A stretch of DNA of 64,000 bases, taken from contig WHVA01000118.1 of the NCBI GenBank assembly GCA_015179125.1, forward strand, positions 62,001 through 126,000, read 5' to 3'. The notes beneath the pieces are model-generated. The model worked only from the letters and a program-made list of their open reading frames with translations, did not search any database and was not told the origin of the DNA. This DNA is from Gautieria morchelliformis. Lineage: Eukaryota > Basidiomycota > Agaricomycetes > Gomphales > Gomphaceae. The first letter of the stretch is position 1. Every line of letters starts with the position of its first letter. Below, one piece after another: positions 1-64,000 of this stretch. Position numbers and translations under genes: made by a program.

Positions 1-1518
1 GGCCATATGAATGCAAATGAGAACTCCATTCTTGTTCGAGCTTGGCACCACGCCTTGCAATGTCAGAATATACGTCGTACGTTTTCTGTGGAACATGGAA
101 TGTTGCTTTCGGGTCAAAACCAAACTTAGCCTTGAGCTGCTCGGTATCATCGGGTTTCAGGGCTGCAAGTGTGCGGCGACTGTTCTTAAAATCTAGTGAC
201 GGAACGATAGCTGGAACTCACGAGAGCCGTGGATACCATGTGTTCCTTGATGTTTACTACCAAAGCCTATGATGGTACGCAGTCGGATGATCGTGGGCTT
301 ATCCGTCACCTGCCTGGCTTCGGAGATGGCATTATAAATTCCCTCAAGATCACTACAGGAGTATTCAGAATTTATTATAGACCCCCGTGTCGAAACATAC
401 TTATCGCCATCATTGACATGTAAAACGTGCCAGCCATAGGACAAGAAACGTTGTTCCACATTTTCGGTGAACGCAATAGCTGTGTTCCCATCGATGCTGA
501 TATCTTGGAGAAGGTGTTAACATTTATCCGCATGCATATGGTTATGGACACACGGTTGTCATCGTAAATCTTATGATTCATAATAAATAGGTACCCGTGG
601 AACATTAAAAAAGCAGACAAACCGCTATCAAGTTACCGAGACGAAGGTGACCGGCAAGACTGGCAGCTTCGCTGGAAACTCCCTCCATTAAACAACCGTC
701 ACCCAAGAAGACTGGGATATCGCAAATTAGCGCCAATGACAGTCAAATAATAAATACAAAAATATGCACCATATGTATAGTTGTTGATGAGGTCGAAACC
801 CTCCCTGTTGTAGACAGCCCCCAAATGAGCCTGAGCGATGGCCAGACCCACTGCGTTGGCGAAACCTTGTCCAAGAGGGCCGGTGGTGACTTCGACGCCT
901 AAGAAAATGCCAGGTCCATGGTCTCTGTGGTTCGACGGCAAGCCGATGGATCACTAACCATCGGTATGCCCACGTTCTGGATGGCCTGGCGTCAAGCTGT
1001 CCAGCTGACGGAACTGCTTGAGATCATCCAAGGAAAGCTTGTATCCCAGGAGGTGCAAAAGGATGTACTGTAGAGCACAACTGATATCCGGCGTGTTGTC
1101 TGTCACACCCTTCCTTCCCCATAAACATAGGAACAGACTCACGCATGTCTGATGTAAAAGGATAAGTGTATATTTTAGATGGTACAAGTAGATATCACAG
1201 CCCACCCGTTGGAGAGTACAAATCGATCCCGGTTGAACCACGAGGAGTTCTTAGGGTTTGCGACGAAGAATCTATCCAGTCATCAGCCCTGAAGAGCAGA
1301 AATGCTACTGAAAGGCAGCACCGAGAAAATAATACATGAGCCACAGGAGCCATTCCCATCGGTGCACCTTACCATGACGGACATGAGTGTAAGTACATTC
1401 CTAATGTGCTGAAAATCATACCAGGATGGCCCGAATTCGCCTTGTTTACGACATCAGCAGCCAATGCCCTGATAGTGTTGATAGAAAGGTCATCGGTGTC
1501 GACTTTTTGGAACGGCAT
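1..1518 (-). CDS. Transketolase, N-terminal part (runs off the left edge)
   Basis: Transketolase moves two-carbon ketol units between sugar phosphates in the non-oxidative pentose phosphate pathway, using thiamine diphosphate in the cytosol. Joining exons gives a start [10 protein letters not shown], then the hallmark [20 protein letters not shown] and [15 protein letters not shown], then [23 protein letters not shown] and [19 protein letters not shown], and later [12 protein letters not shown]. These are the substrate and cofactor motifs of canonical microbial and fungal transketolase. Several introns of about 50 nt interrupt it, and one small exon encodes only part of the GHAC motif. The last visible residues (around [14 protein letters not shown]) correspond to the middle of the family, so roughly the C-terminal half lies outside the window. 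The start was chosen because it is the first ATG in frame before the conserved motif and follows CACA. A dihydroxyacetone synthase of the same superfamily is the main alternative. It lies 337 bp downstream of a second, divergent transketolase on the same strand. Confidence 0.9.
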
Positions 1519-1855
1519 TGTGAGCAGAGTGAACGAGTAAATTTGTGGATTATGGGGCGCGCACTTTGGCTGGGAAACTTCTCGCGGATGCGGATGTGGA
1601 GCGCTTGCGTGACAATATTAATCGTCCGGATCCACACGACAGTACACCATATATACTTACCTATTCATGATTCGGAAAATTTATAAAAATGACAAGTTCT
1701 TCTCACCAGACGTACTTAGTACCACATGTGGGGGCCCACATCTGCCGATTGTGGTCGCGTTGCAACGTACGGCTTGCAACGACAGCAACAGATCTAATAT
1801 AGTTATTTTGACGTACAAATCTAACACTAGCCTATGAATACGAAAGCGCTGGTCT
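1519..1855 (-). promoter_or_regulatory. Intergenic region, presumed promoter of the left transketolase
   Basis: A 337-bp gap between two genes on the same strand. It must hold the terminator of the upstream transketolase-like gene and the promoter of the downstream one. I see no clear TATA box, repeat or reading frame with support. Confidence 0.4.
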
Positions 1856-4367
1856 CTACTGGGTCGAATGCGAAAGTTGCTTAATCTTAAGGATGATAGC
1901 TAGCAAGGCAAGCTTGTCACCAGGGGAAAATTGCGCACGGCGAGCGAAGACTTACACTGAGGATCCAAGCCCTGGTGGGGAATCTGTTCCTGCAACCCTC
2001 CACATCCTGAAGGCCAATCAGCACCATATGTACACCACATAGAATATACGTACCTTCCTTGTTCGTACCCATGTAACCATATTTGGGGGTCAGCTGGCGC
2101 TCAAGCAACCATGATCCAAACTTGGAACCAACCTTAGGGGAAGCGTGTCAGTCTCTAGGCGGTCAATAGTAGACTTGGCTCTCACCCCGGTCTTCTGGTT
2201 GAGCGATTCAACGACCAGCACGAAGGGAGTCGTGCCGACCTTGCGAATAACATCCTCGTCCACGATATTGAGGGTCGGCTTGTTAACGAGGCCAACGTCC
2301 AAGCCCAGTTCTCTGCATCTGAGCACCGCATCGTACGACCTATGTAGCATGTCTCCGAAAGATACAACATAACCTGCCTTCCCCTCGACGATCACTTCAT
2401 CTTTGCCCGGAACGAACTTATAACCATCACCGAAGAACTTGGTCTTGCCGTCCGCTTTTAGGATCCAAGGCACCTTGGAACGTGTAGAAAATACAAAGCG
2501 CATTCCCCGCTCGAAGAATACTCGGTCGATGACAGCGTCCATCTGTGCCGCATCAGCGGGGAAATATAGCCAGGACTCGACATCTGCCAGGCCGTTGTCG
2601 GCGAACATGGCGTTTACACCGAAGTGCTGCCCAGAATGCAAAAAGGATCAGATATACTACCATCACCCTGAGGCTAGAACACATACGCAAGTGTTGTCAG
2701 CCATTTCGTCGACACCCGAATGTGAGAAGTGGACAAGAAGATTGCAGTTGTTCAACCGAGCCATGGTGATCTCGGATATAGTCATTTCCTAGGGATGGTT
2801 CTCAGATCGGAAAGATTGCGTGTGGACATTTTTACTTTCACTTACCAAGAACGCCTGGAACGTAGAGGCCACACCTGTACGGCATAACTTAGCCTGGCGA
2901 GATTTCGCTCAGAACCACTTAACCTTACCGAACTTGTCCTTGTCAAACCCAAATCCTGCGGCGGCAGAAAGATTTCCGCGCTCCATGATTCCGGAAGGTA
3001 CGAACACCTCGGGATGCTTCTGGTGGATAACCTTAAGACCCGTCGAGCCTTCCAAATCACCTGTGATCACTGATGTGAGCGTCCGCACCGCGTGCGCAAC
3101 GTCTACGCAACGCACTGTCAATGACCATAACCTTCTTCGCGGCTGCCTCCTTTCCAATTTTGTCGAGTACACGTGAGACAGCCTCGCCAAACTCAACACG
3201 ATTGGCGCCCTTGTCCTTGGAGGAACCCTTGTGAATGTATGAAACGCTTGTGGGTTTGATATTCTGCAGGATCGCGCCGACCGCGGCTGGGTATCCGCGG
3301 CTGGTGAGATACTTAATGGCAATATTAACTGGGATGACATCGTGTCCATGGTTGCTACCCTCGAGACCCTCGATGCCGGGGCACATTTTGCGCTTCACGA
3401 TCACTGTCGGAATACAATAGATTCACGTCCAACCAAGAAATGACAATGACAACTGACCTGCTGTAGGACCATCATGACGGATGGAGGCGGCAATGTTCTT
3501 CCATAGGTCGTCAATGTTCTCGCCGTCGGCAACGAAGACAGTCAAGCCATGGCCGGTCAAAGTTTTTCCTACGTCATAGCCTTTCTCGTACTGCGAAGGA
3601 TGACCGGCAATGGTGACGTCATTGTCGTCAATGAGAAGCTTGACATTGAGATCTTGTGCAACGGCGAGACGGGCAGCTTCGGCGTCGTTGCCCTCTTGCT
3701 GTGACCCGTCCGAACCGAGGCAGAAGACGATCTTGTCGCGATTTGCCATGGCAACTCCATTAACGAGGGGCCACATGTGGCCAAGACGGCCAGAACTGAA
3801 CTTGACACCGGGGGTAAGACCGAGTTCAGGGTGACCAGGAAGCTGGGAGTGCGCTTCACGGTAATGCAGGAGGTGTTCGGCAGGAATGTCGCCGTGTAGG
3901 GCAGAAAGAATGTACTGTGTTGCGACACGGTGGCCTGTAGTACCGAGTGAACAAACGATGCAAGCAAGGGGAAATAGCTCACCGGCTTCGTCAAAGTGGA
4001 TGGGGACATATTTGTCGGAGTGGTTGAAGAGAGATTCGAGAATGACTACCTCTGGCACGGTGTCGTAAGGACCACCCGTGTGGCCAGTTACGCCACGGGC
4101 AGCGCCTGTGAGGATGTGTTCAGTGGGCGACAGTTGCACTATCGAGAAAGCGGCATACCGGTCGCTGTGAAAAGAACGATGGCATCTCTGAGTAGCTGGA
4201 TGTTGGCGAGAAGTTTGGACCTTTGCTCTCCAGTGAGCTTGTCCAGGGACGGGTCAAGCTGAATACTGGCAAGCGCCGCGCTGTCACTGGGGGTCGCAAG
4301 GGCTACGCAGCTGAAAGGCTTACTCTTGGAACTGTTTGAGGTCGATGGGGAACGCAGAGTCGGCCAT
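1856..4367 (-). CDS. Transketolase-family protein (second, divergent type)
   Basis: A complete transketolase-family gene of about 670-690 residues with many short introns. The start MADSAFPIDLKQFQE joins to LDPSLDKLTGEQRSKLL, then AARGVTGHTGGPYDTVPEV. The thiamine-diphosphate region GSDGSQQEGNDAEAARLA...DDND is present, as are SSGRLGHMWPLVNGVA, the pyrimidine domain VEFGEAVSRVLDKIG, GIMERGNLSAAAGFG and the C-terminal domain VSFGDMLHRSYDAVLRCREL. The final exon is rebuilt as IPHQGLDPQSIILKIKQL and ends at a TAG. It lacks the N-terminal NTIRALA signature of the neighbouring gene, so the two are different subfamilies rather than a recent duplication. The reaction and substrate are inferred only from family membership; ketose-phosphate transfer is likely but the exact substrate is unknown. 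It is transcribed away from the FHIP gene, across a 332-bp shared promoter region. Confidence 0.88.
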
Positions 4368-4699
4368 TGCAGGACGGTGTGAAGGGTACGTAGTGGGCTA
4401 AGCTATAGACGCCGTTTTGTAGTGCTCGGCGCGTCCCGCTACAGGGGACACGTCGAGATTTCTGCCAAGTACTCTAATGTGCTAAACCAATAACCTCGTG
4501 CCATGAACACAACAACAGCTGTAACGTGCGAGCCGGTGGCCCTGGCGGGTAAACGTTGGGCACAAACGCTGGGAATGTCCCTTGGTGACTGGTGATTGAT
4601 GGGAAATGATATAATATAATTATTGCCTTCGTCCCCAGTGGGAGTTCGTGTTGTGTGGCTCTGTTTAGTCCTAGTGGCACCGGGGCCCGCCGCGCGACG
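4368..4699. promoter_or_regulatory. Divergent promoter region between the transketolase-like gene and FHIP
   Basis: This 332-bp stretch separates two genes transcribed outward. It contains the AT-rich run near 4606-4625 (atgatataatataattattg), the best TATA-like sequence here, facing either gene. No repeat or further gene is visible. Confidence 0.4.
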
Positions 4700-7600
4700 A
4701 TGGAGTACTTTAGCAAGTTCCTGCGGGCAGGCACCCCACAGCAGCCAAAGCTCGCCCACGACCATGTCCAGGAGTTTCACAGGTCGTGGCAGCTCATAAA
4801 GGTTCTTAGCTCGTTCTCCCAGTCGAGTTCCCCGTCGAGCTGTTCTCTCCCCAGAACACACTCCAGTATCCAGATGAGAGACAGCTCACAAGGGGCATCG
4901 TCTCCACAGACGTCCCAGCCCATCTCAAGCTGATGGTTGACGCTTTGGTCTGGGAGTCCACTCGCTCCAACGAAGGGTATGTCGTCTTTCATATCACATC
5001 GCCGTAGTTTGCGTCAATACCGCTGCAGGACGACCGGTCAGTGTCTAGAATACCTCCTCAAGAATGGTGCGTATTCTCTCTCTCCCAATATGCTCTTGCC
5101 CCCAATACATTGCCAAAGATGTTCTTGGTCACCTCGTCCGCCTCAGCGAGCCCGACCGGCCCTTCGGCATCCAAGCAGAGGTCCTCCGAGCTGTAGCCAA
5201 CATGGTCGTCCTCCTGGACGAGCAGTTTCTCGTGCATTCCGCTGTGCACAAGGCCGTCCTCCGTCTCTTGAGAGGCTGTGTCGGTGATCAGATCGAGGAG
5301 CAGGTCGATGGTCGTGCGAAGCCTATGGGTGCCGCTAGCAACGCCGCCCGCAGCACGCCCTCGGAGTATGAGGAGGATCGTGAGTATCGTGACTTCTTTA
5401 TCCTGCCTGCTCATGATCTCACGTCAACCAGTTGTCGATCTTCTCTGCATCTTGTGCAGTCGAATACGAAACTACCGCGAACTGCTCATGATTTTCTTCC
5501 ACGACAAGCACTGGTTTCAGTCTCAGTTACAGACGGTACAAGAGGTGGACGAGGAAGACGATGAGGACGAACCCGACGAGAAGCCTGAGGACGGTCCTGG
5601 TTCTCAGCGCATCCCGTCCCCCACGCCTTCTCAAGTCACCATCACTTCTGCTCCTCCCTCATCCCACAAAAAGACAGAGTATGAATTCCTCCTCTTTAAT
5701 TATCTCCTCCGATTCGTCCATCGAGAAGGTCGCATTGGCGACTTCGCACGTGCTGGTCTCTTGTTCCTCATGGACGTCGCCATGTCTGCTGGCGAGCCCA
5801 CTCAACACAAACTCGTGGACGATGACGATTCATACACCACTACTAACTCGGATACTTCGGCTTCGGATCCCGTCGCAGACGCGGCTCTTGCGCTTGCCGA
5901 ATACGTCCTCGACGGCGATTTTTCAGAAGTCCTTGGTGCAGGCCTCGGAGCTGTGTATTCTCTGCTACCTTCGAAACTTGATGTCCGCCTCGATACTACT
6001 TCCAGTGGCGGCGCAGTCCAAGGCACCAACAGCGGCATGACACTGGGGGCGGCTGTCTTTGGCACCGACGAAGAGAAACAACGCATCGAGTTTGAACGTG
6101 AGCGCAGTCGTGCCCTGGGCCTGGAAAACTCTTCTAGCCCAGAGTTCAAAGCACGCCTCGACCACTTCCTCAAGCTGCTCGAATTCCTCAGAGACGTCAT
6201 TCGCCGCAATATTTCCACGGACCCGCAACCACAACTAGCACCATCTGCGCTCGTTGGCACCGCGATTGTGCAGTCGATATTGCATGCCGTGAGGTCGGTG
6301 TTTCTCGAAAACATACTCTACACTTCTATTCTTGAGTGCTCGGATGCGGACGGCAGTTCCGTGGCAGTCATGTCATACATCGACATCATGATCCGCACGT
6401 TGGCAGATAGTCAGCTTGCAGACATGCTTGTTGATTTTCTTATGAGCGAAGACGACCACGATGCCCACCGACCGCATCCTCGCATGCTAGCTCTCGACGG
6501 CGAGGGTCGCATAGGGAAGAAGGCGCGTGAGAGGGCAAACAAGATCCGTCGCCGGAAGAGCAGCGCAATGGTGCTTCTCGAGATGGAAGCCCCCGATTCA
6601 CGCAAGCAGACCGAGTATTTCACCTCCCTAGGCCGTTTCACGCTCAAAGACCTCATATTCTCCAACCTCCGCTCCCCATATCAACCTTCCGCCACTGCTG
6701 CTTTCCAGTTACTACAGTCATTGCTTATTCATCATTCTACTGTGTGTATCGATAAACTCCTGGTCGCGGTTCGTGACGCAGATGCAACCAGTTTTCCCCA
6801 GCCTCCACGTTTACCTGAGCCACAGCCACCCTCGTCGCCTTCCTCTGATGACGACGTATTTGTATATCCCGAAGCGGAGCCTGAGCTGCCTATCACGGAA
6901 GTATCTATCTTCAAGTCGCCTGACATAACATTCGCCATGCATGAGCGCGAAATGGACATGTATCTCTCCCTAATCTCGCGTATGTGTCCCTCGAAGGATC
7001 ATGGCTCCTTCAGCACGGGCTATGGCCACTACCTAAATGATGCAATAGTGCTAATTCAGTCTCAGAGCTCGTTTCGCGACGGCATCCTCGCTGAACGGAC
7101 AGCCTCGACGTGGTCATCGCATCATCGTTTGGATCCCAACGATCCATTGCTTGCCGTTCTTCTCAAATCCTTTCGCAGCTTTTTCTCTCACAGTCCCGAA
7201 TACAACGTTGCGTTGACCGGCGTGCTCGCGGCCCTCGCATTAGACCCGTACCGATCGTTGGCGGGCTGGCTGACTTTCGACAATCCAAAATTAGAGGCGC
7301 CGTCTGACCAAACGCTTTCCTTTTCGGAAGTCGATGACGGCGACGATCGCTCCGTCGATTTCAACCTCGCAGACCGAACATCATCTTCAGACAATCCCAA
7401 TCTCCTCGCTATGCCTCTGAACGAGAGCATGCGGCCTGTTCTATACTCGGTATTGCATGGGCTGGTCTCACAGCTAGATCGTTACCGTGCGCAGGTCGAA
7501 AACTTTGACAAATACCTCCTTGAGCGACGTCAAGGGCTTCTATTTTCAGAGAATCTCAATGACGCACTTACTCTTGCACTGGAACTAGCCGATGATAAGT

Positions 7601-8094
7601 CCCCACCGGCACGGCCACCGTCAACTCCCACCCGTCCAAAACCAAAGAGCAAGGGTTCTTCTCTCGTATCGTTTCTCACCCCCAAGAAAAAAACTGCTTC
7701 ACCTCGAGACCCACCGACACCGTCCGAACCAAGCACTCCGCCTCGGGGCAAAGTCATTGCTGCGAGCCCTTTCGGCCCCCACTACCAAGAGACAGGAGCT
7801 ATTGCCATCCAGCCTCTCGTTGTGCCGTTACCTGCCACAGGGCCATGGTCGCCCTCAAAGAAACCCCAGTGGTCCGCAGCTGATGAGGATGTTTTCACGG
7901 CAGGTGCCCAGTGGGGCGATGAAACACCAGATCGCGTACCCGAGCCCAACGAAGAGTCGGGACCCGCCGTGACCAAGGTGACGCTGTCGCAGCTACTGGA
8001 CAATGTTGTTATCCTTGAAGAAAGTATCAAGGAACTTACTGCAACTGTACATGCACGGCGGAGCTTGGGGATCGATGCTATTCGCTATGTATAA
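4700..8094 (+). CDS. FHIP family protein (FTS-Hook-interacting protein, RAI16-like)
   Basis: Four short introns join the N-terminal exons (MEYFSKFLRAG..., HDHVQEFHRSWQLIK, DALVWESTRSNEG, VLGHLVRLSEPDRPFGIQ) to one long exon. The helical FHIP core is recognised from RNYRELLMIFFHDKHWF and YEFLLFNYLLRFVHREGRIG followed by DFARAGLLFLMDVAM. An acidic linker (EEDDEDEPDEKPEDG) lies inside the N-terminal half, and a long proline/serine-rich low-complexity stretch precedes the C-terminus. FHIP proteins bind FTS and Hook and tether early endosomes to dynein; the fungal counterpart acts in endosome motility along hyphae. Length is about 1,080 residues. Start and stop are well supported, since each splice restores one reading frame. 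It ends 60 bp from the convergent P450 gene, so the two 3' ends probably overlap as transcripts. Confidence 0.88.
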
Positions 8095-8154
8095 ATGTAT
8101 AACATGTAGGTATATCTCGCAATGAGCTACAGGCCTTCCGATTCAAAGTTATCG

Positions 8155-10348
8155 TTACACGTTTGCTCGAATCCACAGACCACCCTGAAACATACTCAAG
8201 AACACAGACGGAGACTTATCAATGAAGCGACGTACCTCAGAGTAGAGGGTGAGTGACGCGCGTGGCCAGCAATTCTCGATGCTTTGTCGGTCGCAGTGAG
8301 AATTCGTCCAGGTTATCGGTGGCAGGGACTCGGGTGGTTGAACATCAGGAGCAAGGTGCAATGACTTGAACGTCCGCAGCATTCGGATCACAAAATACGA
8401 GCATTCGTTGTATGCGAACTGCTGACCAAGGCACTAAAGTAACGTCTGTTAGTTAGTGGACGGACATACGGACGGTGATACAGACCATGCGTGGTCCGCC
8501 ATTGAATGGAAGAAAGGCGAACGGATCTGAGACGTGTATCTTGGGGCCTTCACGCAGCCATCGCTGTGGGTCAAAAATGCTCGCAGACTGACCCCACACA
8601 TCAATTCGTCTCTGGATGAGGAGAGGGGAATATGTAATTGATACTCCTGGGGTAACAGAGAAAGGCGCCGACTTCGATAATGGTGATGGGAGAACCGAAG
8701 AACTCACACCTAACATGCAGTGTTATTGCCGCATGGTGGCTAAAATTATTGCTCACATCGGCGAATATTGAATGGAACCGGAGGGAATAAGCGTAAGACT
8801 TCATTAATAACTGCTCGTACTGTGGAACAATGTAAAGAAGTCGCAAAGCTACTATTCAGAGCTCACAGTACTTCATGCTTCTAATATCAGATATTGTAGG
8901 GGTATCTCGGCCGCCCATGGTTTGTTCAATCTCATTCACTAGATGTTGGTATATGTCAGGATGACAAGCAAGGGCGTAGGTCACAAAAGTCAAAAGCGAA
9001 GTAGTCTTCTCGTGTATGTATCAGTCGCGTTTTTGATCCACGCAAGAAGAAACTCACAGTGTCACGAGCGGCCAGCAACAAGTTCAAGAGTTCATCTCTG
9101 ACCATGGGAATGTCTATACCGGGATTCGGGGTGGAAAGCTAATAAGGATAACAAAATCATACCCGAATTCGACTTGACCAGGTGATCCAGGAAGGTATGC
9201 TCTTCTAGGTCAACATCGGTGTCCAGTCGAAAGAGCGCGTTCTGAATAATAGGTTCGATGAAAGCGTGAATATCTTTCATGGGCTTCCTGGCGGGGTCGC
9301 GTCCTACTTCGAAGAACCGCCAGTTTGAACCACTGGAGTGGATTTAAAATTTGAATTCTAGGGAGTAGACACAGACACGCACATCCTGACACGTTTGGTG
9401 ACTAGTCTGTTCATAAAGTTAAAGGCCTCGGAGAAAGAGTCATATGAATGACAAGATGGTGTGGATATCCCGAGATCACCAAGGTTCCTTGGAGAGTACC
9501 CGAACAAGAAATCTGTTCCTACATCAAGAGTAAAGGAGGAGAACCTCCAGCAGTTCAATAAATTCCATTCCGGACTGTTTCGTGGAAGCTCCTCACAAGT
9601 GCTAAAGCAAATAAGGTATCAGATTTCGTACGTTCGAGGTGCTAGCTGAGGTCCTTGCCTGTACATCTAACGGTTGATTTCGGTCGGCATGCTCGGACAT
9701 AATCCTTAGTGCCTCTGATGAATGTCGCTCGAAGCAATCAAAGTCGGAAACTCGCTCCGTGGTGAAGAATGGCCGCGCCATCGACCTATGATATTTCCAA
9801 GTATCGCCGTCCGTGGTAAAGATACCTCTCCCAAGAAATGTATCGAACATTTCGCGAAATTTCGCGCCCTTGGCAAAAGATTCGAAATTGTTCGCTAATA
9901 TGTGCTTGACATTTGCGGGATCGGCTACATAAGCCAGGTGGGTGCCCTTATTACCATGCATGATAGCCATTACTGCACCTGTGATTATCTTGAAGACTCT
10001 CAGTCGGATTAAGGTTCTAGAGAGGAGACAGCCGTACTTGATGTCCCCATAGGATATTCATGTCATATGTTGGACCATATATTTCAGCCCACACTCTTAA
10101 AGTTTCTCCACAGTATTCACGAGAGTCATTATAGACCAATTGCCATAATATATCGATATTTCCTGGGAGCTTTCCACGTACCTTGGGAATCGAGGGTGCG
10201 TCTGAGTTTTGTTTTCTGGCCCAAGATGCCACGATTCGAATCGATATGAGAGCGGCGGCGGCGAGACCAGCAGTCCACCACTTCAGTAACGAATGAGTCT
10301 AATTTGTAAAAGAAGTTGCCTCCAGAGATAAGAACATACTAGGATCAT
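8155..10348 (-). CDS. Cytochrome P450, CYP63/CYP52-like
   Basis: A membrane-anchored heme-thiolate monooxygenase of about 550 residues. A two-exon start (MIL, then WWTAGLAAAALISIRIVASW) gives an N-terminal membrane anchor, followed by a proline-containing hinge. Visible hallmarks are an I-helix AARDT motif near 9070, the ExxR helix NEVLRLFPPVPFNIR near 8770-8815, and the heme-binding loop [20 protein letters not shown], split by an intron before the heme-ligating cysteine. The last exon encodes GGLWIRANV and a TAA. The signature and the WKYHRSMARPFF motif resemble basidiomycete CYP63, a family linked to oxidation of alkanes, fatty acids and aromatics; the substrate here is unknown. It lies 135 bp from the divergent Ptc7-type gene. 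A full family assignment needs the complete spliced protein. Confidence 0.88.
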
Positions 10349-10483
10349 GCTGCTTGATGGTTGAAGCTCAGGCTGGCCTGATCACGACGCGTGCCACAGA
10401 CGCGATAGTCCACAAACAAAACCGCCTATCTGAGACTCCATGTTTTATATTACCATACTCTTATACCTCTAGATTCATATTCG
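10349..10483. promoter_or_regulatory. Short divergent promoter between P450 and Ptc7-type phosphatase
   Basis: Only 135 bp separate the two start codons, so the promoters must overlap. The AT-rich run near 10442-10468 (tttatattaccatactctta) is the likely core element for the rightward gene. Confidence 0.4.
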
Positions 10484-12035
10484 ATGCTCAAGCTACGCCT
10501 GGCACATTCACTAGCGCGGTATAATCCTGCACGCTTTCAGTCCACGGTTCCTCCGCCGCGACCCTACAAATTCCACATTGGAGCCAGTTTTGCGGGGAAA
10601 CCAGCCCATCCGCACGATATCCCTAAGGATCCCAACGCAGGCTTCGTGAACAATAACCCCATTGCAGCGTGGAGAGATAACATGCTTAAGAGACCAAAAA
10701 CAGTGCAGAGCACCTCTGCAGGCGAGGACTTCTTTTATGTACAGGAGGTGAGGTTATCGTCTAGTGTTTCTATCGACTCTGTGTTGAAACGGAATGCTTG
10801 CCTATTGTAAGATGAAGAATGGATCGGTAGGTGGGTTTATTGCCATTGATATCTACCAAGCACTCACATTTTATACCCCAGGGAACATCGTTTGGTGTGG
10901 CCGATGGGGTGGGAGCATGGGTGGAAAGCGGCATCGATCCCTCATTATTCTCACAAGCCTTGTGCTACCACGCACATAGATACTCTAGAAGTGCCTGGGC
11001 AGGAGAGCCCGAGACGGAGCCTGGACAGCCATATGATGATCCTGTCGAAGGCTGGGAATTGACACCGCAAGAATGCATAGAACTCGCTCATGGCGGTGTG
11101 CTACGTGAACGGATTGTGCAGGCCGGTCAGCTATGTAACCATACTTGATCGGATTCGCAGCTAAGTTCAGCGAGTCATCCAGGTTCAAGCACCATCTGCG
11201 TCCTGAATGTAAATGCCAGAACGGGTGTTTTGCGGGCAGCGAAGTACAGTGCCCTTTACTTGATCCCCCATGTCATCTCATGTCTTCGCACCTGAAGCAT
11301 CGGTGATTCTGGGTTTATTATACTGCGGTCGTCCAACATAGCGTATACGCAACCACCTCAAACGCATTTTTTCAATTGCCCTTAGTGAGCGCACTGTACT
11401 GTTACGTAGTTTCCCTTAATTGAACCATTTGGTTCGTTAGCCAGCTCGCAAAGCTCCCATCTACTTTCAGAAGATACACAGGCGCATACGTGGACTCACC
11501 AAAACATGCCGCAACGTACTCGACACAGTTACGTGGCGGCGACATCATAATTGCATATGTATGTTGCCAACTAGTCAAAGGTTGCACAGATAATCATGGA
11601 TATCGCGCGTGTTTCAAGACGGATGGTTTAGCAGACAACGTTTACCCGGCGGAGATTAGTTCAGTAGTGTCACTAGTAATGCGGCAAACATCTACAGAAG
11701 AGCAACAAGCACAAGATCTGGCAGACAGGCTTGTCGAGTATGCGCGGTCGTGCATGTTTAAGAAGAATAAAGTATCCCCATTTGAGAGTGCGTGCAGTCC
11801 ATCTTCTTGTTGTGTCGTGGTATTCACGCCCAATAAAGAGGGAGCGGTTCGAGAAGGCATCTATTATCGCGGTGGAGTGAGTCATTCTGCTTTTCCTACG
11901 ACGGTGGTTAATTGCTATGTCCGATTGCAGAAAGTTGATGAGTAAGTTATTGTCATTACTAGCTATCGTGCTTTACTGATGCGGATACGTCCTAGTGTCA
12001 CTGTCGTAGTTGCAATTGTCGAGGAGTGCCAGTGA
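10484..12035 (+). CDS. PTC7: PPM-type (PP2C) protein phosphatase, Ptc7-like, mitochondrial
   Basis: A metal-dependent Ser/Thr phosphatase. The N-terminus MLKLRLAHSLARYNPARFQS is basic and amphipathic with no acidic residue, as expected for a mitochondrial presequence. The catalytic domain has the Ptc7/Azr1 signature: SAGEDFFYV, FGVADGVGAWVESGIDP (metal-binding Asp), VGSSTICVLN, AANIGDSGF, QLRGGDIIIAYTDGLADNV and a final KVDDVTVVVAIVEECQ before the stop. In yeast the Ptc7 protein activates coenzyme Q synthesis by dephosphorylating Coq7; the same role here is inference. About 380 residues over several exons. The gene converges with DPP3; their stop codons are 117 bp apart. Confidence 0.9.
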
Positions 12036-12152
12036 CAATGGCCACTTGCAATATTTATCAACTTGCATCTGTTATAGTTTCCATGTTCTAATCATCGCGC
12101 ATGTAGCCAGGTACACTATGTCCATACGTTGCCATCATTATCAACACATGTT

Positions 12153-15100
12153 TTATATTTTCCGCTCGATGAAACTCTCGATGACGCCCGCGGGGGTCAG
12201 TGGGTACTCCTTAAGCCTGACCTCTCCATCCACAATGAAGGTATTGGGCTAAACATCAAGGCATCAGTTATCGGAAATATCATGGGTTGATGCATTCTTA
12301 CTTGTAGAATTATTTTCCGAGGCTGCAAAGGTGTTTTATTAGGGATATTCCAATATATGACCGTGGTGGCATGCTTACTTGTTTGTTGCTCAGGACGATT
12401 TCACGGATCTGGCTATCCCACCCAGGTAGAGGTGTGGTGAGGTCATTGTAAAATTTCTTCGCGCCTACACCATCTGCAGTACTTTTGCGGACTTGTAATT
12501 CTACCAAAAGTTTGCCTGAGATGGACTGGCCATGTGAAAGGACCTTTGCGCGGTCGACCTGCGTAGAATGAAATGTCAATAGCCGCGTCATCAGAAGTCA
12601 TAACTACTCAACCCGAATATGTAGGTCAACAAGTGCCCCAGACGCATCACGAACTTCCTCCAGTCTTGCAAGACCTTCCTGGATAAGGAATTTGGTGATA
12701 CCCATTCTGGCCTCCATGTGGGCCTGAAGGTGCTTCTTTGCCACGGGATCACTATCCAAGAAGTTAGTAGACCACCTCACTGCAATCTCGTGCGTAAATC
12801 ACTAGAATTCAAGGGCTCTGAGGCCGGCCCTTGCCATGAGCAAAAACGTAATGTATTGCAAGTTCTCAATGTCCTTTGGATCAGTGAACTAGTAGAAGCG
12901 TAGATCAGATCGGTGCCTTGACGTTAGACATAGAGCAACCATTATGCACATACACCAAAGATTTCAAGGATCTCCTTGTTGCCCACGACTGTTTCATAAT
13001 GTCAAAAACTGAACACCCGACCAAGAAGTATCACTGACGGAAAAGTGCAACCGTTTCTGCCCGACATTCTTCAAATGACGAAGACACCTCTCCTAAAACT
13101 GAGCTTGGCGTCTGCCCAGGCTTATACCATGTCATCCTAGTCCAATTCTAGGTCAGAAAGGATAACGTAACCAAATAAACTCTTACACTCTACCACCAGT
13201 CAATGGATTAATAGTCTGTTATTACCTAAATATCAGGGGGAAGTTCTTAGTTTAAATCATATTCAACATGCCTTCTCCGGATCAAAATTCAATTGTCCAT
13301 TGCTATCTTCTTGGAACAGTTTCCCTGACCCGTGACCAAGTAATTCATGATTGGCAACCTGAACTTCAAAGGCTTTGCTGTCCCACTCGTTGTACAAATC
13401 AACGTCGTCAGGGTGAATGAAAGTCAGCACTTCGTTGGGGGATTTGGCGGATAATATATTCTAAAATGAGTGAGTTTTGTTTGATAATAACTAACAAACA
13501 AAGGGCGGTCATACCGCAAGCGACACATTCTAGCACACACGGTAAGGCTGAGTTTGTCTCCGTCACCAAGTACTATCTCACCTTGAAGCCATTAGTTTCA
13601 CGGATCTCGTAATAATTCTATAAGTAAGGCACCAAAGTCAGCTCACGTCACTGGCCAACAAAAGTGAACTCACAGGGATCTCGAGGAATGCGGTACACTC
13701 GGTCAGGAAAACAAGTTTTATTTTGCAATCAGACTCACATTGATCCCAACCGGTATGCCTATTTCACCGAGGTTAGGAAAATTTCAAACCCAGGCATTCA
13801 AAAATTAAGCATAGGATCCAGACAAGTACTGTAGGCAGGATTAATGGGATGCTCACTTACCTCCAGTAGCAAAGTTGACAATTTCAAGCGCAGTGAAATC
13901 AGGCCGCTTGAAAACATCAACCTCGTAATCTGTTCCCCAAGGTAGGACTTTAATCAACTCCGGAGCTTTGTTGACCAGCTCATTGAGTTTTACACTGAGC
14001 TCTTTGTTCACGATTGCGGTAAAGCCTGGTAAAGGTAATCAGAGTGGTCTTACTGCGAAAATATCGCAGTCTGTATACTACCTTCCCATTCCGCACGTCC
14101 GCCGTATGGGTCTACATATGTCTCGATAAAACCAATGTAGCTCTCAACAGTGGGCCCTACGTCTTTTACCCAATGCCTCGAAGCGGCCTTATGGTCTTCG
14201 ATTGATCCGGTCTCGAAACTATACATATACATCTGGAGATCAACAGGCTCGGATACGCTTCAATAATGTCAAGACTTACGATTTGATGTAGCCTTCGAGG
14301 GCTGCCCTCTGGTGCTCGTTAGCTGCATATGCTTTGGCCTCGGAAAGTGCCGCAATTGCGGCAGTGAGTGCCTCACTGAAATCACCGTATTCTACCGTAA
14401 GCTGCAAGGGTCTGCCATTGACTGGAATCTCAAGGCCTTGCGTGTCCGGGGGAGGGGAAGGTGCTGTTGTGGATGCAGACGCCACCAGCAATGTGAAAGA
14501 GTGGGAGCTGTTTTTATGTATGCTATACCAACATATAATTAGAGGTGAATATGTAAACATCATGTTACTTGCCGAGTGTTGAGAATATCTACGCCGATCT
14601 TTTCCGCTGCGGTCTGAACAGCAGCTACCTCCTCGTCCGTAATAGTTTGACCAAGATAATAATGAGACATTTGTCCTTTGATTGGCTTGCCAATAAGTAA
14701 TTCAGATGCAGGTTCCAAGTTGTATATGTGGTATCGAAGCTGTACCAGAACCCGTCGTCAACGACTCGGTGGCAACCTGCAAGTGACAATATTTCGAGTT
14801 ACCTCGTCCCAGAGAGGAGATGCCACCGTATCGAGGGCAGATGCTCTCACAACAGCTTCGAACTTCTCTGCCGCTACGCGTGGAACGATCTTTGAAAATC
14901 CAAACGAACGATAGTTGGCGAGATTCGAAAGAACCTATGAACAAGGCGAGTAAGTATATGGCTAAGCATCAAAGCGTAGAGAAAGATACTTGTATTGTAT
15001 ACTGCAGTAAAGCCCCCCACTCTTCATCATTCAGTTTAGACTTGGCTTGGAGAGTGGCAAGGTCTGCAAGACCAGGAGGCTTCTCGCCATTGCTGAAGGT

Positions 15101-15409
15101 GGTGGTAAGAAGATCATACAAGTTGGAAGCATAAGGAGTCCATTGTCCCTGTATGATTCTTGCTCCTGCCCAACTGGCTTGGCCGACCCAGTGCGTATAA
15201 TGTTTTTCCTGAGAGGTGAGCAAGCTGAAGGCCTTGGCGACATTAAGACCGCACAATGGAGAGGTTTTGTCGGCAAGGTATTGCGAGTCTGACGTATCGA
15301 GTGTAGACATACTGTGACTACGAGTTTGAAGGCAAAATCTCTGAGGGAAAGGATAAAGTCGATGAAATACACCTAGTTGAGATCGCACTCTCAACAAGCC
15401 ACCAAGCAT
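12153..15409 (-). CDS. DPP3: Dipeptidyl peptidase III (peptidase family M49)
   Basis: A zinc exopeptidase that removes dipeptides from the N-terminus of oligopeptides, normally cytosolic. The M49 motif HELLGH is at about 13332-13349 and the second zinc motif EECRAE at about 13055-13072. The family N-terminus SQYLADKTSPLCGLNVAKAF and ASWAGARIIQGQWTP are clear, and the C-terminus ends VRLKEYPLTPAGVIESF...RKI. The gene is rich in introns (close to twenty), which leaves about 730 residues, the normal family length. From the upstream ATG at 15409 the protein gains an arginine-rich, acid-free leader (MLGGLLRVRSQLGVFHRLYP). An internal ATG at about 15310 (MSTLDTSDSQYLADK) would give the usual cytosolic form. 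Which start is used cannot be settled from sequence alone. Confidence 0.92.
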
Positions 15410-16139
15410 TCACTAGCGACTGTGACGTTTCAACGAGTGACTAAATAATTTGCTTCCAGTGGCGCCGAAAAACATAATGGAAAAGAATGCGTTTTGTCTC
15501 CGACAACCAGCCTGTTGATTCCTGTCTTAGCTTTTCGCAGCTCGCCGGCCTGTACTCTACCAAAAACTACGAGTGGCCTAGTGGCTCCCGCATGCTAAAC
15601 TGCACGGGATACGGCTTTTCTCCAAACTCAGGAGACCTCAAATTTCAAACCTGGCCCCAAAAATGGGTTCAGCGGTTACATTATCACAGTAGCTCTTCAT
15701 AATATTGATTTGCACTCAATCTACCCTAATAAGCCTGGGGATCAAATTTGTTCAAGAAGCAGAACATACTTGTGCGCAGTGGTATACTACTAAGACTATA
15801 CATACAATACAAAGTTATATAAAATTTGAGGATATTACAAAACGGATATTTTTCCCTATGTGCTCATAGAGAGCTTTCTGCTGAACCCCGGTTCATATTA
15901 TATGGTACCATTGGGGAGGAGTGGCGTAATGCTGAGACAGCAGGGTTTATATTTGCGACGACAGGCGGCTGGTTGTCAGAGACAGAAATGTATCCACAGG
16001 AGACATTATTATGCCTTGCATAAACATCTAACCCGACCACAGACTAAGGTGCCCACACGATTTACTCAGATGACAGACCGGACACGATTTAATACATGGC
16101 TGTCAAGACGACTAATCAAGACCTCGCAAGACAACCGTG
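15410..16139. other. Intergenic region between DPP3 and acetate kinase
   Basis: About 730 bp holding the DPP3 promoter and the acetate-kinase 3' end. Small reading frames occur (for example 15487-15702 on the plus strand) but show no family motif or splicing partner. The part at 15770-15850 is AT-rich. I see no gene here. Confidence 0.5.
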
Positions 16140-17797
16140 TTATGCTTTTGGGTCCTTTGACGTCCAGTATTCATCTTTGGATACACACTGTCGTGCGATT
16201 TCAAGCTGGAATGTGTGTTGGTGTACAGCAGAGCTACAATAACAATAATCAGACACACCTCTTCGTTTGTCTTGCACACCAATGTGCGTGGCTGTCGTAC
16301 TCCTTGACCAATATCGAATATCACATCCTCGCCCTGCCCCCCCTCGCCCTGGCCCACTTTCATGTTCATCGTCTCTGAGATATGGTCCATGCCGAGACAG
16401 GCGCAACGTTGGATTACCGCGCGCCTTAGCTCAGGTGAATTTTCACCCAAGCCACCCGAGAACACAACTGCGTCCAAACGACCTGTGACGAATGGGAGGT
16501 CGATCTCCGGGAAGCAAATGAATGAACATACCTTCGAGCTGCACGAAGTACCCACCTGTGCATGGCAATAAATCACGCTCAATCAGATTCTCAAAACGAG
16601 AGTTACATACCAACAAACTGACAGACCCGATCAACAAGTATGTCGAAAGCTAGCCGATGAGACTCCTTCCTGGACGTTGCAATTTCATGAAAGTCCGTAG
16701 TTCCTGTCAACGCCTTCCAACCAGCTTCTGTATTAAGGATCTTCTCGGCCTGTATGTGCAACAGGCTGAGTGATACGTGGGATGCTAGGCGGTAATGTGT
16801 TGCTCTACCTCGGTAATGTGCATGTTCCTTGTCCTTTCGTGACTCATCCGACCAACACCTTGAGCACCCGCTGCTAGCGTATAGTGAAATATGAGGCTAG
16901 GGTCAATATCCCCTGAGCGTGTGGCTCCGGGGAGTCCAGAAAGGGGCGTAAGACCCATGGACGTGTTGACAGATTTCCCACCGCGAATTGCACAAACTGA
17001 AGCACCCGATCCCAAGTGGAGCGCAATGAGACAAACTTCTGAGGTAGGTTTCTTCAGATATTCCCCCACAGAGCGAAGAATGAAGGAATCTGCTAAACCA
17101 GTTAGGAAACAACCCAAACAGAGGGATTCTTCAAGCTTACAGCTAAAGCCGTGAAAACCATACTTCCTTAAATTTTTTTCGTTGGCAACAGCGGGGGATA
17201 TGGGGTACGTATAGACATCGGGTAGAAGGGTTCGGTGGAAAGTAGAATCGAAGAATGCGATAGACTGGGCGTTGGGAAGTAAATCACGACAAGCTTTTAT
17301 AACAGAAAGGGCCCTATTGTTATGTCTGATATGCCAGTGGATGAGAAGCCTATCATAGAGGAAATTGAGACCACGCACAATGGCGCGAGATCCGAGAGCG
17401 CTTGGAGACGTTCGTACGTAGACTTCTCCACGATGACTGAGTCTGCAAATTGACCGCCATGGACGATACGGTGGCAGATGTGTGTTATCTCATGGCGTCC
17501 ATAGCCTGACTTCAGAAATTCTTGGTCGGAGAACAGCGCTCGCAGGAAGTGTTCAAAGGCCGCTGCGTGGTCACTGATAGAGGTGGGTAGATCGAGGCGT
17601 TTGGGGAGAGGAGACGTGGCCAAGGAATAGGAAAATTTAGAATTAGATGTGCCAATGTCTGAGACCGACGAAGTGGCAAGGAGTGAAACAGGCTCTTGTT
17701 TAGGCTTCAAGTCCTTTCGGTTTACGAGGAGTATAAAAAGAGAAAGCTTCAGTGAGGAAGAGCCCGCGTTGACGGCAAGAATAAGATGAGAAGACAT
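16140..17797 (-). CDS. Acetate kinase
   Basis: Interconverts acetyl phosphate plus ADP with acetate plus ATP. The start MSSHLILAVNAGSSSLKLSLF carries the Asn of the family's N-terminal motif. CHRIVHGGQF holds the conserved Arg, LAPLHNNRAL the His, FFDSTFHRTL the catalytic Asp, LHLGSGASVCAIRGGKSVNT the phosphate-binding region and TRSGDIDPSL the second Arg. FSGGLGENSPELRRAV and the C-terminal TNEELEIARQC follow. Every residue usually assigned to catalysis is therefore visible. About 425 residues, the normal length; the stop is a TAA reached after a final intron ending CATTCCAG. The gene is head to head with phosphoketolase, its expected acetyl-phosphate supplier. Acetate kinase is uncommon in eukaryotes but is known from filamentous ascomycetes and basidiomycetes such as Cryptococcus. 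Confidence 0.95.
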
Positions 17798-18059
17798 TCT
17801 TGGAGTTCAGCGAAACCATGATAGGAATATTTTGAGGGTTGGCGGCGGCAGTACCATCGACGATATGATTACCCGCGGGTGACCGCCGCGGAAGCAATTG
17901 GCAACTGGCCGCGTAACGTGAAAACTTAGTACCCTGGCTATGACATGTAAATGACGGGACTCTCAGCCTTGGGAGTCCTACCGTCTCCTATCTCACCCCC
18001 GCAAAGTGTAACATATAAGACTCTGATACCGATGCAATTGGATATTCAACTCGTGGACC
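17798..18059. promoter_or_regulatory. Bidirectional promoter of acetate kinase and phosphoketolase
   Basis: Only 262 bp separate the two start codons. The region contains a perfect 10-bp palindrome acccgcgggt at 17871-17880, next to a second GC palindrome ccgcgg. A CCCCGC at 17997-18002 fits the SYGGRG site of the fungal carbon-catabolite repressor CreA/Mig1 on the reverse strand. A TATA-like acatataaga lies at 18011-18020, about 40 bp before the phosphoketolase ATG. Binding-site roles are inferred from consensus only. Confidence 0.5.
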
Positions 18060-21000
18060 ATGCCTGGACAGCAACTTGCTCAGCCAAACCCTCCTCCCGA
18101 GCCGTCGCATTTGCCGGAAAAGCTTCTGGAATTGAGGACCCAACTCGACACCGTCGAAACTTTAAGCAAGGATGATCTTCATGCTATCAAAGCCTTCCGA
18201 CGCGCCGCTTGTTATATTTCAGCAGGTATGATTTCCTAAATCATTCCCTAGTTGTGTCTCCTTATTGGTCGCAGCGATGTTGTTCCTCAGGTCCGACACT
18301 CTCCTTGAGAGGAAACTGACCAAGCAGGATATAAAGCCTCGCATATTAGGACATTGGGGCACTGATCCCGGCCTGATTTTGTGCTATGCTCACAGCAACC
18401 TCCTGGTTAAGAAGCATGACCTGAACGCGCTGTTCGTTACTGGACCTGGCCATGGCGCACCCGCAATCCTTGCCTCTCTTTGGCTGGAATCATCCCTTTC
18501 ACGGTTTATGCCCAGGTATTCCCTTGACAAAGGGGGATTGCACAACTTAATATCCGGTTTTTCAACTCCGGGTGGATTCCCTAGGTATGTCAATAGTGAC
18601 TTTAATCACCCAGCTAGTGAGTTTTTCCATTGTAGCCATGTCAATGCCGAGACACCAGGCTCCATCCACGAAGGTAATTCGCTCGGAATTGTGGAGCGTG
18701 TATGCTAACTTCCCATAAGGTGGTGAACTTGGATACGCCCTGGCTGTCGCCTTTGGGGCCGTCATGGACTATCCAGACCTCATTGTGCCTTGTGTGATCG
18801 GTGACGGCGAAGCAGAAACTGGACCCACGGCAACGTGAGTTACCTGTAACTATATTGAAATATTCTAACAATGCGTTCGTAGCGCTTGGCACGGATATAA
18901 GTATATTGATCCTGCCGAATCGGGTGCAGTAATTCCTATCGTTCACCTCAATGGCTTCAAAATCAGTCAGCGTACTATATATGGCTGCATGGATAATCTT
19001 GAACTGGTTGCACTTTTCAGGTCATGCCCACACTTTTGATATATTTCGTACTGAGACATGTAATATGCAGCGGGTACGGCTACCAAGTAAGGTTCGTTGA
19101 GGATCTTGAACATATCGACAACGATATGGCTGCCAGTATGCAATGGGCACTGTCCGAGATTAAAAGAATTCAGAAAGCGGCTCGAAGCGGGTCCCCCATC
19201 GTGAAGCCTCGTTGGCCCGTCTTGATCCTGCGCACTCCGAAGGTAGTTCTCAAAGCAATTTGATCTTTCGTTTCTTCATTCACGGCACCCGTAGGGTTGG
19301 ACGGGTCCTAAGCAACTTCACGGCGAATTCATAGAAGGTTCTTTCAATTCTCACGGTATCCCGTTACCCAACGCTGCCACCGATGACAAGGAGTTTGAAC
19401 TTTTGTCACGCTGGCTGGAGTCGTACAATCCCAGCGAATTATTTGACAAGAACGGCAGGCCTCGCGACGAGATTCTTAGCATCATTCCTAAGAAAGACAG
19501 AAGGATGGGTCAGACTAAAGTTTCATTTGAGGGATATGTACCCTTGGATGTTCCCGATTGGAAGAACTTTGTGGTGAAGAAAGGGACTCAGGCGAGTTGC
19601 ATGCTTCGCGTGGGAGAATTCTTGCATGATGTTATCGCAAAGTCAGTTGTCATTTGCATCAGCCTTTACATAGACGCTGACATAGGGTGGCGACATCAGG
19701 AATCCTAAAACCTTCCGCATCTGGTGTCCAGATGAACTAGTCAGCAATAAATTTGAAGCGACCCTGCGAGACAACGGGCGTAACTTCCAGTGGGACGTGG
19801 CTTCGCGCAACCAGGGCGGACGAGTCATTGAGATGCTCTCTGAACACACGTGTCAAGGTATGCTCCAAGGCTATACTCTTACAGGGAGAACAGGACTGTT
19901 CCCTTCATACGAGTCATTCATGGGAATCATCCACACAATGGTTGGTAGATTTATTATCGATCATTGATTAATGGCCTAATTTGTCAACAGGTGGTTCAAT
20001 ACAGCAAATTTGTCAAGAAGGTTAGAACAGTTTCCTCCTATTCATCATTTACTCACGATACATCCAGGCGATGGAAGTACCATGGAGGAGAAATATCGCG
20101 GATGACAGGCCAAGTATTTCTAGTATAAACTACGTAGAGAGCAGCACATGGACGCGCCAGGAACATAACGGCTTTTCTCATCAGAACCCCTCTTTCATCG
20201 GCTCGGTCCTTAACTTGAAGGCAACAGTTGCAAGGGTTTACTTGCCACCCGATGCAAATTGCTTTTTGTCGGTGAGGGCGTTATAACTTGAGTTTGGTCA
20301 TTTATTGAATTTTTTTTGGGGGCGGACAGACCATGGCGCATTGCCTGAGAGCTAAGAATTACGTCAATCTCATGGTGGGTTCTAAGCATCCCACCCCCGT
20401 CTGGTTGTCGCCAGAGGAAGCAGATAAGGTGGGGAGTTCTCTTGTCTGTTGGCACGGATCTCTCAGATCTTGTTATTCCCAGCATTGCATCGCTGGAGCA
20501 TCCGTGTGGAAGTTCGCTAGCACTAATCATGGCGTCAACCCTGACGTGTATGTCCTATCTTTTTCATACGAGCCTGATCTTGCTTAATGTCACACCCAGT
20601 GTCATCGTCGGAATTGGCGTTGAAGTTACGATGGAAGTTCTGGCGGCTGCCTCCATCCTCCGTGAAATCTGTCCCAAACTTCGCGTAAGGGTGGTCAATG
20701 TCACAGACCTCATGATTTTGTCTCCCTATGGAGTACACCCACATGCTTTGAGCGCGGATGCCTTTGATTCTCTTTTTACGAAGGACAAGCCTATTCACTT
20801 CAACTACGTGTGTTGGCCATAATGTGATATTGGCTCTGTGCTCATTATGTCCCTCTAGCACTCGTATCCCATCGAACTCAAGGGACTTCTATTTGGTCGC
20901 CCTGATTTGGAGCGAGTCACGATGGAAGGCTACATGGAGGAAGGCACGACCACGACACCATTCGACGTAGGTCGTTCTATATGTCTCTATGTCTCGCTTA

Positions 21001-21215
21001 CAAGACCTCCTCGTCAGATGATGCTGAGAAACCATGTTTCCCGCTTCCATGTCGCCGCGGCTGCGATTCGTGGCGGAGCATTGCATAATCCTGACGTCTC
21101 AGTAGACGCGCACCTGCATGTGAGTGCACTTATGCACGAAGTTGAAGATCACAAGCAGTATGCCATGAAGAATGCCACCGATAGGCCTGGAGTCTACGAG
21201 ACGCCCAAGTTCTAG
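18060..21215 (+). CDS. Xylulose-5-phosphate/fructose-6-phosphate phosphoketolase
   Basis: A thiamine-diphosphate enzyme that splits xylulose-5-P (or fructose-6-P) with phosphate to acetyl phosphate plus glyceraldehyde-3-P (or erythrose-4-P). The protein of about 810 residues starts [20 protein letters not shown]. Family motifs in order are [102 protein letters not shown] and HLNGFKIS. Further on are [12 protein letters not shown], the substrate region [34 protein letters not shown] and [16 protein letters not shown]. It ends [14 protein letters not shown] and TAG. Short GT-AG introns split it into more than ten exons. Its head-to-head partner is acetate kinase, the classical downstream step. 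Confidence 0.95.
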
Positions 21216-21298
21216 ATTCTGTCTAGTGTGCAATTCCGCATTGAGGTACTTATCCTATCTTACACAAGTGTACATTAAAAGTGGAGAAAAGAATGTAA

Positions 21299-22305
21299 TC
21301 ACTTTGCCCGCTTTGATTTGCTCCGTCCCGTGGATGTTTCTTTCAGTGTTTGTTGTAATCTAGCGAACTCCTCCTCGTCTATTTCCGGTTCTGCAGCGCG
21401 TTTTTTTCCCCTAGACTTCGGGACATCTTGTGCTCCATACTTGGCTGCAAGTCCGTCGAAGAAACCGCCCAGCTTCTTCTGCCGGTTTTGAATCAATGCC
21501 TTCAGCGCAGCTTCGCCGTCTGCACTACCCTCCTCGTTATCTGGATGCTTCCCTTTCCCCTTTCCAATTCGTCTCCCATCTTTACCACTGCCGTAAAATT
21601 CGTCCCAAACACCCAGGTCTTTCGCCATGCCTTCCGCTTCCTTTGCCTCTTTTTCTCCTTTTCGTTCCCTAGCAGCACGACCTTTTGCATCTTTGAGGGC
21701 CTTTGTCCAGCCCGACAGTGCCTCTAAGTCGCCCTTGGCTATGAGTTCGTTGATGGCTTCGACGAACCGTGGCTCGTCGGTGTGATTGGAGTGTGGTATG
21801 TGTGACATGATCTCTTCAATAGAGCCATCTGTTTCCACATACGCCGTCCTTAAATCAGTAAGCTCATCCTGTGAACCTGATGGTACGGTTTAGTGATCAA
21901 CCAAGTTCCTGTCCACCATAATACGTATATACCTTGATACTCTTTCTTCATTTCGTCCAATTTACCGCGTGTAACCTTCTCAAACATCTCCTCGAAGTAT
22001 GTCTCCCACCCGTCTGCGCCATCCAAATCCATTCCTTCATCCGTGCTTCCCGTGTCGTCATATTTCTTTCGGCGTTTCTCATCGCCAAGTATGGAGTACG
22101 CGAAACCAACCTGCTGGAACCGCGTTGACGCGTCTTGCTGAGTCTCAGGAGACGCGGCGTGCTTGTCTGGATGGTGCAAGAGTGCGAGGCGACGATACGC
22201 GGATTTGACCTCGGATGCTGTGGCAGTGGAAGGTACAGAGAGTACACCGTAGAGGTCGACAGCAGGATCGTCGGGGAAGAATTGAGCGATGGGATCAGTC
22301 TCCAT
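21299..22305 (-). CDS. J-domain protein, DNAJC9-like co-chaperone
   Basis: The protein starts METDPIAQFFPDDPAVDLYG and has an N-terminal J domain: VKSAYRRLALLHHPDKHAAS carries the essential HPD, and FQQVGFAYSILGDEKRRKKY closes the domain. One intron follows EMKKEYQ. The C-terminal half is charged and helical (IPHSNHTDEPRFVEAINELI, then EALSGWTKALKD) and ends in a basic tail KETSTGRSKSKRAK. This layout matches DNAJC9, a nuclear Hsp70 co-chaperone that in animals also chaperones histones H3-H4; the histone role here is inference. About 318 residues. It converges on phosphoketolase with only 83 bp between stop codons. Confidence 0.88.
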
Positions 22306-22561
22306 TGTATCGAACTAGTGAGAGAGCGCAGGTTATGGAACCTTATGTACGCGCACTGCCAGAAGTAAAACATCAACATTCGCAGTTGCTCGCTTCGGCG
22401 GATCGCTATTCTATTCAGCAGAGTACTAACAATAGATATTATTCGACAAATCGAGTGGGTATAGGAGTTCGTGCATAGGCATCGTAGATGTGGTCGTTAT
22501 CCTTCCATCCTTTGGAATACATAAAAAGGCAAGGCCCGATATCAACCGACAACTAGTAGGA

Positions 22562-24447
22562 CTACTCGATGGACATTCGAGGGGCGAGGCCGGTCCCACC
22601 CGTATATGATGAGCCCGTGTGCTCGCTCATGCCTGGTGTCCCAGGCTTGCTGCCCAAGTTGGTTCGTCGCGGGGCGAGCGAATCTGCAAATTAGAGCCAT
22701 AACTCAGTTGTGCGATGCCTATCACAGGAAAATTTCTACCGTTCGTCTTGGGGTTGCGAAGACCTTTGTCAAAGTCGGCGAAACACCGCAAACCCACAGC
22801 AAACGTTGCGAAAACGAGAAGGAACGAAACGACAGCTATCGTGGAGCAAAGTCAGGGGCCGACTAAGAGGTGTTGTGCAAATGTACAATGGGTTACGCAC
22901 TGAATACGGAGAGGGTGACACGTGTGGATGCGTACTGCGCCTCCGTTGATGGAGAATAGTATCGAACAAACTTGTATATACTATAGAAATGCAAGTTAAT
23001 ATACTATCATAGTAGTTAACTAAATTTGCTAGCGCTCACAAATAGCTCAACGCGGCGACCATGAGAATCAGAGATATGGTCATGAGCCTGTGGCAGTTAA
23101 AATTATACCGGGCCAAGCAGCTCGAGTTGAAAGAAAACGTGCCATTTAATTTCACGCTTGACAGCGATGCCGCAGGTGATGAGAAGGATAAGCACAATCG
23201 GAATGGCGGCGATGGTTAGTCCGAACTCGGGAGTCGTGCGATCAATAACAAGAATGAGTAGCTGGCAAGTCTCCATGGTTACTGCGCTGTCATATCGATA
23301 GGACTAGTCTAACGCACTTGCATGGTGAGACCGACAAAGCAAAAGAAGTCGAACTTCAGAAGGCAGATCATCACTTGATAGTACTGATACATTTCTACTG
23401 AGGTGTCAATTGCGATGTCACAATGATAAGAAAGAATGCAGACGTTTCATGGCAGGGTTGGCACCGACAGCATGAAATACTGCCCACCTAGGACAGAAAT
23501 TGGACTACCGCTCATGAAAAGGCAAATCGTAATGATAACTCACCCGAACTCAAAGTAGAGTGCCCTGGTCCACCAAATCAGCATGAGCCAAGATGCAGCA
23601 AGTATACATGGCACGGCAATGAGCAACGGTTCGACCTCAGACCACAGAGAACCTGGGTTACTGCATGTCTACAGGAAATAAACAGTCTCTCATTAAGCAG
23701 TGCATGTTGTTTGAGAGCGAAAGATTGCGTGCCGTGAAGCAGATGTCACCTGGGGTGGTGACAAGTGCAGTCCTTGTCTGGCGGACCTGGAGCGCAGAAA
23801 ACACCATCATGGCAATTTGGAAAGCTGCGATGCATGGGAAACGTGTGAGACGAGAGACAACAATAACGCTCACTAAGAATTCCAACTGCAGGTGGTAAAT
23901 TAATATTGATGATGTGCTTACGGTGCGTAATGAATACTTGCCTAATTGGATGATGTTGCGCAGTTGTAAGGCATCAATGGTGACTGCCAGCACGAAGAGT
24001 CTATTCCAAGCATTGAGCGGCTTCAACAAATAGGTTTGGCTGATGCTCACTCGGCCAAAGCGAAGATAGAAAGATAGCATGGCAACGTCTAAGTATTAAT
24101 TAAGCACAAACAGTCGACTTAGACAACGACGAGGAGGCATACTTTGTAGTTGCCGCTGCCAGTATCCAATACTGCTGCTACCTAGAACGTGATGAACAAG
24201 GTATATGAAGGAGCAGACGAACAACAGACCTTGCCGAAGACGATGCCCACCAAGGTGAGGACAGCAATAGCCTCTAAATATCCATAGATTAGGGCTGAGA
24301 GGATGGGACAGAATAAACGTATTGAGCTAACGTAAGATAGCTACATGAAATCAGAGCGTAGAATTACAGAGTGGGGTGTAAAAACCACTGACTCGTTCCA
24401 ATGAATCCTTGTTGCGGACGAGTACGAAGGAAAGGCTCGACGGCCAT
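22562..24447 (-). CDS. Polytopic membrane protein, probably UPF0658 Golgi-type family
   Basis: I traced about ten exons that give a hydrophobic protein with some seven or more membrane helices. Segments in order are IYGYLEAIAVLTLVGIVFGK, AAVLDTGSGNYKDVAMLSFY, LFVLAVTIDALQLRNIIQL, FQIAMMVFSALQVRQTRTAL, QLLILVIDRTTPEFGLTIAA, PIVLILLITCGIAVKREIKW, LMTISLILMVAALSYF, VSFLLVFATFAVGLRCFADF and DKGLRNPKTND. A polar tail follows, ending GLAPRMSIE and TAG. I associate this pattern with the uncharacterised UPF0658 Golgi membrane proteins of fungi; function is unknown. The C-terminal exons require a GC-AG intron at 23088-23142. The start is uncertain: 24447 is the only nearby ATG that fits, and it needs a 37-nt intron, while another open frame reads into the same exon. 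Confidence 0.7.
23088..23142 (-). other. Non-canonical GC-AG intron in the polytopic membrane protein gene
   Basis: A 55-nt intron with donor GCACGT and acceptor CCACAG joins AVKREIKW to LMTISLILMVAALS. No GT donor nearby keeps the hydrophobic frame that continues into the later exons; reading through gives a premature stop. Confidence 0.65.
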
Positions 24448-24701
24448 TCTATAGGATTACGCTGTATATACAGCGCAGTGAGATTAGGGAATCGCGTAGA
24501 TAGCAAGAAAGAGAGGTCAGTAAGTAATGAACTCCGTTGCAGGGCTGTGGCCGCGTGAGACCAGTGGTACGTTGAGTTATGTAAAGCGCTCAGATGCTCC
24601 AGCCACCCGCCCGCAGTGGCCACACAGAACCGGCCACCCGCCTGCAATGGCCACAGACCAGCCACCTCAAACCTACAGTACGTTATTCTTGAACCCATAC
24701 C
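24448..24701. promoter_or_regulatory. Divergent promoter with 31-bp tandem repeat
   Basis: This stretch separates two outward-facing genes. A GC-rich unit beginning gccacccgcc occurs at 24602 and 24633 (period 31 bp), with a shorter third copy gccacctc at 24661. A symmetric TATA-like tgtatataca lies near 24461-24470, close to the leftward gene's likely start. Confidence 0.5.
24602..24668. repeat. Two and a third copies of a 31-bp direct repeat
   Basis: Copies starting at 24602 and 24633 share gccacccgcc, then c/t, then gcartggccacac/g, so they differ at only a few positions. A truncated third copy follows at 24661. The repeat sits in a divergent promoter and could be a multiplied regulator site. 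Confidence 0.7.
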
Positions 24702-26797
24702 ATGCTCGCCAGCTTTCAAAGGCACGCAATTTCGTTACTGGAGATTGTTACCCTAAACCTGCAAGCAATCATAGTCATGCATGCAGCAAGTGTAGCTCTT
24801 TTGGTATGCACCTTCCTTGTCAATACGCCTGATCCCATGTCCCAACCTATTTTTCCCAGCTACATGGCGTTCTTCTGGCGTCCCTGGCTGGGCTGATAAT
24901 GAGGTCTAACTTCTCAGCACAAACCGTTCTGCTCATCGGACTCCTCTTGAACATTCACCCCAAATTACTTTCATACATTGTGAGTAATAGTAATTGATAA
25001 TGCTCGAGTTATTTCTTAGATCCGCAAAGCAAATCCCCCCAATCAGCATCCAAGAACCCTCCCCATCTGCTGACGACACGCCTGTAGTGCATATATCTGG
25101 CGAAAGTCTGGATTCGATGCGAACAGAGGCTATCTCAAAGTCTGACAGCCGTGTGCGTATTCTCCGTTTATCACATAGTACAGATTGACTTATTCTGAGG
25201 CAGGGATATAATGATGGACGTCAGCCACACTTCAAAACAGGCTCAGTTGAAGGACCCCGCAGTGGGTTTAGCAGCGCCACCGAAGAGGCCACCCTAAAGG
25301 CCATGGAAGCTAAAAACCCCGCAAAGATATACCCTACCACATGCCACGATAGAAAATATCCGCGCGATCGTCGAACGTTTGACAATGATGAAGAGAATGA
25401 GGTGAGCATTCGATTAAGTAATTCCTTAATCCGGTTTTCAGACATCTTGTCACCAGCCTTCTATGACAATGAAGAGTTCTACCACTCCCATCTCATGTCA
25501 CAATGGCGGGTGCCCACTCACCCCAGCAAATCTCCCTTCCCTCGATGCCATAGATGGTTTGGGACCAAGGCGTATTGTGTCATTATTCAATGGCACTAGA
25601 CGACCTAGGCCGTTATTCTACGTATCCGATGGCAGCCGGGAATGTTTGCCTCCACCAAGTCCCCCAGCAGAGATCTGTGCGTGGAGGATTTCTTTGCCGC
25701 CTTGTCGCCTGACGCGCATTGGGCCAGATGTTCAGCAAAGAATAAAGGGCGAGATGCAGTTGACGTCAAAACTTCAAGACGAAATGAAGTTGACTGCGCG
25801 TCTTCGAAATGACTTGGGAGAACTGCGGGACCAAGCATGTACGGAGTTAAGCCAGTCCAAGCATCAAGCCCAGGCTCTAGCCGTTGCTGTTGGCGCCAGA
25901 GAGTGTTTTATCAAGGACCTTGCCGCTAGTGTGAAGTTACTCCGAGCGGAGAACAAAGTGCTGAAGAATACAAACCGACGCGATGGTGAAGTTCTTACTG
26001 AGGCCCTGACAGGGAGTAACATCGACAAGGATAAGCAATATTTGTCACCAAAGCTCAGGGCTCGGGAAGCGGGGCACGAAGCTGGCGGTGTCGCGAACAT
26101 TATATCCCAGCAATCGCAAGGCTTTGCGTCGGTTCAGGGGGGAAAACTCGGACAGCGTTGCGTCAAACGAGCCAGCATTGCGTTTGGGTGCAATCCTAGA
26201 CTCGGCATGCATGAGTATATCGAGAGAAATGATTTCCCTGCAGACACTGCAAGTTGGTTATTATTGGGCAGCGTGTTGGAGTCCCCACTGGAGCCTCGCA
26301 GCAGTGGAGCATCAATACATGCCTCGCCTCCCAGTCTCACTTCTAACAGTGCCAAAAACAATAAATATACCATCAATACCAAGTTGACTTCCGAAGACAT
26401 GGACGTCGAACTTCCGACAATCTCTCCAGGATCTCCCCCCTGCCACGCTGCAGCCCCCGCCCGTAGAAAGGTAGCCAGTCCACCCTCAGATACGGTCGTA
26501 TACGAAGTGGATGGAATGGCCCTCGCGGCAACCCGGGCTCCTGCGCGGTTGCCTTACGACTCTGCAGACCCAGATACGTTACCACGTAGCGCTCAGCTGG
26601 CACCTATTCGACACTCTCCACGCCTCTCAGTCAATGACAAGCCTAATGCCACGTGTCTGACGTCCAATCAGATTTTATATCGGCAATGTGAAGCAAGCTG
26701 CCTAGCGATGCAGCAAGATTCGCCCCTTTACACTGTTCCTGCTTCTGCGTTCATTCTGCCTCGTGCTGCGAGTCCGTCTTCTGCAGGGTGTGTTTGA
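24702..26797 (+). CDS. Orphan protein: N-terminal membrane segment plus coiled coil
   Basis: Not a family I recognise. Five exons join in one frame: 24702-24803, 24860-24979, 25030-25152, 25204-25401 and 25442-26797, giving about 632 residues. The first two exons form a hydrophobic hairpin (LNLQAIIVMHAASVALLLHG, then VLLASLAGLIMRSNFSAQTV and LLIGLLLNIHPKLL). The third and fourth are polar and disordered (PSPSADDTPVVHISGESLDS). The last exon contains SLPSLD-type low complexity, then a coiled coil at about residues 280-370 (EMQLTSKLQDEMKLTARLRN, LAASVKLLRAENKVLKN), then a long Ser/Pro-rich tail. Open reading across every junction supports one gene, but the hydrophobic N-terminus might be a separate small gene. 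A membrane-tethered scaffold is a guess from architecture only. Confidence 0.6.
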
Positions 26798-27012
26798 TAC
26801 TAGAGATTTTCAAACCTGGCATACAGTACCTAGGCTTGTCTGCGTATCCACATATCTCGCCACTTGGTTTGTCCTGTAACACACTATTCTGCTGTCTGGC
26901 TTGAAAACATGGGACTCGTCCTCTGCTGGTGTGTTTGATTCTAGCGACCTTCAAAGCTTGTCTGTGCATCCACATATCACATACCCTGCCACTTGGTTTG
27001 CAGCCCTGTAAC
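26779..27012. repeat. Imperfect direct duplication of about 95-100 bp
   Basis: Copy 1 (about 26780-26880) and copy 2 (about 26921-27012) share tgtgtttgat-ctag, cttgtctg-g-atccacatat, ccacttggtttg and cctgtaac. Copy 1 carries an extra block of about 20 bp in the middle. The first copy contains the stop codon of the orphan gene, so the duplication starts in coding sequence and ends in the 3' flank. Confidence 0.75.
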
Positions 27013-27402
27013 ATGAGTGTGATCACCTGATGCGTGCGCTTCGATCGTTCTCGCCGAGCGATCAAGAATCATTCGATATCAGATATCAGATTTTTTCTCT
27101 TTACAGCGAGAGATTGCAGATAGTGCTTTGAACATCTCATCCTTGCATGGAAGCCTTAATAGCACATTAGTTACCGCCTTGCAAGGAGCTCCAAGTATAT
27201 TCGAGACATTAATTATTTTGAGTGTAAGCACCGTAAGTATGACAAAAATTTGCTCGATTAGTACTTGTCACCTGTGAAAGGGAAGCGTCGGCAGGAGGCG
27301 TCGGCAGGAGTTTCAAAGCCGGAGCGCCGAGTGCTGTTTGGTCCTTAAGGCCTGCAAGCTGCTGCACCTGAGCCTAGGGCGTATGCCACCCTCTGGCCTA
27401 TT
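27013..27402. promoter_or_regulatory. Upstream region of the first Zn2Cys6 regulator
   Basis: About 390 bp of presumed promoter. A short tandem duplication gcgtcggcagga-ggcgtcggcaggag is present at about 27286-27310. No other gene-like sequence is visible. Confidence 0.4.
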
Positions 27403-30400
27403 ATGACCTCCAATTCGAGCAAAGAAACACGTACTAATGCGGGTTCGCTCACAACACAGCTGGCAACAGAGCAAGCCGAGGGCAAAAAGGAAACCCACAA
27501 ACGGCGTCGAAACCATCTGAGTTGTGCAGGTAAATGTTCACGTGTACTATCCTTGAGGAATACGGACTGAGCCAGTGCCTCAAAGAGTGTCGACGTTTGA
27601 AGGTAATTGATAGCTTTTGATCCCAAACTCATGCTGCACAAGTAATCCCTTTCTTATCTTTCGATAGTTACGGTTCGTGCAGTTTGTTCTATGACAGTCT
27701 CTCCACTGACGTATTTCGCGTTGGTAGTTGCGACAGAGTCTTTCCTTGCGAGTCATGTAGGAAGAGAGGATGTGCGGGTGCGTTATTTACTAGAGCTGAG
27801 GCCTGTTTTCGCGAGTTCAATCGACCTTTCACCAGCCATATGCCCCGAAGGTGCGCCCACATGACATGTGGTCCAACCATGCCTCATCATATATCATCTT
27901 AGGGGCCTTGATGACCAAGGGCACCCGGTTTGTCCTCGCGAACACGGAGGAGCTTCATGTCAAGATCATGCAAATGAGTGAGCGAATACGACAGCTCGAG
28001 AATGCATTATCTGCATCGAACGCCGGCCCCGGGCCTCATCCTCTCCTTCGGGAAGACCTGCTCCTGGTGAAAGTTCCCGTTGAATTCACAAATGAGTCGA
28101 ATTCTCCGCAACAGGACCCGCCACAGAAAACTGCTGCGAAGGAGAAAGACTCGATGCCGACCTTATTGGACGCTTTTGGAACTCTAAAGATTGGCACCGA
28201 TGGTCATTCCCGGTTTTATGGCCAGACGGCCCGGACCGAGGTGAGTTAATTCGTTACATGACACTTCTTATTTACCAACACGCTCCAGCATTTTGTGAAG
28301 GTAAGTTTCAAGGTGCAGGTGTATCAGCTCCGCTTGTTCATCAGCCGTTAGGATGAAGGCGATCCACCACAACCAGACCAGTCTGGGGTACAGGACCTGC
28401 TGCCGACGGATGTCTTACATCTCAGCCAAGCCTTTCCATTTGGTTCTTCGTCTCCCGATACTCCAGTTCTACGACTTATTCTCGATTTCTTACCGCCCAT
28501 CACCGATGCGTGGCCACTGGTTGATGTTTACTATGCTAATTCGTCGTGGATGTTCGTAGTTTTATTTATGATTTCGTGATTATTCTTACTCGCTATTGCA
28601 GATATGAGCCTTGTCCCAGACCCCAGTTCGAAGAGGAGGTGTTTACACATGTGTATGAACACGCTAATGATCCAGAAGGCATTTCGCCCCATCGTCTTGC
28701 ACTTGTTTTTGCTATTCTGTCACATGGAGCTCTCATGGACCTCAGTCGAGAACCTTACTCTGCATACGCCGAGCAATTACATCAACTTGCTCGGGCATCA
28801 CTGGCGGCTTCGCCTTTCCTGCAAGGTGGCTGCGTAGCTTTACCTACCTTGTTCTGTTAGCTCATCTACCTTGGAAGAGCCAACGCTCCCCGTCATTCAG
28901 GCAATGGTAAGCTGCAGGCTTGGATTCAGTACTGCATACTAATATTACAGTATGATAGTTTCTTATAGGCTTTTTCCTCGTTCTTATCAACAAGAAGGAA
29001 GCCGCTAGCACAGGGTGGGCTGTCCAAGGCCTTAATTGCAAGGTATGCCTGCATTTAATGGTCGAGACAAATGTGGCTCACACGGCATCAGTTAGCAGAA
29101 GTGGTAAGGCCGTTCGCGGACTCGTTTGTACCTAATGTTTACATCAGCCTTGTTTGCACAGTTAGGACTTCGTAAGTACAGAATAATCACCCGTAGCTCC
29201 CACCCTGTTAATCTTTGATCTACGTGTAGATCGAGATCTTGAGTACTGGGATGCAGAAGATCGGAAGTGTCATGGGGAAGCCCGTAGAAAAATGTTTTGG
29301 GAGTTAGTCACGTTAGAGGGATGGATGGTGTTGTCCGTGTTTTATTTGATAATGCTGCGTTCTGACCTTCCGCAGAGCTTGGGTTTAGGACGACCTGCAA
29401 CAATACATCTATCACAAATTGACTGTAAACTTCCGGCCGCCACACAGCGCGCTATGAGTGCTCCTGATGCCAGCCGTGGGTACGCTTCTGTAATATTGTT
29501 TGCCGCATCTCTGAGCGTATAACATCGCAGTGCAAGAGTGGCACACATGGAAGCATGGTCATGCTCGGTTTGTTAGTAATGTCTTGCAGAAGACCCTTGA
29601 CGCCCAGACGCCTCCTTATTCCGATATCATCGAGCTTGATCGTAATATACATGCATTCGAGATGCCACCAGACGTCGAGGCACTCGCCAACGGCCTGCCT
29701 TATCAATCAACCCAAACGGAGTCAACTGGTTTGACAATGCAGAGGTGGCTTCTCCTCCAGGCCCGAGACACCGGTACGTCCGGGCTCCTATATATTATGG
29801 ATTTCAGACAACTCATTCCTTCTGTCACTTACAAGCTGTCCTATTGCTGCATCGGGGTTTCTTTGCTCAAGCGCTCGGCGAAGAAGCAGATCCAATGCAG
29901 TCAAAATATGCCCCATCTGTTTTGGCGACATATCGCAGTGCCTGCCACATAATCTGGGCGCTGTACAACGTCTACAGCCAGGAACCTAACCTGGCTTGCC
30001 GATTTGGGCTTTTTTGGTCCAACGGATTTTCCGCATCGGTGAGGAGAGACGTCACGATTGCTTGCAGCTTTTATCCATTCCGTTCTTTAGATCTCATTAT
30101 GTTTAATTGTCACCACGGCTACGCGATCTTCCTATGCACCGTTTGCACTTGGGCAGCTTGACCTGGCCCATGAGCTTTTCAGTAGGGCCGCTGATGAGTG
30201 TATTCCAGCAAGGAAGGCACAGGTGAGGACGGTCATGTAGCTCATGATCCTACACTAACATCATTACTAGCCAACCCTGAGTAGACTACGGGATAAAGCC
30301 CATGCTGCATACGCACCATATCATAACGGGCAGCATCCAGCCTCGTTGGCGTCCAAGAAACACCTCCCAATGGACCGTGATGATGATGAATTAAAAATCC

Positions 30401-30941
30401 TTGGGGGTAAAACGAATGTAGTAACGGCCCCGTCCCAGCCGTCGCTCCCGTCACCGCCAGGTCGGATGCAGAAGACTGCAGAACTCGCCTATCCTGGCTC
30501 GCCTGCAATGGTAATGCAGCTACCACCAACAAATCACCTGGACAGCGTCCATCCATCACTAGTGCAATACCTAGCACAATCCCCTCCACCCCGTGTAAAC
30601 AGCATCTCACTTACAGAGCAGCCGATGGTATCCTCCTATTCAATATGCAAAACTCCATGACAACTTACACCCCATTTTAGCGCAGTGATGTATACATGCA
30701 GCAGTCGGATCACGCTAGCGGAGGCACTCACGAGCATCACCGCTATGGTGATTACAGATACGCTACTAACTCGAATACCAGCGCCTCGTCGACCTTAGCT
30801 GGTGCGATGCCCGGGTATAATCGCGCATCTGGGTCCTCGTTCGGTCACGTCCCAGACCAACCAGAACTTCAGCAGCCTCACTCTCAGAGTCAATACGCAG
30901 CTTGGCAGAACTATATGGAACAACTAGGCCTTCCCTATTAG
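27403..30941 (+). CDS. Zn2Cys6 fungal-specific transcription factor
   Basis: The start MTSNSSKETRTNAGS leads to a basic HKRRRNHLSCAECRRLKL and RCDRVFPCESCRKRGCAAIC, a complete six-cysteine zinc cluster assembled over four exons, two of them microexons. A short coiled coil follows (EELHVKIMQMSERIRQLENA), the usual dimerisation element. The middle homology region holds FPFGSSSPDTPVLRLILDFL, PCPRPQFEEEVFTHVYEHAN, ISPHRLALVFAILSHGALMD, GLHRDLEYWDAEDRKCHGEA and RRKMFWELVTLEGWMVLSLG, with LGRPATIHLSQIDCKLP typical of the Fungal_trans domain (PF04082). The C-terminus is Ser/Gln/Pro-rich and ends MEQLGLPY. It would bind CGG-type DNA sites in the nucleus; targets are unknown. It lies 882 bp before the phosphopentomutase gene on the same strand. 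Confidence 0.9.
27586..27672 (+). other. Two microexons (17 nt and 5 nt) inside the zinc cluster
   Basis: Exon 27586-27602 encodes most of ECRRLK and exon 27668-27672 is only TTACG. Joined to 27728 onward they give CRRLKLRCDRVFPC. Skipping the 5-nt exon shifts the frame into an early stop, so it is needed. Flanking introns are 65 and 55 nt with GT-AG ends. Confidence 0.75.
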
Positions 30942-31823
30942 GCAATCCGCATAAGGTTGTGCGATTTTTCTTCCCGTGATCAAATACATGGGACCACCGG
31001 GCGGGAATTGGCCTGTATAACCTCCGTCTCTTCGGCTCCTTCTGCTTACCTGTTGTTGATGTATAAATAAAGCTAAGTCGATATAATTCCGAGGACCCAA
31101 CCTCTAGCTGGCAACGCGGTTGTAAGGATTTAATCTGTCTGTGGCAGATTGGCTTAGAAGTTCCGGCATACCATCATCTTGGAACAGCATCTCCGATTTG
31201 TCTACACACCAGGCAGCAGCATTTCAATGATCGGACACGCATCCAAGCCAGACCACATGTTTTCGACAATACTCATAAGCCAACACTCAGTGTCCTTCCT
31301 CTGTGATGTTAACTTTGACTCGCCGTTCTTGGGTAGATGCGTGAACGCTTCCCCCAAGTTGTGACCCACGTTCGTGTCGAGTACTGCCATGCCAATGCAC
31401 GAGTCGATCAATTATCATGAGACGCCCTCGTCAGAAGATGGGTGAGCTGGTAAGAACCCTGATCACCACTCTTCGTCCTATATCCCCCAATGGTGAAGTA
31501 TGTTTTTCTCGTGGGAGACCAAGCTAGTACGGCTTGGCCAGTCTAATTGTTTCTAGTAATGCTTACCTACGTAAATCTAATAGCCCGAACACCAGGAATA
31601 CTGGCAAAGGCATAACATGCCGGTTCCATACATGTTATAATAGATTACCATGGTGTAGATCTGTCTATTCAACGTGCTTCAGAGGAACGTCCGAACCAGT
31701 ACTTTTACATGTCTTGAGCGCCGGTTATAAATACTTAAATGTTCAATTTCCAGTGAGCTGCCGATGTTTCGTCTATTAGCTTGAGGCTCGCTGACCTTCG
31801 AATATTATCATCATAAGAACAAC
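30942..31823. other. Intergenic region before the phosphopentomutase gene
   Basis: About 880 bp with no supported gene. It begins with the 3' flank of the regulator and ends with the phosphopentomutase promoter. Small frames (31179-31364, 31202-31411, 31534-31779) have no recognisable motif and no splice partners. The part at 31715-31745 is AT-rich. Confidence 0.5.
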
Positions 31824-34800
31824 ATGTCCGAGCGTACTATAGAGGAACTTGTGACAGCATGGCTAAGCTTGGACAAGGTGCAGTGATTCTAGCCCGGCCT
31901 TTTTCGTGTGTACAAAGTTCACTAGTAGATCCTTAATAAAGGAGGAGGTGACGAGGCGGGAGATTCAAGAGCTTTGGAACAACAGTAATATCCCAGAGCT
32001 TGAAAGTCGGCTCCGGTGAGCCCTCTGCCAGATTTGCGTCACTCGTCCCTTCTGATTGTCTCTTCGCGAGCCTGGCAGGCAGAGAATAGAATTTGGCACG
32101 GCAGATAAGCAACACATATGGTAGGCATGCAGAGGCCATTTACATGATATTCGTACAGCACGACTCCGAGGTCGCATGGAGGCGGGCTTTTCCCGTATGA
32201 ATAGTCTCATTGTTATCCAAGCCTCGCAAGTCAGTCAAATGTACGATTGAACTTCCTGTCTATAATGTGAACCCCAGGGTCTCGCTGCCTATGCGTTGCA
32301 TAACGTTTCAGAGGCGCAAAATAGGGGTGTGGTTGTTGGTTAGTTTAAGGGAGCATCAAATCGACTGTTTTGAACCTCTCTGTCCTCCTTTTTTCTCTAG
32401 GTCATGACCATCGTCATAACTCAGAACATTGGGCGAAGCTGACTGCGGCCGCATTCTTGAGCTTTGGATTTAATGTTTACTTACTCGATGGCCTTGTGCA
32501 CACACCTCTGTGAGTAATGTTTGCGCTTTGCGCTCATTTCTTCATTACATCTGTATGTCAGTGTGCCTTTTAGCGTCTCAAAACTCGGAGCAGCGTGCGG
32601 AGTAATGATCACAGGTGGATCGGCTTACTTTCAAATGTCACTCGTTTCCGAATACATGTCTGCCAGCTAGTCATAATCCCAAAGATGACAATGGGTACAA
32701 GGTTTATTGGGAAAATGCAGTCCAGGTGCGCGCCTCTTGTGTGCGAGTCTGGGCATATATTCCAGCTGCTATGATTTCAGATTATTGGCCCCCATGATCG
32801 CGGTATTGCGGACGCCATCAAGAATAATCTGAAACCCCGTGTGTGGGGTATGCAGGAATTTACAACGTCGCCACTTCTTCATGACGTAACGGAGAAATTG
32901 CGGATCGCTTATTTTTCCTATCTGCAAGGTCTGAGTCACTCAAGGTACGTTTTAAAGGTGGCTTTTGACCACTCTAAACCCTATCAACAGGGATCAGAAC
33001 CTTTCCACAAGCGTCAAATTTGTTAGCACTGCAATGCATGGCGTGGGACATGTTTATGCTGCTAGGGCATTCGAAGTGTTTGGCTTTCCTGCGTTCACCC
33101 CTGTGGAAGATCAGAAGGATCCAGACCCGGACTTTCCGACGGTGAGGTTTCCTAACCCCGAAGAGAAAGGTAGGGTCAGCCATCTGAGTCAAATGGTATC
33201 ATCTAATTTCTCACCTTCCCAGGTGCACTCGTCCGTAACACATCCTTAGTTTATCTAGCAATTCTTCGAACATGTTGGTATTCGCAGGATCTCGCTCTTG
33301 AAGCAGCTGATCAAGTACATGCGGACTATGTTCTGGCACAAGATCCGGACGCTGACAGATTCACAGCTGCTGAGAGAACGTTTGTATTCGTATGTCCATT
33401 TTGTCATTCAGTTCATTGATCCCACGCACAGTCCAGATGGAACATGGAAAATATTTACGGGAGATATGTTGGGCGCAATTTTTGCAGCTCGCACGCTCGA
33501 GGTTAGTTCCAGTCCGATTGAATGTTTTTGGCATGTTCGAATGACCACGCCCTAGTTGTATCGAACTTCCGGAAAAGCTATAAGTAAGTCCAGTATCCCT
33601 GTAACTTTTGAATTTTTTAATATATATCTTTTGGAGACGCGTTGGCGATGGTAGCCTCGACGGTCAGCTCTAAGATGCTTGAAGCTATGGCGAAAACGGA
33701 AGGCTTCAAATTTGCCGAATGTCTCACTGGTCTGGTTTTTTCCGTCCCTGGGGTAATACGCTCTCAGACAAGTTAGGGCACAGGATTTAAGTATATCGGC
33801 AATACGGCACTGGACCTGGTGAACGATGGCTACGAGGTATATGCCATCCTCCTACTGAAACGATAATGTGCCGGAACGATAAGCGACAGGTACCATTCGC
33901 TTACGAGGAGGCCATCGGGTTTATGATAGGCTCGAATATTCGTGATAAGGACGGAATCGCCGCGACTGTATGTATATCCTGCTCCTGCTTGGTTAGTAAT
34001 CAAGGACACCCATCGTTTCCCAGGTCTTCTTCGCAGAATTAGCGGCAGATCTACACCGAAAAGACTCGACGGTTGCTCAATATCTCTCACAGCTATATTC
34101 CAGGCATGTATGTAGTACACCTCAGCGATTAAAAGTTAACAACAATTTTTCATTAGATATGGCTTTTTCCAGGTATGACAAGCAATTTCAACGTACCGTC
34201 CCGACGACTCACCATATATCTAGACGTGCAATAGTTACTTCATATGTAGGTCTCCCTCGACAATTGATCGCATCTTCACGAGGTTGAGAAACTACACTCC
34301 AGAGGTTTGTGAACATTCTTTGTCTTTTGTCAGTCATAAGTGTCATATTTTGGAGTCAGGCGCAGCATAGAAAGTATCCTCGCGAGATAGGAGCAATGAG
34401 TATTGTATGGGTTCGAGACTTAACGAACGGGTATGACAGTGCCAACCCACCGACGTATGCGCCAAGTTTGCCTTTGTCTTCTGGACACATGATCCAATTT
34501 CGCGCGGAATCCGAGTCTCGTACATCTATCATGCTTACTCTGAGGTGTGTCAGCCTTACTTGGATTCGCTATGTCTCATCTCACTTCCTTTCACAGAACC
34601 AGCGGGACCGAACCAAAGGTACAGAGCCAGCTTACACACCCTGGTATTAGGCTGATGTTCATGGTTGCTGCCAGATCAAGTACTACCTAGAAGGACATGG
34701 CCATGACCCCACAGATGTCCAAGCAACACTCGCGCGAGTCATAGACGTATTGACCAACGAATGGGTAGAAGCGGCGCAAAATGATCTGATACTGCCATGA
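31824..34800 (+). CDS. Phosphopentomutase/phosphoglucomutase (PGM2/Prm15 type)
   Basis: Interconverts ribose-1-P and ribose-5-P (and glucose-1-P and glucose-6-P), linking nucleoside salvage to the pentose phosphate pathway. The start [18 protein letters not shown] joins [20 protein letters not shown] and [20 protein letters not shown]. The catalytic serine loop is [20 protein letters not shown], the metal-binding loop [15 protein letters not shown], the sugar-binding loop [14 protein letters not shown] and the phosphate-binding loop [15 protein letters not shown]. It ends AAQNDLILP and TGA. These motifs match the PGM2/Prm15 subfamily rather than the usual PGM1 type. The gene is extremely intron-rich (roughly twenty), leaving about 600 residues. 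One intron needs the non-canonical AT-AC pair (32105-32161). Confidence 0.92.
32105..32161 (+). other. Apparent AT-AC intron in the phosphopentomutase gene
   Basis: The intron runs from ATAAGC to GTACAGCAC and is 57 nt long, the normal size here. Splicing at these ends yields exactly EFGTA-GLRGRM, the invariant family motif. No GT donor is available. Using the AG three bases earlier keeps the frame but inserts an extra residue into the motif. The donor CAG/ATAAGC resembles the rare U2-type AT-AC class, not the U12 consensus ATATCC. Confidence 0.65.
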
Positions 34801-35054
34801 ATACCATACCACTAGCCTGGATGGACACTTGCAACGACAGCTTACTCACTGGCTGAGCCTTTATTCTAGGTGTAAATTTCATTTTGCTTACTAAAAGTAC
34901 ACAAATAGCAAAATTGTGCTTTGGAAAAATTTAGTAACATACAACAACTTTCAAACACAAAACGTCGCTCTGGTTCAAACATTCAATCTAGTTGGCTACC
35001 CGTCGAATCTCTGACTTTAAGCTGCAGAGATGAATACGTATTGAATCAGGGCCA

Positions 35055-36503
35055 ATGCCTTCCGAGTTGAGCTATTCAATCTCGGCAGCCCTTCGAGCAC
35101 CTGCCCTCATGTCAACTATCTGGGCTGCATGCAGCTCCTTGGCCCTTGGATTAGCCCTCCTCTACATTTGTCTCCTTTCTCTTACAATACCACACCGGTC
35201 TTTAGTTTATGTTCGCCTGGCTATCGCACCTAAGGCCATACTCTACTTTTGGGACTTTGGATATGGATCGTACGAGCCACCGACGCTGTTTATCTCTTCG
35301 GCAATGGCAGCTGTTGGGATATACGGTATAATGCGAGTGTTTGAGCACTCCGTCGTCAGCTTATGGGGCCCTGGCCCCCCCCATTGGGTCGCACGCGCTG
35401 GAAAAAATGGATCGCGTCCCCCGTATTCTCATCCCCAGTCCTTTGGAGAACGTTGCTTTTATGCTTTTGATCTCCTTACCTCTCTGAGGGGTGCGAGCTG
35501 GTCCACAAACCGAGAATGGAACTGGTTACCGCGTCGTTTTCATTCATGGGCTCCCCCACCGTCCGGGCAGTTTGTGAAGGCCGGTATTAAAGCCATGCTC
35601 ATCCAATACCTACTGTTAGACCTACTCGACACGATCTTCAGGTCCCGCAGCTGGGATACAACGTCCCGATACCCAGTATCGTCACTGTCTGTACTGGAGC
35701 AATCGGTATTCCCAATGTGTATTTGTGGCGGAATATTTCTTGTGATCGATCTCGCCTACACGACGCTATCGACAGTGTGTGTCCTGTGCGGTTCAAGTCC
35801 TGATTCATGGCCACCCATGTTTCATTCACCATTCTCGTGCACGTCCTTGAGTGATTTTTGGGCCCATCGTTGGCACTGGGTGTTTCGCCGTGTTTTCGAC
35901 CGACTGTCGATCCCATTCGTGTGCATCATGGCGTCTATGCTCCGTCTCACTGGCAAAGGTGTTCGCCAAAAGGAGCACATCGTTACAGTCACGCGTACCG
36001 TCATTATATTTGCGCTGTCAACCTTGCTTCATCTAATCGTCCTGTATCGAGCCACGCAAACAGCATATCGCAAGAACTATGGAACGGAATTTCCTCGGTT
36101 TTGGGATATTGACTTGCTACTGTTTTTCATGGGTCAACCAGTGGGATTATTCTTCGAATCTGCGGTTATAATCCCTATCGCAAATTGGATGTTCCCTTCG
36201 AAAGAACAGCCCCGGAGCCCCCAGAAAGCGTCACCCACACACTCCTCGATGTATTCGTCCTCGGGCTCACAGTCCAATGATAAACAAGCCGGAACGACAG
36301 GCGCCCTCGAGTCCGATGCAAGCCTTAGGGGACATCGTTGGGAGCGAGTGGCCTTAATGCGTATGTGTACTTGGGCTTTCCTTATCTGGACAGGTCGATG
36401 GGGGACCGACAAGTGGGTGCGCATTGGTTTCTTCGACGAGAATGAGATGGTAGTACCGTTCAGCGTATGGAGAGGCGTATGGCGTGGAAAATGGAAAATA
36501 TAG
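35055..36503 (+). CDS. Wax-synthase-like membrane acyltransferase (MBOAT_2)
   Basis: A single-exon protein of 482 residues with about seven to eight predicted membrane helices. Examples are WAACSSLALGLALLYICLLS near residue 25, LFISSAMAAVGIYGIM near 80, MCICGGIFLVIDLAYTTLST near 220, TVIIFALSTLLHLIVLYRAT near 320 and PVGLFFESAVIIPIANWMF near 365. The family signature SLSDFWAHRWHWVFRRVFDR, with its conserved WHRW-like core, is clear, as is TNREWNWLPRRF. Members transfer acyl groups to alcohols in the endoplasmic reticulum; in mushrooms the family is expanded and often lies near terpene genes. Substrate is unknown and no terpene synthase is seen here. A serine-rich loop (SPTHSSMYSSSGSQSND) interrupts the helices near residue 400. 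Confidence 0.85.
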   Translation: MPSELSYSISAALRAPALMSTIWAACSSLALGLALLYICLLSLTIPHRSLVYVRLAIAPKAILYFWDFGYGSYEPPTLFISSAMAAVGIYGIMRVFEHSVVSLWGPGPPHWVARAGKNGSRPPYSHPQSFGERCFYAFDLLTSLRGASWSTNREWNWLPRRFHSWAPPPSGQFVKAGIKAMLIQYLLLDLLDTIFRSRSWDTTSRYPVSSLSVLEQSVFPMCICGGIFLVIDLAYTTLSTVCVLCGSSPDSWPPMFHSPFSCTSLSDFWAHRWHWVFRRVFDRLSIPFVCIMASMLRLTGKGVRQKEHIVTVTRTVIIFALSTLLHLIVLYRATQTAYRKNYGTEFPRFWDIDLLLFFMGQPVGLFFESAVIIPIANWMFPSKEQPRSPQKASPTHSSMYSSSGSQSNDKQAGTTGALESDASLRGHRWERVALMRMCTWAFLIWTGRWGTDKWVRIGFFDENEMVVPFSVWRGVWRGKWKI

Positions 36504-36763
36504 GCTCATTTTACGGAAGGGATTCTACACCTCAACAGGATCAAAATTCCTTGGGATTTCGCCGGTCATTAATCAATCTATACAGGCCAGGCGTCACCCG
36601 TGCATATAACAACGCACAACAGTGTCAGTGTCTTGATTTGTTCACAGTATATGCATGGCCATGGCTACTCAGCTTGTTTCGTAAGGCTTAAGTTGCGCGC
36701 GGCCATATTTCTTGAAACGTGATAAATTTATGTAGAAGATACAGATGTCATCATGGCACCCCT

Positions 36764-37308
36764 CTAGTGATGTGTCTTCTTCTCTACTTGAATAGTGTCC
36801 CAGAAGAGCCTCTCCTCGTCTTCCCGGGCAGCCTCAGCCACGATCGGCTTCAAATATCTGACGTCCTGAAATCTCATGAGTCTGAAAGCTCCCAGTGATA
36901 TACCAATGTACATACTTCCGAGGGCTTCACCCATTGCTCCTTCGGGAGATCTTTGTGAAGTACAGAACACTGGGAGGCCAAGCGGAGGCGGTAGGCACGG
37001 TCGTAAGCTTCGCGAGGTGAGAGACGCGATAGTGCCTTCGGGACAGTTGTCACGCGTTATCCGTGAACATTTCGAGTACTGCACCTCACCTTTTGAACGT
37101 CTGGTCGCTCCTCAAGCACTGACGATAATCCGGGTAAGCGGAATAGAGGAAGTAACTCAGGAAACGCACAGAGATCGTCGTATTTCAGGCCCATTCGCCT
37201 GTATCCGGCAGCATCGGCATACCATTTGGCAAATGGAGTAAGGATACGGTTCCAGAAGCGTGACTGTTTAATGTAGGGTGCGAGAGAGAGTCCAAGAGGT
37301 CCGAACAT
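36764..37308 (-). CDS. QCR7: Ubiquinol-cytochrome c reductase subunit 7
   Basis: The 14-kDa subunit of respiratory complex III on the matrix side of the inner mitochondrial membrane. The start MFGPLGLSLAPYIKQSRFWN, then FAKWYADAAGYRRMGLKYDD, ALSRLSPREAYDRAYRLRLA, VLHKDLPKEQWV and VRYLKPIVAEAAREDEERLF cover the whole short protein of about 125 residues. It ends VEKKTHH and TAG. A few short introns interrupt it. It is divergent from nucleoside diphosphate kinase, with 149 bp between start codons. Confidence 0.92.
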
Positions 37309-37457
37309 GCTAGATGTCAGACTGTTTAAGTTGCAGCGTTAGCTATGTATTTGTCTGTTTGGTCATTCCAGCTGAGCGCCAATCCACCGTTCCGTTATAA
37401 AACTCTCTACCTCTCGTTTAGATTTTACCCACCACCACATACCATTCTCCTTCAAAA
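37309..37457. promoter_or_regulatory. Short divergent promoter between QCR7 and NDK
   Basis: A 149-bp bidirectional promoter. A clear TATA-like ttataaaac lies at 37395-37403, about 55 bp before the NDK start codon, followed by a pyrimidine-rich stretch with ccaccacc. Confidence 0.5.
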
Positions 37458-38133
37458 ATGTCTGTTCAAGAACGCACCTACATCATGGTCAAGGCATGTT
37501 CTTTCCCTTTCTTTTGTCTTCAGCAACTGAGGTCAGTTTATGAAGCCCGACGGTGTCCAACGTGGACTCGTTGGCGACATCATCAAGCGTTTTGAGCTGC
37601 GAGGCTTCAAGCTCGTCGCTTTGAAACTTGTCCACGCTACCCCAGAGCACCTCGAGAAGCGTAAGTAGGCTGTCAATTATCCATCGGCCTTCATCGATCA
37701 ACTTGTAATGTGGTCTGTTGCAGACTACGAGGACCTCAAGGACAAGCCTTTCTTTCCTGGAATGATCAAGTACATGGCTTCCGGTCCGGTCGTCGCCACT
37801 GTCTGGGAGGGTATCGACGCTGTCAAGACTGGCCGTGTCATGTTGGGTATGACTAACCCATTGGCCTCCAGCCCAGGTCAGTGTTTCTCTAGCTCAGACC
37901 ATCCTCTCTTTGATCATAGCACACAGGAACCATCCGCGGCGATTATGGCCTCTCCGTTGGTCGCAACATCTGCCATGGTTCTGACTCGGTTGCGAATGCC
38001 GAGAAAGAGATCAAGCTGTACGTGTCGTCTTACACATTCGTTGTACTGTGACTCAGTTCTCTTCACATGCAGTTGGTTCCCTGAGGGAATTGTGCAGTAC
38101 ACACACACCCAGGCCAGCTGGATTTATGAGTAA
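37458..38133 (+). CDS. Nucleoside diphosphate kinase
   Basis: Transfers the gamma phosphate of ATP to nucleoside diphosphates through a phosphohistidine. The start [12 protein letters not shown] joins [76 protein letters not shown] and [20 protein letters not shown], which contains the catalytic His. It ends [18 protein letters not shown]. Total is about 152 residues, the normal length. The first intron (37494-37545) needs a GC donor to give the family sequence IMVKPDGVQ; the GT alternative would change this to IMFMKPDG. High translation is expected, and the Kozak context AAAATGTCT is good. Confidence 0.95.
37494..37545 (+). other. Non-canonical GC-AG intron in NDK
   Basis: A 52-nt intron with donor AAG/GCATGT and acceptor ATGAAG. 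It restores [12 protein letters not shown] exactly. A GT-AG alternative (donor before GTCAAG, acceptor GGTCAG) also keeps the frame but replaces VK by FM and adds a residue. Confidence 0.65.
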
Positions 38134-38409
38134 TTGTGTTCGGATGACGTCGCAAAATGTAGATTGATTTAGAGTTACTCACATGTCTTAGTCGACATTC
38201 TTCGCGGTACATGCATACCCTACACTGAGTGGAAGTAGTTTACTGATTCTCCTTAAGAGTCGATCTAATGTTGACTGCGACGATTGCCCTAATCATGAAT
38301 CTGCTAGTATTACAACTCAACGTGAATTACCCGGATGATTCTCCTTTATTATCGTAACGCCGTGCAAGCAAGCCTTAGAACTTCACATTTCAAACGTCCA
38401 CAAACCATC

Positions 38410-40274
38410 CTAATCTGTAATGGACCTCAGAGGAGGGGTTGGTTTTCGCCTTGTTCCGGTTGACCTACTAGTTGAATCCATGGAGGTCGATGGTGTATGC
38501 GTTGGACGAGGCTCAGGCGATGTCCCTGTGTAGTGCGGTGGGAGCTCCTGGACCTCCCTACCCGCGGTGAAAATTGTGATAGGCGCACCGCCCGCATCAT
38601 GATGGACAACATAAACTTGAGAGTCAACAGGATGTTCTGTCGTGGATGGGTTCCCGTCACTTCTTGCCTCAACCTGTGGTGGCTGTGAACGGAGACTTGC
38701 GATAGGATATGGATCGATTCCAGGATGAGACGAAGTAGCTTGCATAACGTGATCATCTGTTTTGTGGCGTCTGTGAAGGTAACCCCATAACCATTGCAAA
38801 GCAAGGGTGAACACGATTCCATAAACGAGAGCACCCATGGCAATGCCGATGGTTGCACCGACGGAAACATGAGAAGAGCCAGGCATTGATGGTTGAACTC
38901 TAACGAATATAAACATGGTGAGGGTAGTACAGAGGTGGTAACACGTCAACGCACGTCAAACTATTTCCAGCAAGATGGAGACAGTCCGTCGGTCCGTTGC
39001 CGCCAGAATGAAGAGGGCCGTACGTCCATGATGCGCCCGTTGCGTCAACGAGGGATATCCAAAATCGCATACCCCAAGCCTGGTCATGATATCGGCATGA
39101 AGAATATCATAAAGGCAGCCACAGCTTACCAGTGTTACTGTCCAATCCATTGGGCCAAGGTTCTCAAACGTAAGGTTCAGAGGTGGATGCAGCGAAGGTG
39201 CCACCTGCACAGCACACACAAATGAATCTGCCCGCAAGTAAATATCAGAGAGGTACAAACCGTCATGGTGAATGGTGGGGTCCCATTTTGAGCCATCAAG
39301 GAAATGGTTGTACACTGCCGCAAGACCGCAAGATGTTAGAAAAGGCTAACATCAACAACACGACATCCACACCTGATCAGGCCAACCATACTCCGTGAGT
39401 GGGCCATTCCAGGTTGATCCTTGCACAGACAGAGATCTCGGGACCGAAAGCGTGTTATTGCAGTTTTGTGAAGAGTTTGTGGGCGGCATTACAGTGTAGG
39501 CGTCTTGGCATCCGCCAGTGTGACCCACTGAATCGAACTAACATAATGATAAGATCGACGCAAGCAGGACAGCCAACATTCATAGATCGAACCATGCATA
39601 TTTGATACTGTGTCAGGAGCTCAAGAATCTTTCAACTAGGCGAAAATATAATAATATACTTACCTGAGTATCCGAGGGAAATGGAACGACCCATGCCTGG
39701 TCAAAAAGATGCCATCAGAACACCTTGGTCAATTGTTCAGGAAAAAACTAGATCTTTACGAATGGTGAGAAGCTCCCCGCGTTCACAATAAAAGGATAGG
39801 TCAGTGTGCTGGTAGGAAGATGTAGTATAGCTGCTGAGGGTGACTAGAAGGTATCTCACGAGGTATATACGAGAAGGTAATATGGAGGGACTGGATCTGG
39901 ACTGCACAGAATCATGATGCTCGTCAACAGGAGAGCAAGAAAGCAAAGTACCTGCCGTTATTTAGTGGGCCCCATGTTATGTTAATCTTGTCGCATTGTG
40001 CTATGTATCAAGCTCAGTTATGTGAAGGCCGGGATATATGGCAAATGGACCTGTAGTTGTGACAGATAAATTTACTTTCGGGGGTGTCCAATCAAAAATG
40101 AAGTCCTGAACAAGACGAAAAAGGCATTAATATGCAAGGCATATCTCTTGAATGGTGAACTTATACAGCTGTGAGCCACGGCGAGAACGTTGCGTTCTCT
40201 AGTGCTGTGGAAAGGTCAAGCAGCGCGAACAGGAACATCAATCCACCCAGATAGTGTGAGAATATATCAGGCAT
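38410..40274 (-). CDS. Single-pass cell-surface protein with secreted ectodomain
   Basis: Not assigned to a named family. The start MPDIFSHYLGGLMFLFALLD gives a signal peptide, followed by ENATFSPWLTA. Next comes a small ectodomain with QCDKINITWGPLNNGSPDPV and PPYYLLVYTS, resembling the beta-sandwich of fungal Ser/Thr-rich wall or GPI proteins. Further exons include QAWVVPFPSDTQ, SIQWVTLADA and a part near VYNHFLDGSKWDP. A single membrane helix (SVGATIGIAMGALVYGIVFT) is followed by a basic stop-transfer HRRHK. The cytosolic tail of about 110 residues is rich in Pro, Ser and Thr and ends RRKPTPPLRSITD. The middle exons are poorly defined. A surface sensor or wall-linked protein is possible from the topology. 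Confidence 0.65.
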
Positions 40275-40888
40275 GTGTGGGTATGCGTCTGGTGGGCAGG
40301 GTCGGGTGCAGCGGTTGAAAGCCCAAATCCAAAAGCGAGAAGCGAATAAGTTATATGTACAGCTCCGGGGGCGCTTGTAAGTTAGACACAATGCTAGCCA
40401 CCGATAGAGCACGGTACTTGGAGCCAAGCGGCGGACGTTGTTCCACGTCCCCGGGCTGAGCGTTCAGAGCTGGCGCTGAGATGCAGTCTGCTCTTCTGGC
40501 CGAGGTAGGAACAGGAGTTCCCGCTAAGCTTGCTTAAGCGCAGGGTTAGGCCATACAGGGAACTCGTCGGAATACAGGGAATGAATAGAAATCAATGCGG
40601 GTTCAAGACGCTGGGGTGAACTGGGAAGGCATGGAAGGCACAAGAGGCACGAGGGCAGACCCTGAGTGAATAGTCTGCGTCAAAATACGATTCAGAAGAC
40701 CGCGGACTTGGATGACCGAGGTGGATAAAAGGACAGATGTTCCGAGCTATAACCTGGGATGGCATTCCTTTCTGTTATAAGCGACAAAGGATGATAAGTT
40801 GCGCGTGACTCTGGAGATCACGTCACACGTTCCAAGGGTGCCTATGGGCACCTAAGTTTTTGGGCGTTGACTTGAAGCTTGTTCATCT
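40275..40888. promoter_or_regulatory. Divergent intergenic region between the surface protein and LETM1
   Basis: About 610 bp between two outward-facing genes. A repeated element is seen at about 40558-40583 (gggaactcgtcggaatacag, then ggaatgaatag). I see no gene. Confidence 0.4.
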
Positions 40889-43240
<2,352 letters not shown>

Positions 43241-43890
43241 GGCATAAGTATAAGAGCATACGTTCATGTTTTTTTTATTAATAATAGACCCCACCATACC
43301 TAAAGTCCCTCGTTCAAAATCAACCAGCCCTTGTTTTGGGGCGACGCACAAAATCGGTTGTAAGTAATTGCTGTAGGCACAGGAAACTGTGATGAGCGGC
43401 CGTCGTCGTATTTTCGAGTACTTCCGATGGCATTAGGGCGTTTCACGAAGGCGAATGATTCGACGTGAAATCGGTCCCGATGCGAGTTCGTGAATTCCGC
43501 AACTTTGCGAAAGCACTCGGTCTCCCTTCAAGATGTAATGCATTCAAAGTGGTACAAGCACTACAGACGGGGTTTTCTGGACTTTCTTTGGAATTCACGC
43601 TGATTTCATCCAAATTCACATCGAGCTCATCTTCGTGAAACGCCCTTATAATATTATTGTATACCTGCGAAAGAAAACCGGCCCGAGCTGTGGACACCTC
43701 CTGGAACTGTTGCCGGGGGAGTTCGGTATCGACAATGTTGAGGATTCAACAACCGTGGGTGTGCGGGACAGACAGACTCATAACCGATACGACGATGCTG
43801 CACTAGGACAAAAAAAAAACTTCACGGCGGGTAATGATTACATAACTACGATCGTAAAAACAGAAGTATTTAACTCTTCAGCCAATAGCC
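43241..43890. other. Intergenic region between LETM1 and PET100, carrying a MITE-like element
   Basis: About 650 bp. The centre is a 210-bp element with terminal inverted repeats (described separately). The remainder holds the LETM1 3' end and PET100 promoter. A minus-strand open frame at 43443-43697 lies mostly in the element and has no family match. Confidence 0.5.
43436..43645. mobile_element. MITE-like element with TTA target duplication
   Basis: The two ends are inverted copies: gggcgtttcacgaag at 43436-43450 and cttcgtgaaacgccc at 43631-43645, with weaker similarity for some 20 bp further inward. The trinucleotide TTA flanks both sides (43433-43435 and 43646-43648). A 210-bp non-coding element with 3-bp TTA duplication fits Tourist/PIF-Harbinger MITEs. 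Only one copy is seen in this window. Confidence 0.6.
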
Positions 43891-44285
43891 ATGGCTGGCC
43901 CAAACCTTGAAGTCTTCAAGTTTGGGTTGTACCTCTTCTTTCCAATCGTGATGATGGTACAGTTTGGTAACCCTGAGTGGTACAACAGAAATGTGCTACC
44001 GGTGCGCACTATTATCTCAAGAGTATACATTTTATCTGAAATTCAAAAAAAAAACCCGTCTAGTATAAAGATCGGATATTTCCCAAAGATGCTGATACAT
44101 ATGTCAATATGCTTATGACCTGTCATATCTCACCGAATATAACGCTTGCTTAGAAACCACCCCACGCTCATAAGGATGTTCTTGCGGAACTGGAGCGATT
44201 GAAGGCACGAAGAGTTGCCCGGAAGCAGGCACGAGAGTCGTTGGCACGGGAAAACGCCCAAATGGAAGAAGAACGGCTTGTCTAA
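43891..44285 (+). CDS. PET100: PET100-like cytochrome c oxidase assembly factor
   Basis: A small inner-membrane protein required for complex IV assembly. The start MAGPNLEVFKFGLYLFFPIV is nearly the family consensus, followed by MMVQFGNPEWYNRNVLP. A second exon gives YKDRIFPKDADTY and the last gives KPPHAHKDVLAELERLKARR and VARKQARESLARENAQME. About 86 residues over three exons, typical for Pet100. One hydrophobic segment near the N-terminus is the membrane anchor and the rest is a charged helix. The gene is too small and split to be obvious in any single frame. Confidence 0.9.
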
Positions 44286-44417
44286 GGTTAGGACCGTTCT
44301 TCGCTCCCTAAGTGCGAACATCGGTTAGCTAATTTGCTTAGGTTGTCGTAGGCATATTGTATTACCAGTCTCTTTCTACCAATACCACCAATTCCATCCT
44401 CTAAAAATGTTATAGTT

Positions 44418-45796
44418 CTATTTTTCCACGTCTACCTCTTTCCCCTCAACCCACACCTTCCATGGACCCGATTCTTGATCTACGATATTGCGATAAATCG
44501 ACATCTCCTTCAAAGACGTCTTGCTACCTCCACAAACCACGAACACGACTGTCCTGCGTCTTCCACCGTTTCTAGGAGGCAGGAGTTGTTCAAATATAGA
44601 TCGCTTGTACGCTGGAGCCAACGTCGTGGAACAGGCTAGCTCTACTAGGAATTTATGGTCCTCTGGCAGAACCGAATGATCAGTATAAGCTTTGCTAGAG
44701 CGGGTATGCTACCCAAACCTGCAAACGTCAGCGCTGTCTGCATGCTAAGCGCATCCGGAACTAAAACACAATGCACGTTGCCTTTCCTCTCTATTGCCAT
44801 CTTCACAGCTCCAGGAGATGGACTAGACGCGCCGAGGGAAGATGCGACGGAAGTGATCGCAGGTAATCGGAGCACATGTACCCCGTTTGTCTCATCATAA
44901 CTTCTCCGTGCGCCAGTTGGAACTGGAGGCGATATCAATTTGGAGAGCCGTGGCTCACGGTTGGCGTGTACAGAGTGATAGAAGCAATCGGCGCCATTTG
45001 TCTCAAGAGCTACGATTGGGACTAAGATCGCGAATTGGAGGTCAGTAAACGCAGCCGGAAGGTATATGGGTTGCCATATATTCACCATCGTCCCAGCCTA
45101 CCATTTCGCACCCGACCATTATCCCCGCAAGAAGTCCTCCGCCACCTACGCTACAGAAAATGGCGTCTGGTTTGACATCCAAGTCTGAAGACATCTCTTG
45201 AATCATCGAAGCATGGCCTCTCCAAAGACTAACATCGTCTGATGGCTATGGGTTAACTAGCTACATTGTGTGAGTGATGGAAACACAAATACCATATGCT
45301 GAAACTAGTATGCTGAAGATTGCTGAACATGGAGTCGATTGGCAATGGCAGGACATACCTTCTGTCGTTTTGAGCCAGGGCCTCTTGGGCCTTCACAAGG
45401 ACTTCAGAATAGTCCTTGCCTCCTGCGACTATTTCCGCCCCTTCTCTCTTAAGACTATCTATGAAATGCGAATCCAGCCCAGCAGGCAGAAAAACAGTGC
45501 ACCTTATGCCAACTGCTCGTGCAGCACAAGCAGCAGCAAACCCTGCATTGCCACCTGAAGCTATGATGAGATGAGCATCTGGCGATTTCTTTTTAGCCTG
45601 TTGGGCGACAAGAGACATCCCCCGAAATTTGAATGATAGTGAGGGTTGTAGATTCTAGACCCAAAATGATTATTATAAAGTTGCAGTAGTATTTGAATAA
45701 CAAACCGACCTCGAGCTTTAGGTATACATCACACTCGAGCAATTCGGAGAGGCGTGGAGAGAGCACTAATGGCGTATGAATCCACAGTGGTGTCAT
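44418..45796 (-). CDS. L-serine/L-threonine dehydratase (PLP fold type II)
   Basis: Deaminates serine or threonine to pyruvate or 2-oxobutyrate plus ammonia. The start MTPLWIHTPLVLSPRLSELL joins NLQPSLSFKFRGM, where the PLP lysine lies in SFKFRG. ASGGNAGFAAACAARAVG is the serine/glycine PLP-binding loop. FLPAGLDSHFIDSLKREGAE, SVGGGGLLAGIMVGCEMV (the phosphate-binding glycine loop), IVALETNGADCFYHSV and the C-terminal VVFVVCGGSKTSLKEM follow. About 370 residues. The compact form without an ACT regulatory domain matches Cha1/SDS-type catabolic serine dehydratases. The gene shares a divergent intergenic region with the alpha-xylosidase gene. Confidence 0.92.
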
Positions 45797-46437
45797 GGTT
45801 CAGCCTAAGCTTTCCTCACGCCTAAGGTACGGTACTTATATACACTACCGTGACCGCAAAAAATAGGATCGACTTTCACCAAAAGTGTGTAATACTCACC
45901 TTATAAATCTAAGGGTCCTCAGTATATCTCCTAGTATACATGACTCGTGAAAGCCCGAGGTCCGGAGTCGGAGGTTCGCACCCGGCTGGTCGTACAAGCA
46001 GCTTCTCAGCTTACAACTGAACGCCCCTAGTAACGCTGTCACATTGATATGTTTGACAACGTTCAAACCAAAACCACGTCCAAGGACTGGCACTGTCATC
46101 AAAGCTAGCTAAATTCTCCTTCGTTCCCGCTGACTAGACAATTTCTCAACATCGTCACAAGTGTCGGACTCGATAAGCAGGAGTCGTTACTGTAATAATA
46201 TCTGCTTTACTATAGTTCCTACACCTGTTTGGACTATCTTAGGCCACTTCTTAATGTATGGCTTATAATTTTTCCCCTGAGATTCTTGTAAATACTGTAA
46301 CAATCACGACTCTGGGATGAATTCAAAGGGCCGACGTACCGTCCGGGCCCGGACCGCCCTCGAGTTCAGGTGTCGAGCTTAAAGGCCAAGAGACCGACAA
46401 TGAGGCTTATTGAGAGTCTCCCATACAGTCCTACGAT
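45797..46437. promoter_or_regulatory. Divergent intergenic region between serine dehydratase and alpha-xylosidase
   Basis: About 640 bp. At 45911-45996 there is a tRNA-like remnant with a B-box-like ggttcgcaccc but no pairing acceptor arm. Around 46330-46370 a GC-rich block (ggccgacgtaccgtccgggc) precedes the alpha-xylosidase start and has CGG triplets of the kind zinc-cluster regulators bind. Confidence 0.35.
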
Positions 46438-49400
46438 ATGAAATTCATCGATGGATTCTGGCTGCTCAAGGACGGTGTCCGACCTTTCTATGGTCTCCAA
46501 GTCGTGAACACAAGTGTAGATCGTGATGGTAATGCCGTGGATATTCAAGTATCGACACGCCCCATTAGGCATCGTGGAGACACATTAGGGGGTAAGAATC
46601 CATTCTGGAGATTGTCATGGCTGGTCTTTACCTGAGCCTGAAGGCCCATTGCTGAGCGTGCGCCTGCACGCACCTACCCAGGGTGTCATAGGCGTCAGAA
46701 TAGATCATTTCAAGGTGAATTTGTATATAGTTTGTTCTCGGATAGCACTAAGTTCGAGCCAGGCTTCAGTACCGTCGCCTTCTATCGAGATGTTCCCCAC
46801 AAACCCGCCAGTTTCCTCGGAGACCACCATGAACGCGTCTCCCGATTCACTTTTCTTTGGCACTGGTGGTCTTAGTGCTGAGATCACACAGAATCCGTAT
46901 ACTATCACGTTCAAATCAGCTCAACGAACTTTGACTTTGGCGGGACCCAAGCATCAAGCCCTTGTTGAAGTACCACATCAATGGACGTTAAATTCAGCCT
47001 CAGAGTCTTCCTGCCTGTCCACGGATCGTTCCTCCAATCCAGGTCCTGGTATTCCTCCTAAGTCTGTGCGCTACATGCTCTCAGAACTCAACATCTCCCC
47101 TGGAGAAAACATTTATGGCCTGGGAGAACAGTTCGGAGCCTTCGTCAAGAATGGCATGCCACTTTCCCGTCCCAATGATGTTTAGACCTAATCTACTTCA
47201 ATATCTCCAGGACAATCGATTAGTGTGTGGAACCGAGACGGTGGCACTTCCAGCGAACAATGTTACAAGTGTGTTCCTTTCTATATTTCGTCGCGCGGAT
47301 ACGGTGTCTTCATCAATCACCCCGGCGAAGTCGAAGTCGAAGTTGGTAGTGAGAAGGTGTGTTCGTCCATTCAAGATGTTTGCCTCAACTTTACCAGGCT
47401 TCCTCAGGTAAGCCGGGTGGGTGTAAGTGTTGCCGGGGAAGGCCTGGAATATTTCTTGATTTACGGCGAAACGCCGCTTGAAGTATGTCGTTGTTCTAAA
47501 TTAATGGCGCAGACTATTTATTGTGTTCAAGATACTTGAGAGATACACTCTTCTAACGGGTCGCCCAGCGTACGTTTGACAGGCATGCACTATGTTAAAT
47601 GCTTCGATGATTTTCCAGTCTTCCGCCGACTTGGACATTTGGCCTGTGGTTGTCGACCTCCTTCTTGACAAATTATTCTAGCTCAACGGTTTCTGGATTC
47701 TTGCAAGGAATGCAGGAGCGAAACTGCAACGTCCGAGTCTTCCATTTGGACTGTTTTTGGATGAAGCAATACGAGTAAGTTCAGTGGAACCACGTCACAT
47801 TCTCTAATTCCACTGTTGCGTAGATGGTGCTCTTTCACGTTTGATCCAGATAACTTTCCCGATCCCGCTGCTTACCTTTCGGAAATTAAATCGAAATACG
47901 GAGTGAAAATCTGTGTGTGGAGTTGCGTTGTTTTAGCACTCGTCGTTCAGACATAATGCTCACCTCAGCTCACGATTCGGCATTCAGTTAACCCCTATAT
48001 TTCACAGCACTCACCGGTTTTTGAGGAAGCCCTTCAAAGCAATTATTTGATAAAACGTACCAACGGTCAGGTTTGGCAATGGGATTTGTGGCAGCCTGGC
48101 CTCGCTATATTCGATGTGACCAATCCCTCAGCTAGAGAGTGGTATAGTATGAAGCTGCATAAGCTTATTGACCTCGGTGTGGATTGCTTTAAGGTATTTA
48201 TGTAGCTGTATCGTTTGCATCAAAGTACTCATGGGAGGAACAAAAATCACACAGACGGACTTTGGCGAGAGAATTCCTCATGTCAACATTGATTATTACG
48301 ACGGTTCAGATCCATATCGGATGCATAATCAATACTCAGTGCTGTACAACGAACTAGTATTCAAACTTCTCGAACACCGCTTTGGTAAAAATGAAGCCGT
48401 AGTGTTCGCTCGTGCTTCAGCTGCTGGTGGCCAGAGGTCCGTCTTGACTTTTTACTCTCCATAGCCTGCGCTTAGTGGGCTGGTCAGATTCCCTGTGGCA
48501 AGTTGGCCTTCCACTTGCGCAATATATGTTTTGCACTCATTAACATGATGTAGCACTGGGGTGGCGACTGCGAATCCACATTTGAAGCCATGGCGGAAAC
48601 TCTTCGAGGAGGACTTAGCTTGACACTATCAGGCTTTGCCTTTACCTCTCATGACATTGGAGGCTTCGAGGTTTGACATCTGCAGTTAAATATGATCATC
48701 GAGGTTTATCCCACATTCAGGGATTACCCCTCCCGAGGTCTACTTGCGATGGGTAGCTTATGGCCTTTTCTCTTCACACTCCCGGTTGCATGGCTCGCAT
48801 TCCTATCGTAAGCTGATACAGGCCCTTATTCCCATACAGAGCTAATATCAATGTTAAGGTGTTCCTTGGGAATATGGCGAGGAGGCCCCGAAAGTACTCG
48901 CCAAATACTTGGAGGCCAAACATCGCTTGATGCCTTACATATACTTCCACGCAATACAAGCCCATATACTTGGACATCCTTTGCAGCGTGCGATGTGGCT
49001 TGAATTTGTCGACGATCGTACAACACATTATCTTGACCGGCAATTCATGTTAGGCCCTTGCATGCTTGTCGCTCCAGTGTTTGTGCCTTCATCCGAGGAA
49101 ACGGAATACTACTTGCCCTCAGGAGTATGGACGTCATTCTGGTCCAATCGGACAGTCGAAGGGCCGAAGTGGGTGAGAGAAAGGGTAGCGCTTGATGACA
49201 TTCCTGTCTGGGTAAGGCCTGGAACCATTTTAGTTCTAGGGCCTCTGGGTACCACAAAACCCGATTACGAGTACACCAAGAACTTAGAAGTGAGGATATA
49301 CGAAATCGGAGAGGGACAATTGGTACAGTTCTTCGTTCCAAGCGGCAATGGCGCTGAAATTGCCGGGATCATCTGCGCTCGACGAGACAGTGGCGAGCTA

Positions 49401-49562
49401 AAGATTTGGGTCGCAAAGGGTCCTTTGACTATTACCTCGATTCATATATTTGCCGAAGATTTACCAAAGATTAGGAGAGTTGTGGGAGCAAAACAACGGT
49501 CTGGAGAGGGAGGGAAGTTTGATGTGGACACTGGGACGCTAGAAGTTACCATTCAAACCTAA
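46438..49562 (+). CDS. GH31 alpha-xylosidase (YicI type), with an apparent frame break
   Basis: Removes alpha-linked xylose from xyloglucan oligosaccharides or isoprimeverose. The N-terminus [20 protein letters not shown] and [10 protein letters not shown] match the YicI beta-sandwich domain. The barrel contains [58 protein letters not shown] (nucleophile Asp), [11 protein letters not shown] (general acid), [16 protein letters not shown] and SHDIGGFE. The C-terminal domains follow ([18 protein letters not shown]). About 820 residues would be expected. At the start of the exon beginning 48721 the CCCC run at 48727-48730 is one base too short: the family sequence [20 protein letters not shown] lies in the next frame. 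So the gene is either a very young pseudogene or has an assembly error. It has no obvious signal peptide, consistent with an intracellular enzyme. Confidence 0.88.
47154..47210 (+). other. Non-canonical GC-AG intron in the alpha-xylosidase gene
   Basis: A 57-nt intron with donor AATG/GCATGC and acceptor ATCTCCAG joins FGAFVKNG to [11 protein letters not shown], the expected GH31 sequence. A later GT alternative would leave a 31-nt intron and break the frame. Confidence 0.65.
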
Positions 49563-49638
49563 ACCTTGGAATTCTTACCACACCTGATATGCCAAAGCCC
49601 AATAGCAATGATTTCTAGCTATAACTTACATATCATGT

Positions 49639-51712
49639 TCAGTCCTGCCGCGGTCGGTCATCGAAGGGATCATCATCGACGTCAGGCGCCCCGCTGAGCT
49701 CGTAAACCTCTTCATCTTGCAATACCCTCGGTCCCGTAGTGTACCCACTGAACATAGAGGCTGTGTCAGGTACAGATTGATAGTACTTGTTCCTGGCATC
49801 TGGAGCTGTTGCCTGCGGTATACTGCGACCAATGGTATACCAATGGAGGAGGAAGGTCATCAGTGCGTATATGATGAATGCCAAGCTGATTATGCGTCAG
49901 TAGCATTCTTAACAGCGCATCCTCTATAAGACGAACCTATACATGATCAGCACGTAAGTGACATGATCCATGCCAGTCTCGCTGATGTAGTGCAATTCCT
50001 CATCAGTGCCTGACATGAAGAGCAAGCTTCGTGACACTATTATGAGCAAGCGAGATATTTGAAAATCAATGCGTCTCACCCCGCAGCAACCAAAAGCTAC
50101 ATCGTTCAAACAAGATCAGCATTATGATGTATGATGGATCACGCCTTGCTTACAAAGGGCGGCAGATGTTGGAAAGGGCTCGCAACGGGCGCAGTACTTC
50201 CATCAGGGGCGCCTGGGGGACCCTCTGTTCCAACCTGAGGTACGACGAAACAAATCTCGATTAACCGGGCGATGCCAGCAGCCATGAGAGTCCAGCCGAA
50301 TATGCTATGAATCTGTATGCAATACAACAAGTAAACGTGAGGGCATCACACGTAAACCACTCACCTTCTCGGAGAATGCAAAGGCTTGAGCGTGTGACGA
50401 CATCGCCCAGCCAGTCATAATAATACTGATGGCTGTGGTAAGAAAAGATGTGGCAAGGAGGTGGATGGCCTCACATCAGGGAAGGAACAACGTTACGCTT
50501 ATTGTTCCGTGAAAGCAAGATGCCCAGGGCCCCACCAGCCCACCCTACAAGAGCAAGCTTCAAACAGCTGATGCTTGAAAAGCCAGAAACACATACACAG
50601 GACACCAAGAGAAGTGTGTTGTAAATCCTTGTGAGACCACGCGCCTCCATGATGTTCCGTAAATGTATTGACTATGAGGAAATGTTAACAAATGTTAAAC
50701 AGTGCTTGTCCTCCGACGAAAGGTGTGGCAGTCATACCAATACCCTAACCACCGAATATGTGAGCGTGCCGTGGGCAATCGCCGAAATCGAAGTAAAATT
50801 ACCCAAAGGAAGATGACCCAGGAATCCCACCATTCTTGGGAGCCTATAATATCTAAGAACGCACGTCTGTGGTGAGTGACTGACACTGACTCACGCCCTT
50901 TTCGCTTGGCCCAATCTTGTCCAACAAGGAGTAAGATGGCCAATATGATGCCGTACGCGATGAAGGCGCTGAAGTAAAATCAGCCAGAGTACCCGATACA
51001 TGGTGGAATGAACAACCTTCCCATTATATAATGTGCTGTGACAAGTGAAAAAGTCCACTTGCAACGTTGACATGAGAAGACACGTACCCAAGCATTGTCC
51101 TAAATTACCACCATTGCAATACCCTCCTAAGACAATGGCGCCAAATAGCATTTGACACCACCCTAGAAGGGGAAACATTTTCCCCCTAGAGAACACTGAA
51201 CAAGAGGCTGAACACGGAAGATCATACGCACATGATGCCGTGAGCCAACACGGCCCATGGACGGAGAGTGTCTTCGTGGACATGTAGTTTAAGATAGACG
51301 CCTAAAGCGCCCTGGAATACTAAAGGCATTATAAGAAGTGATGCGAACGTTCCGTGCAGCGACGCCGGGAACATTCGACCACCGTGCTTGTGACCAAGTA
51401 TGTAACCAGCAGCCGTGAGTACCAGAGCTGTGGACTGCAGAGGGACATGCCAGCGAGAACTGATGACTACAGATGAGTGATAAGACAAGCATAAGAACAG
51501 GAAGTCAAGCACCGTGTCATGCCAAGTACCATGCCTGTGGGAAAGATGAAACCCCAGACTAGGACTTGCGTGGCTATATGGATGTAGAGGGTGGTGTCTA
51601 TGGGAGCATTGAGGTGCTCTTCGTCGATCTCATCGTGATGCGAATGAGCATGTACAAGCGTCAATGCGACGAGAAGAGAGAGCAACGCAAGGCGGGACCG
51701 CATTATGGGCAA
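49639..51712 (-). CDS. YTP1: Ytp1-like polytopic membrane protein
   Basis: The start MPIMRSRLALLSLLVALTLV is a signal peptide, followed by a His/Glu-rich lumenal stretch (HSHHDEIDEEHLNAPIDTTL). Around ten membrane helices follow, among them YIHIATQVLVWGFIFPTGMV, VPLQSTALVLTAAGYILGHK, GTFASLLIMPLVFQGALGVY, MLFGAIVLGGYC, YGIILAILLLVGQDWAK, LGVLWWAGGALGIFLSRNNK, RNVVPSLIIIMTGWAMSSHA, IFGWTLMAAGIARLIEICFV and YVLIMYSLAFIIYALMTFLL. This is the DUF2427/Ytp1 layout, with the hallmark HTSLGVLWWAGG. The acidic C-terminal tail ends PDVDDDPFDDRPRQD. Cellular role is not established; the yeast protein is mitochondrial or endomembrane-associated. A second in-frame ATG lies three codons downstream of the chosen start. 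Confidence 0.87.
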
Positions 51713-53132
51713 AGCTGGGATTACGTTACAGTAATGTCACGTGACCCATCGATCAGTACTACATAGTTTCGCTCCAACACGGTACTTGTCCATGAATTTT
51801 ACGCGTCATTGACACCAAATCAAGCACCATCTTCCGAACGGAAATTCCAATATAGACAGTTATAACTTATTGGCTAACGATCAAGGTCCAAAAAGGGATG
51901 ATCTACACTTGACGAGCAAAGTCTTTGCATGTCATTAGTCACAGCAGTGGGAACCGTGGAAGCTGGTGGGTAACTTAAGTACTATCTCTCTACTATGTGA
52001 ACTGAGACGTCGCTGCAGCTGTGTGCGCCTCAACATCAGCGGCGGTGTACCAGGGTATTCGCACAGACGAGAACCCTGCTGGGAGCTATCGACGGCCGGC
52101 TCCATGTAGAAGCGCTTGCAAAGTAAAAGTTGATGCCTGGCAGCGGCTTTCTATGGATCAAACTCCACACACCAATTATCCTTGATCCGTCTGTCAAGTC
52201 CTAGACAGCGACACCCATTATCGGTAAGCCCTAAATACCTAAAGTCGCGGTTCTAAACCCGGTGGTTTGATTCAAGCCCCGCTGATGGCGAATGCGCGAT
52301 CCTAGAGGGGTCCGGAGCCTCCCTGGATTTTTTGCGCGTTCCAAACAGCGAAGAACCCTCGGGATTTGCAATCTCCCGCTCATTCGCCCCGATCTGACAC
52401 CTTGCAATGGTAAAACTCTCAAGTTTCTTCCATGTTTCACCATCTATCATCCATGATGGTTTCACAGACATTGAGCAAAAACCATGCAAAGAGAAGTTGC
52501 ATTCAGCATTCTATATTTTTTCTGTGTTGCATACAAGCAAGTTACCCGAGGATGTGGAAGGGAAGTTTGGAACTGTGTGGTAGAACCTGGCCTACGGGTC
52601 GTTCTCGCAGGCCCGAGTCGTGAACCCGTCCTGTACCGCATGGCGATTATATTGGCCATGACTTGATATTATCCGATGTGCGCGGAGGGAAGCTGAGTCC
52701 AACAAAATGATTATAAATTAATAGGCTGAGTACAAGCAAGCAGGACCCTTCTTCGCTTGATCACGCACATGATCGATTGATCACTCCTTGGCTTACGTCA
52801 TGTACCTGAGAGTTGCACGGATCACCGATCCATGATCATCTGCAAGGCTGTGCACGATTTCCAACGGCGCGTGATCCGGCTTTCGAAGATGTACTCGTAT
52901 TATTTCGATATCCTAGTCCTACATGTATTATCAGGTGGTTAGAGCGTAAGCATTATCCCAACTTTTAAAAACGGGAGGCCAAGTGAGATGCTGGTTAAAT
53001 CATACAGTGGGTAAGCGATTATATCATGGTGTCACCTTGCTGCTGTCCGCGCGCGGCAGACCGAGTTAGTCCTTTATCTAGGACTGCCTCAGTCGTGTAC
53101 TTGTCAGCCTGTCGAAAGGATAAGCGATCATA
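51713..53132. other. Long intergenic region without a supported gene
   Basis: About 1.4 kb between the Ytp1-like start and the second regulator's stop. A minus-strand open frame at 52253-52489 has a protein-like stretch (MIDGETWKKLESFTIARCQI) but no family match and no exon partners. TGATCA-rich sequence at 52745-52840 and an RNA-polymerase-III B-box-like ggtttgattcaagcc near 52263 are the only other patterns I see. Confidence 0.45.
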
Positions 53133-55508
53133 CTACACCGAATGTGCCAGGACACACCATTGTACCGGGGAAAATCCATTCGACTGCCTGTCTGCCACCC
53201 CCGAATCCTTCCGCCACATGTCAACATCACACAACCCATGTCCTTCGCCATTATTCATCAACAGCTGCTCATCCAGGTAACTTGACACTCCGGTATACAC
53301 GCCCTCGCCAGAGAAGACCGAATCAGGCATGATCACTTCTGACGGATAGAACGAGAGCTCCCGCGCGTGCATTTCTGCCCCAGAATCATCTACCTCACGG
53401 ACCAAGGGAGATCTTCTAACATCGAAGGTTGTGTATTTTGAGTGGTTCGTAGTTGATGGCGCAAGGAGGGGTGAGAGTTCGCGGGAGGAAGACCGAAACG
53501 AGCCGGAGCTGTCGCTTGCCCCATCGTCGAGAAAGTTATGGGGGAGGAGCCATGCAGGGCTGCTATTAGGGGTGGGAAACATATCGAGGGCTGAGACGCA
53601 TATTTGAATTTCCGGTAGGGAGGAGGCTGATAATCACAACTTACATGAGGAAGCGGACAGTTGCATATCATCAGCCAGGTTTCCTCCATGTCGATCCAGA
53701 ATATTATCAAACGTCGCAGCACCACCCCAAGTCGCTGACAGTCGCACCAGGGCTTCCTTGCACTTGCCGAGGAAAGTGTCACTCCATTGTCTGGCGAGCA
53801 TACTCGAATGAGGTGATGTCATTGATCTCCCAGCTGATCCCGCGTGAGTGTCGCTCTCCGCAATAAACGTACGACACGCGACTAGTATGGGAAGATCCAT
53901 GAACGGATCACTAAGTGCCTCAGGAGCCACGTTTTCAACGGTGATGAGAGTATCCGCCAGCGATTTAGCACTGGTTCGCGCAGCAATCGCACGCGGTCCA
54001 TCCGCTGGAACAGGTAGGCCATACGCGGGGAGCAACGAAGGGCGATTGAGAAGCGCGCTCAAGGCGTGCATTAAAATGTGCATCTGCACAAAGCAATGCC
54101 CCATTTGTCGGTCGCACATGGCTACCAAATTGTCCTCGTTAAACAACATGGTCGCTGGAAGAGATTTCGACAAGTTCTCGAGGTCCGTCTGCAGTTTTGA
54201 GAGGTCCCAGTCGAGTGACGAGTCACCCTGATTCTCGACGTGAGCGTCAAGGACCCGGCTTAACCTTCCACGAAGAACACAAAGGCCTGCGATGTTACGC
54301 AACAGTAAAGACATGTCATCTGTTGGCTCAGGGAGTCTAGTGTCATATTGATCCAGGTCAAGTATTGCTGGGCGACCTGTAACCCATGACGCAGCAATAT
54401 CCGCAGTGCATACGACCATCCACCACGTAAGGCGTAGGCGTTGGCGGACCTCGGGAGTGGCTGCCACCTGAATGGTAGCCTCATTCCCCAGGCCAAGATC
54501 GAGACACATGGTAATGGCCATACGCGAATACATCCAGAAACCATCGTCATCCCCAGAGCCGTATTCCGCCCATGTAATGCAATTCAACGCATGGAGGGCC
54601 TCGACGCTCGGGACGGAGGTGACATGGGACGCCAGAGACTTTGCCATGTCATAAAATGGTGCACTTGCAGCAAAGTCAGGTTGTAAGGGATTGGCGAAGC
54701 GAATTGCCAGGCCAGCAATGCAATTCGACAAAATCGCTGAGCAAGTTCGTTGCTCGATCCGATGCAACACATCATATCGGTCGAGGAATGGGAAATACGG
54801 ACCAACACGGTCAAAAAACACGGCTCCTAGCTGGCGCATACGATAGGGGTGCGGAAAGCGCGGTCGATTCGGGTCGAATAAGGGGAGCTGATCATAAGAG
54901 ACGCATTTCATATCATTACCCTGCGCATGCACTGCCGTCTGGGGGAAGACGTTGATCTCGTGTGTGAAGGATGGGCCAGCACGCTGCTCCGAATGAACAT
55001 ACCTGAAAAAGGTGTGAGATTGATACATGCAAATGGAGGCCAGACAAACCGATCGTTTGAACGAAACCCGCCTGCGGGCGTGACAGATCGTGAGTTTTCG
55101 GTAGAGCTGGACTGAGAATTAGATCTCAAGAGCGAAGGCGGGGGCGCTGGGTACGGAGCGTGGGTCATTTTGCGTTTCCGAGATGAGCTTTCTGGTAAAT
55201 CAGCAGGAATCTCCTCGACAGTCGTGCTCCATGTACAGGTAACACCCCTCTCTGCTTGGTAGCGGTCACGGTCACCAAAGAGACAGGGAATTTTAGCTGC
55301 TTTGCAGGCGTCACAGCGACTATTCGGTACGGGCTGCTGGCACTTTATCTTTTTGACACGACTGAGAGCTCCTGTCAGATTATGCGGACGCAGTGCTGAA
55401 GAGCACATACCAGGAGTCGCATGCAGTAACTAAACGAGCACGCTTCCTGTGTTTGTTGTTAGAGGCATTGGGATGAGGGTTTTCGAGAATGAAGCGAAAT
55501 CCGTCCAT
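53133..55508 (-). CDS. Zn2Cys6 fungal-specific transcription factor (second)
   Basis: The rebuilt start MDGFRFILENPHPNASNNKH leads to RKRARLVTACDSC joined over an intron to RVKKIKCQQPVPNSRCDACK and AAKIPCLFGDRDRYQAERG. This gives all six cysteines of the zinc cluster. The long exon holds the Fungal_trans domain: MRQLGAVFFDRVGPYFPFLD, VPSVEALHALNCITWAEYGS, SRMAITMCLDLGLGNEATIQ, RLRLTWWMVVCTADIAASWV and TGRPAILDLDQYDTRLPEP. The last exon (LDMFPTPNSSPAWLLPHNFL) is acidic and serine-rich, as in activation regions. About 720 residues. Its targets are unknown; resemblance of the middle region to xylanase-type activators is suggestive, not proof. It lies two genes away from the alpha-xylosidase. Confidence 0.88.
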
Positions 55509-56776
55509 AAGGCGGGGTAGGAGGACAGCAGAGTGAGGGAGCGATAGGTGCATGCTACTTATTTATTGAACTTACATTCCTAGCTGGGCAGTTCCTGAGC
55601 CAGCGTCAATAATCCATCACGCTAGCACAAGTTGATCGAGTACCCAGAAGGAACAGATCTAGATCAATAGACGCTCATCGTCTGGCGTCGCGATACGCCT
55701 GTATCGGAGGTGATGCAGTGACGGTTTACCGTGCACCGCCCGGATAATTTTGTCGAAAACACTCCTAACCATGAACCCATAGCAACACTCAGGCATCCAG
55801 TTCACTGCAACAGGACGCATCACATTGCAGACCTTACGTTGCATCATTTCACAACGCCTCCCATTTGTGCTGCATGTTTCATGAGTTTCGACCCTGCACG
55901 GTAAGCACAACTTTGTCCATAATAGAGTACTCGCCTACCGTACCGGATGTCACGAAGGTTTCAGTCGTCGTGTACAGACTGGTTTGATAGCCGCATAGCG
56001 TTCAGTTTCAAGGCGCCCTAGCGCTCCATGGGCGTCTTGAATGGCCTACCATGTAAACGGCTGTTAAAGATGTCCGAAGAATCCTAGCTGGATCCGAGAT
56101 ACTTCAGTTCCGCGAAGGTTGACACGCGCTGATGCAGGTTCGCCATCGCTTCGCCGTAGAGGTTAGAGCGATTGGGCACTCAAAACACTACCGCTACTAC
56201 GGTCCGGTGAAACGTGCAACCTTCGTCCAGTGCTGTGCGCCGCCACTATATGATCCCTATGTATGTAATCCAGTGGCGAGTGTTGCAATGATCTTATATA
56301 TGGTATGAATACCCCAGATCACACGGCTGTGATGGGAGACGGAGTTGAGTTGTTGTGCTGAATAAGCGATCCTGCCGGCTCCCGACCACGGTGTAAAAGA
56401 AAACAGCCATAGAAGGGAAGACGGAGAGTGTGCGTGCTCGAGAAAAGTTCAATGTTGTTAGTTAACAACATGCAGAAAGTAGCTATCAGAGCAATCAGCG
56501 GAGCAGTTGAAATTATTTTCTGAGTCTCAATATAGTAACTTACTATATTAGTTCTACGTCGATCAAAAGTAAGATAGATAATAGGTATATGTAATAGTGC
56601 TAGTAATGTGATAAACCACTTACTTAGCGCAGCTAAGCAGAGATTCATACATGTAACACAAGTAGCTGACATGAAATGTATCTGTAAGAGTATTAGTAAA
56701 TCTACCTGGAGACCCTTAGCGGTTAGCTGAGGTCGCCGAACTCCGAGTCTGGTCTCGCCGCGTCCAGCTGCGTAAG
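55509..56776. other. Intergenic, partly AT-rich region
   Basis: About 1.27 kb. The part at 56440-56700 is AT-rich and full of short taagtta/tagtaat words, suggesting decayed repeat sequence. The open frames at 55659-55910 and 56319-56672 on the minus strand have no family signal. Promoters of both flanking genes must lie here. Confidence 0.45.
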
Positions 56777-59035
56777 ATGGTGTCTGCGTTACTCAATGAC
56801 GCGTTGAGGGATCCTTGTTCAATCATAGTCGAGCTGCAAAATGAGCAGGAATCAAACAACTCCACTCAGCCGTTTCCGTCACGCGTGGCTCAGTATTTCC
56901 AAGGCATCTTCAAGGAAGACGACGCGTTTAAACAAGTGAGATGGTTTTCATTCCAATGTCATCCACCGCGCTATTTTTCGACGAATTTCATATTCTCAGA
57001 TCCCCGCGTTAAATGCGACATATCCCCCCGAACAATTTAAGGGCGGACGGCATTCTCTGGTTCGTTTTCGGGCAATGTATGTTTTGCCTCATCAGTGCCA
57101 CGTCATGCTAACACCTGAAAGGGTACAAGATACTTCCACGTCCCCGGAAGTATACCCCTCCCTGTTGCGTAATGGAAAGCCAGGGGGTTGGGGTTTCGCG
57201 GAAGCAGAGCCTGCGGATGAGGCGCTGGACTTGCAGTACCTGAGTGAACGCGAAGTTGTGTGGGTCATCGCCGTCCCGGGTGAGTCGCCGTATGTAGCCG
57301 AAGTAAGTACACAAATTTCTGTACACGGAAATGTTACTCATGGGGTCCACTAGATACTGGATGACGCTGAGGTTCCCGGTAAAATACTTCCAATTACTAT
57401 GCTGGGAGGTCGCTGGTGAATTGTTTCCCTGTACAGCGTCATGCGTCGAAGCAGCGACCAGTGTGCTACCATACAAGGACCCTCTCATGCGTGCTGGTCA
57501 TATTGGAGCCCAGGTTAAGGTAAAGATACACACAGAAAAAATCGTGACAAGCATCGGCTTAAGCGTGAGCCCCCTTCTAGCTCTACGATTCCACTGCTGC
57601 GCTCTTGAAACCAACAGAAGTACACACATTTGTGGGTTTACTCACGGTGGAACAGTATGTCGGAATAAACTCCTGATCTGTTCTCATGTAATGGTTTTTC
57701 AGTCTCTCCTCAGAGGGGGATGGTGCCGAAGGCTTGGAAGTACCGACCCTACACACCCTGTTCTCGGTAAAACATTGCTTAGCGCTGATCCCTTCTAAGT
57801 ATCTTCCTTCGGACCATGGCGCAAGCTTGTCCCCAGCGCATGATCGAGTGGACCCACCTGCCGCTGCAATCAAGGATGAGTTGCTTCAGTGGATCTCTAA
57901 CGAGGCACTAGGTGGTGATCATGACGCTGCGTTATGGGTCATTCTGGTCGCAATTGCCCGAGTGTACGTCTTTTCATTATCATAGGGATTGTACCCCCTT
58001 GTTTATCCCGATATGGCTTCGTCTGCAGTCAGTCACGTCTGCCGCCCTTGTTTCCGCCTTCCCTGACCCTCTCCAAGTTCCCCCGCCATGAGGAAGATAT
58101 GTCTGCACCGCCCCCTCCCGCGCTCTCTTACGTCTTGCAGTGCTTGTTCCCACTTTTTGTAGATGTCCCACTTACGCTTTCGTTAATCAACACGCGGTTG
58201 TTTGCTCCAGAAAGTCGTAACGAGACCTTGCACGCTGGGCTCCTACAATTGCCTGCTGGCACGACCATATTGCTATCGGATAGCGGCGTCCAAGAAGGCA
58301 AAATTACCGAGACTGGTGAGGGATAACGTCCACAGACACTTTCCCCGGCTCACACATGTGAAATATAGGGGTAAAAAATATTCAGACTCTTCGGAATGTT
58401 CTTACAACGCAGACTTTGGATTATCACTTTCCCTTTGTCGCGCCTTACCAGTTCCCCACAGATCTCTCCTTCATCCTCCTTACTGAAGGCAAAAACAGCA
58501 CGTTTGTTGAGGTCAATCTACTCATTACTTCGTGCCTCAATTTCTCATGCTTGGAGAAAACTATTGTTTCTCCTTAGACACTTGTGGATATTCCCCTGCA
58601 GTGCAAGCGTCCACGTGACTGCTACAGACGGGCTGAGGACATTCAGTTGCCGTCTGCGGATCGCATGGACGCGTTTCGCCGGTTACTCGCTGGCGCAAAA
58701 AAAGGTAAAGTGGAGATTACAGATGAAGTGTCTCAGGTGGGACCATTGTCATAGGAGTTTGTGGTGGAACACAGGTACTGATCGCCTTACAGCATATACA
58801 GGCAGATTTTGTACACCAGCGACAGGAGGACAAAACGATCACGGGCGAGGACCTGATGACTAGGATGAGTATCGCAAGGTGATTGTGCTTCCCAACTGAT
58901 TATCCTATCACGTGTAAAGAACTTGATATATGGTGCACCAGATTAATGGCCTTGTTGCTCCACAACACTGTATTAACTACGGAGGTTTGGCAAGAGGCTA
59001 AGGAACTGGACCAGCGGCGGAAAAGGCGTTTCTGA
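56777..59035 (+). CDS. MCM-binding protein (MCMBP) homologue
   Basis: MCMBP binds MCM3-7 in the nucleus, helps assemble new MCM hexamers and unload them after replication. The start MVSALLNDALRDPCSIIVEL joins IPALNATYPPEQFKGGRHSL-VRFRAMVQDT and then VYPSLLRNGKPGGWGF. Further exons give EREVVWVIAVPGESPYVAE, VEVPTLHTLFSVKHCLALIP, AALWVILVAIARVQ and PLTLSLINTRLFAPESRNET. LHAGLLQLPAGTTILLSDSG is the most conserved stretch of the family. The last exons give RLMALLLHNTVLTTEVWQEA and KELDQRRKRRF with TGA. About 570 residues over some ten exons. It is the last host gene before the repeat-rich right end. Confidence 0.88.
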
Positions 59036-62000
59036 CCCTGAAGATTGTGTAGCCGTTGTCTTAGATTCAATAGGAGCCCGCAGCGATTAGCTAGGTACAC
59101 TGGCGCGTATGATCGGCTCTTTGGCGATAGGAACGAATAAGCTAGTTGACGCTATCATACCCCCGGCAATCAGCTTTGTGAGCATTTGCATTCATCCTGT
59201 AAGCTGACTGCTCGATTACGCATTCTCTACGAGTGATGGAGCACAACAACGCAGATATATTGCTGAACGCGGCGACACTCAACCAAAATGCCATGAGTTT
59301 TTCGTGTTCAAGGATTCATGGCGTATATTCCGCGTGAGCGGGATAGGTCAGACTGACATGCTGCTTGACAAATGAGTCTCGCTATGTGCCTTGGTTTTAC
59401 TGCCGCGACTAGGACCAAGGTATAGAGTGTGGGGCTAATATTTGCCGTAAAGCTTAAAGGACAAACCAACGACACATTTCCGTGAGATGAGAAATACAGA
59501 CCACTTGCTGGGAAGAGATCTAATCTAAAGTCAGTTCTGCGGGACAACGAAGCCTCCTTGCGAGATTGATCGATATGCAATCATCAAACAACTGGACCGT
59601 GCCTTGGGCGGCGGTGTGCATCGTCCTCGAGTCACTGGTGATGCATTGATGCATCACGTCCGATTACACACACGGTCAATACTTATCCAAAGTCACAAAC
59701 CATATGTAAGTACGGAAAATTATACCGTCTCACTACGCATCCCGAATTCCGAGCGTGCGCCAGCACAGCTGTTCACAATTAAAACCAAGGTTATACCGTC
59801 TAACATGCCGAATTCCGAATATATATTTACCAGCGCCGGTATACAGCATGGTTTGGAAGTCGCGCAGCAAATAGACCTTCGGGGGATTGAGATACTTTTG
59901 TAGTACTCAGCGTCGAATTTGTTGGTTCCGTGCCCAAGATCCAGTATGTGGTGCCCATCCATGGTGGGTGCCATGCCAGCTGAAGCTAGATGGCCCCAAG
60001 TCAATCTCACAAATGATCTCGGACCTGCGCACTGGAGAGTCTATAATACTGTAGGCACCACTTTCATGTCCTGAGCGTGCTTCGATCTGAGACGGCGCGC
60101 GTAACGCTCCAACTTCCGATCGACAATATTCCATTCGCGGAATAAGTTCTAGCTTCTGGCCGCTCAGTCTACTTGTTGGTACATCTAAGGATCAATCTAG
60201 GGTCCACATCACACCCTGTCGATGGTGACAAAACAGCAAGCCAGTAAGGAAACGAAGTGATGGGCCAAGGGGCACGATGAATTATTAGCAGCCCAGCTGT
60301 TGTGAGTCCTCGGCGCTTCGTTGGACTTGCACCAGATATTAGCTTGGAGTATCACTGAGGAGGGATGCTCAGAGTAGTCGATCCATAACAGAGAGATACT
60401 GTGTTATCAAATTCACACCAAAGCACTGCCCACCGAACTTGTCCACAGCGAAAGAATTCTAGTGCATTAGTAGGTTCCTAAAACGCCTTTCCCGGCATTC
60501 ATAGACTTTGGCAAGTGTAAATTCAGCTTAGCAAGTGTGAGCTCCACTTTAAGTTCACAAGACAGACCTAGAGTCCGGTCTTGAAGTCCGATCAACCACT
60601 GCACTCGTGCGATAATTCCGTCTCAGGTCAGGGAAGATTAGCTCGAGCTTGAAGAGCTGGATGCCATCATCATTTGTGCAGGCCAGTCATCATGGACATG
60701 TGCATCAGTAAGCCCCCGCCGGGGCCAGTTTCAGCTCACCATGCTTCTCGGTTCGAAGCTCTTCCGGATCCCAAGTCCTTCCAAGCAAAGTGGACGAGTT
60801 GCTCCTGCAGAGGTTCGCAGTTGGTGGGCGATGTAACATATCGCGTGGCTCACAGCAGACATGGTCAAGTTGGGAAACACATACTGTACACAAAGAGAAG
60901 AAATACCATTGCAGTACTTACTAACAGCATGCTTCCAATCCTTGTTATAATCCCCAGTCCTTGTGAAGTGCGGTGTGAATTTCCAGCATCATATCTAACG
61001 ATCGATGTCAACATATAATGGTGAGACAGGAGTGCTGTATGTCCTGCTTAAGGCGTTGAGTTCAGTATTCATGATATAGTACAGACGATTCGCTGGGCCA
61101 AAAAATCATGAAATGACTGAGACCTCTATTAGATCACTAAGTATTTTCGCCACAGAAAACACTCGGCAGTGAGGATTCAATGGCTTACCATACCAGTGGC
61201 AATCTATTTGTCACGGTGGCCACAAGCTTGGCCACGATATATCGGAGCAGAATCGGTTTTAGTTTGAAGACAGCTTCGTCATCATCAGTGGCTAGTATCC
61301 AGCATCAAGGGAGTGATAGGACGTGCCTTAACACTGGGGATCAAAGCGCCGCAGGAGACCATCAAGCCAGTCACGGTGAACGCGGTGCGCAAATAACGTC
61401 AGTGATCATGATAGTTGATCATAATGCATGCTAAATCATTCCACTGTGAGAAGATATTCATATGAGGTTGGCTTGCTCGCTCAAGAAAAGAATTGACATT
61501 ACTGCGCTGGTAGGCTCGAACCAGTCTCTAGAATCGTGCTACTTTTCCCTTATTGTAAACAAAGGATCGAGTTTACTGCGCTGGCTGCCGAGCTTGCATC
61601 ACGTGATCATAGTCTCCGTTTCGGTACCGCTTCCCCACAGTGACCTACGCGGCCTCGGGGAGTATATATTTACACGCGGCAACCAACAGTACCCTGGGAC
61701 CGCACTAAACCTACGTAAAATCGGACGTGTCCAGTCAACGTATCCAAGGTATCCCGGCAGATAAGTACTGATCATTGTCATCGTTAGGAAACGGTGTAAT
61801 TCACCACGACGCCAATTCGCCCTGCAGGGCGATTAAGCGGCTTTCGCAGAGTTATTAATGTCCTTGACTCCACATAATCGCCGTGAAACTAGGCTTGCCG
61901 TGACATTCCGCAGCCGGGAGGCAATGTTCTCCTGCACCTGAATTACTCAGCCTTCTGGAGCGTCCCTTTCGGCTTGAGCTTCTCTCAAGCCGCGGCACGA

Positions 62001-62339
62001 TAATCCTGTCCTCGAGATGCGAGACGGATACTGTCTAAATTTAATATCCCTGTGCGACACTGATTCTGTTTCGGTTGTTTGACAGGGTTTTCCGGGCTTG
62101 AATACGCCCGCTGGGCCTCCTCGAGCTCTGTAGCAGTGGTGAACTCAGTATCTCTTCCGGGTGTCATCGACCGTGTGTTCATCATGGGAGGCCCATATTG
62201 GTTTATTTGTTTCTCTCTGGAGCCTGTGCCACGCGACACTGTGTCGATACACAAGTTACGCAAATCCAAAAGGAAAGGTTCGTGTGAGTTTGAGAGGTCG
62301 TGCTACAAGCTGAGACAACGACGATGTCTCGAATTATCA
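59036..62339. other. Gene-poor region
   Basis: About 3.3 kb with no reading frame I can link to a family and no consistent splice structure. Small weak repeats are present: a tataccgtc...ccgaattccga pair at about 59722-59822, and a tttgg/agcaagtgt...gctc pair at about 60510-60550. Frames such as 59604-59903 and 60674-61018 look random. It is probably decayed intergenic or transposon-derived DNA. Confidence 0.5.
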
Positions 62340-62870
62340 GGACACCCTGAGCGGCGAAATACAACAAAGTCCCGAATGCCGGGAAAACTGCCAATCAGCA
62401 AATCGGTCGAACTGCAAAGGCTTAACGTGAAAGCACTAGCCAGAGAAGCCTTCAAAAAGTCGCCGAGAGCCCGATACGCCCGTCAGATCCATCCCTCGAT
62501 GCCATCAATGGCGTATATGAAGCTCAGTGCTGGGCTAGCGCGCAGACACAGCTCACTATTAAGCCAGCTGCGCAAAGGCCATGCACCACAATGCTTCAGA
62601 ATAGGCCGAAACGCCGACATGCGAAGCCTGCTTCAGCTGCGACGAAACGGTACATCGCATTCTATTACAATGCCCGGCATATAAGCTACAAAGGCAACAA
62701 CAGCTGGAGAGAAAACTGAAGCGATCAACACGCTTTTGAACAAGACTGAAAGCACTGGCACCTGTTTTCCAATACATCAAGGCCACAGGCAGATCCAGGC
62801 AGATTCAGACAGACATTTGGAGACATTACTCTGCCGGATGGTAGGGACTAGTCTGGAGCAGGCTCACACA
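62340..62870 (+). mobile_element. 3' relic of a non-LTR (LINE) retrotransposon, RNase H end
   Basis: A degraded segment resembling the C-terminal end of fungal LINE polyproteins. PRARYARQIHPSMPSMAYMK, LSAGLARRHSSLLSQLRKGH and APQCFRIGRNAD correspond to the stretch after the RNase H domain, where family members read like the pattern LRTGHAPL...HRIGK. After about 62684 the similarity continues in a shifted frame as INTLLNKTESTGTCFPIHQG. The cysteine/histidine motif normally found between the parts is lost. Only the 3' tail is present, as usual for 5'-truncated LINE insertions, and it is old. Confidence 0.55.
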
Positions 62871-62989
62871 AGGTGCGTGGAAGCCAAACCACCTCACTTT
62901 GCACAAGCACAGACAAACTCAGGATGCTGTTATGACATGAACCTTCGGAGAGGGTTTGACCAAGCTTGGAGGTGAGACCCAAGGTGAGT

Positions 62990-63570
62990 TCCGAGGTTAC
63001 AGAACAAGGTTCTGGGGGTGAGGTTGGAAAGGACTAGGCTTCAGCTTATGTGCCGTGCCAGCCCTATGTACCAGTCCCAACTTCTTAGATAGACAAATAA
63101 GAGGCGAGGTTTAGTTCAAGAGGCAAAGGCTTATAAATTAGCTAAGGCTCAAAAGGTGTACAAGAGTCGAGATTCAGACTGAAGAATAGGAGTGCATACA
63201 GTTGGGCTTTTATATGGGTGAGGGTGTGTGTAAATAACCATTAACCCACAATGTGCGATTAGCTAATACTAGTGGGTCTGCATGGACCCACCATATAGTT
63301 CTTGCATGGGAACCACAGCGGCAGTTCCCCATTGAACCTTTACCTTACACTGTCACTACGTAGCATCATAATACCACATCTTGGTTGAGTTCTGCTGCCC
63401 TTGTGATACAAGGTAATAAGATCACATCCTTTACACCTTTTTGAACTTCCTGCAGCTGTTCGCCTAGTGAACAGCTGAATTGTGGAATCTGCGTGATCCT
63501 GAAAAGGATCGCTGCTTCGACGACTTTTGCTGTTGAACACCCTCCAGTTGACCCCTCCACTGTTGACTGC
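62990..63570 (-). mobile_element. Probable LTR-element fossil (LTR-like segment)
   Basis: Read on the minus strand, a purine-rich stretch near 63545-63565 is followed by a TGTT-type start, a promoter-like ccatataaaagccc near 63210-63225 and no coding sequence. This is the layout of a retrotransposon long terminal repeat, perhaps Copia-like. It is broken and old; no matching second terminal repeat is in the window. The family call is tentative. Confidence 0.3.
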
Positions 63571-63810
63571 GTGCATGATGATCCCACACAGTCGAAGGTG
63601 GACATGAGCTTCTAGCTCACGGCCTCACGCAGCCCATCCCCCCTGGGCTCAGAGCCCAGGGTTCTGGAAGCTGGAGAGGTCATCAACCTCACCACACACA
63701 TCCCCCCAATTGAGGACAAGGAAGCCCCGGACCACGTGTCACCAAGTGTGGTTGAAGATGAGGTGTCGCCGGGCAACAAACTGTGTCAGGGTTCACGCAT
63801 TTCCTTCCAC

Positions 63811-63960
63811 AAGTTTCTATTTCCTTCCATGAGTTTCCGTTACCTTCCGTCAGTTTCCGTAACCTTCCGTAACCTTCTGTCACATTCTGTCACATTCTGT
63901 CACATTCTGTCACACTCCGTCACATGTCACACTCCGTCACATGTCACATTCCGTCACCTT
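63811..63960. repeat. Short-period tandem repeat (about 10 bp, CACATTCTGT type)
   Basis: Degenerate units taccttccgt/cagtttccgt change gradually into perfect cacattctgt copies (about 63881-63910) and then into a longer cacatgtcacactccgt unit. Period is 10 bp, growing to about 16-17 bp at the right side. Confidence 0.85.
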
Positions 63961-64000
63961 CCCCCTCTACAAGTTTCCGTCTCCCCTATTATGTAAGCCT

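Follow-up and report, generated by a model that had tools for sequence, protein, structure and literature searches.

A probable U2-type AT-AC intron in a phosphopentomutase-type gene of Gautieria morchelliformis

We identified an intron with AT-AC ends at positions 32105–32161 of the window, the whole 64,000-nt stretch of DNA that was analysed, in a gene that probably encodes a phosphopentomutase. Judged from the DNA and the encoded protein, the mutase gene almost certainly holds a real AT-AC intron, and we consider it very probable that this spliceosomal intron is taken out by the major (U2) spliceosome.

The mutase gene and its surroundings

The intron interrupts a phosphopentomutase-type (PGM2-like) alpha-D-phosphohexomutase gene at 31824–34800 (+), for which a model hand-built from exon anchors has 23 exons and encodes 592 amino acids with a stop at the end. 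Its 22 introns are 46–64 nt long and comprise GT-AG (n = 20), GC-AG (n = 1), and AT-AC (n = 1) types. Pfam searches on pieces of the gene recovered the domains PGM_PMM_I and PGM_PMM_II, and the translation contains TASHNP, DPDADR, YEEAIGF, and TSGTEPK, which we take to be the active-site motifs of the alpha-D-phosphohexomutase superfamily; domains and active-site motifs together place the protein in this superfamily. The best 80 of 295 relatives are bacterial and share 34–40% identity with it over most of its length, and none of the seven NCBIfam models that matched reached its own cut-off. The name phosphopentomutase (PGM2/phosphoribomutase type) is therefore a probable assignment from Pfam domains and bacterial relatives, and the pentose phosphate substrate is presumably that of the family name. 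The features around the intron are as follows:

32079–32104 (+), exon 3, 26 nt, ending ...EFGTA+G, phase 1
32102–32110 (+), donor CAG/ATAAGC, matching the U2-type consensus CAG/GTAAGT at seven of nine positions, with G at +5
32105–32161 (+), AT-AC intron, 57 nt, ATAAGC...CAGCAC, phase 1
32122–32124 (+), in-frame TAG, met upon intron retention
32140–32148 (+), two weak candidates for the branch point by motif match, TTAC with its A at 32142 and TGAT with its A at 32147
32157–32158 (+), AG of a CAG, 3 nt upstream of the AC end, which if used would give TAARLRGRM
32160–32161 (+), AC acceptor, from the window sequence and the gene model
32162–32229 (+), exon 4, starting GA CTC CGA GGT CGC, which completes G and continues with L-R-G-R
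34104–34156 (+), GC-AG intron of the same gene, CAG/GCATGT...TTAG

A DNA search of the assembly matched this locus alone, with no second copy and no allele free of the AT-AC intron; further PGM_PMM_I matches lie on two other contigs. Occurrence at a single place in the assembly would also suit a decaying gene, whose unusual intron ends would be a loss-of-function mutation. We consider such decay extremely unlikely, given that neither the 21 other introns nor any of the 23 exons is damaged and that the four motifs named above are present; moreover, a lone mutation would not also produce the matching AC.

Among the neighbouring genes, the ten longest of 92 open reading frames were scanned with Pfam, three of them without a match. 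The Pfam assignments obtained were:

3426–4253 (-), transketolase N-terminal
5272–8091 (+), RAI16-like
16788–17489 (-), acetate kinase
35034–36500 (+), MBOAT_2
46589–47182 and 48858–49559 (+), glycosyl hydrolase 31
53637–55118 (-), Fungal_trans, which together with the short introns marks the DNA as fungal

Intron boundaries and motif conservation

The exon-intron edges at 32105–32161 on the forward strand read ...GGCACGGCAG/ATAAGCAACAC...GTACAGCAC/GACTCCGAGG..., or in a second rendering ...GGCACGGCAG/ATAAGCAACACATATGG...TTCGTACAGCAC/GACTCCGAGGTCGC.... We enumerated all excisions of at least 20 nt with a donor between 32080 and 32159 and an end no later than 32229 that kept the frame and contained no stop (n = 1508), and only one of them, 32105–32161, restored GTAGLRGR. 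Unlike bases at its two edges prevent this excision from being shifted, and since g32162 is the middle base of the Gly codon, the intron has to end at c32161. AT...AC ends occur by chance in 0.38% and ATAAG...AC in 0.0098% of the 61,047 segments of 45–65 nt in the mutase gene; unlike such segments, the intron ends at 32105–32161 were set by the protein and not picked. Spliced in this way, the protein scored 125.8 bits against Pfam PGM_PMM_I, and seven alternative excisions scored 114.7 (AT-AG), 113.1, 106.9, 111.0, 115.5, 115.0, and 114.7 bits. The sole stop-free GT-AG alternative in the tried range (32121–32204) deletes the motif, and GC-AG alternatives either lose GTAG or leave residues extra or missing.

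Relatives of the mutase were sought in genome contigs with peptide patterns that exclude the motif, and their ranking used the protein in its AT-AC-joined form as the query; the 80 kept, all bacterial by title and mostly from actinobacteria, inform on the conservation of the protein and not on the intron. In the translated and aligned sequences of these best 80 of 295, the F, G, T, A, G, R, and G of FGTAGxRG are each present in 80/80 and free of gaps, including the Gly that only the AC end restores. The remaining positions vary among the same bacterial relatives (E in 62/80, L in 71/80, second R in 6/80, M in 3/80), so that the sequence-only reading, which had called EFGTAGLRGRM invariant, was right about the core FGTAGxRG and overstated the rest. 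Among solved distant relatives the Gly is kept in three of five alignments (FGTEGFRG, FGTDGVRG), and the other two start past the motif. A scan of viral contigs yielded no mutase relatives. The same reading had proposed a 57-nt AT-AC intron running from ATAAGC to CAGCAC at 32105–32161, and in this it is upheld by the single restoring excision out of 1508, the best Pfam score, and the conservation of the motif.

The nearest alternative is an AT-AG intron of 54 nt that combines the same AT donor with the CAG ending at 32158 and yields TAARLRGRM, one residue longer. This would use a CAG acceptor, keep the frame, and avoid stops; yet it drops a Gly found in 80/80 relatives, adds a residue to a gap-free motif, and lowers the PGM_PMM_I score from 125.8 to 114.7 bits. 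Against it also stands the contact made by the first intron nucleotide with the last, which according to Parker and Siliciano reportedly prefers A with C. In Ganoderma lingzhi AT-AG introns (21; 0.023%) outnumber AT-AC introns (13) (PMC11590231; papers are cited here by PMC number), which speaks for the AT-AG form, but on balance we regard it as improbable. The in-frame CAG ending at 32158 could nevertheless be used part of the time.

A sequencing or assembly error that disguises a true GT-AG intron is less probable still. A single change would make the donor GTAAGC, but an error at 32105 alone was rejected because the motif still fails: with G at 32105, the CAG acceptor ending at 32158 again gives TAARLRGRM, with the 80/80 Gly lost and a residue added. 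A second change, at 32161, would thus be needed, and another ATAAG...AC candidate exists elsewhere in the assembly.

Donor, branch point, and spliceosome type

With seven of nine positions matching the U2-type consensus, the donor of the AT-AC intron is the joint best among the 22 donors of the mutase gene. The candidate branch-point As lie 19 nt (32142) and 14 nt (32147) before the intron end; a full yTRAy match is missing here, as it is in most other introns of the gene. A U12-type AT-AC intron processed by the minor spliceosome would share the AT-AC ends and could have phase 1, and its consensus branch site TTCCTTRAY has a best match of 7/9 (TTACATGAT), whose A lies 14 nt upstream of the intron end. 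By itself this match would favour the U12 type, but it says little, because 6 of the 21 other mutase introns also reach at least 7/9. The U12 donor consensus RTATCCTT is not recognizable: ATAAGCAA agrees with ATATCCTT at 4/8 positions, three of which are the initial ATA, and carries G at +5, and the GT introns of the gene agree with GTATCCTT at 2–5 of 8 positions.

Spliceosomal RNAs were searched with Rfam models and cut-offs in the 122-Mb assembly (1113 contigs). No U11, U12, U4atac, or U6atac scored over the cut-off; the U1 model was likewise blank, and the minor snRNA negatives are therefore moderate evidence of absence. Hits over the cut-off were obtained for U2 (at least 20), U4 (at least 9), and U6 (n = 2), with functional copies and pseudogenes counted together; such numbers of U2 and U4 loci are high for a fungus. 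One U6 copy, read in sense direction, contains ACAGAG. All four sub-threshold U4atac hits overlap U4 genes, as do 2 of 11 sub-threshold U6atac hits with U6 genes.

Some fungi outside Dikarya retain the minor spliceosome, and in the same survey neither Ascomycota nor Basidiomycota have minor introns (PMC10639083). Basidiomycota also appear without minor introns in the survey of PMC2846911, and minor snRNA genes were detected in one fungus, Cutaneotrichosporon oleaginosum, according to PMC7072748. U12-type AT-AC introns thus resemble the mutase intron in their ends and differ in having a ATATCCTT donor, a distinctive branch site, and minor snRNAs over the cut-off, all of which are lacking here. 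Taken with the 4/8 donor, the G at +5, the undistinctive branch match, and the blank minor snRNA searches (in which U1 was missed too), a U12-type intron is scarcely credible, and 32105–32161 is most likely U2-type. The suggestion made from the letters alone, that the donor resembles those of AT-AC introns handled by the major spliceosome, agrees with this assignment.

U2-type (type II) AT-AC introns are best compared with those of sodium channel genes, e.g. SCN4A intron 21, which are processed by the major spliceosome and share with the mutase intron the AT-AC ends and G at +5, the latter being present in all of them (PMC2831892). In contrast to these, the intron described here is fungal, 57 nt long, located in a sugar-phosphate mutase gene, and equipped with a CAG 3 nt before the AC.

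From the sequence, the unique excision, and the fit to the conserved motif, which are observed, we infer use in vivo and the following course of splicing by the major spliceosome. U1 and then U6 would read the donor via the intact positions -3 to -1 and +2 to +5 (CAG/ATAAG), and branching would occur on an A near 32142 or 32147. In the second step A1 of the intron would make a non-Watson-Crick contact with the C at the last position, and it is presumably because of this first-last base contact that the CAG at 32158, three bases upstream, would be skipped for the AC at 32161; the product would be an intact EFGTAGLRGRM. Yeast lacks a minor spliceosome, and there the efficiency of AT-AC is exceeded only by that of GT-AG (PMC6726248, citing Parker and Siliciano); structures of the human P complex are compatible with the first intron base contacting the last (PMC6461851).

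AT-AC introns in fungi and a second candidate

AT-AC introns make up 0.019% of introns in fungal annotations (PMC7072748) and 0.03% in SnowyOwl models of three fungi (PMC4084796). In the Agaricomycetes, Ganoderma lingzhi has 13 (0.014%), of which one is shown with Sanger confirmation (PMC11590231), and in Coriolopsis trogii they account for 0.0235% and belong to the five types examined by PCR and sequencing (PMC13395996). Two AT-AC introns of the basidiomycete Phakopsora pachyrhizi were not classed as U12 (PMC2846911). The sequence-only reading had described such introns as rarely reported in fungi; their low frequency (0.019%) bears this out, but they had already been Sanger-confirmed in Ganoderma and tested by PCR and sequencing in Coriolopsis. 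Since AT-AC introns are already known in fungi, the mutase intron adds to a known rare kind, and it resembles those of G. lingzhi and C. trogii in being a rare AT-AC intron in a fungal coding gene. The available parts of these two papers name no phosphopentomutase among their cases. A search with exact terms in the literature library used found no AT-AC intron in phosphopentomutase, and a search for one in DNA polymerase delta, in a narrow wording that missed the Ganoderma paper ("AT-AC splicing sites"), likewise found none.

The polymerase delta gene was inspected because Sanger sequencing had confirmed an AT-AC intron of G. lingzhi in a gene bearing zf-C4pol, a domain of polymerase delta (PMC11590231). 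In G. morchelliformis this gene (locus L110) contains a candidate AT-AC intron of 60 nt in phase 1 at L110:2072-2131 (G000:C804:100471-100530), with the edges GAG/ATAAGT...ATCCAC/GTG. The segment is in frame and stop-free, so that it could also be retained. Its removal gives PKARGVFERETFQF, and the join is gap-free relative to yeast polymerase delta; four solved polymerase delta sequences show no gap at the junction, the human one being gapped a few residues later. Scores were higher for the spliced than for the retained form, both for the best match (3iay; 38.4 vs 22.2 bits) and for the human protein (26.3 vs 16.1 bits). None of the three GT-AG excisions listed at this site achieves the same join.

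Excisions of 60 nt starting anywhere from 2070 to 2074 are equally gap-free, varying in a single unconserved residue. Protein comparison sets the length of 60 nt and the rough register of the candidate, not the exact base, and among these starts AT-AC was chosen because it alone has known splice ends. A pattern scan of L110 gave 11 matches, with 8.6 expected, and the match at the needed junction was picked; the same pattern gave 11 matches, with 8.8 expected, at a second zf-C4pol gene (L111). The zf-C4pol end of the polymerase delta gene has three introns, all GT-AG by eye; the distance from there upstream to the AT-AC candidate is about 3.4 kb. The Ganoderma zf-C4pol gene may correspond to the gene at either L110 or L111. 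As a putative AT-AC intron, the polymerase delta segment is a weaker candidate than that of the mutase gene.

Both introns have phase 1 and ATAAG donors, and with the zf-C4pol AT-AC intron of Ganoderma these features are the basis for a broader, rather doubtful idea: that the mutase and polymerase delta introns are old and fixed in position across mushroom fungi, former minor introns that would have moved to the major spliceosome via G at +5 and then become locked in as AT-AC upon loss of the minor spliceosome.

The evidence that the protein provides at both ends, the CAGCAC arrangement, and the second candidate would lift the mutase intron slightly above the routine. Both its ends are fixed to the base by protein conservation, an in-frame CAG lies 3 nt ahead of the AC, and the CAGCAC arrangement offers a natural test of the rule that A1 of an intron selects C at the last position. 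A gene finder that accepts only GT-AG and GC-AG introns would disrupt or truncate this intact mutase. Together with the polymerase delta candidate, the mutase intron points to a group of fungal U2-type AT-AC introns that may be long-lived and that can be checked.
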